A stretch of DNA of 64,000 bases from Lytechinus variegatus (lineage: Eukaryota > Echinodermata > Echinoidea > Temnopleuroida > Toxopneustidae). The translations under genes and the position numbers were made by a program. The stretch spans positions 9,318,140 to 9,382,139 of the forward strand of contig NC_054740.1 of the NCBI RefSeq assembly GCF_018143015.1, in the 5' to 3' direction. Below are positions 1 through 64,000 of the stretch, piece by piece; within the stretch, counting starts at the first letter, position 1, and every line of letters starts with the position of its first letter. Under the pieces are notes generated by a model that saw only the letters and a program-made list of their open reading frames with translations, ran no database searches and was not told where the DNA came from.

Positions 1-152
1 CAAGGTTTATCAAAAACATGAGTTGCAGCCAAATGGCTGTGTTGTCGTATGTATAATTACTAGACTCATTATATTTCGAACATTAAAGGCAGCAACATCT
101 GTAGAAAATAGTTAAGAAGGCAAGATAAATAAGGTAATAAAATAAATATACT

Positions 153-537
153 ATATACATATAATAATAATAATGATAATAATAATAACCAATTTTTATA
201 AGCCGCTTTTCCCAGAATGGCGAGTCAAAGAGCGTTACAGCATATTATTACCCCGGTCATTGGATTCATTTCAATCCTGCACGAAAAGTGCACAATTTCC
301 ACTCCCTCGGGAGCATTCCTTCCATTCATTGCAGCCTCATTATGGTGCTGGCAAAATCAAACATACAATATCTTTCGCATCCTACCGGGTGCCCATTTAG
401 CACCTGGGTCGAGAGTGGCAAAGTGTGGATTAACGCCTTACCAAAGGACGCTAGACCGCGGCGGGATTCGAACACACGACCCTCTGTTTACAAGGCGAGA
501 ATCCGAACCACTACACCACGGCTCTTTCATATACATA
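153..537 (-). mobile_element. tRNA-derived SINE with target duplication
   Basis: The element occupies about 162-528 and reads on the minus strand. Its head has the internal pol III promoter of a tRNA: an A box (TGGTGTAGTGG) followed by a B box (GTTCGAATCCC). The body is followed by an (AAT)n-type tail at 161-190. It is flanked by ATATACATA at 153-161 and 529-537, a 9-bp target duplication typical of LINE-mobilised SINEs. It lies in the intron upstream of the SLC6 exon. The body resembles the SINE at 27145-27480. Open frames here that read like DSNTRP are antisense translation of the tRNA region and are not genes. Confidence 0.85.
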
Positions 538-867
538 AGATAATACATCATGGAAACAATAAAAACAAAGTTCTAAAGATCTTTAAAATATATACGGATT
601 ATTATATTAAAGAGTTGTTTTCCTCATTTATGTTTAGAGATTGATATTGCAAATCTTTGTAATATAATTGCTTTTAAAAATACGAGTATATTGATTGGGA
701 TCTCTTGTATCGTGCAACGTATGGATATACGACGTATGACCTATGGCTCTATAGTCCTCCAGTTATTTTATGAGTCGCTATTCTAGTTTTAAAATATTAC
801 ATAATATATCTATCTATACTTAATCAAATACGATTAAACTACCTAATACTCTCATTTAACTCACCAG

Positions 868-1601
868 CTCATTGTGGTATTAGGAGTAATATTCTATACC
901 CCAGCATCAGTTGGAGACTACATCTTCGAACCTTGGGCCCAGGGGGTCGGCTGGCTACTTGCATGTCTGTCAATCGCTGCCATACCTGCGTACGCCATCT
1001 ACGCCATAATCTTCCACGCTAAGGGATCACTTTCCGAGGTACATATTTATTTCGATTTTACAATACTTCAATGACATTAAAGTATGGGTCAAAGAAGTAA
1101 CAAAAAATCATGCCTATAGGGAATTAAGAGAGGAAAAAGAGCTGTTATGGGCAGTTTAAACATCGATGTCATCATTGCCACAAATAAATCACAAAAAGTT
1201 GATCATGCTTATATCGTTAAATGGAAGAGAAATTATACTTAAATGTTAGCTCTCTGTACGCCGCAGTCCTATTAATTATCATGTTAATAACCTGGTCATT
1301 TTTTTTCTCTGAACTTTCCCAGCGTCTTTCATTCTTGGTAAAACCGAGATGGGACTGGGGTCCAGCGCTGAATGTAGACCGTATCGCCCACGGATACAAG
1401 CCATTCCCTCCCGGTCGAGGCGGACCTATCCCCGATGACTATTCTGGAGAATACGCTATGGAATCTGACGGCACGGCGATATACACCCCTTCGAAAGGCG
1501 TGTCCATCGATTGCGGGAAGTATACTGTGACGTCAGATCAGGGACACGGGATCGATAACGCTAGCAATGGAAGCCCACCTCCTTATAATATGGTTATTTA
1601 A
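868..1601 (+). CDS. SLC6 sodium- and chloride-dependent transporter, C-terminal exons (glycine-transporter-like)
   Basis: These are the last two coding exons of a plasma-membrane Na+/Cl--coupled neurotransmitter or amino-acid symporter. Exon 868-1038 follows an AG acceptor at 866-867 and ends before a GT donor. It encodes the end of the transporter fold, including FYTPASVGDYIFEPWAQGVGWLL and following hydrophobic residues that form TM12. Exon 1323-1601 follows CTTTCCCAG and encodes RLSFLVKPRWDWGPAL, then a hydrophilic cytosolic tail. The junction is phase 0. The PxxDWGPAL block after TM12 is characteristic of the glycine/proline-transporter branch (SLC6A5/A7/A9). The tail ends PPPYNMVI: a PPxY WW-domain motif, and a hydrophobic-x-hydrophobic terminus that could bind a class II PDZ domain. 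The remaining exons must lie left of the window. The stop codon TAA overlaps the TTAA at the left end of a foldback MITE. The family call is firm; the substrate is inferred. Confidence 0.88.
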
Positions 1602-2178
1602 AGGAGAATGAAACTTTTGGAACAAAATCAAAGAAACGGATTACGAAAGTTTGAGAAAAATCGGACAAATAACGAGAAAGTTATGAGCATTTGAATATTG
1701 CAATCGATCACTAATGCTATGAAGATCCTCATATTGGCAATGCAACAAAGATGTGTGATGTCACTTGTGAACAACTATCCCCATTACTTTAGTATATATT
1801 TCACTTAAACTGCCTCTTTTATCACATTTATCAGTAGATCATTTGTTCTTTCTATAGGAGGGCATGTAATACAGATAAAAAAAATACATAATGGATGAAG
1901 AGTTTGTATCACCTTAAGAAAAAACAAAAAGATACATTTTTGGGGTATTTTAGAGTCCATCTATTAAGGGAAAGTAGTTCACATGTGACATCACACATCC
2001 TTGTCGCATTGCCAAATGGGAGGATCTCCATAGCATTATAATGATTGCAATATTCAAATGCTCATAACTTTCTCATTATTTTGTTCGATGTTTCTCAAAC
2101 TTTCTTTGTTCTTATTCTTTGATTTTTCTGTTTCGACACAAGCCTTTTTTTTGTTCCAAAGGTTTCATTCCCCTTTAA
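1598..2178. mobile_element. TTAA-flanked foldback MITE starting at the SLC6 stop codon
   Basis: The two halves are long imperfect inverted repeats. The left end is TTAAAGGAGAATGAAAC and the right end is its near complement, GTTTCATTCCCCTTTAA. Internal blocks such as AACTTTCTC and GTGATGTCAC also mirror each other. TTAA is present at both ends (1598-1601, 2175-2178), which fits a TTAA target duplication of the piggyBac type. There is no coding capacity. The left TTAA contains the TAA stop of the transporter, so the element begins the 3' UTR. Confidence 0.85.
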
Positions 2179-2960
2179 GAACGACGTATGTGCCTACAAA
2201 AGCAGAACCTCAGTCTTAGGTCATATGGAAGTGGACCAACTCTCTTTAAAATAAGTAAAAACAAAACTCTCTCATGGACCCATTTAATGTTAGAGACGCT
2301 GGAGTACAAAACCTATACATCTAGAGGCATAACACACAAGCGGATGGCGGGCAGATAAGACAACGATCCCTTATGATTTTCCAAGTAGTGAAAGAACTAA
2401 GGAGAGAATGAAATTAGAAAAGGAAATGTCGTGAAATACCGATTTATCTAACTGAGTAAAATACATTGCCGTAGATCGTCTTGCCCTTATTGCACCTGCG
2501 CCGCCCTATTCATAAACATTATAAAGTAATTATTACATAACGGATTTCTTCCTTTTCTCCGGACACATGGTATTGAAATTCATAATAACGAAACGCCCGA
2601 TTTTAAATTTAAATTGAAACTGAATTGGCAGACATGTCCAGGTCCCGAGTAAGGGGTTAAGAATAATTCGAATAAGGGTACACTTTCCATTTTTTTTTCT
2701 TAAATGTAAAAATGGCAAAACAACAGAAGTTCGATCTCCTGAAATCCACTGAGATTTGGTAAATATTGTCTTAATATATGCCTATATTAATTCTACGTTT
2801 TCGACAGTAAAAACATGTTTTGGAGAAGTGTTTTTCTCGGACAATTTAAATCTTAATGTAGAGAACAGACATTAGTTTAGGATATTACATGAATGATGCA
2901 AAAATGAGGAATATCATTGACAGCGGTGATATATAAATTTATATAAGTCAATCTTGGAAT
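2179..2960. other. Intergenic or 3' UTR DNA, nothing recognised
   Basis: This AT-rich sequence follows the MITE. It may hold the rest of the SLC6 3' UTR. No conserved reading frame or structured element was seen. Confidence 0.4.
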
Positions 2961-2961
2961 A

Positions 2962-3029
2962 GAAATACATACATACATATATACACCTATACATACATCC
3001 GTACATACATACATATACATACATACATA

Positions 3030-3120
<91 letters not shown>
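2962..3120. repeat. (ACAT)n then (AT)n microsatellite
   Basis: A run of ACAT-type tetranucleotides passes directly into about 85 bp of uninterrupted AT dinucleotides ending near 3118. Confidence 0.95.
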
Positions 3121-3122
<2 letters not shown>

Positions 3123-3613
3123 TATTTGTGTCTTTTATATATTTTACAATTGTATGTGGTATACCTATAAATAATCTATTATAGTTTATACTGTTTAATT
3201 ACTGAATGAGTTTCTGCTTTCTTGAGTTACCATAAAATTTGTTATACATGTACAAACTTGTTGAATAAAATAAATCAATATAATCATAATAATCAATGAA
3301 TTAACTATGTAAAATCATGATCAATCTTATTGCTTTGGAAACGACGTTATTTGTTCCAAGCTGTAGTGACCAGGAATATAGTCTCGTAGTCGTCAGTGAT
3401 ACACACCTCGCACAAAATGCATACGCAGTATTCATATCGCTTTTTAAAAACCAGGATCAGGAAATAATCATAAAATGCTTTTTGACGCGAATGAAATATC
3501 TGAGGGCAGTAAGTCGAAAAATGTCAAGCACACATTAGCAGGATGAGATAAAACAGTTTTGCTACAAGATTAGATATTAGATAAACTATCATTTGCAAAT
3601 CAAATACAAGTTC

Positions 3614-3752
3614 CGCCAGGATAGTAGTCTAGCAAATTTGAAAGTGATTGAGTACTAGACTGGAAAGATATTATTTTCAACCTATAGACTAATTCGAACT
3701 ATAGCTTTCCAGTGTACTCAATCACTTTCAAATTCGCCAGACTGTCCTGGCG
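3614..3752. repeat. Short palindromic hairpin element
   Basis: The left arm (CCGCCAGGATAG, then AAATTTGAAAGTGATTGAGTA) is mirrored by the right arm (TACTCAATCACTTTCAAATT, then GTCCTGGCG) around a short loop. It is a MITE-like foldback with no coding capacity. Confidence 0.8.
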
Positions 3753-3774
3753 ATTTATTGTTCTGGAAACAGTG

Positions 3775-3895
3775 TTATAGTGCCTTGATGCTCGGCCTTG
3801 GCCTTATAAGGTCTACTTTTTCAAAGCCTTGGCCTCGATGATTTTGAGCCTTGAAATTTCAAGGCATTTTCAAGGCTTTTTCAAGGCGTTTTATA
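3775..3895. repeat. CAAGGC/GCCTTG-rich degenerate tandem repeat
   Basis: Repeated GCCTTGG and TCAAGGC words alternate over about 120 bp. It is non-coding low-complexity sequence. Confidence 0.6.
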
Positions 3896-5240
3896 TTTTG
3901 TACTTTCACTTGTTTTTATATAATTAGTTACAAATGTTTAAATTGTTCTGTATATCTAATGACACTAATGGTCAATACTACCAGTCAGCAGTAGCAGCAG
4001 CAGTAGTAAGTGGACTTAGCAGTGCCATCAATTTTAATTATCAAGAATTATCACTACATAATTAAGTAACAAAGAAAACAGAAGTGATGAAAAATAACAT
4101 TATTAATTGGTAATAATTATGTTGTTTAAAAATGATGATAATGGCAAAATCAATAATAATGATAATGATGAAGATTATAGTGATTTTATGACAGGAATAA
4201 TTCTGACAGATCTGACTGCAATTTTGACAACAGTATTCATACTTTAAGAATAGCTACATGTAACTCTAAAGAATGATAACAAGGTTGATTCCTATTCCAT
4301 TAGGATTTTCCTTGTATTATCTTTGACCAACAAGAATGTTTTAAGTCTTAATGATATTCTGAAAAGATTTGGTAAACTTAAACACAAGAGGCAAGGCAGA
4401 GGAATGGGCAGAGAGATAGAGAGGAGAAGGGGGAGGCTGGTTTGGCAGAATATACTGCTAAATCAGTTAATATGTTGATAGGTAGTACATCTAAAAAATG
4501 TTTTGGGGGGGTTAGTGTCTCCGATTGACAAAACAGAGTAAAAAAAGGTTACTTATTTTTAATCATATGGTTCGACAGTGAATTTCATTTCACTACAGTT
4601 TCAAGGAAACAAACAAAATATTTGTTTTTGTGTCAGTGTGGTTTCATACAAAATTCTATTTTATTGTTTTAAAGAATAATTCAGATTTAACCTCCCCAAA
4701 CTAATGGTGGTGGGTGTGCCCCATTTATTTTATATCCTTTTGAGTATAACGGTATAAAAAGAGGGAAGAATTGGTTATGGAGATATCTGCGCAAAGGAGA
4801 TGTTGTCTTTTCATACGTCTTTATCCACTGTGAATAATCTTGCATTTAAATATTGATTAATAATTATCCTTCATTTTCCATAAATGAATTTGTATCAGCA
4901 ATTCGGCTCCCTGGCGCAATGGGTGAGAAATTCTTAACCTGGCAACCGTTGTACTTTGGATGTCGTTTAGCTGGGAGATGTCTATATTGCCTCCACGTTT
5001 TGTAAGCATGACAAATTATGATAAGATTAATTATTTTCAGAGATAGTGGATGAATATCAGTGTTGGTAAATATTGAACTACCTAGCTGCATTATAATACT
5101 ATAATAGTGTTGTTTCGTGGGAGTATACTTGGGTAATCTCACCCCCTTCGCACATCAGGGGGGAGAGAATAATGAATAACGATAAACATAAAATGTATAG
5201 AGCAGCTTATTTTCAGCTACGATGACTATAAGAACTTTTT
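3896..5240. other. Intergenic, AT-rich, nothing recognised
   Basis: Only short simple-sequence patches (AATAAT, GATAAT) were seen. A minus-strand open frame at 4864-5142 has no recognisable domain and is not called. Confidence 0.4.
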
Positions 5241-5401
5241 TTTAATGTTTCTCATCACTATTAAAAAAAATTAATGCATTAAAATATGTTATAATATCAC
5301 TACTTGGTATCGAATTAAGAATCAACACTGGGGAGAAACACTTGGTGTGATCCTTATAAAAAAAAATTCTCCGCAGTCGTGTATATACACCCTCTGAACC
5401 C

Positions 5402-6721
5402 ATGTTCTCTTTACGCACTTCCACCCCCCCCCCCACGATGTTGGTATTCCGCTTTGACTTTGAGTATAAAACGAGGACGAAAGTGCATCCTGGCGACAAT
5501 TACGCTAAAGCTGCCGTCACGATGGGGGATCCAGAGCCCATTTGCTCAGGGAAGGATCCGACCCAGTGCGATCTAACAAATCATACCGACATAGCAACAT
5601 TTCTCAGATATACCGACAGCGAGCGGATTCTCATCGTCATCATCATTCCCATCATTCTTGTGATCGGAGTATGTGCGAACATGACATTTATTTTTGTGGT
5701 ACTGCGTTTAAGACACATGCACACCGTCACAAATTATTATTTACTGAACCTGGCCATTTCTGATGTGTCTTTCCTGAGCTTGGCAGTGGGGGATAAGCTC
5801 GCTTTGTATCTTGAATCGCCGATGGTTGACGACCAACGTGTTTTGGGACCATGGGGATGTACTCTTCTATACTATACGACCAATATTTGTTTCCTTGCAT
5901 CTATGTTTCTCATTACTGCGGTCATGGCGGAAAAGTTTTATGCAGTTTGCAAGCCTTTGCACCATCGGGTGGCCAGCGGGATAAGAAGGACCGTCAGAAC
6001 TCTGGTAATAGTTTGGATAGTGGCATTACTTTTTGCCTTTCTTCTCATCCCATCACACGCTGTGTACAATGACTACCAGATCATTTGGCCAGATGAAGAT
6101 GTTTATTCGGTTTTCCCTCTTGATGTAGGGAAATGCGAACCAGTACGTTCTATGGCTGCAAATTACATCGCCAATGGGATTCAAACAATACCCTTTTTCA
6201 CCGTCATGGTCGTCAATTTTTACATGAATGTGCGCATCGTGAGAGCGCTCACGGAGCGCATGCGCGCACACCCTGGTTCCATCGCAGCCAATGAGCGTCT
6301 GCATGGGATCATAAACGCGCGAAACCAGCGGACCCGAAATCAGGTTGTCCGTATGCTTGTCATCAATGGCGTCGTATTTTTCTGCCTCCTGTCTCCGTTT
6401 CAAATATTTTCTTTATACAGAATGATTGAGGGATTAGTCACCGATACCACCTCCAATATCGCAATACGCACGCGTCAACTCGTGTGGGCATTTCGTATTT
6501 TATCTTACATCAACCCCGCTGTGAATCCTTTTATTTATACTTTATCCAACAAGCGATACCGTCGTGCGTTTTTCTTAGCAATTCCTTGCCTCAAACGACT
6601 TTGTCTCCAACATCGCAATCCAGATCGAGCCGCATTAGCGGGAACAGTACATGTCTCATTGGAAGAATCGAAAAACAAAAACCAAGAGTCGCATTCAGAA
6701 AACTCTACTCGATCGTCATAG
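5402..6721 (+). CDS. Rhodopsin-family (class A) peptide GPCR, TRH/ETH/neuromedin-receptor-like, intronless
   Basis: This is a 439-codon single-exon receptor with seven hydrophobic segments. In the frame from 5402: TM1 about 75-101 (GVCAN, N93), TM2 about 111-134 (LAISD, D121), TM3 from C153, TM4 about 199-219, TM5 about 254-278 (P264), TM6 about 314-339 (P332), TM7 about 358-380 with NPFIY at 375-379. C153 and C245 would form the usual extracellular disulfide. NHT at 60-62 is an N-glycosylation site, and C396 and C401 could be palmitoylated. The better start is probably Met41 at 5522 (ACGATGG), because the first 40 codons cross a poly-C tract and look non-coding. It acts at the plasma membrane through G proteins; the ligand is unknown. 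Odd points: the DRY position reads EKF (177-179), and TM6 reads CLLSP rather than CWxP. The closest family by eye is the TRH/ETH receptor group, which is an inference. Confidence 0.88.
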   Translation: MFSLRTSTPPPTMLVFRFDFEYKTRTKVHPGDNYAKAAVTMGDPEPICSGKDPTQCDLTNHTDIATFLRYTDSERILIVIIIPIILVIGVCANMTFIFVVLRLRHMHTVTNYYLLNLAISDVSFLSLAVGDKLALYLESPMVDDQRVLGPWGCTLLYYTTNICFLASMFLITAVMAEKFYAVCKPLHHRVASGIRRTVRTLVIVWIVALLFAFLLIPSHAVYNDYQIIWPDEDVYSVFPLDVGKCEPVRSMAANYIANGIQTIPFFTVMVVNFYMNVRIVRALTERMRAHPGSIAANERLHGIINARNQRTRNQVVRMLVINGVVFFCLLSPFQIFSLYRMIEGLVTDTTSNIAIRTRQLVWAFRILSYINPAVNPFIYTLSNKRYRRAFFLAIPCLKRLCLQHRNPDRAALAGTVHVSLEESKNKNQESHSENSTRSS

Positions 6722-9232
6722 ATTTGTCGACATCAAATTGTCTTACAACCCCCCCCCCCAAACTGGTTTGTGTTATATGCGATGAAACTTTATTCAACAA
6801 GTGCAAGTTGTCAACAGTTTTCACATACACAGTTTGAAATTACTTTATTCACCTTCTTTTGCTAGAGTAACAAAAAAATAATAATTTAACTTTGAAATGC
6901 AGCTACAGGTTTTTATACCTTTATTCTTTGTTATGGAAATTTGGCCATCGAAAGCAACTTCAATGACTTCGAAAATTTTCATTGTGAGCTCTTAGTCATA
7001 ATACCTTTCTAGGTTAACTGCTTCTCTAACTCCCACTTCCCTTGCTTAACTGTCGAACTATTGTTTATGAAAATGAAGGAGGCATTTCGACATTAATAAA
7101 ACCTTAAAAGTTTTTATTTTATTATCAGATTACAGAAAAATGCAAATGCTTATTTATGCATGACCAAACACCTTTTTTGTTCATGGTGTAAAAAGTTAGT
7201 TGTTAAAATGAAAGATGATAGGAAGTATTTGTATGCACACGGACGATACAAGACAACAGAGAAAATGGCACAACCAAACAACAACCAAAAAGCTTTATAT
7301 CAAAACTGCATTTTAGTCCTTGACTCTTGACAAACGTGCCATTTTTCGTCAGCTCCGAAACTTAGAACGAAACTACTGTTCAGGTTCACCCTCCCAACTG
7401 TTCTTTGTCCTTTTTAATGATCATTTTCAATACATTTACCATGTTCTCGAATCATATGTACGTCGCGGAACTAAATTACCTATTGACGTGGTAGGTCCAT
7501 GGTTCAAGCAAAGTCTGAATTAAAGCACTGACAGTATGATTATGTTCAATTGTTTTATGTACAATTTAGAATAGATAGTGTGTAATGTTTCTAGATGAGA
7601 GCTTTGTTAGACATCTTACTCGAAGTAGGCCTACACGAAATAAGAGATTGCCACATTAAAATGTCAGGGATTCGGTCAAGAAGAAGGGTTTTTCAATTAA
7701 TAATTGGCAAATAAGCAATTACTTCTTGAAAATAAATTTATTTCAATGTTCTCTGCCTTTTTTTCCAAAGTCACCAACAATTGAAGAAAAACTCCCGTTA
7801 TACGAGAAATCCTACCCCCCCCCCCAAAAAAAATGATTGAAATTGGAAAAGGAGCAATCAACAAGCATAATTCTCAAAATGTCATTGAATTAGATGTAAT
7901 ATAAGAAAATTATGATATTTTTGAATCTCTCTTATGTAAAAAAAAATAAAGTAATTCATGCGTAACACATTATGATGTCACTCCCGTATCTTTTTAGTAT
8001 TTCATAGTAAGAATTATACCATGTTTGTCACTTTGGCAGGTTTGGCAATGATAAGACTCTTATTCAAATCACAATGCAACATGTTCAGGGATGAATCGAA
8101 TGTTATTTCACATTACGAAGAGAAAATATAATATTTCATACTTCACAATGACATATAGGGGAGATCGGGGTTAGTTGGAACGCGTCGGGGTAAGTTGAAA
8201 CATTGTAATATTCTTTAACGCCTGTAAAATAAATTTATGCAATACTGCCCTCAATTTATTGTTATCAATAATACAACAGTATTATAATTATAAAGAATAT
8301 TTCATTTTTTGCAGATTTGACTCTAAGGGAGCATCTTCATTGAATCACAGTAGGTTGCAAGTTTGCAACCATGCTACAGTACGAATAAAATTAACAATTA
8401 GGCCTTCACTCACAAAAAAGATATTTCATTTCAAGCAGTGGTTGTGAAACCTTGGGGACTAGGACGTAAGGCCTTCCCTAACCCTTTTCAATAAATGTAT
8501 ATACAAAAATGTACCCAATTGTGATTTTTTGGAGTACGGTAACCCCCACCTCCCCCCCCCCCCCCCTCAAAACCTGCCCAGCGGGCATGGATGAAGTCAT
8601 TAGTTTCGTATCATATTATACTGTCATTTGCATATTATACTGACGAGGATACACGTGCGGGTTTGTGAAAATAATCTTATGTCAAAACTTTAAGATATCA
8701 AATTTTTATGAAATTTTCAGGGTTATGCTTGGTTTCTCTCCCCAGCCCCCCCTCTCTCTTTATCTAAATCTACTTTAACAGGGGATGGACTCGCTCTTTA
8801 AGCATCCATAATTTTCATATTTCTCTCAATTTTCAGTCTTTCACCTTTTTCCTTTTCTTATTTTGATTTTCTATATTTGATTTATTGTTTGATTCTGCAT
8901 TCATAACATTCGTACAATACAATTTGAATTTTTATTACATAACAAACACAATATATCGGTAATTGATTTTGGTATGAATCATGAGGGAAATAAAGCTAGA
9001 TAAAATAGTCATTCTAAACAAATATGATCTACTACCAACAAAAAAATATAACATTTACAGTTTGCAGGCAAAGGATTGTCCTTACAAGCAGATTGCTTGA
9101 AAAAATGACAACCCCGGAATAAAACTCATTAAAGTAATAAATACATTTATAAAGCAGAATGGAAATGTCATTTTGATCATAATGTTATAACGACGAAGAT
9201 AGAGGATTGTGATAATGGTGAAAATGAAGGCC
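6722..9232. other. Intergenic, AT-rich, nothing recognised
   Basis: It contains poly-C runs (6750, 7815, 8552) and two imperfect copies of a GGGGTTAGTTGGAAC-type word at 8160-8205. No reading frame has recognisable features. Confidence 0.4.
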
Positions 9233-9293
9233 ATGATGGAGATAGAGATGATGATGATGATGATGACGATGATGACGATGATGACGACGGTCA
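9233..9293. repeat. (GAT)n trinucleotide microsatellite
   Basis: Uninterrupted GAT/GAC triplets cover about 50 bp. Open frames across it are artefacts. Confidence 0.9.
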
Positions 9294-9370
9294 CGGGATA
9301 GTATTTTGGTGATGATTAAATCACAGAAATAGTGATTTAATGATTGACTGAAATACTGACACGAAAAAAA

Positions 9371-9560
9371 TTACTTGATATTCTGATAAAAACATGGATT
9401 TACTATTTGCCTTAATGAGAGCCTAGATACAGAAATGAACATTTTTTTAATAGACTCTGGTAGAGAGCTCCATAAATCGGGACCATGGTGTCTTATGGAT
9501 CTCTGTGCAATAAGCAAATTGGGGTTGATTAAATGGAAATTTGAAGACTTAAGTGTAGGG
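9371..9560 (-). pseudogene. LINE ORF2 C-terminal fragment, 3' half of a split copy
   Basis: On the minus strand the sequence reads LKSSNFHLINPN, then RSIRHHGPDLWSSLPESIKK. This is the characteristic end of Jockey/CR1/L2-type LINE reverse-transcriptase proteins (SIRxxGPxxWNSLPxSIK). Just upstream in the LINE frame the sequence is broken by the 10-kb insertion. The frame resumes at 19652, where KNSYPT leads into LKSSN when the GTGTAGGG duplication is collapsed. This is a dead LINE copy. Confidence 0.8.
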
Positions 9561-9650
9561 CGGGGGCGTCGATCCATTTTTCAGATGGGGGGGGGCAAAA
9601 TTATGAATCAACATTCCAAAGGCGCTCGATCACACAAAACAAACAAATTT

Positions 9651-9690
9651 ACCCACACACACACACATACATAGGCCTATATACATATTC
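9651..9690. repeat. (CA)n/(CATA)n short microsatellite
   Basis: A run of CACACA passes into CATA repeats inside the left margin of the composite insertion. Confidence 0.8.
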
Positions 9691-10720
9691 ATATATATAA
9701 ACCCCTCAAATAAAGTTTGGAAATCTGTGTTTAGCCATTAATTTCTCCCAACTCCCTAGATTACTCAATGCATATTTTATATCATTCAAAAGATATAATT
9801 TAAAAGGATAATATGCTGGGGATCATGCCATCACGAAAAGAGCAGAATTCAAAAGTGTTGGGTGAGGTCTGAATCGGAACGCTGCAAAACGAGCAGAAAT
9901 GGTCATGAAGGGTCAATACAAAACATGATTCTTTTGTCTGAGTCAATAGAGCCGAGATGAAAATCCATTTAAATCAAGCCCCTGCTTCTGTATGGTTGTT
10001 CCGAAGGTTCGTTAATCCGAAAACGAATTAACGAAGGTTCGTTAATCCGTAAACGAAATGAGGTTCGTAATTCCGAAGGTTCGTTTGTCCGAAAACGAAA
10101 TGAGGTTCGTAATTCCGAAGGTTCGTTAGTCCGAAAGCGAAATAAGGTTCGTTAATCCGAAAATTGAATAAGGTTCGTATTTCCGAAAATGATATTAATT
10201 CATTTTGGTGCTGTTCTTGCAAGATAACAGGATAATAAACTAACGAACGATGATATATGTGTGTGTTGTGGCCAAAGCATGTATTGATTTAAGAATAGGC
10301 TTAATACGCTTAATTTCGATTTTATCTGAGCAAATGCTGCCCAAGCAAATGGTTTAAAGGTGCAGCTAGGGGATTAAGTGTGTTGGTCGTTTGCGAGTAA
10401 CCTCCAGATAATATGATTTGTATTGGAGTGGATGTCCTTTTTAATAAGAGCTTCTCCTGAAAATTGATCTAAAATGTATACTTTAAATAGAGTATTTATT
10501 TTGAAAAAAAAGGAATTTCCCATTTTGGAAAAATAGCATTTCCCTGTTATTTCTTTTTGGGGGTACAAGTGCCCACGGCTACCCCCCCCCCCAGGCGGAT
10601 CAAAATTTCGCCAATGGGGGGGGGGGCGATTTTTTTTCACCCATAATTTCCCGGATCGGCAGCTTTAAAGTTGATTTTTTTTGTTTGTCTGTTTCTTTGA
10701 AAGGGTATTCCTAATCGCAT

Positions 10721-11085
10721 ACATTCGTAATTCCGAAGCTTCGTAATTCCGAAGGTTCGGTTATTCCGAAGGTTCGTATTTCCGAAGGTTCGTAATTCCG
10801 AAGGTTCGTCAATCCGAAAACGAAATAAGGTTCGTAATTCCGAAGGTTCGTTAATCCGAAAACGAAATAAGGTTCGTAATTCCGAAGGTTCGTTAATCCG
10901 AAAACAAAATAAGGTTCGTAATTCCGAAGGTTCGTTAATCCGAAAACAAAATAAGGTTCGTAATTCCGAAGGTTCGTTAATCCGAAAACGAAATAAGGTT
11001 CGTAATTCCGAAGGTTCGTTAATCCGAAAACGAAATAAGGTTCGTTAATCCGAAAATTAAATAAGGTTCGTATTTCCGAAAATGA
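10721..11085. repeat. Left minisatellite arm of element A
   Basis: It holds about nine tandem units alternating TTCGTAATTCCGAAGG and TTCGTTAATCCGAAAACGAA, with a basic period near 42 bp. It is the inverted counterpart of 13655-14015. Confidence 0.9.
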
Positions 11086-13654
11086 AAATAATTCATTTTG
11101 GTAACAAAAACGATGTTGTCATTACAAGATTACACGATATTATGCAATGATAGTAATAACGATCGATGATGTGTGTTGGGGCCAAAGCATGTATTTCATT
11201 AAGAATGGCGCCCTGATAGGCTAATTTCGATTTCATCTGAGCAATTGCTGCCTATAAGCAAATGGTTTAATTAAAGATGCAGGGGATCAAGTATGTTGGA
11301 AGCGTGCGAGCAACCTCTAGATAATAGGATTTGTATTGGAGGGGATGTCATTTTTAATAACAGCTTAATTCTGCTGGTAATAAAAATAAAAATAATACGA
11401 GAAATGATCCTTGTGAGATGTTGAAAGCGCGAATCGCAAGCTGAAACTAGTAGACATTTCATGTAACAAGACGTGAAGTGAGCATTCGGAGCATTTTTTG
11501 TAATCGTGAGAGAAAGATGTGTATCTTTCTAAAGAATTAATGCGAGGGCGAGTTGTAATTTGTTTATATACTGACCTGGGGCCCGTTGCATGAAACTTTT
11601 TACCTGAGAAAACTCAGGTTGTTTTTACAGGAGTTTTTGCCCTGTGCTAAAGTAATTGGCGGAAATCAGACTAACCTTAGTTTTCAGTTTTTACCAGAGT
11701 TTTCTCAGGTAAAAAGTTTTATGCAACAGGCTTCAGAAAGTAATCTTTTAAGGACTGCATTTAGTGACTCATGAATAGAATATATATCTCACGAACTATA
11801 TAATGAGAGCGCGAACCGCAAGCTTAAAATTTGTGATATTCCAACCTGAAAACTGGACATTTCATACTTCTTTTTTGTAACCAGGAATAGAATGAGTTCC
11901 TCAATAAACAATACTTGATGCGAGCGAGAAACGTGAGCCAAATTTTTCCGATTTTCCAACCTGAAAACTGGACATTCTATAGCATTCTTGTAAAAAAAAA
12001 ATAATAATAGCTGGGAGAATAGTTTTCAGAACTGAAGTGGCTTCCCTGGGTAAATGATATCTATATCAATATCATCATTCTAGGCCCACATGAAATTTCC
12101 AAAAGTTTGAGCACGTGATTCACTCGCAACATCTCACAAGGATGCCCTTTTCACAGTATTGACCAAAAGGTGAATTTTACATCTTCAGATTTGACTTTTT
12201 CCCCCAAACCGCTTGCTCTCTACGCTCGCAGAAATGAAACGTAAATATATAACTTTAGCATGTTTAGTGATCACTTAAAAAATTGTGCTCAATTTAGTTA
12301 CTACAAAAACACACAACCTCTTTACACAGATGATAATCTAATGGTGAAAATATCCGTTTGCACCAAATTGCCCCTATTGGCCCCTTTTTTTTTACTTTGC
12401 CCCCCCCCCCAAAAAAAACGTTCCGCCGCCATTGGCTAAAACACGCATCGTCTTCATGGCTAACTGCAAAAAGTTCTTAAAATGTCCCCTTTAGATCAGA
12501 TCAGAGCTTATATATTTAAAAATTCTGTTCGCGCTTCTTGCTAGCAGTTATTATCTAAATTTAGTTACATAGGCATCTCGCTTTGAAGATCACAAACATA
12601 TTGCCCATCATATTAACAAAAATATAGCTCGCGCTCGCATTATTTAAAAAGGGTTTATCATGTTATTACGTATTTACTTTATTTTATAAGGATAAAGCTA
12701 ATTATTGACTGTTAGGACTACCCTTTCAAAGAAACAAACAAAAATCAACTTTAAACTGCCGATCAAGGAAAATATGGCTAAAAAAAATCCCCCCCCCCTC
12801 TCTATTTGACGAAAGTTGGATCCGCCGGGAGGGAGGCAGGGGGCATCAAAAATGGAATAAAAAACAGGGGAATTAATATTTTCCAAAATGGGAAAGTTCC
12901 TTTTTCAAAAATGAATATGCCGTTTTTCATGTTTTTTAGAAATAAAATACTCTTTTTAAAGTATACAAGTTAAGTTAAGTTTTCAGGCTGGAATATTGAA
13001 AAATTTCAGCTTGCGCTTCGCACTCTCATTCGATTGGTGAAATATGCATCCTAAAGAGGTCACTAAATGCTTTCTTTAACAGGTTCCTTTTCTGGTCAGT
13101 ATGTTTAAGCTCGCGTTTTGCGCTCGTGTTAATTCTTTAGTTAGATGCACATCTTTTTAATGACAGCAGAAATCTGCTCGGATTTTTAAAAACTAATTTT
13201 CATTTTTTATTGAAATAACCTAAAGTTTAGCTTGTGATTCACGCTCGCAACACCTCGCAATAATGCCATTTTAAGAATAACTGACCACAAAAAACGTTAT
13301 ACAACTTCACCTTTGAATTTGTTTTACCAAGCCGCTCGCTCATTATACTCTCTCCCGAAAATAAAGCCTAAATATACATTTTGCCATAATAAGAAGTCAC
13401 TTCAAAAAAGTTATTCTCTACTTAATCACTATCAAACAGACAATGACTTCAAGCAGATGATAATCTTAAGGTGAAAATATCACCACAGTCCCAATTTTGA
13501 CGTATGAGTTTCATTTTTTGGCTTTACCCCCAACGAAAATTCGTTCGGCCGCCCTTGCCTTCCCATCCTCATATGATAGTTGAACGGCAACAGTGTCCCC
13601 CGCCCCCCTCCCCTTGCCTCTGCCTCTGCTTTCCCGGTTTTCATTTTTCGGATT

Positions 13655-14015
13655 AACGAACCTTATTTTGTTTTCGGATTAACGAACCTTATTTTGTTTT
13701 CGGATTAACGAACCTTATTTCGTTTTCGGATTAACGAACCTTCGGAAAAACGAACCTTATTTTGTTTTCGGATTAACGAACCTTATTTCGTTTTCGGATT
13801 AACGAACCTTCGGAAAAACGAACCTTATTTCGTTTTCGGATTATCGAACCTTCGGAATAACGAATCGTCGGAATTACGCCACAAATGTTCGGATTAACGA
13901 ACCCTTTTTCGTTTTCGGATTAACGAACATCGAGGTATAGGCAATTTACGTGTTTCGGAATTACGAACCTTCGGAATAAAGAACCTTCGGAATTACGAAG
14001 CTTCGGAAATACGAA
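13655..14015. repeat. Right minisatellite arm of element A
   Basis: Tandem units of TTCGGATTAACGAACC joined by TTATTTTGTT or TTATTTCGTT form the inverse complement of 10721-11085. Confidence 0.9.
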
Positions 14016-14348
14016 GTGTAACCATTCCTAATAGCCAATTATTAGGCCTATTATGAAATAAAGTAAATATGTAATAATATCATAAGCCCTTGTTAAATAA
14101 TGCGAGCGCGAAGCGCGAGCTATAGTTTTCGTTGAAAATTGGAGGGGATGTCATTTTTAATAAGAACTTTTGCTGGTAATCATAATGAAAATAATGTTAA
14201 TGATGATCGATAATCGCAAACGATGATCGTAATAAAAATGGTGATAAAGAATATAAATGTTAATGAAATTTCATTGATCGTTTTCCTAGTGTTAAATGTT
14301 AATCCGTTTTTCATGATTACAAAAAATGCTCGGAATGATAACTTTTTT

Positions 14349-15128
14349 ATGTGGGGCGTTGTGGCCCAGTGGATTGGTCTTCTGACTATGAAACAGAGGG
14401 TCGTAGGTTCGAATTCCAGCCATTGCGTAAATTCCTTTAACAAGAAATTTATCCACACTGTGCTGCACTCAACCCGGGTGAGGTGAATGGGTACCCAGTC
14501 CTGGAGGGGCCACTTACATTGACGAGTGGATACCATGCGCGACCAAAAAAACACGTAAAAAGGATGTCTTTTTCACGATAGGGCACGTTACGTACGTAAC
14601 GTGATAAGGGTGCCAAAAACACAAAAATAGTGAAAAAAGGGTATCTATTTCGCTAGGAAAATTACGTGTCAAACGGTTTAGGGTCTAATTTGCGGGATGA
14701 TAAAACAAAATTAAAATGTTTTATAAAGAATGTCATTTTTGCCCCAACACTTCGTGTTTAGAGTCCGATTTGCGCGAGGTGTAGAAGTGGGGTCGTAACC
14801 AAATAAGGTAAAGCCGACGACCGAAGGAACCGTAACAATAAAACATTCCTGTACTTGTTTAGGGGTCCATTTCAGGGAATATTTGCTAAGAGTATCGTTT
14901 TTGTTTCCAATACTTGTTAAGGGTAGGGTTTTACACGCCAATACTTGTTAAGGGGTTCATTTTCAGAATATGGAAATTACGTGTTTAGGGTGCTTTTCGA
15001 GACCCCTTGGTCGCGCATGGTATCCACTCGTGAATGGAAGTGGTCCCCCGGGTACCCAGTGTAAATAAATTAATTAAATGCCTTCCTTTGGGCGCCTAGG
15101 CTGCCCAGCTAAAGCTGGGGTAATAATA
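14349..15128 (+). mobile_element. tRNA-derived SINE split by a DNA element
   Basis: The head at about 14350-14420 carries an A box (TGGCCCAGTGG) and a B box (GGTTCGAATTCC). The body runs to about 14521 and resumes at 15032, ending in GCTGGGG followed by (TAA)n at 15115-15128. It is a different subfamily from the SINEs at 162 and 27145. It is inserted in the core of foldback element B and is interrupted by the element at 14522-15031. Confidence 0.75.
14522..15031. mobile_element. Non-autonomous DNA element with 23-bp inverted termini inside a SINE
   Basis: The ends are inverted copies: ACGAGTGGATACCATGCGCG... on the left and its exact complement on the right (15009-15031). Subterminal AACACGT and internal TTAGGG-type words recur. 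A perfect 20-bp palindrome built on CACGTTACGT lies at 14584-14603. There is no coding capacity, and I could not define a target duplication. Confidence 0.65.
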
Positions 15129-16399
15129 ATAGTAGGGTACACTGGGAGAAAAATTTTCAGAACTGAGGTGGCTTCCCTTGTTAAATAATACCAATGTTAT
15201 TATTAGTATGTCTCATTAGGCCTACATGAAATTTCCCAAAGTTTGAGCTCGTGATTCGCTCGCAACATCTTACAATAATGCCCTTTTAACAGTAATTAAG
15301 TCCATAATTGACCAAAAAGCGATTTTTACAACTTCAGATTTGAATTGTTTTCCAAACCGCTTGCTCGCTACGCTTTCTCGCGAAAAATATAACCTAAATA
15401 TATATGTTATCAATCAGAAATCATTTAAAAAAAAACTTTGCTCAACTTAATTAACTACAAAGCACACAACTTCTTTGCACAGATGATATTGGTGAAAATA
15501 TCCGTTTGCACCAAAATGCCCTTTATGGCATATAAGTGCACTTTTTTGGCTTCCTCCCCCCCCCCAAAAAAAAAAGGAAAATACGTTCCACCGCCCTTGG
15601 TTGAAACATGTATCGTCTTCATGGCTAACTGCAAAAATCCCTTAACATGTCCCTTTTAGATCAGGTCAGAGCTTATAATTAAAATTTCTGCTCGCGCTTC
15701 TTGCTCGCAGCTGTTATCTAGTTACATAGCCATCTTGTTTTGAAGATCACAAACATATTGCCCCTCACATTTTCAACGAAAACTATAGCTCGCGCTTCGC
15801 GCTCGCATTATTTAACAAGGGCTTATGATATTATTACATATTTACTTTATTTTATAATAATTATTGTTAATAGGAATACCCTTTCAAAAAAAAATCAACT
15901 TTAAAGCTGCCGATCCGGGAAATTATGGGTGAAAAAATTTCGCCCCCCCCCATTGGCGAAAGTTGGATCCGCCTAGGGGGTAGCAGGGGGCATTTGTACC
16001 CATAAAGAAATAACAGGGAAATGCTATTTTTCCAAAATGGGAAGTTTCTCTTTTTCAAAATAAATACCCTTTTTAAAGTTTACATTTTAGATAAATTTTA
16101 AGGAGAAGCTCTTATTAAAATGACATCCCCTCCAATACAAATCCTATTATCTGGAGGTTACTCGCTCACGACCAACACACTTAATCCCCTAACTGCATCT
16201 TTAAACCATTTGCTTGGGCAGCATTTGCTCAGATAAAATCGAAATTAAGCGTATGTTTGATCCGGGCGCCTATTCTTAAATAAATACATGCTTTGGCCAC
16301 AACACACACATAATATCATCGTTCGTTAGTTTATGATTGCATAATATCCTGTTATCTTGCAAGAACAGCACCGTTATAGTTACCAAAATGAATTAATTT

Positions 16400-17255
16400 C
16401 ATTTTCGGAAATACGTACCTTCTTTATTTTTCGGATTAACGAACCTTATTTCGTTTTCGGACTAACGAACCTTCGGATTAACGAACCTTATTTCGTTTTC
16501 GGACTAACGAACCTTCGGATTAACGAACCTTATTTCGTTTTCGGACTAACGAACCTTCGGATTAACGAACCTTATTTCGTTTTCGGACTAACGAACCTTC
16601 GGATTAACGAACCTTATTTCGTTTTCGGACTAACGAAACTTCGGAATTACGAACCTCATTTCGTTTTCGCATTAACGAACCTTCGGAATAACGAACCTCA
16701 TTTCGATTTCGGATTAACGAACCTTCGGAACAACGAACCTTATTTCGTTTTCGGACTATCGAACCTTCGGAATAACGAACCTCATTTCGATTTCGGATTA
16801 ACGAACCTTCGGAACAACGAACCTTATTTCGTTTTCGGACTAACGAAACTTCGGAATAACGAACCTTATTTCAGTTTCGGACTAACGAACCTTCGGATTA
16901 ACGAACCTTATTTCGTTTTCGGACTAACGAACCTTCGGATTAACGAACCTTATTTCGTTTTCGGACTAACGAAACTTCGGAATTACGAACCTCATTTCGT
17001 TTTCGCATTAACGAACCTTCGGAATAACGAACCTCATTTCGATTTCGGATTAACGAACCTTCGGAACAACGAACCTTATTTCGTTTTCAGATTATCGAAC
17101 CTTCGGAACAACGAACCGTATTTCGTTTTCGGAATAACGCCATAAATGTTCGGATTAACGAACCCTTTTTCGTTTTCGGATTAACGAACATCGAGGTATA
17201 GGCAATTTACGTTTTGCGGAATTACGAACATTCGGAATAAAGAACCTTCGGAATT
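16400..17255. repeat. 42-bp minisatellite, right arm of element B
   Basis: About twenty units of the TTCGGAYTAACGAACC + TTATTTCGTT pattern are present, with a 42-bp period. Because 42 is a multiple of three, the array leaves a long open frame (16357-17145) of a 14-residue repeat (NLRINEPYFVFGLT). I do not regard this as a gene. Confidence 0.9.
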
Positions 17256-17339
17256 ACAAGTGTAACCGGATTGATCGAGGCGTGATTTGATATACCCATG
17301 CATGTTTGTTTGTTATGTGTTTGCTTGTGCAGAGGTGTG

Positions 17340-18304
17340 TTCGATTCCATATTAATGTTGATGAATTGAATTGAATTGAATTTATTACAGAACGTCACCG
17401 GCAATTGCCAACATTTTGTTCAAAACAAGAAAATATATACATAAACAGATAAACAAAGACAAAATAGTATTTTTTGTCAAACAAAAACAAAATCAAAACA
17501 AAATATAACAAAGCAACTTATATATAAAAATATACACTATAAACATAGGCATTATTCGGGTACTCATTTTAACAATGAGTAAAAAAGAAAAAAAAAGCTG
17601 ATGTCCAAGAGAGGACAAGGAAAACACAAGGAAAGTGGGAGAGGAGAGGGAAATAAAGAGGAAAGAAGTTCGAAAATAGAGAGGACGGGAGAGAGGAAGA
17701 GTGAGAAGAATGGCATCATCACATGTAAACTTATTGTGTAAGAATATTGCGAGTGTATAAATTCAAAGTGTTTGCCGGTTGATATTTTTAGTACTCAGAA
17801 TTCCCCCCTAATATTAATTATGTTTTGGACAAAAGAACAAAATAATTTAATTAATGCATCAGTTTCCAATTTCATGATGTAAATAAATTTTTCCTGGTAC
17901 TCCATTTCAGAAAACCTAATATTAATGGTACTTATCTTTTCAAAAAAATCTTTGCGCAAATCATTATATTTATTACATTTCATTATAATGTGAAACTCAT
18001 CCCCCACCAAATTCAAATTACAATCCTCACAAAATCTCAGGTTAGATGGTATCTTCTCCGGTCTTTTGTACCTCCCTGTTTCTATTGGTAGATTATGAGC
18101 GCTCAGTCGGAGCTTGGTTATATTTTTTCTCAAATTGACAATGTTAAGGTGCATGAAAATAATTAAAAGGAACCGTTGAGAAACTCGCTCATAACCACTA
18201 AAAAAAAGAATAGTGATTTTCAATATTGTGTCATTTTGCAACTTTTGAATTTTGACCTTGCCCCACATTTCAAGGCACTGTACCTCAATATGAACGATAG
18301 TCAC
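17340..18304 (-). pseudogene. LINE 3' fragment with C-terminal Cys/His domain
   Basis: The minus-strand frame at 17795-18304 contains LRLSAHNLPIETGRY, then RFCEDCNLNLVGDEFH and MKCNKYNDLR. This is the zinc-knuckle-like C-terminus common in LINE ORF2 proteins (LxxSxHxLxIExGRY...CxxC...DExHFLxxCxxYxxLR). Downstream in the LINE direction are a long AT-rich 3' UTR and a (TTCAA)n-type tail near 17345-17372. The 5' part is missing. The segment at 18412-18655 repeats 18160-18410, a tandem duplication of part of it. Confidence 0.75.
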
Positions 18305-18655
18305 TTCATGTAGGGTATAATTTTAAAGAAAATAAGAAAATTAAATGATCTATTCATTGATATTAAATACACATTGATATTTACTGAAACCCATGAGGAA
18401 TTATCGATCAAAGTCAAAAGAAACCGCTGAGAAACTCACTCATCACCACGGAAAAAAGAACAGTGACTTTCAATATTGTGCCATTTTGCAGCTTTTGAAT
18501 TTGACCGTGTCCCACATTTCACTGCACCTCCATATGAACCATAATCATGTCTTGTAGGGCATCATTTAAAGAGAATTAAATGTTCTATTCATTGATATCA
18601 ATTACACATTGATATTTACTAAAACCGAGGTGGAATTAGCGATCAAAGTCATATT
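18160..18655. repeat. Tandem duplication of about 250 bp within the LINE remnant
   Basis: The block with GAGAAACTCGCTCATAACCAC, CAATATTGTGTCATTTTGCA and GATATTTACT at 18160-18410 recurs in diverged form at 18412-18655, in the same orientation. Confidence 0.8.
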
Positions 18656-18672
18656 TCCAAACTTTTTTGAGG

Positions 18673-18675
<3 letters not shown>

Positions 18676-18742
<67 letters not shown>
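18676..18742. repeat. (AT)n microsatellite
   Basis: Pure TA dinucleotides lie directly upstream of the ribozyme-like hairpin. Confidence 0.95.
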
Positions 18743-18748
<6 letters not shown>

Positions 18749-18752
18749 TATG

Positions 18753-18892
18753 ATTTATTGGTTGGATTGCTTAACTAAGCTATAGTCGTACAGACTGTTT
18801 CACCCTTAAGGCTCATCAGCGGACTCTGCTGATGAGCCTTAGGGTGAAACAGTTTGTACGACAGCTTAGTTAAGCAATCCAACCAATAAATT
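18753..18892. ncRNA. Palindrome carrying hammerhead-ribozyme-like cores on both strands
   Basis: Two arms of about 65 bp are near-perfect inverted copies. The right arm on the plus strand has CTGATGA (18829-18835), a short stem II (GCC / GGT with loop TTAG), GAAA (18846-18849), a 3-bp stem III (ACA/TGT, loop GTT) and GTA, which would be the cleavage triplet (18856-18858). The left arm has the same core on the minus strand, starting at 18819 and ending near 18788. Stem I can form with a bulge on the minus strand (C-G plus GACT/AGTC) but is weak on the plus strand. Hammerheads with a tiny stem III are known from Penelope-like retroelements and animal retrozymes. Both the family link and activity are inferences. 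Confidence 0.5.
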
Positions 18893-19079
18893 ATTTATAC
18901 TCAGCTCCTACAGAGTCGAGCACTATTAGATATTGCAGTATATCACTACTTACTTACTTACCTATATATACTTATAAATCCACGCATGAGTGAGTAAAAA
19001 CAAATTGAAGAAATGATAGCAAAAAATCATTTGGCTGAGGGAATCAAAATTTCTCATGAGGAGGATTCACATCTCACTA

Positions 19080-19643
19080 CACAAATATTGCGGCGAGAGA
19101 GAGAGAGAGCTAAAATGTCTTTATACTGAAAGCTTGATATTCTAAGCATTTTGGGTACCAATAGATGGGTATCTAAAAGAACAATAGATAAGAGAGAAAA
19201 GCGCGCGAGCTGAAAATTTTCATATTTTGATTTAAAAAAAAAATGACAGTTTAATGGACGTTTTCAATAAAGAACAAGATATATATCCAACAAAAGATTA
19301 TTGCAAATCAAATTGGGATTTCTTTTGAGGTTTACAACTAAAAACCCCTGAAAACGCAACATTCTATTCACCTATTTACTCATAAAAAGTATGGGGTTTT
19401 GCTAAAGAAATTATGCGAGCACAAAGCGCGAGCTGAAAATTTTTATATTTCAATCTGAAAATTGGACATTTTGAGCACGGTATTAAATAAAGAACGAGTT
19501 GTGTATAATCTCCCTTGCCGATTTCTGTGTAACATTACAATCTTATTTTATTTTTGCACATCCGGAATTATTGGGGGGGCAAACAATATGTTTGCCCCCG
19601 CAACGGTGGGGCGATCGCCCCCCCCCCCAGATCGACGCCTCTG
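19080..19643. repeat. Right margin of composite element G: GCGAGCGCGAAGCGCGAG units and G/C-rich end
   Basis: Degenerate units containing GCGCGCGAGCTGAAAATTTT (19200) and GCGAGCACAAAGCGCGAGC (19414) precede a G- and C-rich terminal segment ending GATCGACGCCTCTG. Confidence 0.65.
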
Positions 19644-19651
19644 GTGTAGGG

Positions 19652-19790
19652 TATGAATTTTTCATTGTATAGAAATGTAGAATGAAGGTGGAAGCATGGT
19701 ATTTACGTATTTGAATATATTTTTGTAGGTATCTTTTTCACACTAAATCAATATAATTCTTTATTTCATTTCTATTTAAACGTAATACCA
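19652..19790 (-). pseudogene. LINE ORF2 fragment, 5' half of the copy split by element G
   Basis: On the minus strand this reads YVNTMLPPSF and, after a frameshift, FYTMKNSYPT, which continues into LKSSNFHL at 9552 once element G is removed. The pattern YKYxNxxLPSSF is typical of the region just before the GPxxWNSLP block of L2/CR1-type LINEs. The copy is decayed. Confidence 0.6.
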
Positions 19791-20668
19791 GATATAAATT
19801 AACGGGTTGACATTTTAAAGAAAAGTACTATAAAATACAGTGTATGGAAATGGAAATGAGTTAATTATCTTAAATATTAAGATTTTTATTTGTTCTCTTG
19901 TCAGAACGAAATTGATATCAGAACAGAACTTAAAATAGAGTTAGTTTTTGCATTTATTGGAACAAATTAAACACACAACTCTTGCACATTTGGCATTCCA
20001 TACACGCTAGTGCAGCGGAAACGAAGGAGAAACAAATTTATTACTAAGGAAAATTGCTATTTTTCACCAAAAGGAGAATCCAATTTCAAAAATGTTCAGC
20101 GTCGTTTCAAGGAAAATACTCACTGGTGCAGGTGAATATGAAATTATTGGTATCGATTCTTTGAGTGAAATGTATTTTTAGGTTAGATATCGGCATATAC
20201 TGGCGCTCGTTGACGGGCTGATTTATGCTTCCAGACTGTAGCCAATTTGGGGCGAGGCCTCCCCCGGTTCGGGCCCCACGGTTATCCCGGCGTATGGGAC
20301 TGGTACATGTCCACCCTCGACAGCGCTCGGGCAGGCACTCGGCTCGGGTAAGCGCTAAATTTGGAAGAGACACATGATACATGATCGGGGGTCGGCGTCG
20401 GTGCAAGAATTTGGCTTCGCCCGGCCCAGCGACCCTACATGTATATCATTCTACTCTAGGCCTAGTTGAAAAACCATTATGACTAGGTAAATGTCAGTGA
20501 AAGACGTGGGATTTGATATTTGACTCTTTTGAGAAGGAAAGGCCAAGGCAAGGAGGAGTAGCCTGGAGGCTTCTGTTCTGCTCTTCTGTTGAGTGAAATT
20601 ATTAACTTTCTTAGCCATGAGGCTTCTAACGTTAAAGAGTAAAAAATGCTTACCCTCAATTATATTAT
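19791..20668. other. Intergenic; GC-rich block at 20200-20440
   Basis: It is AT-rich up to about 20190. A locally G+C-rich stretch with several CpGs follows, containing CCCCGGTTCGGGCCC and CGCTCGGGCAGGCACTC. A minus-strand frame (20107-20406) crosses it without any recognisable domain. It could be an old exon, a CpG-rich promoter or a repeat; none can be supported. Confidence 0.3.
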
Positions 20669-20741
20669 AACCTTGTTCATTGAATGAGTGCCCTCAACCA
20701 TTCATTCAATGAACCACTCATTCACGTCACTGAACAAGGTG
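20669..20741. repeat. Short hairpin element
   Basis: ACCTTGTTCATTGAATGAGTG is mirrored by CACTCATTCACGTCACTGAA plus CAAGGT around a short loop. Confidence 0.65.
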
Positions 20742-20968
20742 ATGATATATCTGCACAAAGGGCACCAAAACCTGAAAATTTTACCCCCGAGATTTCTACT
20801 TTCCTTCTAAGAGATCTAGGCCTAGCCCTAAATCATGTACATGGATTACAACTTCATTTCCGACATTACTACACTATCGATTTTATTTTTAAAGAAAAAT
20901 TCATAAAAAAAATGAGGAAAATATTATGAAAAAACGGAAGAGACTTGCCCGATGTTTACGCCGCCATC

Positions 20969-21043
20969 TTGTTTTCTATTGTTCTTCCCCTAAGTTACGT
21001 GACACATGCGTTCGTAACGTTGGGGAAGAACAATAGAAAACAA
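20969..21043. repeat. Perfect-arm hairpin
   Basis: TTGTTTTCTATTGTTCTTCC (20969) is matched by its exact complement ending at 21043. The inner parts AAGTTACG and CGTAACGTT extend the stem. Confidence 0.8.
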
Positions 21044-21055
21044 CCTTTACGTTTG

Positions 21056-22412
21056 TAGCCCAAACGTAAATGGGCCCAAACAATATTAACCCCCGTTTTT
21101 GTCTCACCTGCATAGCAGAGTGAGACTATAGGCGCCGCTTTTCCGACGGCTGCGTCAACATCAAATCTTAACCTGAGGTTAAGTTTTTTAAATGACATCA
21201 TAACTTAGAAAGTATATGGACCTAGTTCATGAAACTTGGCCATAAGGTTAATCAAGTAATACTGAACATCCTATTGGAGTTTCATGTCACATGACCAAGG
21301 TCAAAGGTCATTTAGGGTCAATGAACTTAGACCATGTTGGAGGAATCAACATCAAAATCTTAACCTGAGGTTAAGTTTTTGAAATGTCATCATAACTTAG
21401 AAAATATATGGACCTAGTTCATGAAACTTGGACATAAGGTTAATCAAGTATCACTGAACATCCTGCATGAGTTTTATGTCACATGACCAAGGTCAAAGGT
21501 CATTTAGGGTCAATGAACTTTGGCCGAATTGGGGGTATCTGTTGAATTCCCATCATAACTTTGAAAGTTTATTGGTCTAGTTCGTAAAACTTGGACATTA
21601 GAGTAATCAAGTATCACTGAACATCCTGTGCGCATTTCAGGTCACATGACCAAGGTCAAAGGTCAATGAACTTTGGCCGAATTGGGTGTATCTGTTGAAT
21701 TACCATCATATCTCTGTCAGTTTATTGGTCTAGTTCATAAAAATTGGACATAAGAGTAACCATGTATCACTGAACATCTTGTGTGAGTTAGAGTAGTTTT
21801 CAAATTCAGCATTGCTGCTATATTGAACCGCGTGATGCAGGTGAGACGGCCAGAGGCATTCCACTTGTTTATAAAGGTCCTTATATTTATTAAATAAATA
21901 GTACTAAATTTGAAAGAAAAAAAAACATAAGAGCACGAGCTATTTCTTACCCAGTCTGTTTACATCGCCATTTTGGAGTGTTTTGTTATCGATACCAAGA
22001 TACCACACACGTCTAGAGCTGCCAACTTAGATTTAAAAAATACTTGAATCGGCCGATAAATATAATGAATCGTAAAATACTTGTTTCGGTCGATAAATAT
22101 CATGGGTCGATAAATATCATAAAAAGTGCTAAATGATATTTATTGACTGAAACAAGTATTTTACAATTCATAATATCTATTGGCTGATGTATTTTTTAAA
22201 TCTTAGACTGCAGCTCTACACGCGTGTGGTATCTTGTTATCGATAACAAAAGGTTCCAAAATGGCGATGTAAACAGACTGGGTAAGTAAACGCTCATGCT
22301 CTTATGTTTTTTTGTCAAATTTAGTACTCTTTATTTAATGAAATATAATGACCTTTATTAAAAACGGGGGAGGGGGTTAATATTGTTTGGGCCCATTTAT
22401 GTTAGTTTGGGC
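21056..22412. mobile_element. 1.36-kb palindromic element interrupted by a GTCTCACCTGC repeat
   Basis: The left arm (AGCCCAAACGTAAATGGGCC, then AACAATATTAACCCCCG, ... AGTACTAAATTT, ACCCAGTCTGTTTACATCGCC) is mirrored by the right arm (GGCGATGTAAACAGACTGGG, AAATTTAGTACT, GGGGTTAATATTGTTTGGGC). The centre is near 22110. The repeat at 21096-21869 lies only in the left arm, so it inserted later. No coding capacity was seen. Confidence 0.7.
21096..21869 (+). repeat. GTCTCACCTGC-ended repeat, copy 1
   Basis: It starts TTTTTGTCTCACCTGC, followed by GTGAGACTATAGGCGCCGC. It ends GATGCAGGTGAGACGGCC, then AGAGGCATTCCACTTGTT. The interior is about four diverged tandem units of 160-190 bp. Each has AACTTGGACATAAG, ATCACTGAACATCCTG and CACATGACCAAGGTCAAAGG. 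GTCTCACCTGC and GCAGGTGAGAC form inverted ends. Three perfect AGGTCAAAGGTCA motifs are present. It is inserted into the left arm of the palindrome. Confidence 0.85.
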
Positions 22413-23220
22413 TCCAAACTTAAAGGAAAACATGTGATTTAGGTTTACATGTACTTTCACCGTGGGAATCTTATCCCTACACAGGGATAAATGGCATACT
22501 GTCCCAGGCTTCATGGGGAGTAAGCCTACGTAGTAATTAATTTTACCCCCCAGAAGCCTCCAGGCTAAGGAGGAGGAGAATGTGAAAGAGGAGGAAGAAG
22601 GAAAATTACAAAATTTGTGGAGAAACAGGATAAGAAGTGGGATACTGAAAAAAATGAAAATATGAGACCAAGATAGAGTGATATGGTTGTGAGCTTTAGA
22701 TTTAGATTTACATGGATTTAGTAGATCTAGATGAGGGTGATGGAACAAGTCTAGAGGATGGAAGCATTAATTTAGAAATTTAGTTATGGCTTGAACTAGC
22801 AATGCCAAGTTTTTAAAAAATGTTATGCGTGAGATTTTCATGACTCGGCGTCTCTGCGCGCGCACGGCCAGTGGGCCTACTTACACTTGTACGTTTCAAA
22901 AAGGCACGCCCGCAAGATATGGGCTTGGGCTTCATCATAATATAGATCCATACTGCAAAACCATGCGATGCATGCACGCGATTCATCGTATCGCGTACTA
23001 GATGTGCGCTGACTGCACTCTTGATTCATCTCACGTGCCAGGGTAGACGTGACGGTGTGCAAAGGCGGTCGGCCAGTGCGTATAATCTAGCGAATAATGC
23101 TACCTTTTCTTTCTTTTTTTCTGTCGGGTCCCAATGTGTGAGATCGTGAGACGGACCCTGGATGCGTGAGTCTCATGCACAATGTGTGAGACGTGGTAGC
23201 TCTGTTGAACTGGAAAATTA
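22413..23220. other. Intergenic; CpG-containing patch near 22845-23090
   Basis: CpG-rich words (CTGCGCGCGCACGGCC; GGCGGTCGGCCAGTGCG) stand out from the AT-rich surroundings. This could be the promoter of the small gene at 26275, but no exon joining to it can be identified. Confidence 0.25.
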
Positions 23221-23227
23221 TAGGACT

Positions 23228-23700
23228 GATTGATTGATTGATTGATTGATTTTATTTGTCAGGTAACTATGAACAAGTACATGAAAATATGAACAGTAGT
23301 GTATACCTTGACAGGATTGCCCATGAAAGCCGAGATGGCTTATTTCCAATGGGGTCAACAATTAAAATAGGAAAAGACAACACCTTTAAAATGTAGGCAG
23401 AAAGTTGAGTTACAGCTACAATACACTAGACCAGTAAAGTATGTACTATGTAGTAGTGACTAGTACAAGTAAAGAAAGATTACATAACATGTAAATGCAA
23501 ATGAGAGGGAAAAACTATTCAGTCATTATGTATAGGGAGAGATGGGGGAAAATATCAAGTGCTACATGTACAATCCAATCAGAGCACGAACTGAACAATA
23601 CAGGAACTTGTTCTTCCCATCCACTATCATTGAGTGGAATCACCTGAGTGATGCTGTTGTCAACATCGACAAGCTCATTCAAGAAGGCCATTGACAGAAT
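23228..23700 (+). pseudogene. LINE C-terminal fragment and (GATT)n tract
   Basis: The plus strand at about 23568-23695 reads NPIRARTEQYRNLFFPSTII then EWNHLSDAVVNIDKL. This matches the LINE signature RTExxRNSFFPSTIxxWNxLPxxVVxAxSL. Only this terminal piece is recognisable. A (GATT)n tract at 23228-23256 may be the tail of another, opposite-strand LINE copy. Confidence 0.65.
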
Positions 23701-24439
23701 CTTTTAATCCTCACTCCACCCTCTCTCACCAGATGCGTTTATGCCCAGGAGTGCTCTGCATCATATACATCCAGATCCAGAGAAATAAAATAGGGGGAGA
23801 GAGATAAATTGTTTCTGGTTACGATATCATGATTTGCAAATTGGAAACAAAGATGTTAACTGTACATTGTAGCTTTTTCATATTTTCAAAATTAAATTTA
23901 CATCTGAAAATGATTTTCAGCAATATGTAAAATCTTCTTTAAAACACTTCTAGAAGCAGTGTGTGACAAGTTTTATCCACTTTTATTGTCTCCGAGCAAA
24001 TAGAGTGCATTCTATTAATTCATTCAGCAGTAAACTTACTGACATTGAAATAGAAAATTGATTGCCCAAATTCATCAAAAATTTGACAATGAAAATAGAT
24101 TAATTAATAAAATGCTGAGATGTCAGGTCATTGAAATGTTTCATTAATCATTTACGAGTATATTTTAATGGATACTCAAGTGTTTGTTTCAAATTGACAT
24201 AATTTATCATGTCCGTTTAATTAAGACTTGATACTACAGTATGTATATAAGGAGGTCCAATGATGCGATGAATCTTACCTGTCTTTAGTTTGATACATAC
24301 CCATTTTAAAGCTTTTAATAGAAGTGAAAATGAAATTGATTACACACCAAATTGAAAGCTAGTAAGTTACAAAAATGCAACCATGCAAGTTTCATAAATT
24401 TATACAGCTAATAACTGCTAAGTACATGTACATGTGTTT

Positions 24440-25030
24440 GCTTAGAAACACTAAAATTTGTGAACCTTCTTAAGTCTTGCTATGTTCACATTAGATATAT
24501 GACCTCTTGCCCCTATATTGATGGCTTCAAAACAAATAGAGTAACCGGTTTCATTTAAGTCAGTTAGCAGACCTTTGTATCGTTCGCACTTTCTTTCATG
24601 TGCGTTCTGAACATTAGTCTCAAATGGGACTGTCAGCTCTACCAAAAGCATTTTTTTTGTGTCTTCCTAAACTGTGACCATGTCAGGTCGTTGGCTGGTA
24701 ACGAGGATATGTGGAGGGAATGTGCCCCCTGCTACAGAATAACTTTCGAGGTCTAAATAAAGATTGAAGTTGCTTGTAGCAGTTTCTTTAATCGTTCTAT
24801 AAATAGCCAAAAGCACATTGATATGCCGCCACGCGAATCTGTTCAGAAACGATGGGCAATGCGGCAGAATATGATGTAAAGTGCTTAAAAGAATGCTTGA
24901 AAATATGGTTTATTTGTTGGTTTCGACACTTTGAGCAGAAAATACTTTTGCAGCTGTGTAAATTGTTACCAGTACTTAAAATCAAATTTGGAATTTGGAA
25001 TTTAAAAAAATAAATGTTTGTAATGTACAT
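24440..25030 (-). pseudogene. Retroelement-like fragment with zinc knuckle and PD-(D/E)xK-type end
   Basis: On the minus strand, in at least two frames, it reads FCSKCRNQ (CxxC), then ALHHILPHCPSFLNRFAWRH, then VTSQRPDMVTV, and after an in-frame stop KKMLLVELTVPFETNVQNAH followed by ERKCERYKGLL. The RPDxV...ELTVPxE...AxxRKxxxY pattern is a restriction-endonuclease-like motif found near the end of many non-LTR reverse-transcriptase proteins. The copy is degraded. Confidence 0.55.
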
Positions 25031-26242
25031 GTAACTGTTCAGGCTTCACATACATGTACACTGTACAATGATGTCATGGAATTCAGACCTGATAAGCACA
25101 ATAAAGTCGTATGTTAGAAGTTTGCTAATTGAAGCATTCTAGAATGAAAATGCTAATTAAATTTCTTTCAGTGGGTAAGTGGTGAAAATTCAAACTTGTA
25201 ATGTTTTTAAAATTCTTCATATTGTTCAATTGATTTTGGCTTCTTGCAGGGTCATAAGCGATAAGCATATTTGGACATGAGGCAATCAATTACCTACATG
25301 GAAATAAGTAGGGAAGTGCCAATTCAAGTAAGGAATGGCTCTTGATGATTAAACATATTAACTCTTTTTTAGCAGCCGTGCTGGCTGTGTGATGTCATGT
25401 AAACCAGAACTTAATTAGCCTACATGTAATGCCCTGAAAACATAAATTTGACTCTGATCAGTGGTGGAGCATGCTCCCCCGGCATGTTCCTAATCATAGG
25501 AAGTAGGGTTCATGGGTTAAAGTCCGACTTTGAATTTTTAAAGTTGGTCAAAATGCCTCACAAGCAGTAGGTTGAGGGATGATCCCTGGCTGAATTAATC
25601 TGACACATGGCAATTGCCTTATATGGAGAAGGGTAAGAAAGACTGGTTGTAGACCCCACTGAAAGTTAGATGAATTTGGACAATGAAAATCAATAATGTG
25701 TATACAAGTAAAGCAATAACATGCTATTCCTTTTCCATAGCTTGATAATATCTCTGATATTAGGTTTGGATTTGAACTTGAATTTCAATATTGTGAGGTA
25801 AATAACATCTATAGTTTAAATAATTAAATTCAACTTACAGTAACTGTATTTTCTTCAAAAGTATTACAAATCTGGTGATGTTTGAAGGTTTGCATGGTGA
25901 TATGATACTACGGTACTACTAGTACTACTCCATTTGCTGACTCAAGCCAGCCTTCTCTCACCTGCTCAAACCTCTACTCAAGCCTGACTACTACTCAGCT
26001 TTCCTTTTCTTCTGGTTTACAGTCCTTTTAAGGACTACACTCATTAAAAAAAACCCTCTTCTTTCAAACCTTCACTTTCTCTCTTTTTCATTTCACCTCC
26101 ATGTCTATCCACTTTTCTTATCTCAGTCCCTCTATGACTTTACACATGGTGGAACATATGACAAATCTACTTCAAAGAAAATCTAGATCTTAAAAATATT
26201 CATGACCAATTTAGGATACCTCCTCTTTCCATTTTATTTCAG
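25031..26242. other. Presumed upstream intron or intergenic DNA of the small gene
   Basis: It is AT-rich and ends in a pyrimidine-rich tract before the acceptor TTTATTTCAG at 26242. No exon or repeat was recognised. Confidence 0.35.
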
Positions 26243-26274
26243 CTGGGGCTGCTCGTGTGAACCTTACTAGGAAT

Positions 26275-27896
26275 ATGGCCAATATCTCAACAGAAATGCC
26301 AAAAGGAAACCCAACTGTCTACTTGATTGGTGGTGTTACCGCCTTTCTTGTGGCAGCTTCACTGGTAAGGAAACTTTTTTTTGCAAGTGAATATCAGAAA
26401 CGTTAAAATATGGTCATTTAGTAATACATTTTATTCCTAATGTTGGGATTTCCACAAATAGTACAATGATCTGACATAAAGTATTTTGTAAATTTCTGTT
26501 GGGAGTAGAAAGTTGATAGTTCTAAAAGTGTGACTAAACCTGCATGTTTGGCATTCAGATCAGGGGTATATTTTATAAGGCTGCTCGTAATGTTATTCAT
26601 GACTTTATGAATGACTCAAACTTGAAGTATATTAGAAATGAAACATGAGATTAGCAATTTTATTTCCAGTCTGCTGAAGTTATATTGTCTTTTTTGTTGT
26701 TGTTATCAAGTATTTTAATGGAAATCTAACCATTTTGCCAAAATTTGGAATATTATCATTAAAGGCAGGGATGTAGTCAAGACTCAAGACTATAGGAGAA
26801 AACCTCCCATAGGTTTTTTTTACCAAGGCTGGCAAAACGTACATGTAGCCTTGAGGCCGATCTTGACAACATCCCTGGGTATTAAAATGAAATTCAGTTT
26901 CATTTTACATCAGAGTAAATGCTGTATTCAGAGAACCTTTTCCAGTCATTTGTATTGGTGTAATCTACTTTTGCTAACGGCTTAATGATACATCTGCCAG
27001 CTTGGTTACTCTTTACACAGTACATTGTCATGGAAGATTATCACATACATAGTGTGATCTTTGAGTCGTGGGATAAGTGAAATGAATCAGAAAAAAAAGA
27101 GAAAAAGAAAGCTCTAAAATCCAAGCTTCCCAGAACTGTATACCCTTTGTGGAAGCGCCTTTGGTGTAGCAGTTCTGACTCTTGCCTTGTAATCAGAGGG
27201 TCGTGTGTTCGAATCCCACCATGGTCTAGCATCCTTTGGCAAGGCGTCAATCCACAATTTGTCACTCTCCACCCAGGTGTTAAATGGGTACCTGGTAGGA
27301 TGTGAAAGCCTATGTGGTATGCCTAGCAATTGAGTCTTGGAACTCTTGTTGGAATGCTCCCCAGGGAGTGGAGAAGGTGCATACATTGTATGCGGGCATG
27401 CAAGGATCTGATGACCGGGCTAATGATATATATCTGTCGCTATATAAATGCAGAATATTATTCATTTTATTATTATGTAAAATTTTTGTCAAGTTTGAAA
27501 AAAAATGTTTCTGTCTGCAGTGGAAATCATAAAAAAGTCAAGATTCTATTATGTGAAACCTGTGCATAGATAAAGAAATGAATGATGAATGGCATATACA
27601 GAATACAGTAAATATTCTCTCTTGACAAGAAAATCTTTGTAAATTTCTCTGTGGACTTGATCATATCCATTGTACCTCAAGTTCAAAGAACACTTTTTTC
27701 TAATTTGTTCTTATATCTATTTAAATGCATCATAGAAAGAATATCCTACCATTGGAGGAGAAAAGAATTCACAGAAAAGTTTTACTTCTCAACTTTCCAA
27801 ATGATTATCATTTTTTTCCTTTGGAATCAGGTTCAATTTAATGGGCTTGTTGTATGGGGAACTGCTCCAGACAGGAATTCAGCTGTGAAGAAATAG
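26275..27896 (+). CDS. Small single-pass membrane protein, last two coding exons; not recognised
   Basis: An exon at 26243-26364 follows TTTATTTCAG and ends at GTAAGG. The last coding exon at 27831-27896 follows GGAATCAG and ends in TAG; the junction is phase 0. From ATG 26275 the product is 51 residues: MANISTEMPKGNPTVYLIGG, a hydrophobic helix (about residues 14-40) and a short tail ending NSAVKK. The exon is also open upstream of this ATG (GAARVNLTRN), joined in phase 1 to an unseen exon, so the true start may lie further left. If so, that arginine-containing, acid-free stretch would resemble a mitochondrial presequence. Size and topology suggest a minor subunit of a membrane complex, but I do not recognise the family. 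AATAAA at 28430 fits a 3' UTR of about 550 nt. A SINE lies in the intron. Confidence 0.55.
27145..27480 (+). mobile_element. tRNA-derived SINE in the intron of the small gene
   Basis: The A box (TGGTGTAGCAGT) and B box (GTTCGAATCCC) lie in the head at 27155-27225. The body is shared with the SINE at 162-528 (CCAGGTGTTAAATGGGTACC; GGTAGGATG). It ends with ATATAAATGCAGAATATTAT and a T/A-rich tail. Minus-strand open frames here are antisense artefacts. Confidence 0.85.
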
Positions 27897-28450
27897 AACA
27901 CACATTGGATGTCAACATTTTCAGAGTTTCCCTCCATGTTTTGTAGGTCAGTAGAACCTTAGCTTAAATTTTTTATTGACCTTATTTTTTTTTTCATTTT
28001 TTTTTTTTTTTTCTGTATGTATTTGCACAATACATGTATGTATAAGATCTTCCAAGCTTTTTTATTTAAAGTTAAAGTATTAAGATTTTCTGGTCTATTT
28101 ATATATTCATTATTAATGCTAGAATTCAAGGGAATTTTCTTCTGTCAATGTATATAATATATATATAATGCCACTCTGTCAGCACCTTAAAAGTAATTGT
28201 TTCTGGGATTTAAAAGGGCACTGTAGGACATACGTTTCCAATGCCATTTGCCCATTGACAACCACTGTTATAAGACCCTTTATATGCAGATGTTTCTGTA
28301 CATCTGCCAAATTGTAACAAGATTGGTATTGTGGAATGGGGGCTTCATATCAATTAACCTGTTACATGTAGTTCCTTTTATGCACATGCTGTGTAGCCTG
28401 TGTTTGTACATGTTTTCACATGAAAATTGAATAAAATTTTTGGCTTTATA
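27897..28450 (+). terminator. 3' UTR and polyadenylation signal of the small gene
   Basis: A U-rich stretch with poly-T (28000-28010) runs to a canonical AATAAA at 28430-28435, followed by T-rich DNA. Confidence 0.6.
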
Positions 28451-28926
28451 TTTCAATAGCTATCTTACTTGTCCATTTTTATGCAGGGTTCATTAATACA
28501 GCACAAATTGGTCAAATTAAAAGCGCCACCAAAAAAATAAAGGCCAATAATTAGGGAATTATTAAATGAAGGCTGGTCAACAGGGTATCCACAACCATGG
28601 CCATGGATTCAAAAGCATTCATCCAAATGAGAGAAAGTTTACTTTGTCAAAGTCACAATGTCATTATTGCTGTGAATGCTGGCAAGTCTTTTATAATGTT
28701 TTGGTATACATCCAGTTCCCCTTTTGGTTGTTTCAGTTGTTCAAACAATCATAGCTCGTTGCTATTGTGTATTGGAAAAAAAGTAGGTCATCATTTAACA
28801 GGGTTACGTTGCAAGTTGTCCATTAAATGCAAAGTCTACCTCAACACCAAGTTGATTTAAATACTGAAATGAATAAAATGTAGCATTGTCAATTTAATCA
28901 GATGTAGAACAAAGTATAATCAAGCA
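28451..28926. other. Intergenic, nothing recognised
   Basis: The overlapping plus-strand frames at 28566-28860 have no domain and no splice context. Confidence 0.35.
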
Positions 28927-30035
28927 TTTTTGTCTCACCTGCGAAGCAAAGTGAGACTATAGGCGCCGCTTTTCCGACGGCGGCGGCGGCGGCGTCAACA
29001 TCAAATCTTAACCTGAGGTTAAGTTTTTGAAATGACGTCATAACTTAGAAAGTATATGGACCTATTTAATAAAACTTGGCCATAAGGTTAATCAAGTATT
29101 ACTGAACATCCTATTAGAGTTTCATGTCACATGACCAAGGTCAAAGGTCATTTAGGGTCAATGAACTTAGACCATGTTGGAGGAATCAACATCGAAATCT
29201 TAACCTGAGGTTAAGTTTTTGAAATGTCATCATAACTTAGAAAATATATGGACCTAGTTCATGAAACTTGGACATAAGGTTAATCAAGTATCACTGAACA
29301 TCCTGCATGAGTTTCACGTCACATGACCAAGGTCAAAGGTCATTTAGGGTCAATGAACTTTGGCCGAATTGGGGATATCTGTTGAATTCCCATCATAACT
29401 TTGAAAGTTTATGGATCTGATTCATGAAACTTGGACATAATAGTAATCAAGCATCACTGAAAATTTTGTGCAAGTTTCAGGTCTCATGATTAAGGTCAAA
29501 GGTTATTTAGGGTCAATGAACTTTGGCCGAATCGGGGGTATCTGTTGAATTACCATCATAACTTTGAAAGTTTATTGGTCTACTTCATTAAACTTGGACA
29601 TTAGAGTAATCAAGTATCACTGAACATCCTGTGCGCGTTTCAGGTCACATGACCAAGGTCAAATGTCAATGAACTTTGGCCGAATTGGGTGTATCTGTTG
29701 AATTACCATCATAACTTTGAAAGTTTATGGATCTGATTCATGAAACTTGTACATAAGAGTAATCAAGTATCACTGAACATTCTGTTCGAGTTTCAGGTCA
29801 CATGATCAAGGTCAAAGGTCATGTAAGGTCAATGAACTTTGTCCATGTTGGGGTTTTTTGTTGAATAACCATCATATCTCTGTAAGTTTATTGGTCTAGT
29901 TCATAAAAAGTGGACATAAGAGTAACCATGTATCACTGAACATCTTGTGCGAGTTAGAGTAGTATTCAAAGTCAGCACTGCTGCTATATTGAACCGCGTG
30001 ATGCAGGTGAGATGGCCAGAGGCATTCCACTTGTT
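28927..30035 (+). repeat. GTCTCACCTGC-ended repeat, copy 2 (longest intact copy)
   Basis: It has the same ends as copy 1 with about six internal 160-190 bp units, and a (GGC)n expansion at 28976-28995. Three perfect and two imperfect AGGTCAAAGGTCA motifs are present. Confidence 0.88.
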
Positions 30036-30099
30036 AAAATAATATAGTAATTTGATTATTTTAGAAAATATATTCCTGGTATATTGGCATCATTGTTTT

Positions 30100-32345
30100 T
30101 TCAATTCAATTCATGTTTTATTCAATTATTGAAAAAAAAATCAGTATACAAACCAAAATATAAGCAAAAGCTTGATGAGGGGGACACCCAATATATATAA
30201 ACGTACATAAAAGTCAAAAGGTAACAATAATAAACACAAACAATACATAGAGAATAAGACAGCAAACCTACAGGGGAGGAGGGGGGTCAGGAAAAAGGAA
30301 GTGAAAATGAATTATATGATTAATTGGCATACATAATTACAAGTGAACTTTTGAGTTTTGTTTTAAATGCAGTAATGTTTGTGCTAGAATTTACATTGGA
30401 AGGGAGGGAATTCCATATTCGAGGACCAGTGGATTTAAATGAATGAATGATTTAAATGATTGAACGCTACAGGATAATGGAATTTAGAGTTGGAACGGGA
30501 TGGTAGTCTTTATTATATTTTAATAGATTGATTATATTAAGGGGTGCTAAGTTGTGATTTACGTAGTACATTAAAATTGCAATTTGAATTTTATGAATAT
30601 CAAAAACTGTCAAGGTGTTTAATCTAAAAAATAAAGGGCGTGACAGAGCTAGGTAGTGGGAGTTAGAACAAATACGTAAGTAATATTACCATAATAGATA
30701 TAAGGAAGCAATAAAGAATTGTATAGCATAAGCAAATTTTTTCTGTAAGATTATTACATAATTTAGCTAGTATACCTATATATTTTTTGACATCTTATTA
30801 CTAACAAAAAGGCGGTGTTCATTGAAAGACAATTTGTCATCAAGTACAAATCCTAAGAATTTTTACGGAATTTACTAATTTTAAAGTTAAGTTTCTAATT
30901 TTAACATTGAAGTCAAAAGACACATTGTGGGATAAATTAGGTTTTCAAAAATACATGACACTTGTTTTATCATAATTGACAATTAGTTTGTTAGCATCGA
31001 ACCAATCACAAATCTTACATAATTCATCATTTGTTTTTTCCAGTAAATCTATAAAATTGCTATGGGTAGAAATAATAGTAGTGTCATCGCAAATAAAACA
31101 TAATTAAAGAATGAAGATGCTGAACATAAATCATTATATAAATAATACCCTTTTTACACAGGATTTTCTTAACCCCGGACTATCGCTAACCCCGTACTAT
31201 CCTTAACCCGTACTATTTTTTTTCCTTTTCACACATGCCAAATTGTTATTGCTAACCCCAGATAAGGAATGCTTGCTTTTTGAACACGAAACTCGTTAAA
31301 ACCGGACTAGTGGTTTTTGTCGATCATTCGTAGTACAAGTACTTCATTCGTACACTTTTTACACACGCTAAAATTTCCTTAACCCCCGTACTATAGGTGG
31401 GGCTAAATTGCCATTTAGCCCTACCTATAGTACGGGGTTAAGGTTAGCCCACTTTCGTTTTACACTAGCGATCTTAACCCCGTACTATCGCTCTTAGCAC
31501 CGCAATTGCTTTGATAACCCTGCTTTTTTGCAGGGCCAAATAATCCCGTACTAAAGGTGGGGTTAGCCCACTTTGCAAAAATGCTGGGTAAAAACAAAGT
31601 GGGCTAAGCTTAACCCCGTACTATAGGTGGGGGCTAAATGGCAATTTAGCCCCACCTATAGTACGGGGTTAAGGAAATTTTAGCGTGTGTAAAAAGGGTA
31701 TAAGGAAAAGAAGCGGGCCCAGTATAGAGCCATACTGACTCCATACTGGGCGATAGAATATTGAGAATCATAATTGTTAATTGAAGTGTAGCTTTGTCGA
31801 TCAATTAAGTAGCTCTGGAACCATTCCCACACTGCCCCCCTAATACCGTAATGAGATAATTTATATAAGAGAATGTTATGGTCTATGAGGTCAAAGCCTA
31901 GTCAAAGGCTTTTGAAAGGTCTAGGAATATTCCAAATGAGTGGTAATTATTATTTATATTAGTTAAGAGGGTATTATTTAAGTCAGTTAATGCATGCTTA
32001 CATGAATGTCCTACTCTAAATCCGTATTGACACTGTTGTTTAATATTCTATTATTATTATCTACCGTAAGTGGGAAATTAATCTTTTATATACAATTTTT
32101 TCAGGATCTTAGTAATAGTTCAGTAATTAGAAAATGAATGTTTATCGCCTTTTTTGAAAACTGGGATGATTTTTCCGATTTTTAAACTATTGGGTACTTT
32201 GCCAGAACATAAAGATAAATTAAATATATGTACTAATGGTTTAAGTATAGAAAAAAATACTTTTTTTATAACAAAGGAGCTTACATGTGTATCGTCAAAA
32301 CCGGTACTATAATTTAACTTTAATTCCTTAATGATTTTAATTATT
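30100..32345 (-). pseudogene. Decayed LINE (CR1/L2-like) with reverse-transcriptase motifs
   Basis: Read on the minus strand from about 32340 to 30100. LKIGKIIPVFKKGD is near 32180. QYGFRVGHSC is near 32030. FGIFLDLSKAF is near 31930, with a stop just after it, and HNILLYKLSHYGIRG is near 31850, followed by WFQSYLIDRQ. DDTTIISTHSNF is near 31090, where a one-base loss breaks the FADD motif. CDWFDANKLIVNYDKT is near 31000. A (TTGAAT)n-like tail lies near 30100. This is the canonical order of LINE RT motifs; stops and frameshifts show it is dead. The element at 31148-31698 interrupts it. Confidence 0.8.
31146..31700. mobile_element. TA-flanked palindromic element nested in the LINE
   Basis: It starts CCCTTTTTACACA and ends TGTGTAAAAAGGG, flanked by TA on both sides (31146-31147; 31699-31700). 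The interior repeats AACCCCGTACTAT many times in both orientations. An internal segment (31365-31423) is an inverted copy of the right end (31626-31690), suggesting a partial second copy or a rearrangement. No coding capacity was seen. Confidence 0.8.
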
Positions 32346-32510
32346 ACAACAATGGCAATTCAATTTCAATTCATATTTTATACATAGATGTATAAATAGC
32401 TAACAAAAAAATGTCAAAAGCAATATTCAGATTAGATTATGCAAATTTAAGTTGTTTGTAGAGAGCCAAGAGTCTTTACCCTACATGGATAGATAGAAAA
32501 AGATACCCCC
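32346..32510. other. Possible LINE 3' tail and unassigned DNA
   Basis: CAATTCAATTTCAATTCATA at 32355 resembles the tails of the neighbouring minus-strand LINEs. Nothing else was recognised. Confidence 0.35.
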
Positions 32511-34060
32511 ATTGAAAAAAATTGTGTTTGGGTCTAGAATCCAAAAAGGATGCACTCCACAGTGTGTATAAAGAAAAACGGGACAGATTTGAAGTCTATA
32601 AAATTTTTGTTTCAAATTAAGATGTCTATATTTTAGTGTAAATAGGTGCTCTGAAATCTTATCTTTCAAATGCGATAACAAAAAATAGTTTTGTTCATGC
32701 TTGAATGACCACGGAATGTTTTCGTCTGGAGTTAAAAAGTGACATATAATGATAAATATGATGATCGGACTTCTTGCTAATTAGCAGACTTCCTCTTAAC
32801 CTTTCATTATCTTTGCCACAATTTTCGAACTGTGCGATAAAAGTTAATTTTCAAATCTGATTATTTGCTTGAATTGTTGTGTTGATGTTTATATTTAATT
32901 TGTTCTCTTTTAACTTTGAATATTCCTTCTTTCCCATTCATTAAAAAAAAGATATTTCACCCGAAGTATGGGAGAGCATGTATTTTTTTTCTCATATACT
33001 TTCATTGTGTGCTACAAAGGTTATGGTGCCTTTGAATAGTGGCATACAGATGGGCGGGTGCTCTGGGGTGCCCCCCCCCCATATAATCTATCATGACCAA
33101 GAAAAAAAGTGGAAAGGAAATAAAAGGAAAAGGAATAGTGGCATACAGATGGGCGGGTGCTCTGGCTCTGGGGTGCCCCCCCCCCATAAGAAAAAAATCA
33201 TGACCAAGATAAAAAGTGGAAAGGAAATAAAAGGAAAGAAAGTAAAATATGATTTATTTTCTGAATATTGTGTCAAAAGCTATCACAAAATTTGATATTT
33301 TAATAACAAAGTGGAAATTTTTTCCTGCTCGCTTCGCTTGCTCACAACTTTTTAATACATTTTACCCAATCTGCCATCTAGCTCCTTCAAAATTGACTCG
33401 ATACACCATTGCCATTGAAAGACATGAATCCTTTCCTGTTTGTCCTGTCAAGCACATAATTAAACTTCGTCAAGGAATCAATAACCCCTTGAAAATATGG
33501 ATTCATGTCTTTTAAAGGTACCATAACATGTAAATTTGTTTTACATAGTAAAAGGATTTTAATTACAAGTTCTCCCAATTAATAATGCAAATCTTTTTGC
33601 TTGGGTTGACAAAAGGTCTTTTTTTAAATTATGAAGGAAAATTCATAAGTAAAAGGTAAAAGAAGTTTAAAGGAAATAACGAAATAATTCAAGTAAATAA
33701 ATAAATTTCTAAATGAAATTTGACAGCATAATTAGAAAATTATGGCAAAGATAATGAAAAGGAAGTCTGTGATAAGCAAGAAGTCTGATCATTAATTTCT
33801 CATTTCCGTCCTTTTTTCGCAAGCCTGTTTTTTAACCCCCGAAAAAAGTCCTGTGTTCACTCAAGCATGAACATAATTTATTTTTCTGAATGGTGTTTCA
33901 AAGATAGATTTCAGGGCATCTATAAACACCAAAATATAGATATCATAATTTGAAACAATTTTTTACAGACCTTTCAAAACTGTCCCCATTTTTTTTATAT
34001 GCACTGAATATGAAGAAAATAAAGTTGCAGCTGGAGAAATAATGGGTTGAATATTAATAG
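32510..34060. mobile_element. 1.5-kb foldback element with duplicated loop segment
   Basis: The arms at about 32510-32960 and 33620-34060 are inverted copies (for example TTTTGTTCATGCTTGA / TCAAGCATGAACAT, and ATTATCTTTGCC / GGCAAAGATAAT). The loop has a tandem duplication at 33035-33240 (GAATAGTGGCATACAGATGG, then GCGGGTGCTCTG and a C-run). No coding capacity was seen. Confidence 0.7.
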
Positions 34061-34589
34061 CTCTGTGTAATTGCTGCATTTGCCCATTTATTCCCATTTG
34101 GTAATAGCTAATTTCACTTAGTGTCATCTTTTAAAAACAATCTATGATTTTAACTGGCATATTAGCTGTCAGGAAATAACAAAACCTAAGAAAAGGGCAC
34201 CTGCAAGTACATAGATTTAGTAACCTGTTAAAGATATTTTTCTATTTAGGCTAGAGTTATTCCCCTCCCCCCCCCTCTCTCCCTTTCTCTATCCCTCTTC
34301 CTATGTTTTTATTAAATTCCCCCATTCAACATTCTCTTTTCCAATATATTTCAACAATGTCCTTTCTTTCTGTCTTTCTCTATTTTTTTTCTTTCTGTCT
34401 TTCTTAATTTCCTTTACTTTCTGTTTTTTTTCTGTCTTTCCTTCTCTTTCTTTCACTCTTTTTGCTGTGTGCCTTTTCTGGTGCTTGATTTGCATATGAG
34501 TCTTTCCTTTTTTATTGTTTGTTTTGTTTGGAGTATTTTCAATCTCAAGTCGATTAACACCAATTTCCTTTCTATTTTGTGCTTCTCTC

Positions 34590-34705
34590 AAACAGGAACT
34601 TCACAAGGGCAGAAAACAACACAGCGCACCAACTCCAAACAAACGCTAACATGCGATATGCTCCAGATGATAATAATAAATGTTTCTTTACCAGGCATTC
34701 AATAG
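34590..34705 (+). CDS. Possible terminal exon of an unidentified gene (weak)
   Basis: A good acceptor (CTTCTCTCAAACAG) at about 34589 leads to an open frame of about 36 codons ending in TAG. The following 650 bp are repeat-poor and contain AATAAA at 35321, which would fit a 3' UTR. No domain is visible and no upstream exon was found, so this is only a possibility. Confidence 0.2.
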
Positions 34706-34863
34706 AAAACAAACGAATCATAACAATTTATTGTAGTTCAACCTTGACATTGAAGGACCAGGGTCGAAATGTTGCGCACAATATCACAGAATTCAGTATT
34801 CAAAAGTCGACAAAGTACAGTAACACTTTTACAGGGTTTTTGTTGTTTCTTAAATCTTTGTAA

Positions 34864-36050
34864 GAAAGAAAGTATATGAAAAATGTACTGCCATTTGCCT
34901 AAAATCATTACACACAGGGTGCAGGCATTTCTCAAAGTATATTCAAAGAAGTGTAAAGCAATGTGTTATTTCATTTCTGAAAAGCACAAATCATGCTTAC
35001 CCAAGAAACCTGATGCGAAAGATTTCAACATGTCAGGAGCAATGTATTTTACAATACGAGTTAGTCAATGTCACCTACATGTAGTCCAGTGAACCTTGCT
35101 TTAATATGTGGATGCTGCTTATTTGATATTTAGATTTTGATCATGACCTCAAGTCAGTTATTGATAAATATGCTGTGAAGTATTGGAGAGTGACAATGAA
35201 TTTATAACTGTACAGCTATTAAAAAAATATTAATGTGGAATTTACAAAATTTGGGGGCATATTTATGCAGTAAGTCAGGATTTGTTTTACCTGAATCATG
35301 CTGTTTTAATTGAAATGAAATGGAATAAATTTATGATTGTTTAAAGAATATGAAACTATTTTCTGTATTTTCTTTTTGTTATATTCTGTATGTAATCGTG
35401 CCTGCTAACCATGACAATCAAGATGTAGGAACAGCATTAAATCTCTTGTTCAATGCTACAGAAAAAAAAACACCCATCGACGTAGGAACATGACAGAAAG
35501 TACCATTTTTCTTTCTCCCGAATGGGAATATTCCTAAATCAATAAAACAATTGGCAGGTAATATGTATGATAATTATGCAGCTAAGTTAAGGAACATTTC
35601 TGTAACAATAAGATTAAACAATAACCGCATTTTGTTGGGTTGGGTATTTACATGTAGATGAATTGTACATTCCATCCAAGATTTCTCTTTTTTATGTGGC
35701 GCTCAAATTCTCGAGAGTAGTTGAAATATTGATGTCAAAGCTCCAGATTTCCTTTTCTCCAAATTTGTTTAGGCTAGTCGTTGCAGATACCATGGTAATT
35801 GTAGCAGGGAAAGGTGAAGACAGACACGAGTGAGAGGGGAAGGGGGCAAAGAGAAGGGTGGAGGGGGGGGGGCAAGGAAGGAAGATAGATTTAGGGATTA
35901 TGAAGACAAAAGGGCGAAGATAAATAAAGGATGAGAAAGCAGAGAAAGACTGAAGAGATAAGGAAAAGAACGAAAATGAGATAAGAATGTATTATTGAAA
36001 GGAAAATAGAGAGATGAAGCATCGATTGAGGAAGATTAAGGGGAGGGGTA
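34864..36050. other. Intergenic; purine-rich tract 35815-36050
   Basis: The first half is ordinary AT-rich DNA. The second is strongly A/G-biased (GAGAGGGGAAGGGGGC and similar) and non-coding. Confidence 0.5.
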
Positions 36051-37018
36051 TTACAGGGGAAGTACACCTCAGATAAGGATGAAGTGGATAAAAAGAGAGA
36101 ATGAAATACGCCTAATGCTAAAAATGTAATTAGTATCGTATGTAAAATAATAAAGTAATGACGTTTTAAAATTTCATTTGTTTCACAAAACGAAGAGAAT
36201 ATGCACTTCAGTACTTTATTCTATGAATTTATAGAATATTCACCTTTTTGTCGATGTGATAATAAGACCATCAAAATTTGATTGCAAAATGTTACAACAA
36301 TTCCAGATCATGGAGGAATCAAACATTGTTTTATATGGTGAAGAGATATCAAAATATTCTACATTTTATCATCGACTCTGTAGCGCACATTTTGTGCATT
36401 TTCTGGTTTATTGATAAAAATTAAAAAAAAAATTGCGACAAAGTCGAATTGCAATGAGTTTACAAAGGTACAGAGGCATTACATAAGCATAATAATACAA
36501 AAAGTAAATTGAAATATTAATTCAAAAATATATCACATAATCATATATTCGTAATTTCATAAAAAGGGAATACATATTTAACACAATTTAGAAGTATGTA
36601 TAATACGAGTTCAATTAAAAAATACATATATCATATGAAATCAGAGAAGGATAAAGAATATGCATGTAGATGGAGGAGAAATAAAGGTGAAGAAGGAAAG
36701 GAGGGGAGAAGATAATGAAGTTACGGAGAGGAGAAACACGAGAAGAGAAAAAGGTGAAAAGGAAAAGGATACAAAAGAAAAGGAAGGATGGAAGATGAAT
36801 CACAGACTGAAATGTTGATAATTCAATGCAAAAATAATATTGCAAATTGACCCATATATGACAATGACACTATGTGATGAAATAATGGAAAATATGATGT
36901 AACTTTTATATTTTACATCCGATTTTGATGGAATTTTCAGCACTTTGCTTGTTTGATTTTGATCTTACTCCCAATCAAAACTCAACTGTTTTCCGGGGGT
37001 ATTCGACTTCCCCTTTAA
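36051..37018. mobile_element. TTAA-type foldback MITE, old and enlarged
   Basis: The left end TTACAGGGGAAGT and right end ACTTCCCCTTTAA (right TTAA 37015-37018) match the family ends. The internal CCGATTTTGATGGAATTTTC block is shared with the copy at 38260. About 450 bp of unrelated AT- and A/G-rich DNA (36370-36830) enlarges the middle. The left TTAA has mutated to TTAC. Confidence 0.65.
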
Positions 37019-37368
37019 ATGTGTTAAGAGAAATAGAGTTGAGCAATAGCAAATGTGAAGAAAAAAATCTACTTTAAGTCATTGAAAGAGATGTGGAGAT
37101 TCGGGATGGGGTGAGGGATTTAGAAGTAGGACCTTCACGAAAAGGGGTCGGTAACATTAAACTTGACAACAACATAACTGCTAGAAGTATGACCTACACG
37201 AAAAGGGGTCGGTAACATTAAACTGGACAAAAACATAATTGCTATCCAGCAGACAACATCGCTCAACACCCAATCATGCCCAACGAAGGAAATAAACATA
37301 ACCAGACAAATATAAAAATCACAGCCTAATTTTCTGCTTTTTGATTCATTAAAGTAACCATGGTAACC

Positions 37369-39331
37369 TCAAACTTTAATCCTACTCTTGTACATCTCGT
37401 CGTAATACTCCATTATCTCATCGGTACATCTAATAACATCGGGAGTAAGCAGGGCACGTGATGGCATCTCGTTGGCCGGTAAAAACGCTCTGCTTTCCAC
37501 CGCCTTACTCGAAAAGGACGATACTGTCATTCGGAGTTCTTCAACTCCAATGGGTGACTTCCAGATTTTAAAGACGTCGGGGTCAGCCGAACAGCCGAAC
37601 GTCAGAAGCGACTTGTCGTAAGGCAATCCTACCGCTTGGCAGTACTTCGACAGAACTTCGGCCGGTTTCGTCAACAGATCGTCAGCATCGATCACGACCG
37701 GGTCATCTTCGTAATTCTGTCGGCAATGCTGCCAGAGGTCGTACAGGTCCTTGAAGAGCAGTCCTGGACCTACGTAGGGGTCGTCGCGCTGAAGATCGAA
37801 TTTGTTTTCGTCGGCTGCGTCGCCTTCTAGGGCTCCGATCATGGAGAGTTGCTCGAACATCGCCTTTCGGTTGGAGTGAAGGACGCGAAGCGGGTGGCGA
37901 ATGAAGAAAGTGTGTTTGAATCCCGGAGGAATGAAAGGGAAGACATCTTTGTTGACGGCGAATCCCATGTCTTTCACAAATACATGCTTACTAGTGCTAG
38001 AAGATAGGTTGGTCTTCACGGACGCATATCTGTTTAGAAAAGAATTGGGAGAGAAATTTGAAAGCGTATTTTACTTGCATGTCTTTCAACTGCATGTCCA
38101 TTATTGTTCAAAGAATAAAATTCGCTTGCTTACTTTGAAATTAGGCCCCTATATCATAACTGTCCAAGAAATTGCACTATCTGGGTCATCTTGTTATGAT
38201 AATGAATTCACAATTTATACAAGATTATACTATCAGTCAATGAAATTGAATAATTTCAATTAAAGGACATGTCCACCCCAACAAAAACTTGATCTAAATA
38301 AAAAGAGAAAAATTCAACTAGCATAACACTGAAAATTTCATCAAAATCGGATGTAAAATAAGAAAGTTATGACATTTTAAAGTTTCACTTCACAAAACAG
38401 TACTGTTATATACACATCTCGTTCAGTATACAAATGAGGGAACTGATGACATCACTCACTATTTCTTTTGTATTTTATTATATGAAATATGAAATATTTT
38501 GATTTTCTCGTCATTGTCATGTGATATGAAGTTTCATTCCTCCCTGCACACGTGGAATTCCATTACTTTAACATTTTGTGCTTCAGGCAAGGAGGTCCTA
38601 ATCGTTAAATTCGTAAAAATTGAAATATTGTATAATTCAAACGATAAAAAAACAAAAGAAAAAGTGAGTGAGTGACATCATCGACTCTCTCATTTGGATG
38701 TAACTGGCTCGTTCATATAACTATTTTGTTTAAAATAAGCGAAACTTTGAAATGTCATAACTTTCTTATTTTACATCCGATTTTGATGAAATCTTCAGCA
38801 TTGTGCGTGTCTGATTTTTCTCTATTGATTCAAATCAACATTTTTCTAAGGTGGACTTGACCTTTTAAAAAAACCTATTTTGCAAATTTGTTATAACAAC
38901 AAGTTTTATGGCACAGACTCCTGATCAGAATTCATCTCACACTAAATTTGATGTCACTTGGTGAGGTCAAGAAATTTGTTTTCATCTACTATGTCTATTT
39001 GTTATCAATTTTTGTGGTAGTTATGAATTTTTACTTACGGCAGCTGATCTGCTTTGAAATTAAAATGCGACACACTTTTCAGCATGTCGGCCACTTTCTG
39101 GAATGTATCTTCGTTTCCATCGTACGATGTCGGAAGATCAATTCCCAAGCGTCTCTTCGAATCGAGCTTGGCGGCGAAGCTGAAAAGGAAGGGTTCGTAC
39201 CAGACCTCGATTCCGTCGATGGCGCTGAGGGATCTGGTGAATGCACAGGCGGTCGAGCGAGGAACACACCATAGGAAAGTTCGCGTCTTACCATCTTCCA
39301 TATTCTTTGCTAATAATTCTATATGCGACAC
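37369..39331 (-). CDS. Sulfotransferase-like P-loop protein, two exons, complete
   Basis: Exon 1 is 39331-39039, starting with ATG and ending at a GTAAGT donor. Exon 2 is 38029-37369, after the acceptor TTTCTAAACAG. They join in phase 2 to give 317 residues. The N-terminal FLWCVPRSTACAFTRSL (residues 19-35) is the PAPS 5'-phosphosulfate loop in the variant form of a divergent animal family (WxxPRSxSTAFxR). KHVFVKDMGF (112-121) and FFIRHPLRVLHSNRKA (139-154) supply the second conserved block, with R142, S150 and R152 at the 3'-phosphate site. These proteins are predicted to transfer sulfate from PAPS; the acceptor is unknown. There is no signal peptide or membrane anchor, so it is probably soluble. 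The 1-kb intron contains a TTAA MITE. The fold call is firm; catalytic activity is inferred. Confidence 0.85.
38260..38868. mobile_element. TTAA foldback MITE in the sulfotransferase intron
   Basis: TTAAAGGACATGTCCACC on the left is mirrored by GGTGGACTTGACCTTTTAA on the right. AAAATCGGATGTAAAATAAG on the left matches CTTATTTTACATCCGATTTT on the right. TTAA is at both ends. Confidence 0.82.
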
Positions 39332-40251
39332 AAGTAAAATGATCAGCTAATAGTTCGATCCCGAGTTTGATCAAGGCTTATGTCCAAAGTAAAGATGAAT
39401 TTTAACAGCGATAGGTATAAATAAGCAAACTCTGAAATTGAATTAGTAAAATGTAAATGGGGGCATCCAGCCGAAGAGGGATCCCAAATTCTCAAACATC
39501 AAAGTAGAAACCGATCACTTGCAATCTTTATAAATAGGGAAAGTTAGATTAGGTTTATTATCTTGACTCGTATATGGTTATCTTGTTTTCTTAATATGAA
39601 AACACACGTTTAATTAGGGAAATGTATAGATTGTCTTGCGTTTCCCGATGCTCTGCACTTTTAAACTAACTTTTACTTTGCTTTCTATTGGAATTCGGCC
39701 AATATGGCCAATGTAGTTATTTCTGCCCCCAAACAAAATATTCTCTCGACGCCCCTGGGATGGCCATTAATCCGGAGATTGTTTATGTTATGGTGCAGGT
39801 GCGTAGCCAGCTGGGCGATTGGGGCGGTTGACTCCATCCCCCCCCCCCAAAAAAAAAAGACGGGGGAAAGAGTGGGAGGTGAAGGGAGAAAGGTAATTGG
39901 GTTTACCTGCTCATGTTTTATTTCCTCAAAACGAGACACTCATCCACCTCTCTCTTTTTGTATTTTCTCTACCCCCGTTTTTTTTCAGGACTAGTGTATT
40001 TCTTGCCAGCAATTATCAAGTATACATTCGGCATGGTATCAGAATAGAATTATCCCCCAAGAATCAATTTTACCAATTTTTCCCCTGTGAAGAGAGGACG
40101 CAAAATGGCCACGTTTTGGCATGGGTTGGAGTGCGTAGACATCACCATGAAATTTTGTCGATCTGTAATTCAGAACATTTCTCGACCTTAAAATAATGAC
40201 GGTTTGATGGTGGCGGTGGGAGAGGTTTGGGAGAAGGTCGAGGTTTCTGTT
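39332..40251. other. Intergenic; fragments of hAT-type ends
   Basis: CTCGACGCCCCTGG at 39747 and CAGGTGCGTAGCCAGCTGGG at 39797 look like isolated ends of the GC-ended elements seen elsewhere, but no complete element could be bounded. The region could also hold the sulfotransferase promoter; no motif was identified. Confidence 0.35.
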
Positions 40252-40340
40252 GGCGTTGTCAATTATGATGCTACTGATGATGATGGTGGTGATGATGATG
40301 TAGATGATGATGATGATGATGATGATGATGGTAGTGTTAG
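40252..40340. repeat. (GAT)n microsatellite
   Basis: GATGATGGT-type triplets run up to the left end of element F. Confidence 0.9.
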
Positions 40341-40348
40341 TGGTTATG

Positions 40349-43300
40349 CATAGGCGGATCCAGGGGGCGAGGGGCCCGGGCCCCCCTATTTTCGGAGCAA
40401 AAAAATGAAAAAGGGGGAAAAAAGAAAAAAAGAAAAAGAAGGGGAAAGAAAGGAGTAAAAATAAGAGGAGGAAGACGAGTGGATAAGTCAGGGGAAGACT
40501 TGGAAAATATTTTTTTTTAATGTTTCATGTCACTATACTAAATTTTCGCTCGCGCTTCGTGCTCGAATTGGTGGAGCAAAAAAATGAAAAGGGGGGGGGG
40601 AGAAAAAAAGAAAAGAAGGGGAAAGAAAGGAGTAAAAATAAGAGAAGGAAGACGAGTGGATAAGTCAGGGGAAGACTTGGAAAATATTTTTTTTTAATGT
40701 TTCATGTCACGATATTAAATTTTCGCTCGCGCTTCGCGCTCGCATTGCCTGTTCGATGAGATACATAACTTGCTCAATAGGCTGAATTGTAGCTTAAAAT
40801 ATCAAGTTTTGAAGTCAATATACAAACAATATTTCAGCTCGGACATCGAGCTTTCATTATCTTGTTTGATTTACGAAGTGCTCTGTAAAATGTCTGTTTT
40901 ATGGTGTGAATATCAACATTTTCAACGCAGCTTACGCTGTGCGCTCGCATTATTTTGATTTGCCAAGTAGACTTACCTATTCTTTTTATGTAATCCATAA
41001 GTTTCTCAAAATATCTCTTTCAGGTGTCTGATTATAAAAAAATGAAGGCCTATGAGCTACTCGCTGTGCGCTCGCATTTAGATTGGTGAGTTATGTATAT
41101 ACATATTATTATACATGTATATCAATTCTATAACAAACTAATTAAATTTATGACAGTTTATAAAAAAAAAATCGGCTAGCAATTTGCGCTCGCTTTATTT
41201 TTTAAATATATATACCCATGAATCATATTCATGATTACAAAAGTGCTTAAAATAGTCAGTTTTTAGGCCTCAATGTCAATTAATTTCACGCATTAATTAG
41301 GCTTATTAGATTGATAAAATATGATAACATTTTTATGAATTCCTAATAACTAAATTATCTTTTTTCAGAAAGGAATATCGACAAGTTTCATATTATGCTT
41401 AGGAAGAGAAATATGAGGATATATAAATGATCACTTTAATGTGATGGCAAAATGTCCTTTAGCCTATAGCTAGAATGTCCCGATCCTCGGTCAAAATGAT
41501 TATAAAGCATCAGCTCGCGCTTGGCGCTCGCATCATGTATTGAGTGCTATCAAAATTTCCCTACACAGTGCTTCAAATAGTGCATAAATTGATCATTTTT
41601 ATATCGGAATATCAAATATTGGTTTTCATAATAAAAAAATATAATTCAGTATATTCAGATTCTAACACGTGCAAACTGTCATGTTTACGGGGCATGTTCA
41701 TTGAGATACGCAAAATTTAAAATGTACTAAAATTATCCAGTTTCAGATCAGAATATCCAAAATTTTCTGCTCGCACTTTGCGCTCGCATTATTAATGTAG
41801 AAAGATACTAAATTATACTCATCCTATTTCATGATTTACAAAACATGAATAGAGTGTCCCGTTTTTAGGTTTGATATCTCTTTTTTTCCCGCTTGCATCA
41901 ATAAATTGTTTTGTTATATACCAATAGCATTCATGATTACAGAAAGTGCAAATAACGTCAAATTTTCTAGGTCGGAATGTCAAAAGTTTTCAGCTCGCGC
42001 TTCGCACTCGCATTATTTATCCGTTAAAATGTGTATCGTCTTAATTGCTAACTGCAAAACGTCCTTAACAGGGCCAGAACGCAACAGTTGCATAGCTAGG
42101 ATTTTTTTTCCTGGGGGGCACTGGGGGTCCTTGCTTTTTCAGGGGGGGCACCGGCCATTTTTTCCGATGTGTGTGTATGTGTCACAAGGGCAGATCCGAA
42201 TTTCGCCAATAGGGGACGGGGTCCGAAATTATCTTCACCTATATTTTCCTCGATCAGTCACTTCTTAGTTTTCTTCTTATAAACAACATAAACATGAAAG
42301 AATCTCATTAGCCTTATAAGAAAGTGCGAGCGCGAAGGGCGAGCGATTTTTTTTTTTTTTCACTTTCATGTACTTTGTCCCGAAAATTTAATATTCTGGG
42401 CAATGTTATATGTGATCCTGAACAAGATTTGTATGTACCTAGATGGTTACTGCGAACGAGCAGAAATTTGTATTAACTGTTCTAGCATTATCTAAAAGGG
42501 ACCTGTTAAGGACTGCTTACAGTTACCCACGAAGACGGTATATATTTCAATGATGCGAGCGCGAAGCGCGAGCAATTTTTTTTTTACATTACGACTTAAA
42601 AATTGTCATTCTAGGCACTTTTTGTATTAATAAATCGGATAGGTATGTAACTAAACAATTGATGCGAGCGCGAAGCGCGAGAGGAAGAAAATTGAGATTT
42701 TAGACCTAAAAGCAGGACACACTATTATATTTTTGTAAATCATTAATAGGATATAGCTAATTGGGTATCATTGATAATGCGATCGTGAAGCGTGTGCAGA
42801 CAATTATTGATATTCTGATGTGAAACTTGATAATATAAGTACATTTTGAATAAACAACATGCAGGCTATCGCGCATGATTTAGATTTAGACCTAGAATCT
42901 GGGCATTCTGAATACAATTGTTTAATGGAACATTATCGAATACACGTACACAATATTAACTTGGCAAATCAAACAATGTGACAACGCAGTGTGAACTTAA
43001 AATGCTGATATGTAGACCACAAAACGGACATTTTACAGAGCACTTAAATTTGTAAATGAAAAAAAATAATGAAAGCTCGATATCCGAGCTAAAATATGTT
43101 TTGTATATTGACTTCAAAACTTGCTCCATATCAGCCTATTGAGCAAGATATGAATTTAATCGAACAGGCAATTCTGGCGCGAAGCGCAAGCAAAAATTTT
43201 ATTTAGTAACATGAAAGATTTTTTTTTTGCAAGTCCTCCCCTCACATTATTTAATTCACTCTTCTTCCTCCTCTTATTTTTCTCTTCTTTTTTTTTCTTC

Positions 43301-43960
43301 TGTCTTTCTTCGTCTTTTCCTTTTTTCGTCTTTCTCCCTTTTTTTGCTCTGCCAATTTTTTTCTGGGGGGAGCACCTGGGGGGCACGTGCCCCCCAGGCC
43401 CCCCGTAGCTACGCCACTGGAACGCAAAGTAAACATATCTGCTCGCGAGTCCGCACTCACAGTAATACGCATTGTTCAGGTTCACAAACATTGCCCAGAA
43501 TGTTCAATTTTAAGGACAAAAATACATGAAATTTCACATTTTTTTTTAGCTCGGACTTCGCGCTCGCGCTATTTAAATAGGGCTTATAAGAGATTATTGC
43601 ACACATTATATGTTGTTTAAAAAAAAAGAATAAAACTATGAAATGACTGATAGGACATGGGTGATTTGCCTCCCCCTCCCAATTTTTTACGACTAAGAAA
43701 CAATAAGAGAAAAGGAAAAGGATGAGGATGGAAACATTATATTTCAAATATTATGTCAAAATCTATCACGAACTTGGATTTTTGTAATAAAAAAAAATTA
43801 TCAATTTTACGCGATACGCCATATCGAGCCCCCTTAAAAACTGTAGGCTAATTACGCCACTGAAACAACCCCTTCAAAGAATCAAACAAAAATCAACTAT
43901 GAGCTATAAAAAAAATCGCCCCCCCCCCTCCCTCATTGGAGGAAGCAGGATCCACCCCTG
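40349..43960. mobile_element. hAT-like non-autonomous element F (host of E)
   Basis: The left end CATAGGCGGATCC and right end GGATCCACCCCTG are inverted. GGTTATG flanks both sides, a 7-bp direct repeat if the right border is taken one base in, so the duplication is imperfect. The interior is a long series of degenerate units built around GCTCGCGCTTCGCGCTCGC, in one orientation to about 42000 and the opposite after 42320 (in E). No transposase frame was seen. Element E is inserted at 42085. Confidence 0.65.
42077..43427. mobile_element. hAT-like element E, perfect 8-bp target duplication
   Basis: GAACGCAA lies at 42077-42084 and 43420-43427. The element (42085-43419) starts CAGTTGCATAGCTAGG and ends CCCGTAGCTACGCCACTG, the hAT-like CAGTGGCGTAGCTA terminus. 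A perfect 24-bp palindrome (half CCTGGGGGGCAC) lies at 43375-43398, next to the right end. The core has GCGAGCGCGAAGCGCGAGC units (42324, 42555, 42664). Confidence 0.85.
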
Positions 43961-44723
43961 GTTATGGTGGTACATGACGATGATGATGATGCATGGTCAG
44001 TGGCGTACCGTGGGTCACGGCATGGGGGGGGGGCACCAGCAAAAATTTTGAGTCACTTTGTGAGCGCGCTATATACGCTCAGATGCAAAGTATACTGACC
44101 TAATGGAGACATTTTTAAAGACAGAGCCATTAAACTGATATGTAGGTGGTCTCTGGTCAAATAATGCGAGCGCGAGCTGAAAATTTTTGATATTCAGACC
44201 TAAAAAGAGGCATTATAGACAAATTTGTGTAATCATGATACGTACCTGTCTCGCTAAACAAAAAAATACGAAGCGCGAGTTGAAGTTTTTGAATTGACCC
44301 CAAACAGGGACATTTTAAGGACTATATTTTAGGAGTCCATTAAGAGTATACATCTTTCACCATACTCATCTAATGCGAGTGCCAAGTACTTGCTGATTTT
44401 GCTAGAATTACTTTTAAACATATGAAGCACTTGTGGTCATTGTAATCATGATTAACATGCACATCTCACTAATCAATATTGCGAGCGCGAAGCGCGAGCT
44501 AAAAAATTAGGAAATTCAGACCGCCCTGAAGAGCATTCTAAGGCTTGTTTGTAAAAATTCACTAGCTATAAGACCCGCGAGCTGAAATTTTTTTTACATT
44601 CAGATCAGAAAAAGGGATTTTAGGAATTCATGAAGAGCAGACATATCTCACGAACCCACTAATGTGAACGTAAGCACGGACAGGAAATGTTTTATATTAA
44701 GAATTTAAAATGTGGCAATCACT

Positions 44724-45175
44724 TTAAAGGGGAAGTTCACCCTGAAGAAAACTTTGTTGTAAAAATAGCAGAAAAAAATAGTAAAAAAATATTGGGGAAG
44801 GTTTGAGGAAAATCCGTTAAAGAGTAAGAAAGTTATGAGAGTTAAAAGTTTTGGATTTGTGACGTCATAAACGATTCCTGATGACTTAATTTTGTTTTCT
44901 ATTCATGATAGGGTGTGAAATGATTTATCTATTGATATACAAAAGGTACAATGAAAACCATTTTCAATTTCTGAGAAAATGACATTTCATTGATTCTTTA
45001 CCATTCGCTATGTAGGAATGCTGCACGCATATATGACGTCACAAATCAAATAATTGAAATTCTAATAACTTTTAAATTATTTGATGAATTTTTCTCAAAC
45101 CTTCGGCAATATTTTTTATATTTTTTTCTGCTATTTTTACAATAAACTTTTTGTCAGGGTGAACTTCCCCTTTAA
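44724..45175. mobile_element. TTAA foldback MITE inside element C
   Basis: TTAAAGGGGAAGTTCACCCT on the left and AGGGTGAACTTCCCCTTTAA on the right are flanked by TTAA. Element D, a paralogue of C, has the uninterrupted site (GGCAATCACTTTAGG at 46044), which shows the insertion directly. Confidence 0.88.
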
Positions 45176-45285
45176 GTAGTCATGAAAAAGAAGCAAATGT
45201 CACTACATCGATCATGAAACAATAATAACTCGATCAAGTGCGAGGAAATATATGTGGTGTGTACTTGAAAACGGGAGGTTTTAGT

Positions 45286-46426
45286 ACTGTACACAGTGGC
45301 GTACCGTGGGTCACGGCATTGGGGGGCACCAGCAACATTTTTTAGTCACTAAAGGAGCGCGCGAAGCGCGCTCAGTTGCCAGGTATACTGACCTAATATA
45401 TACATTTTAAGGACATGCAGTGCCATTAAACGGATATGTATCTGATTAAATAATGCGAGCGCGAAGCGCGAGCTGAAATTTTTTTATATTCAGACCTAAA
45501 AAGGGACATTATAAGCAATTTGTTTGTAATCATGATACGTACCTCTCGCTAAAAAAAAAAACAATGCGAGTGCGAAGCACGAGCTGAAATTTTTGTATAT
45601 ATTGACCCCAAACAGGGACATTTTAAGGACTATTTTTAGGAATCCATTAAGAGTATACATATCTCATCATAGTCATCTAATGCTATAATGCCATCCTTTG
45701 CTGATTTTGTTAGAATTACATATAAACACATGAAGCACATTTTGTTGTCATAGTCATACGCATCTCACTATTAAAATACTGCGAGCGCGAAGCGCGAGCT
45801 GAAAATTTGGGAAATTCAGACCTGAAGAGGCTTGTTTGCAGGGATTCACTAAGACCGTACGTATTTCACTTACCAAATGATGCGAGCGCGAAGCGCGAGC
45901 TGACAATTTTTAATATTGAGATCAGAAAAGTTGACATTTTAAGGACTGATTTTAGGAATTTATGAAGAGCAGACATCTCACCAATCAACTAATGTGAACG
46001 TTAGCACGGACAGGAAATGTTTTATATTAAGACCTTAAAATAGGGCAATCACTTTAGGAGGTCATGAATAGAAGCAAATGTCACTGCATAAAACAATAAC
46101 TCAAATTGCGAGGAAATGTATTTGGCGTACAGTATATTGATATGAAAACGGAAGATTTTAGTACAACAGGGTTGCGAGCATCACGAACAATGAAGACATA
46201 GGCCCTGAACAAATAATGTTTCATAAAGTGATGAAAAAATGCTCTTTTATGATATAACATGATGTAATATAGCATATTATAATGAACAATAAATTTTTCT
46301 TTCCCCACTACGTTTCTGTTCCTTTCTCCCTCTTTTTTCTCCTTTTCCCCGTTTTTTTTGCCAGCCAATTGGGGGGGGCACGTGCCCCCCATGCCCCCCC
46401 CCCGTAGTTACTCCACTGACTGTACA
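45286..46426. mobile_element. hAT-like element D nested in C, perfect 8-bp target duplication
   Basis: ACTGTACA lies at 45286-45293 and 46419-46426. The element (45294-46418) begins CAGTGGCGTACCGTGGGTCA and ends CGTAGTTACTCCACTG. It is the same family as C, with several GCGAGCGCGAAGCGCGAGC units (45455, 45560, 45781, 45883) and a GGGGGGCACGTGCCCCCC palindrome near the right end. Confidence 0.88.
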
Positions 46427-46688
46427 GCAGGATTATATATCTCGTTAAACAGACAATGCGAGCACCAGGAATAATGAGGAAATTATGTTTTCGATATAAA
46501 GTTATGAAAAAATGTTTCTTATGTAATATAATTGTAATACAACATTATTATATATGACAATTAATTCTTCTTTCTCGCTACGTATCTCTTCCTTTCTCAT
46601 TTCCCCCGTTTTTTCCAGCCGATTGGGGAGGGGGGCGGCACGTGCCCCCATGCCCCCCCCCCCCCTTAGTTACGCCACTGTGCATTGT

Positions 46689-47440
46689 GGTGATGGTTGT
46701 AGTGGTGGTATATAGCGGGGGTATAGCCTGTAGTGAAGATGGTGATAAGAAGGATATTGGGGGGATATCGATTAATTGTTTATGAATATTGTGTTCAAAG
46801 TAAGTAAGACAATTAATAGTTGAGTTGCTGATATGACGACGAAGAGGAGGATCGTGGATAAATGATGTGATCTGGCGAGCGAGTAAGAGGAAAATACTTG
46901 TCGGATGTTTTATCCACCAATATAGCCATTCAAAATTATGGAAAGTTTTTGGATCCGACAAAGTATTGATGAAATACCAAGTGAAACGCACTCATCTCGC
47001 CCTGGTTATATTTACTTATTTATTTTATTTTGTTTTTGTTTGTTTAGGGGGGTGCAACTCACGACCCAGATCGATACTCGAATTCCTTATTTCTAACTTT
47101 ATACTTTTTCTACTTTTTTTATAGACTTCATAGATCTTTTTTTTTCAACTGGAAAATTGCAACTAGATGGCGCTGTTAACCATAACAGTTTCGCTGTACT
47201 ATATACTGTACGTGTGCATGTGAGCTTGTATGTTGCAACAAACTCTGTAATCACTTCTCCACTTCCAGTCCGATTGGCCATCTGATCCTGATTGAAACTT
47301 TAATTTTGAAGGGCTGTCTTCGTTCGATAAAGAGTCCAGGCACGGGAACTCTTTTATTTGGATTTCTAAAGGAGGTATGTAAGTATAATTGACTGAGGAG
47401 ACGCTTCATTGACAAGTATGAATACGGTACTGTTTGGGAG
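46689..47440. promoter_or_regulatory. Intergenic; possible first non-coding exon/promoter of RNF14 near 47150-47374
   Basis: A moderately CpG-containing stretch ends with GGATTTCTAAAGGAG followed by GTATGTAAGT (donor at 47375). This would make a plausible 5' UTR exon for the gene whose coding exon begins after the acceptor at 50458. There is no direct evidence that they are joined. Confidence 0.2.
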
Positions 47441-49060
47441 GTTGCCATCCAAAAAATAGGCAAAACTCAGCTCAGTCGTCCTCGTAGTCGTAGGGCCTAG
47501 GTAGGGGATCATTCATCATGTTCATTATTTTTGAATGAGTGGGACTGAAGGAAGCTTGAAGTAGATCTTATTTAATTCATATCGGTAATCCTCTGTTTTA
47601 GGGGTCCAAATTATTTTAGGTTGCTAACTTCAGGCAAAAGTCACAAATGCACTTACAATGAGAATAAGTCGTCCGCAAGCTACAAGGCCGTGAACGTACG
47701 AGCGCGCTCGATCGCCTATCGGCCTGGCTGGTCAATTGACTGCTCTCCCGGGGAGTCAAGGCGAAAGGTGGGGGGGGGTCCAATAGATACATATATATTG
47801 CTATATATCACCTCCTCTGTTTGAGGGGATTTTAGTAATTGTGGCATTGGGGGGTACATTTTAGGGCATAATGATGACATTGGTAGCAAGGAGAAGGGGT
47901 GGTGGCAAGAGGGGATGAACTGCTCCATTATTAATATATGTATCTATTGCACCCCCCCTGACCCTGCGCCCCTTAATAATGGAGCAGTTCATCCCCTCTT
48001 GCCACCACCCCTTCTTGCTACCAATGCCCTAAAATGTACCCCCAATGCCACAATTAATAAAATCCCCTGAAACAGAGGAGGTGATATATTATATAAATAG
48101 TGTACAATCTATTGTACAATATACTGGATTATATGTACGACAAATATAAAATTATCCCGAGTGCAGATTTATTTCACCGAGGCCGAAGGCCGAGGTGAAA
48201 TAGGCTTGCACGAGGGATAATTTTATATTTGGAGTTCATATAGTCCAGTAATATTGTATGATAGAACGTTTACTATTTATTATAGTAAATAGATCCCTTA
48301 ATCTAAGACCCCATCATGGATTTTGCCATCCAAAAATCGAAAGTTATATTGTACATATGTACAATATAACTTTTTGAAGGGAGGTCACGTGGTACAAATC
48401 CAGCCAATCACAGCTCGTATTTTACTACCACTATTTACTATAGCAATATATATGTATCTATTGGACCCCCCCCCCCTTTCGCCTTGACTCCCTGGGAGAG
48501 CAGTCAATTGACCAGCCAGGCCGATAGGCGATCGAGCGCGCTCGTACGTTCACGGCCTTGTAGCTTGCGGACGACTTATTCTCATTCATTGTAAGTGCAT
48601 TTGTGACTTTTGCCTGAAGTTAGCAACCTAAAATAATTTGGACCCCTAAAACAGAGGATTACCTTCATATCAGCAAGTGAATGGATGTAGAACGTTATTT
48701 TTTTAAAATCTGTTATAGTGAGTGATTTTTTTTACTGACTAGTGTTGTGGTATTACCGAATGGGAGCATCACATGCCTCAAAAAATAATTTAATATGCTA
48801 AAAAGCAAAGGCAAAGCTCAGCCTCAGACTCAGTTATGCATGTCAGTTGTATAAGATTAGAGCCTCGGGATCATTCATTATTTTTGAATGAGTGGGACTG
48901 AAAGAAAGTTGAAGTAGGTCTAAAGACTCTAATTTAATTCATCAGCCTAGTGAGTCTGTGAGTGGATGTAGAACTTAATGTTTTTTAAATCTGTTAAAGC
49001 GAGTGATTGTTTTAGTCTTTTACTGACCGGTGTTGTATTACCGAATGGTAGACAGCTGGC
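47440..49060. repeat. Tandem segmental duplication, first copy carrying a palindromic insertion
   Basis: Segments with ATTATTTTTGAATGAGTGGG and TGGATGTAGAAC...ATTACCGAATGG occur at 47505-47583 plus 48672-48766, and again at 48865-49052. The second copy lacks the 1,080-bp element at 47584-48663. A shorter third echo (ATATGCCTC, AAAATAATTTA, GGCAAAGGC) lies at 49465-49560. Confidence 0.7.
47576..48671. mobile_element. Multi-level palindromic element M with 8-bp target duplication
   Basis: TTCATATC flanks it at 47576-47583 and 48664-48671. The outer arms run from GGTAATCCTCTGTTTTAGGG on the left to its complement on the right, with near-identical 200-bp arms (47584-47785; 48462-48663). Inside is a second palindrome (47806-48090: CACCTCCTCTG ... 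CAGAGGAGGTG). A third hairpin (48110-48280: ATAAAATTATCCC ... GGGATAATTTTAT, centred on CCGAGGCCGAAGGCCGAGG) follows it. No coding capacity was seen. Confidence 0.85.
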
Positions 49061-49125
49061 AGCCGTCTGTTTCGAGGAGTTTTTTAACATTTTTTTTCTC
49101 CTCGTACACAGACGGCTCGCTATCA
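49028..49125. repeat. Short inverted repeat
   Basis: CAGCCGTCTGTTTCGAGGAG is mirrored by CTCCTCGTACACAGACGGCT across a T-rich loop. Confidence 0.7.
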
Positions 49126-50140
49126 TGCAGCCACCATGAGGGGACTTGCAATGCAAAATCCCCCTGAGGGGGCTCTTCAATTATTGCGACCAAAATGCAA
49201 ATTAATATTCCCTCTTGGAATTAATTTGAAAAAAACGGAGAAAAATCAAGTTAAAAGGAACAAAAACAGTGACATACCTCGGCTGTCACGCAAATTCACT
49301 TCCCCGTTTTATCCGATCTTAAGTACATAAACATATGGCCATTGAGTCCCCTATACAGATCTCGCTAGGACTTCGGTCTCTGTATTTGGTGAGTGAAGCC
49401 AACGGAGTTCAGCTGAACAACCAACATAACAGAGACCAAAGCTTTTGGTCTAACCGAACAGGTGCATCATATGCCTCTAAAAATAATTTATTAGTAATAT
49501 GCTCAAACTTTGCAACATCCTTCCGAAAATAGACCAAAAGGGCAAAGGCAGGCCAAAGCGAAGCCAAAGGGAACTTGAAATAGAAAGATGTTGAAAAAAA
49601 ATTGTCCAAAATGCATTTTCAAAGTCTTTACATTCTCAAAATAATTTTTTAAAAATGTAAAAAAATCTTGTCAGTCATTTTGTGTTTTCTCAACTTTTCC
49701 CATAGAAAATGCATGTTTGGTAATACTAATACAATGCCGTTTTCAAGTGATCAAAATATTCACATGCAAAGAGGGGTCCAATTGGGAGTTGATTTCATAA
49801 TAATAATAATACACAGTATTTATTATGCGCCATCTATCTAGTAAACTATTCTTAGGCGCAGAGGGATGGAGGGGAGAGAAAAAAAAATCGAATTAGGCTT
49901 TAAGCTGAATTCCAGCATTTACCATCCCAGGATGGACTTACAAGTCTTGAAATATACCCCCTATGCTTCAGAAGGAAAGTAGGAAACATGATTGTGGTCT
50001 TCAGATTGTTAACACATAGGACCTATGTCAATACAGACTCCAGTGCACATCTCGTCCCTGCTGTCCTTGATGCAACTAAGGCCTTAGAAAAGGACACCAT
50101 CTGAAAATGTGCAAGCGAAGATCTATCTATTATAGGTCTA
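49126..50140. other. Intergenic, nothing recognised
   Basis: It is AT-rich with small inverted words around 49370-49445 (CGCTAGGACTTCGGTCTCTG / CAGAGACCAAAGC). No supported gene was seen. Confidence 0.35.
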
Positions 50141-50143
50141 TAG

Positions 50144-50300
50144 ATGCTGCTGGTGCTGATGAGGATGCTGATGATGATACTGATGGAGATGATGATCACG
50201 ATGATGGTCATGATGGTCATAATGATGATGATGATCATCATGATCATGAAGATGATCATGATGATGATCATGATGATGATCATGATGATGATCATGAAAA
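50144..50300. repeat. (GAT)n/(GATCAT)n microsatellite
   Basis: GATGATGATCATGATGATGA-type repeats are self-complementary over long stretches. The Asp/His-rich open frames here are artefacts. Confidence 0.92.
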
Positions 50301-50470
50301 CAAATCTAACCTTAGTAATTGCTGGTTATGTTTCAGTTTGTCGTAGTTTTTAAAGATGTTACTAAGTAATTTGTATAAACATGCCAGATACATACACTGT
50401 AAAAATAAAAACATAGTATTTTATTACTAAAAGGTTTTGCTATTGTTCCTTTGGCTAGTGTTTGTTGGTG

Positions 50471-50525
50471 ATGGCGTAAGGTGATATCAAGCTGGACATC
50501 ATTGATGAGGAACAAGCATGGATGA
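50471..50525 (+). promoter_or_regulatory. Two upstream ORFs in the RNF14 5' leader
   Basis: The leader exon starts after the acceptor CTTTGGCTAG at 50458. It holds ATG GCG TAA (50471-50479), a two-codon uORF. A second uORF, ATG at 50505 with stop TGA at 50523-50525, overlaps the main ATG at 50518. The main start is strong (A at -3, G at +4: AAGCATGG). Such uORFs can lower or gate translation; that effect is inferred. Confidence 0.5.
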
Positions 50526-53500
50526 GGATCAGGAGAACCAGGAGAATGAGCTGCTAGCACTCAGCAGCATCTTTGAAGATGAGGAAACTTTTATGGCTCA
50601 TGAGGACCAGTCTGGTGGGAGCTTCTACGCTGATGTAGAGCTTCCGTCTAACTTTGAAATTAAACTTGGTGGACAAATGTTACAGCAAGCAAGAACATTA
50701 GGTCAGTACTATGATGAGTGATTCTTTAGATAAATTTAATTTTTAAGATAGATTATCTTGATTATATTGATTAATGGAGACTAGTGCTTTAAGTCGTAGA
50801 ACAATTGCCTTGGAAACAGTCGAATAAGGTGTCACTTTTTCTGCACAAGAAATGCACAAGTTTTATCTGTTTTGTGTTCGTCTGTAGGCTAAAACATGCC
50901 TTCCAATTTTAGATAATGAGAAAATTAACAGTTTCACGACTAACAAAAAAGGAAAGGATAGGAAAAAGAAGAAAAAAGGATGAAGCATGATATCGTTTTT
51001 TTTTCTTTATTGAAAATTTTGGTTTGAAAAGGTCACAATATTGCCCCATATGCTAGTGTGTTCTTTGATTTAATTATCTTTGGCCGAATCAAACATTATT
51101 TATAATTGATCATTTGAAGAAAAAAATGCATATGTTATAATGCAATATAACTATAAAAATCAATATTGAAGGGAATATTAAAGACTATTAAGCACTAATA
51201 ATTTGTATAAATAATTTCTTGTATTGTCAGGAGTATTGATCCGAGGTGAAGATGATGATGAGAACCCGGCAAGATTCATGCCAGTTAATTGGCTTCCACC
51301 GATAGAACTCAACTTCAAGTATCCCAGGGACTATCCTTCCAAGACTGCTCCTACCTTTACACTCTCTTGCAAGTGGCTCTCTGTAAAGCAGGTTAGAACA
51401 ACAAGAACTTAAAACAAAGAGACTTAATGTCTTAGCTTTAGTGATTTGATATCATTTTGAAAAATATGGGCCGAGTGCTATGAAAACACGTACTTCAAAG
51501 TTGATGCTCTAAAGAAATTCATGTCAGAAGAATCATTAAGTGTTTCAAAGGATGTAAGAAAATGTGCAAGTGATGGGAACGTCCAGTTAATTTTCCCTTT
51601 CTCTTTTCAAACATTTTTTTTTTACAATCTTAAGGGTTGCAATGTTTTAAAGTTGATTTTTCAAAAGTTAATTATATCTTATTGATACACCTTCATAAAA
51701 ACTCACCACACACACATACGTTGTTGAACATACTGTTTTTAATGCCAAAGAATGTGTTAACGATGATCTACTTTTACTGTATATGGTTAAATGAATGTTA
51801 ATCTACATTGAGTAGAGAATCATTTTTATGTTTTTAATGTTCTGTGTTATTATAATTATAATGGTATTTTATTTCAAGACTGTTCACAGCAAGAGCTGAA
51901 TTGTACAGAACTTTTACATAAAACATAATTGTATCAAAATAGAATTATAAAAATACACAAAGCATGAAAACATATACAATCATTAATACTTTGGGGATTA
52001 ATGTGAATCACAAGAATATTTTCAAATATAAGTAATCGAAGAAGTTTCAAAATTTGCTTAAGATATAGTATACGAGAAAGCGGATTGGAGGGATTTATTT
52101 TCTCTTTATTTTTTATACAGCTGAATAGATTATGTGAAAAGCTTGATGAAATATGGACAGAAAATGAAGGTGAAGTTGTGGTCTTCTCTTGGGCTGAGTT
52201 CCTCAAGAGTGAGACTTTCCCCTTCCTCAAACTGAGCTCACCATTAACCTTGGATACTTCCGATCTTCCCCGTACCCTAAGGATGAGGTCCACCCAACCA
52301 GGACCTGGAGGAGACGATGGCGGGAACCATCAAGGGGCTACAGGAGGCATTGCAAGGTCGGATGCGGGCGTGGCTCATGACAGAGCGGTGCAGGACATCG
52401 CAGCGTTGCCAAACCTCATCCCAACGATCGTGCAGTACGACCATGAGCGGAGAGAGCATGCATTCAACACGTCTCCCAATTCCTGTGAAGTGTGCTATGA
52501 GGAGAAGTTTGGGACGGACTGTGTCAAGTTTAGCCCCTGTGGACATGTTTACTGCAAGGGGTGTATGAAAGAACATTTTAGGACAAAGATCAAGGATGGT
52601 GATGTGAAAGGACTAGCATGTCCAGAGACAAATTGTGAGACAATGGCTCAGCCAGGACAGGTTAGATTCCAACATAAATTGGAAAATATATTGGTGCATA
52701 TTTTGAACTCTGGTTAACTAAGCTTGGGGAAATGTTTAATGATGTTAATTACGTGTATGTTTATCATCAACATTCTAATTGTGAAAAAAAGTGTAAAGAG
52801 TTCTGTGATATCTTGTTAAAGTTTTTATTTTATATTTTAAGGTATCATTTCTATTTTATTTTCTCGCCCACTGGAGGTGAAGGCGAGACTTAAGGCTTGT
52901 GTATAGTTTTGGTAAATCCACCAAAATGCACCTATCACTATTCCAATTCATTGCTAGCTAATATGAATGGATATGCCCTATAACAGTTATGATGCGGAGG
53001 ATATGAAATGAAAATGTGTTTTACAGGATAAATTTTGCGATTTTACATGGAAATTTAACTTGATCGGGTCACCCGATCAAATTAAGATATCTGTGTGTTT
53101 TTGTCTTTCAATTAAATCCTATTCCAAATCATGGAATGGGCTGAAACTTTCAAGATATGTTCTTTGTCTGTAACTTTTGGATATCTAATCACTAAATTTA
53201 TAAGATAAGTGCTTGAATGCCCTTTTTTTAATTTAAAACAAGCATCGCCGAGAGAGGGCGCTATATATCCAAGATTTGAATATTTGAAATTTTCTCAGAG
53301 AATTGCAGTTGGAAAAATATCTAACGGTCTCTACGCTTCAGTAAGACTGTCATATTAGATGATATTCGATTATCAATCACATTATTGACCCTTTACCAAA
53401 GCTATACACAGGCTTTAAAGATAAATTCCAGTATTGGTAACGATCTCAAAATGACTTTTTACAGAATCTAATATAATGACCACCCAAGTGTCTGTTCGTA

Positions 53501-56500
53501 TGAATAAAAAATATGTGCCAAAGGATTCTGGAAGAAATTGTGTAATTGCTGAGAAATAAGCAAAATAAGCGCGGATTCGGTCACTTGCGTCGGGTCTTTA
53601 TTCCAGCAATAATGATACACTGTCCCACGTGTGCCTATCTGTGTTGGTGATCTTCAGTGTGAACATTTTTCAGGGTAGATTTCAAGATTTCACAAACTTC
53701 AGTTTATGTAACTGTATCAGATCTAGATCCTCCATGATATACTGACAATTCAGCATGGTTTTACAGACTTTCTCATGAAATCAGTGTTTACTGCAACTAC
53801 TGGCATTTCTCTTTAAGGCCACCGCATACCTTACGACTGTTCGCGATCCGATTTTTTAATCGCATTTTCCTAATTTTCTGAAAACGTGAATGGAACATAT
53901 CATTTTATTTGAGGTTAAAATTGATTGAAAGAATAGTAATATAACCATTTTTGTCTCACCTGCGAAGCAAAGTGAGACTATAGGCGCGGCTTTTCCGACG
54001 GCGGTGGCGTCAACATCAAATCTTAACCTGAGGTTAAGTTTTTGAAATGTCATCATAACTTAGAAAATATATGGACCTAGTTCATGAATCTTGGACGTAA
54101 GGTTGATCAAGAATCACTGAACATCCTGCATGAGTTTCACATCACATGACCAAGGTCAAAGGTCATTGGCCGAATTGGGGATATCTGTTGAATTCCCATC
54201 ATAACTTTGAAAGTTTATGGATCTGATTCATGAAACTTAGACATGATAGTAATCAAGCATCACTGAAAATTTTGTGCAAGTTTCAGGTCTCATGATTAAG
54301 GTCAAAGGTCATTTAGGGTCAATGAACTTTGGCCGAATCGGGGGTATCTGTTGAATTACCATCATAACTTTGAAAGTTTATTGGTCTAGTTCATTAAACT
54401 TGGACATTAGAGTAATCAAGTATCACTGAACATCCTGTTCGAGTTTCAGGTCACATGATTAAGGTCAAAGATCATGTAAGGTCAATGAACTTTGGCCATG
54501 TTGGGGTTTTTTGTTGAATAACCATCATATCTCTGTAAGTTTATAAAAAGTGGACATAAGAGTAACCATGTATCACTGAACATCTCGTGCGAGTTAGAGT
54601 AGTATTCAAAGTCAGCACTGCTTCTATATTGAACCGCGTGATGCAGGTGAGACGGCCAGAGGCATTCCACTTGTTAAAAGATTTGCAAGCCTTTATTTTG
54701 GAGTAAAGGCCAAATAAGTTTCAAATCGTAAGACTGCTATGACGTCATTACGACTAGATATTAAATTCGCTTTTATTCTTAGAAGGATGATAGCATAGTC
54801 ACATATTTGAACATAGGTATTCGTACAATGATTTCGAACACTACACAGTAAGATATTCCAAGTCTCAATATTAGCATCAAATTCTACTACATTTTATTCC
54901 AAAATTGAGTCGTAGACCAATCGTAAGGTGTGTGGTCGCCTTTAGGGATCCAAATGTCGTCCGTCCATTGTCCATCCGTCACAAACCTAATGACACATAA
55001 CTCCACAACCATAAGTTGCTTTTCAACCAAACTTGGATGGTAGGTGGATTTGGGGGACCTGCATGTTATGCTGCAGTTGTAGGTCACATGGTAAGGTCAA
55101 AGGTCATTTTCATGTCAACATTAAAGTTTACATGCAAGACTCTCTTATGACACCTAACTCCGCAACCGTAAGTCATTTTTCAACCAAACTTGGATGGTAG
55201 ATGAACTTGGGGGACCTGCATGTTATACTGCAGTCGGAGGTCACATGGTAAGGTCAAAGGTCATTTTCAGGTCAACGTTAAAGTTTACATGCAAGACTCT
55301 TATGACACCTAACTCCGCAACCATAAGTCGCTTTTCAACCAAACCTGAATGGTAGATGGACTTTGGGGACCTGCATTTGATGCTGTAGTCAGAGGTCACA
55401 TGGTAAGGTCAAATGTCGTTTTCAGGTCAACGTTATAGTTTACATGCAAGACTCTGTTATGACACCTAACTTCGCAACCATAAGTCGCTTTACAACCTAA
55501 CTTGGATGGTAGATGGACTTGGGGGACCTGCATCTTATGCTGCAGTTGTAGGTCACATGATAAGGTCAAAGTTCATTTTTAGGTCAATGTTAAAGTTTAC
55601 ATGCAAGACTCTTATGACAAGTGATATTCCATCCCAGTCATTTCACAATGAATTTTTCGATGCAATTCTGTTGCATGCCCTCGCAAATCACGATATTTCT
55701 GGTTATTTTCATAAGTGGGCGAGACACAAAATCGCTTTTGCCTGTTTTCCTGTTTCTACCCCTCCCCTTCCCCCTCACTGTAAGCTTCATTTGATAACTC
55801 CAAATCACAAAATTCATTTTGCGGCACCTTTTTTTTTCTTTAAAGTTTTGCACAACTTTTGATATGAAATTTGCGACTCTCTTATAAACATTATGACAGT
55901 TCTGAAGTTTTGTGAGTGCATGCCAGACTCAAAATTGCCCCCAAAAATGATTTCTTCTTCAAATCCAATGCAAACTCTGATTCTACCCAAAATCTATGAA
56001 TATTATTTTTACTTTTACTGATTAAAGTCAATTTGCTCCATGTTCATGTTTGGAACAGTGTTGCCAATTTCCATTATAAAGAAAATAGATAACGAAAAGT
56101 TGAAAACAAAGAAATGCATACAAAATTTATAATATATTAAAATACATACAAAATTTATTTTGATATCAAAATATTTTGAAAATGACAAGTAATGTATTGT
56201 AATTATGTCAAATGGAAATTGATAAAACATTAATTGTGTTATTACAGGTGAGGGAGCTTGTTGAGCCTGAATTGTATGAGAAATATGACAAGGCCTTGCT
56301 AGATCTTTCATTGAGTGAGATGGGAGATATAGTCTACTGCCCTCGTGTGATTTGCCAGACCCCTGTTGTGAGGGAAGGGAATATGGGACAATGTGCTGCT
56401 TGTGGACTAGCTTTCTGTATCCTCTGCAAAAATACGTACCATGGTTTAGCACCGTGCAAGGTTACAAGTGGTAGGTGATGTATGAGCATCTATAAATGCT

Positions 56501-59500
56501 TCCTTAAAGGGATGCTCCAGGCTGAAAGTAGTTTTATCTAAATGAATAGGGTAAAATTCACAGAGCAAAATGCTGAAAATTTCATCAAAATCGGATGACC
56601 AATTGCGAAGATTTGGTATTTTAAATATTTGCATTATTCTGGTGAAACAATTCTAGGCATGTCTTTATGAATATTCAATGAGCAAACTGATAATATCCCC
56701 ACTTTTTCTTTTGTATTTTATTATTGAAATTAGGTTTATTCAAATGTTTTTCCTCAAGAACCAAAAATATTGGAATAACGACTGATTAAGTGCATTTTAT
56801 TCATTGCTGCAACTTGTTTTATGACAAGGGAGGCGTATCATTCACACATGTATGAAAAAATAAAATATTTATGATTTCATGTAATAGAAGAAAAAGGAAA
56901 GTGGGGATTTGACATCATCAACTCATTTAATGAATATTCATGACAATGTGCATATCACTGTTTTCACAATATATTGCAAAATGATATTTTCACTTTTTTC
57001 AGCATTTTGCTTTGTGAATATTACTCTATTTATTTAGATATATTTAAATATTTTCAGCCTGGACAATCCCTTTAAATTGGCAATTATGAGATACATGTGT
57101 GTAATATGTAGTACATGTAAATTTTTTGACTCACTATTACCTGTTTCAACCAGAGAATAATAGATTCAGTCTACTTCTATTGTTCTCTGGTTTTAACAGG
57201 TAATAGTGATTCAGGGAATTGTGACTGATATGAACAATATGGAGGTACATATGTATAAACATTTTCATCATCTTAAAAAAATTGTCCTGTGGTTTAGTAG
57301 TATGTAAGGTTATAATGGTAGGTGATGAATTGGTGCAAATTAAGTGTCAATCAACACTTCAAATTGGCAATAGGGCCTACTGAGTGTCTTATCAACACTT
57401 ATATGAATCCTACATCCTGCATAGTACACATTCAAACATTGAATGAATTTTGAAAGCTGGGGAGGTCAATTTGGCGTCTATGAATCCTAAATAAGTTTAC
57501 TGCAAAATAAGATTTTGACTTATCTATTTACCTCATGATTTCTTGTCTACCAGAGCGATATAAGGAGATCATGGATGACTACGACAACGCCACTGATGAC
57601 GAGAGAGCTCTGATGGAACAGCGCTATGGCAAGCACACCCTACGACAGGTCATTGAGAACTGCAATAGTGAGGCATGGATCAATAAACACAGCAAGAAAT
57701 GTCCCAATTGCGAGCGACCTATACAGGTATGTCAGAGCTGCCAACCAGTACGTTTTTGGCGTATTTAGTACGTTTATGCAACCAAAATACGACAGTACGT
57801 TTTTGTCTCACCAGCATAGTAGGTAAAGTTTCAGAAATGACAGCAGCAACAATGGAATTAGACCATGTTGGGGGAATCAACATCAAAATCTTAACCTAAG
57901 GTAAAGTTTTTGAAATGACAGCATAACTTAGAAAATATATGGACCTAGTTCATGAAACTTTGACATAAGGTTAATCAAGTATACTGAAGATCCTGCTTGA
58001 GTTTCACGTCACATGACCTAGGTCAAAGGTCATTTAGGGTCAATGAACTTTGGCCAAATTGGGGGTACCGTATTTGCCGGCGTAAAGGCCGCGGCGGCGT
58101 ATAAGCCGCACCCCCGATTTTGCGAATCATCTTTGAAAAAAAAAAATGCATGACAGAATTCCCGGTGAAGTCGGACAAAATCTTGGTTGGAAAACTGTTC
58201 AACAATCGCCGCGGAATGGGAAATAATAAACACGCATGCTTTAATTCTTCTAACTTACTACCGTATTTCATCTTTTTCGGAAGGCGACGCAAGGAAAATA
58301 ATCCACCATCGACGTGAAGAAGCGGCCGTGGTAATCAAGCGCTGCAGAGGTAAATGAGAGCTGCGGAGGTAAACAAGCGTGGCGGAGATAAACAAGCGCT
58401 GCGGAGTTAAACAAGCGTGGCGGAGATAAACAAGCGCTGCGACGGTAAACAAGCGCAGCGAATGTTTTATTTCTTTCAATTAACGTCTTCTTTTCTTACA
58501 AATAAAGTTGAATAAATACACAAGCATGGGCGGTGTTTCAATGTTTGTTTTAATTGAAGTCGGCGATGTCGTATGAGAGAAATAAAGACTGAGAGAGAGG
58601 TAAAGACCGAGTGAAATAAAGACATTGGCGGCGGAAGCCCAAAAAATTAGAGGGGGTCTACCTGAAATTTTGTGATAGACAAATGTAAAATAATTTGACA
58701 AGCAAAAAAAAGTAATAAAAACAATAAAAAAAGGTCATCAACCTAAATTTTAGGGGGGGGGGGCAAGAGACATTTTAAGGGGGGGTTCACCAGAATTTAG
58801 GGGGGACGCAGGAAACAAAATTGACAAGCAAAAAAAAAAGTTATCAATTTAGGGGGCATCGTCCTCATCTCAAATTGTAACAATGTAACAAATGTAAAAT
58901 AATTTGACAAGCAAAAAAAAAAAAGAAGGTCATCAACCTAAATTTAAGGGGGGGGGACAAGTGACATTTTAAGGGGGGTCCACCAGAATTTAGGGGAGGA
59001 CGCAGGAAACAAAATTGACAAGCAAAAAAAAAAGGTTATCAACTAAAAATTTAGGGGGGGGTTGTCCCCCCATCTCAATTTTTTTTGGGACCTGCATGCC
59101 CCCCCCCCCGCTTCCGCCGCCTATGAATAAAGATGAACACTGATTCTTTCTTGGAAGTTTGTGGTCTTGAAAAAGACCGCTATTAATTCACGCACAAAGC
59201 AATTTCAAATGACATACCTTGTCATGTTCCCTCGATCTCTTCCTGAGCGGGAAAATATTGAAGGCGGCATGATATCTTTTTTTAATACGCTATTTTTCCA
59301 CCTGCAATAGAATATTAAATTGCATGCAAACATCGTGTATCACCGTGTCATCATTATTGTCGCACGCAAATCGTGCATCATCATTTACTATTGTCAACAT
59401 AAACATGCTCGATCATCATCCTCGTCGTCATCATCATCATAATCCAGAATGCCTAACAAGTTAAAATCTAAATCACTCATCTCAATGTTGTAACTTTAAT

Positions 59501-61621
59501 TATCATTTTCAAATAGCAATTCATTGACACAATCGTACTTATATCATTATTGTCACCATTATCATCACATAATTCATCCAAAATATTATTTACAACCAAC
59601 GAGCCTAATCAGATCATCACCGCTACCGCCATTTCCCGCAGCAGACCACAGCACACATCGCAAGGTAGGTATTTATTGGCCGATGAGACTTGGAGATGCA
59701 AAACAAAACGAAAAATCAAAAGGTAAATATTTTCATTTTATTTTCCATTACGATCGATGACGATGTAAAAATAAATTTGAAAAATGTAGAGCGAGGTGCT
59801 GGTGCTGCTAATCTTCCTGGCTCCTGCAAGGAAGATAGAAATGAAAACATGTTAAATCAATGTTCCACATAATTTCATAAATAAATAGTAATGACATTCA
59901 TTACAATTACAATGCTTTTTGTCTACAAAAGTCTGCCAATACATGTCTTGGATTGCCGCGAACAAGCTGCCTGCAATTGGCAAGTTAAGTACCCCGCAGT
60001 ATACGGTGCGAGAAGCCATGCATTGCAAACGTATTAAACATGACATTGCCGGCCCCAGACAGAGTCAGATCGCTGGCACGGTCTCTGAGCTCTACTGCGT
60101 TTATGGAAATAAATTTACACCTAAGCAGAATTAAATTTGAGAAGTAAGATATCACGTACCGGTACTGAAAATGTTTGATTAAATAAGTCAAGATTTTTAC
60201 TGTTTCATGCTATAAACGCGCTGTTTTAACTACCATTACAATGAAAGCGTCACTGTAGTCCCATACGTACGCACACGCGATGTTTTGACCACGTATTCAG
60301 CGTTCGCTGGACGCGGCTTTTGACTATCGTCACGTATAGGCCGCACCCCAACTTTGCTTCATTTTCTCAAAAAAAAAAGTGCGGCCTATACGCCGGCAAA
60401 TACGGTATCTGTTGAATTACCATCATAACTTTGAAAGTTTATTTGTCTAGTTCATAAAACATAGACATAAGAGTAATCAAGTATCACTGAACGTCCTGTG
60501 CGAATGTCAGGTCACACGACCAAGGTCAAAAGTCAATGAACTTAGGCCATGGGGGGTATCTGTTGAATTACATACCATCATAACTTTGAAAGTTTATGGA
60601 TCTGATTCATCAAACTTGGACATAAGAGTAATCAAGTATCTTTGAACATTTAATCCGAGTTTCAGGTCACATGACCAAAGTCAAAGGTCATTGAACTTTG
60701 TACATTTTAGAGGTAATTATTAGATTGCTGTCATAACTTTCAAAGTTTATAGATATAGTGTATAAATGTGGATATAGAGGTAATCAAGTTTCACTGACAA
60801 GTTTTAGGTCTCATGATCAAGGTCAAATGTCAATGAATGTAGTATTGTATCATTATACGAATGGTGTTTTTTGTGAATAATTATTTGAAAGTAGTTTTCA
60901 AAGTCAGCACTGCTGCTATATTGATGCAGGTGAGACCGCCAGAGGCATTCCACTTGTTTCTTTTAAAAATACGATTTGCTAGAAAAAAAAAATCATAATA
61001 TATTGAGACATATCATCTCTTTATGTCGCTATTTCATAAAACTTACACAAATATGGTTATTGGATCAATGTAATTTCAGGTAACTTGTCTGTTTTCAATC
61101 ATTTTGTTAAAACCAGGGTGAGATAGACACTTGTTTTAATGTTTGTTTGTTTTTTCATCTGCAAGAGCAGTGCGCATTAAGCTTGCATGCAGTTTTAGCG
61201 CTGCAATGAACGAGTACGCCATGCATTTTACTATGAAATACATTTTTTTGGGGAAAAATACAGTTTGTTATATCACATAATACAATTTTCATTGGTTATC
61301 ACAGATTTACAGTTGACACTTCTAATCTACTGCAAGTAAGCTTCTTGCAATGCCCCACTGGTTATAATGATCATTTGTCCATTATTGCATTTTTTACAGA
61401 AATCTGATGGTTGTAACAAAATGACCTGCAGGAAATGTCGTTGTTACTTCTGCTGGCTGTGCCATGCGATTTTACCAAGATCGGACCCTTACAGCCATTA
61501 TAGGAACACGGGAAGCTGTGCCAATCGTCTATTTGAAGGCATGGAAGGAGAGGAAGATGAAGAGGGTGATGATGTTCCAGTGGATGTTGTGAACCTTGAA
61601 AATTGGTGGGAATTTGTTTGA
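50518..61621 (+). CDS. RNF14: RBR-type E3 ubiquitin ligase RNF14, six coding exons, complete
   Basis: Exons: 50518-50701, 51231-51391, 52121-52660, 56248-56470, 57554-57726, 61400-61621. All have GT/AG borders and the phases agree, giving 500 residues (human RNF14 is 474). The N-terminal RWD domain (about 10-150) begins ELLALSSIFEDEETF. RING1 is 237-287 (C237, C240, C255, H257, C260, C263, C282, C287). The IBR is about 326-365 (C326, C331, C344, C347, C352, C355, H360, C365). RING2 is 419-467 (C419, C422, then GCNKMTC with the catalytic cysteine C437, C440, FCWLC, H460, C467). As in other RBR ligases, ubiquitin is passed from an E2 on RING1 to C437 and then to substrate. Vertebrate RNF14 acts on stalled-ribosome proteins and as an androgen-receptor coactivator. 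A Gly-rich linker (about 173-195) looks lineage-specific. Introns 3, 4 and 5 are loaded with repeats. Confidence 0.95.
53948..54675 (+). repeat. GTCTCACCTGC-ended repeat, copy 3, RNF14 intron 3
   Basis: It has both typical ends and about four internal units. Two perfect AGGTCAAAGGTCA motifs are present. Confidence 0.87.
54935..55620 (+). repeat. 156-bp tandem repeat, four units, RNF14 intron 3
   Basis: Units recur every 155-157 bp with CTTGGATGGTAGATGGACTT, GGGGGACCTGCAT, GTCACATGGTAAGGTCAAAG and GTTTACATGCAAGACTC. The second family with AAGGTCAAAGGTCA motifs is distinct from, but perhaps related to, the GTCTCACCTGC repeat. Confidence 0.85.
56504..57075. mobile_element. TTAA foldback MITE in RNF14 intron 4
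   Basis: TTAAAGGGATGCTCCAGGCT on the left is mirrored by AGCCTGGACAATCCCTTTAA on the right. TTAA is at both ends (56504-56507; 57072-57075). The internal TCATCAAAATCGGATGACC block matches other copies. Confidence 0.85.
58066..60407. mobile_element. TA-flanked inverted-repeat DNA element I (2.3 kb), non-autonomous
   Basis: It starts CCGTATTTGCCGGCGTA and ends TACGCCGGCAAATACGG (58068-60405), followed inward by GGCCGC / GCGGCC. TA occurs at both borders (58066-58067; 60406-60407). An uninterrupted TA is present in the other repeat copies, so TA is the duplicated target. The interior has AACAAGCGCTGCGGAG-type repeats (58330-58460) and no transposase frame. Element J is inserted inside. Confidence 0.85.
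58615..59133. mobile_element. hAT-like element J nested in I, perfect 8-bp target duplication
   Basis: AATAAAGA lies at 58615-58622 and 59126-59133. The element (58623-59125) has inverted ends CATTGGCGGCGGAAGC and GCTTCCGCCGCCTATG. Its interior is three or four G-rich units with ATTTGACAAGCAAAAAAA and ATTTTAAGGGGGG. Confidence 0.88.
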
Positions 61622-62225
61622 TACATTGAATCATATGCTACAGTCCCACTGGAGTAACACTCCAGACTGTCATGAGCTTTAAGTTCTAACAACGACACAC
61701 CATCGATCGCATTGGGAGTAATTTACTTGATGGGACTGTTGCGTAAGTCAATTGAGCCAGCCATTGAGAAGAAACTAGGGACAAATGCGATGGCTACATA
61801 TACTTCATCAGAAGCCTATTTCATCCCATTTCATTTTCCAAATAATGCATCTACAAGCCAAAGAAGTTGTGTGAGATGGACAATGTGAGGGTTGAGCAAT
61901 GTTCTCTGTTTTTATCATGATTGCAATCTTGTGTTTTTATAACAGTATTTATGTGTATATGTGATATATAATGCGCTTTTATGATGAAAGTGAGAGATTG
62001 AGTATCCCATGTAAGCAATATGACATATAGAAGAGGTCAAAGTTCAAGGTTGTCTGGCAGATTGACTGACGGATCACTCACACCAACTTTTTGTGCAAAG
62101 AAATTTTTATATATTAAGGTAAGGTATTTTGTATGTGACAGTAAGTACTTAATCTTAAGAGAAAGATTTAGAATGTGTATGATCTCATGTTATATTGGCC
62201 CCCGGAAAAAAGTCCCCATAGAGTT
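61622..62225 (+). other. RNF14 3' UTR, extent uncertain
   Basis: Non-coding sequence follows the stop. No canonical AATAAA was seen close by, so the poly(A) site is not defined. Confidence 0.4.
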
Positions 62226-62420
62226 TTAAAGGGATAGTTTACCTAACAAATTGGTTTTATAAAAGCAGAAAAAAAAAGATTTTGAGGGAAATAGGCAAAT
62301 ATTTGAATTTGAATATAATTAAGCAATGTATTTTTCCCCTTCCAAAGATCTTTGGATATAACTTTTGTGCTAATATTAACAGCAATCTGTTATTATTTTT
62401 ATTATGTCTTTTAATATGTT
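62226..62420. mobile_element. One end of a TTAA-type MITE
   Basis: TTAAAGGGATAGTTTACC and the following AAAAGCAGAAAAAAAAAG match the family's left half, but no matching right end was found. Confidence 0.45.
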
Positions 62421-64000
62421 TCTCCTACAGCACAAGACAGCATGAAATAGGGAATTATTAATTTATTTTGTTTACTTTTCTTTTATCAGTTTTTGCATTG
62501 CCATACATGTAGTATACATGTACATGAACCGGTATATTGTAATATGTATAGTATTCATATTGCACAGTAGATTAGCACTGGTAGAACTTGTTTCTAAGAT
62601 GGCATCAGGAAATAGTATACTGTATCACATTGAAAAAGAGTGTATACAGCAAGTATGGGGTAAAAATAGCACTTCCTCATCATTCAAGAGTATGTAACAC
62701 AGAAAGTCAATGACACAAAACTTAAAAGTACTGTACTAATATTAGAGAAAGTAATTCTTCAAAGAGTGGTGAGCACCAGAATCGGTAGACTAGCTTAGCT
62801 GGGGTAATATAGGAGCACCTTTAGCACCTAACAAGGTGGATTTATGCATTATACAAATTCCCTATGTTTTTGTATTGTTACATGTGCATTGAGAAATCTA
62901 TTGCATTTGATTATCATTTGATGACATCCATTACAATTTTTGTAATCTGCTGTGATCCCTTTTTTTATCCAAATGAATGATGCATTAAAAAGTGAGTCTT
63001 TCAATCCAGACATAGCTACGGCAATGTTAAATGATCTGTTAGATTCTGAGAGTACCTCTTTTTTTATGAAATCACGGCAGATTATTCTTAATGGAAGTAC
63101 TTCGGCAAAATTGGAATTATTTTTAAAAGAGAAAATAGTTTTATTTAAGAAGTAGGCCGACATGTAAAAAGCAGTATGTTACATATGACATAGTATATTA
63201 AGCATGTTAATTGTTATAGAACAATGAAGATAATTTTCACACTTCATGGTATTTTTGAATATTTTATTTTTATCAATATTGTTATCCAAATTAGAACAAA
63301 TACAACATGTTTCATTTTAACAATACTGCGCATGACTTATGCTTGACAACGTACTGTCCAAAATTGGAGAAAAAATATAAGCTTCCTGAATTGTTGATGT
63401 CCATCTCATCTCTGTTTGAAGTTAAATTTTGTAGAGAAATCTGCCTTTTTGTTCACAAATTCTTTGTTGTATAATTGGAATGTTTTGATGTTTTTCCCTT
63501 GTTCCCGGATATGCTTACTCAAAATGTTGAGATGATCAACGATCCATACCTAGTCACCTGGTCAAATGTCAGACCAGCATCTCTCCCGCAGGAATCCTAA
63601 TCAACCTTTTTGTTCATTCAAACCCCATTTTTTCCAATTTTTACTTCGCTTCAAAAACTGACCAAGTCATGGTCATTTGAGAGCATTGCAGACTGTCAAA
63701 AGAACAAAAAATCAGAGACAGAAAATTTAATGAAGGTCCCATGTATATGGGTCAGACATAGATATTTTGTGGAATTGCACTGTATGGTTTTATGTTAGGT
63801 TTAGGGTAGGGTGTAGTGTCTAACCCAGGGTTGAATTGGTTATTTGATTAGTGTGTGGAGTTCAGAGCGGAGCAATGGTCAACCATAGCATAGGTCATGG
63901 AACCTCGTAGTTTTATGCAGCACAGACTTTTGATAACTTGCCTTAAATATGTAGGTGTGCTATACCATTGTGTGATTTCAAGTTTAGTATTGACCTTTTG
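62421..64000. other. Intergenic, nothing recognised
   Basis: It is AT-rich. Overlapping open frames on both strands at 62849-63163 have no domain, and neither is supported as a gene. Confidence 0.35.

Follow-up and report, generated by a model that had tools for sequence, protein, structure and literature searches.

What does it mean that a sea-urchin genome carries two hammerhead-ribozyme-like cores, one per strand, within a single palindrome beside a (TA)n tract? We addressed this question in a 64,000-nt stretch of the Lytechinus variegatus genome (the window, from whose first letter all positions are counted), where positions 18745-18899 form an imperfect palindrome of 155 bp, 89% identical to its own complement over its full length and with 42-nt outer arms that are 90% complementary. 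Folded as RNA, 18753-18892 reaches -110.7 kcal/mol with z = -23.7, which places the palindrome far beyond chance. Its features and immediate surroundings, as we read them in terms of Penelope-like elements (PLEs), are as follows.

18677..18751, no strand: (TA)n tract, likely insertion target (Tandem Repeats Finder)
18745..18820, minus strand: inverted pLTR arm, the tail-less end (sequence comparison with genome copies)
18789..18819, minus strand: hammerhead-like core CTGATGA / GCC-TTAAG-GGT / GAAA / CA-GTC-TG / TA
18821..18827, no strand: palindrome centre GGACTCT, the head-to-head junction
18828..18899, plus strand: direct pLTR arm, which runs on into the tail
18829..18858, plus strand: hammerhead-like core CTGATGA / GCC-TTAG-GGT / GAAA / CA-GTT-TG / TA
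18900..18962, plus strand: one-sided PLE "tail" (CTCAGCTCC...YGAGCACT...CTTACC), on this side only
18963..18970, no strand: TATATATA beyond the tail, possible TA-rich target remnant

The window copy is laid out like the rest of its family: the (TA)n tract comes first, then the inverted arm without a tail, a centre of 7 nt, the direct arm with its tail, and finally TA. Its two GCTGATG starts lie 7 nt apart, the (TA)n tract overlaps the outer end of the inverted arm, and the tail stands on the right only, where its 63 bases recur in other genome copies, the left side being without them. An earlier note on this DNA had described two hammerhead cores, one per strand, and both are present, as CTGATGAGCCTTAGGGTGAAA at 18829-18849 (plus strand) and CTGATGAGCCTTAAGGGTGAAA at 18798-18819 (minus strand), running on into CAGTTTGTA and CAGTCTGTA, respectively. 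The order that it gave, from CTGATGA through a short stem II, GAAA and a minimal stem III to GTA, can be read directly in each arm, on opposite strands, and the (AT)n run that it placed beside the hairpin is the tract called by Tandem Repeats Finder.

The window holds other repeats as well. A tandem duplication of about 250 bp with 81% identity (18165-18651) lies directly left of the (TA)n tract, and satellite arrays with 16/26/42-bp units (TTCGTAATTCCGAAGG...) occupy 10032-11087, 13645-14015 and 16396-17257, with the first array inverted relative to the second and third. Tandem repeats of about 150-190 bp are found at 21155-21783, 28995-29955, 54051-54544 and 54990-55619; several of them contain AAGGTCAAAGGTCA-like direct repeats, which we take to resemble nuclear-receptor half-sites. 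An uninterrupted frame of 439 aa with a rhodopsin-type GPCR domain lies at 5402-6721.

Within the window, the core motif is at chance level: the pattern CTGATGAN{3,30}GAAA occurs twice against 1.81 expected in shuffles, and the second copy exists because the feature is a palindrome, in which one arm implies the other. Covariance models gave the hammerhead reading of the earlier note no match at threshold, neither in the whole window at Rfam gathering thresholds nor in the seven PLE relatives tested. A Hammerhead_3 match below threshold (17.9 bits, E = 0.43) covers the entire hairpin and is not a sensible hammerhead. With the motif at chance level and no Rfam match, the case rests on relatives elsewhere in the genome.

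We therefore turn to the genome assembly (G000, 869.6 Mb in 33 contigs), in which the earlier note had proposed looking for the unit and a neighbouring PLE, and in which further copies of the arm and adjoining PLE-like frames were found. A DNA search with the window element returned at least 82 matches (40 of 95 candidates scored), and by reading, 16 of the scored places are palindromic and 24 single-arm; of these, the 15 palindromes other than the window copy and 21 single-arm places were fetched. Allowing up to three mismatches, a pattern search found 92 arms genome-wide, 54 of them exact, with none for the reversed control, and the exact palindrome pattern occurs at ten genomic places (control 0).

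Upstream of the ribozyme, several single arms have body sequence in common for as much as about 0.8 kb, others for only a few bases. At one locus (L027), this common body terminates in a frame whose motifs are PLE-like: YRDDG, a YIGLT region resembling GIY-YIG and a CNC..CPL..C cysteine finger, all visible in alignment A2. The putative PLE identity of such frames rests on these motifs and on structural parallels with the literature. Pfam and NCBIfam named no family for the RT/EN fragments, a PDB sequence search with one PLE protein piece found nothing, and AlphaFold models of PLE pieces (mean pLDDT 34.5 and 36.4) were too poor to use.

A genome search with the L027 frame gave at least 132 matches (150 of 201 candidates scored). 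Seven further close PLE loci, at 84-96% identity to this frame, were fetched, and the arm lies 514-693 nt downstream of the protein match in six of them (L042, L043, L045-L048), being absent downstream of the frame in the seventh (L044). Of two more close but very short frame matches, the one on C11 has an arm about 0.5 kb downstream in the arm-pattern listing. Among three more distant PLE loci, two carry a hammerhead (L050, L051) and one a damaged core (L049). Hammerhead-like matches were present in eight of 13 further distant loci, which are short stretches (L052-L055, L057-L059, L063), and in none of the other five. A tandem PLE at C2:41985842-41987851 (L051), where the hammerhead and tail region run into start-like sequence of the next PLE frame, suggests the pLTR-ORF junction as the site of the tail.

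Are the arms hammerheads? The core and stems I-III can be drawn in body-bearing copies and in other families; the window arms have the core, stems II and III, and a stem I of 2 bp. Across five families (family 1 and f2-f5), stems I-III covary on a hand alignment, on which pairs were counted because stems I and III of families 3-5 were placed wrongly in the MAFFT alignment A1. On the hand alignment, the innermost pairs of stem I change between G-C and C-G, among C-G, U-A and G-C, and between G-C and U-A, while stem III changes between A-U and U-A and stem II between C-G and G-C. The core is kept across these families except at the fifth base of the first box (CTGATGA, CTGAAGA, CTGACGA), a position that varies freely among known hammerheads. 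The cleavage triplet ends in U in L054 and in C in L055, and in families 1-4 stem II closes with G-U, U-U or A-G. Relative to the best fold of the isolated segments, hammerhead folds are worse by 4.9-10.3 kcal/mol, and one of the pairs drawn for L054 is non-standard. The earlier note had likened the arms to the minimal-stem-III hammerheads of PLEs, elements that favour simple-repeat targets; the arm at six of seven close PLE loci and the covarying stems agree with this, and judged by sequence, the window arms look like minimal-stem-III type I PLE hammerheads.

Besides a covariance-model match, the same note had made the hammerhead reading depend on a core that varies less freely than the stems. 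The latter held across families, where the core is kept and the stems covary, but not within family 1, where mismatches fall at 13/784 core positions versus 24/1232 non-core ribozyme positions (P = 0.73; 56 of 63 arms used, seven dropped as partial or belonging to another family). Against the rest of the arm (43/1344), the core is slightly more conserved (P = 0.035). We rejected within-family conservation of the core as proof of selection on the ribozyme, since core and non-core differ equally little; their equal variation fits young dead copies. In two further copies (L034:4060-4130 and L037:4027-4095), the 5' hammerhead half (CTGATGA...) is swapped for other sequence and the GAAGC/GAAAC...GTACGACT part stays.

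Stem I is indeed the weak point that the earlier note took it to be. Each window arm has two contiguous base pairs: the plus arm (18829..18858) has these 2 bp only, and the minus arm (18789..18819) reaches 5 bp only with a 1-nt bulge, pairing AGTCcG with CGACT. Elsewhere, at least four contiguous pairs are found in 22 of 25 single or wide-pair arms and in 20 of 32 tight-palindrome arms (six of the 63 arms, incomplete or from another family, were not counted). The 2-bp stem I on both arms predicts that the window copy is probably catalytically dead; with stem I broken on both strands and the transcript folding as one hairpin, no self-cleavage is expected of it. By analogy with the Anolis PLE, whose hammerhead activity is reported to involve protein (available text of PMC11167929), activity of PLE hammerheads may need protein.

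The arrangement of the arms bears on how the palindromes arise. Among 22 adjacent arm pairs within 6 kb, which include a few duplicated loci, 20 are head-to-head, none is tail-to-tail and two are direct; the 34-nt matches are 3-28 bp apart in 14 pairs and 183-3005 bp apart in six. The fetched loci comprise 16 tight and five wide pairs, plus L065/L045; L081, which looks like a duplicate of L070, was excluded from the pair count. Independence was tested by flanks for the 16 tight pairs, where L007/L014 and L011/L013 proved to be duplicated loci with flanks 97-99% identical. By eye, 12 different centres occur among the 14 tight palindromes that remain once duplicates are removed, so the palindrome mostly arises afresh at insertion instead of being passed on as a unit.

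These counts speak against the self-standing, retrozyme-like unit that the earlier note had proposed, a non-autonomous element replicating as palindromic or circular RNA, which we now consider very improbable. It would suit insertions that are short, body-less, ribozyme-bearing and multi-copy, and a centre is indeed common to insertions on contigs C2 and C9, as another is to L010 and L018. Yet no tandem direct arrays were seen, direct pairs number two of 22 against 20 head-to-head, the centres differ as just described, and elsewhere the arms are continuous with PLE body sequence. In addition, a hairpin of -110 kcal/mol would mask the core, and animal retrozymes are described, in the part of PMC7229834 available to us, as direct tandem repeats.

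Two observations concern the centres themselves. Within the duplicated loci L007/L014 and L011/L013, the central base is flipped (GCGACAGTCGC vs GCGACTGTCGC), as if the centre inverts after insertion, so centres may change once inserted. For this reason, we rejected the orientation of the centre relative to the tail as evidence against self-priming. Separately, 62 bp of the hammerhead arm are repeated in direct orientation within the palindrome at L014:1591-1724.

Exactly one tail is present in 22 of 25 pairs (18 of 20 in family 1, four of five in other families); none is present in L030, L032 and L080, and no pair has two. Unpaired arms carry a tail in 12 of 24 cases, or ten of 21 without likely duplicates (L024/L029, L025/L031, L034/L037). 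At a rate of one half, the binomial probability of 22 one-tailed pairs in 25 is 7.8e-5. Pairs from other families were found with the pattern GATCTTCAGN{1,31}CTGAAGATC, which occurs at five places genome-wide (reversed control 0), all of them head-to-head pairs centred on the 5' side of the hammerhead, so the architecture is no quirk of one family. Inspection by eye shows a complete core on each arm of L077, L078 and L079 and on a single arm of L076 and L080. The tail motif YGAGCACT stands on one side only in L076, L077 and L078, L079 is tailed on the left by BLAST, and a tail was looked for in L080 and none found. YGAGCACT also recurs in the tail regions of several otherwise different PLE families (for example at window 18900-18962 and in L049, L051 and L076-L078) and may be a candidate mark for the start of reverse transcription or a candidate protein-binding site.

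The tails also weigh on self-priming, in which a cDNA or antisense transcript would fold back near the hammerhead and be copied into a hairpin, with copying stopping in the TA-rich arm end. Self-priming has been proposed for PLE palindromes (PMC3846280, whose accessible part leaves open whether the template is sense or antisense), and the centres of L012 and L008 can be drawn by eye as snap-backs with loops of 3 to 4 nt. It would also suit arms that are more alike within a palindrome than between shuffled arms of the same subfamily (identity 0.942 vs 0.926; 0 of 20000 permutations reached this, for 13 of 16 tight palindromes), a likeness that fits a common RNA source and equally self-priming or later gene conversion. 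Centres with loops of 0 or 1 nt (L007/L014, L011/L013, L077, L079, by eye) would, however, need later trimming, and a simple version beginning from a tail-less start cannot yield a tailed second arm. With about half of the starts tailed, many tail-less pairs are predicted, yet nearly all pairs are one-tailed. Overall, we regard self-priming as rather unlikely.

The insertion sites were compared in 19 pairs. Target-site duplications are clear in two of them, 11 bp in L008 (ATTTCTATGAA) and about 12-15 bp in L017, and L012 has an 18-bp duplication inside a repeat. No common flank longer than 5 bp was found in L010, L011, L013, L021 and L030, and the remaining pairs are embedded in simple repeats or reach the edge of the fragment. 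The window belongs to this last group, sitting in TA repeats where no clean duplication is callable; (TA)n or (TATT)n likewise surrounds many sister palindromes. A relic of a MITE-type DNA transposon, with long terminal inverted repeats and a chance resemblance to hammerheads, would also be compatible with the fixed outer ends, the variable inner ends and the TA-rich targets. Such a relic is barely credible given that the tail is one-sided, the arms are continuous with PLE 3' regions, the duplications in L008 and L017 are not TA, and the ribozyme stems covary between families.

We consider it quite probable, instead, that the window feature is a PLE insertion lacking its body, made of two head-to-head pLTRs, one with a tail, through two-ended priming. 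The PLE enzyme would cleave both strands of a TA-rich target, and the DNA ends would each prime reverse transcription inside the PLE RNA, one at the start site on the tail side and the other at an inner site. Each of the two short cDNAs would extend to the template's 5' end, which would coincide with the hammerhead 5' edge, and their ends would be joined with little or no homology. We infer the two-ended priming, the end joining and the template start at the hammerhead; the PLE-like frame linkage, head-to-head orientation, one-tail asymmetry, duplications in two relatives and variable centres at the hammerhead edge are the observations behind them. Both cDNAs often stop at or just upstream of the hammerhead 5' edge, which suggests that the RNA starts there. 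The ribozyme would then be part of the PLE RNA, and the window copy is most likely a scar that was dead on arrival; its transcript would form the long hairpin instead of a ribozyme.

Published work on PLEs covers parts of this route. In the available text of PMC11167929, the PLE enzyme cuts and extends both target strands, and reverse transcription starts at two internal RNA sites, with the tail as the sequence between them. The same text reports no start-site difference between the top and bottom strands, which leaves the one-tail rule unexplained by that work, and calls the later insertion steps "yet to be validated experimentally". The accessible part of PMC3846280 describes inverted pLTRs of which one carries a tail, together with palindromic junctions and duplications of 8 to 10 bp. 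As a tentative extension, PLE RNA could start exactly at the hammerhead 5' edge and the enzyme could act as an asymmetric pair, using the tail site at one end and the inner site at the opposite one; the palindromes might then be the shortest complete two-ended products, a distinct class that is common to several PLE families and can be recognised in genomes.

The insertion route of PLEs and the purpose of their hammerheads are unsettled in the field. Given the one-tail asymmetry and the junction at the hammerhead edge, two-ended priming and an RNA 5' end at the ribozyme can be put directly to the test, and relatives of the window element record how PLEs copy themselves into DNA. More generally, an inverted hammerhead pair in a genome need not be a bidirectional ribozyme or a retrozyme but can be the scar of a retroelement. 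Hammerheads in PLEs and inverted pLTRs are already known. In a literature search that was thin on subscription journals, no title or abstract opening dealt with hammerhead-centred PLE palindromes or sea-urchin PLE hammerheads, and no earlier description of the joining point at the hammerhead edge was found.

Minimal type I PLE hammerheads, reportedly described by Cervera and de la Pena in 2014, are said to have a CTGANGA/GAAA core, a very short stem III and an open stem I. The arms studied here are alike in all three respects and differ in the closing position of stem II (G-U, U-U or A-G in families 1-4) and in the window copy, which is without a working stem I. With animal retrozymes, they have in common type I hammerheads in short, non-coding, multi-copy repeats; those described in the available part of PMC7229834 are direct tandem repeats giving rise to circular RNAs, whereas the units here are single head-to-head pairs. 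The Anolis PLE (PAc, PMC11167929) resembles ours in having a hammerhead at the pLTR-ORF junction, a tail between two start sites of reverse transcription, and cutting and extension of both strands; body-less palindromic insertions and a start-site difference between strands are not among what the accessible text describes for PAc. A further parallel in layout is with the Pen families of Adineta vaga, endonuclease-containing PLEs that, in the available part of PMC3846280, have an inverted pLTR at the 5' side, an optional tail on one pLTR, palindromic junctions, AT-rich targets and short target-site duplications. Unlike these, the tight pairs of L. variegatus are body-less, and their junction lies at or near the hammerhead 5' edge in more than one family.
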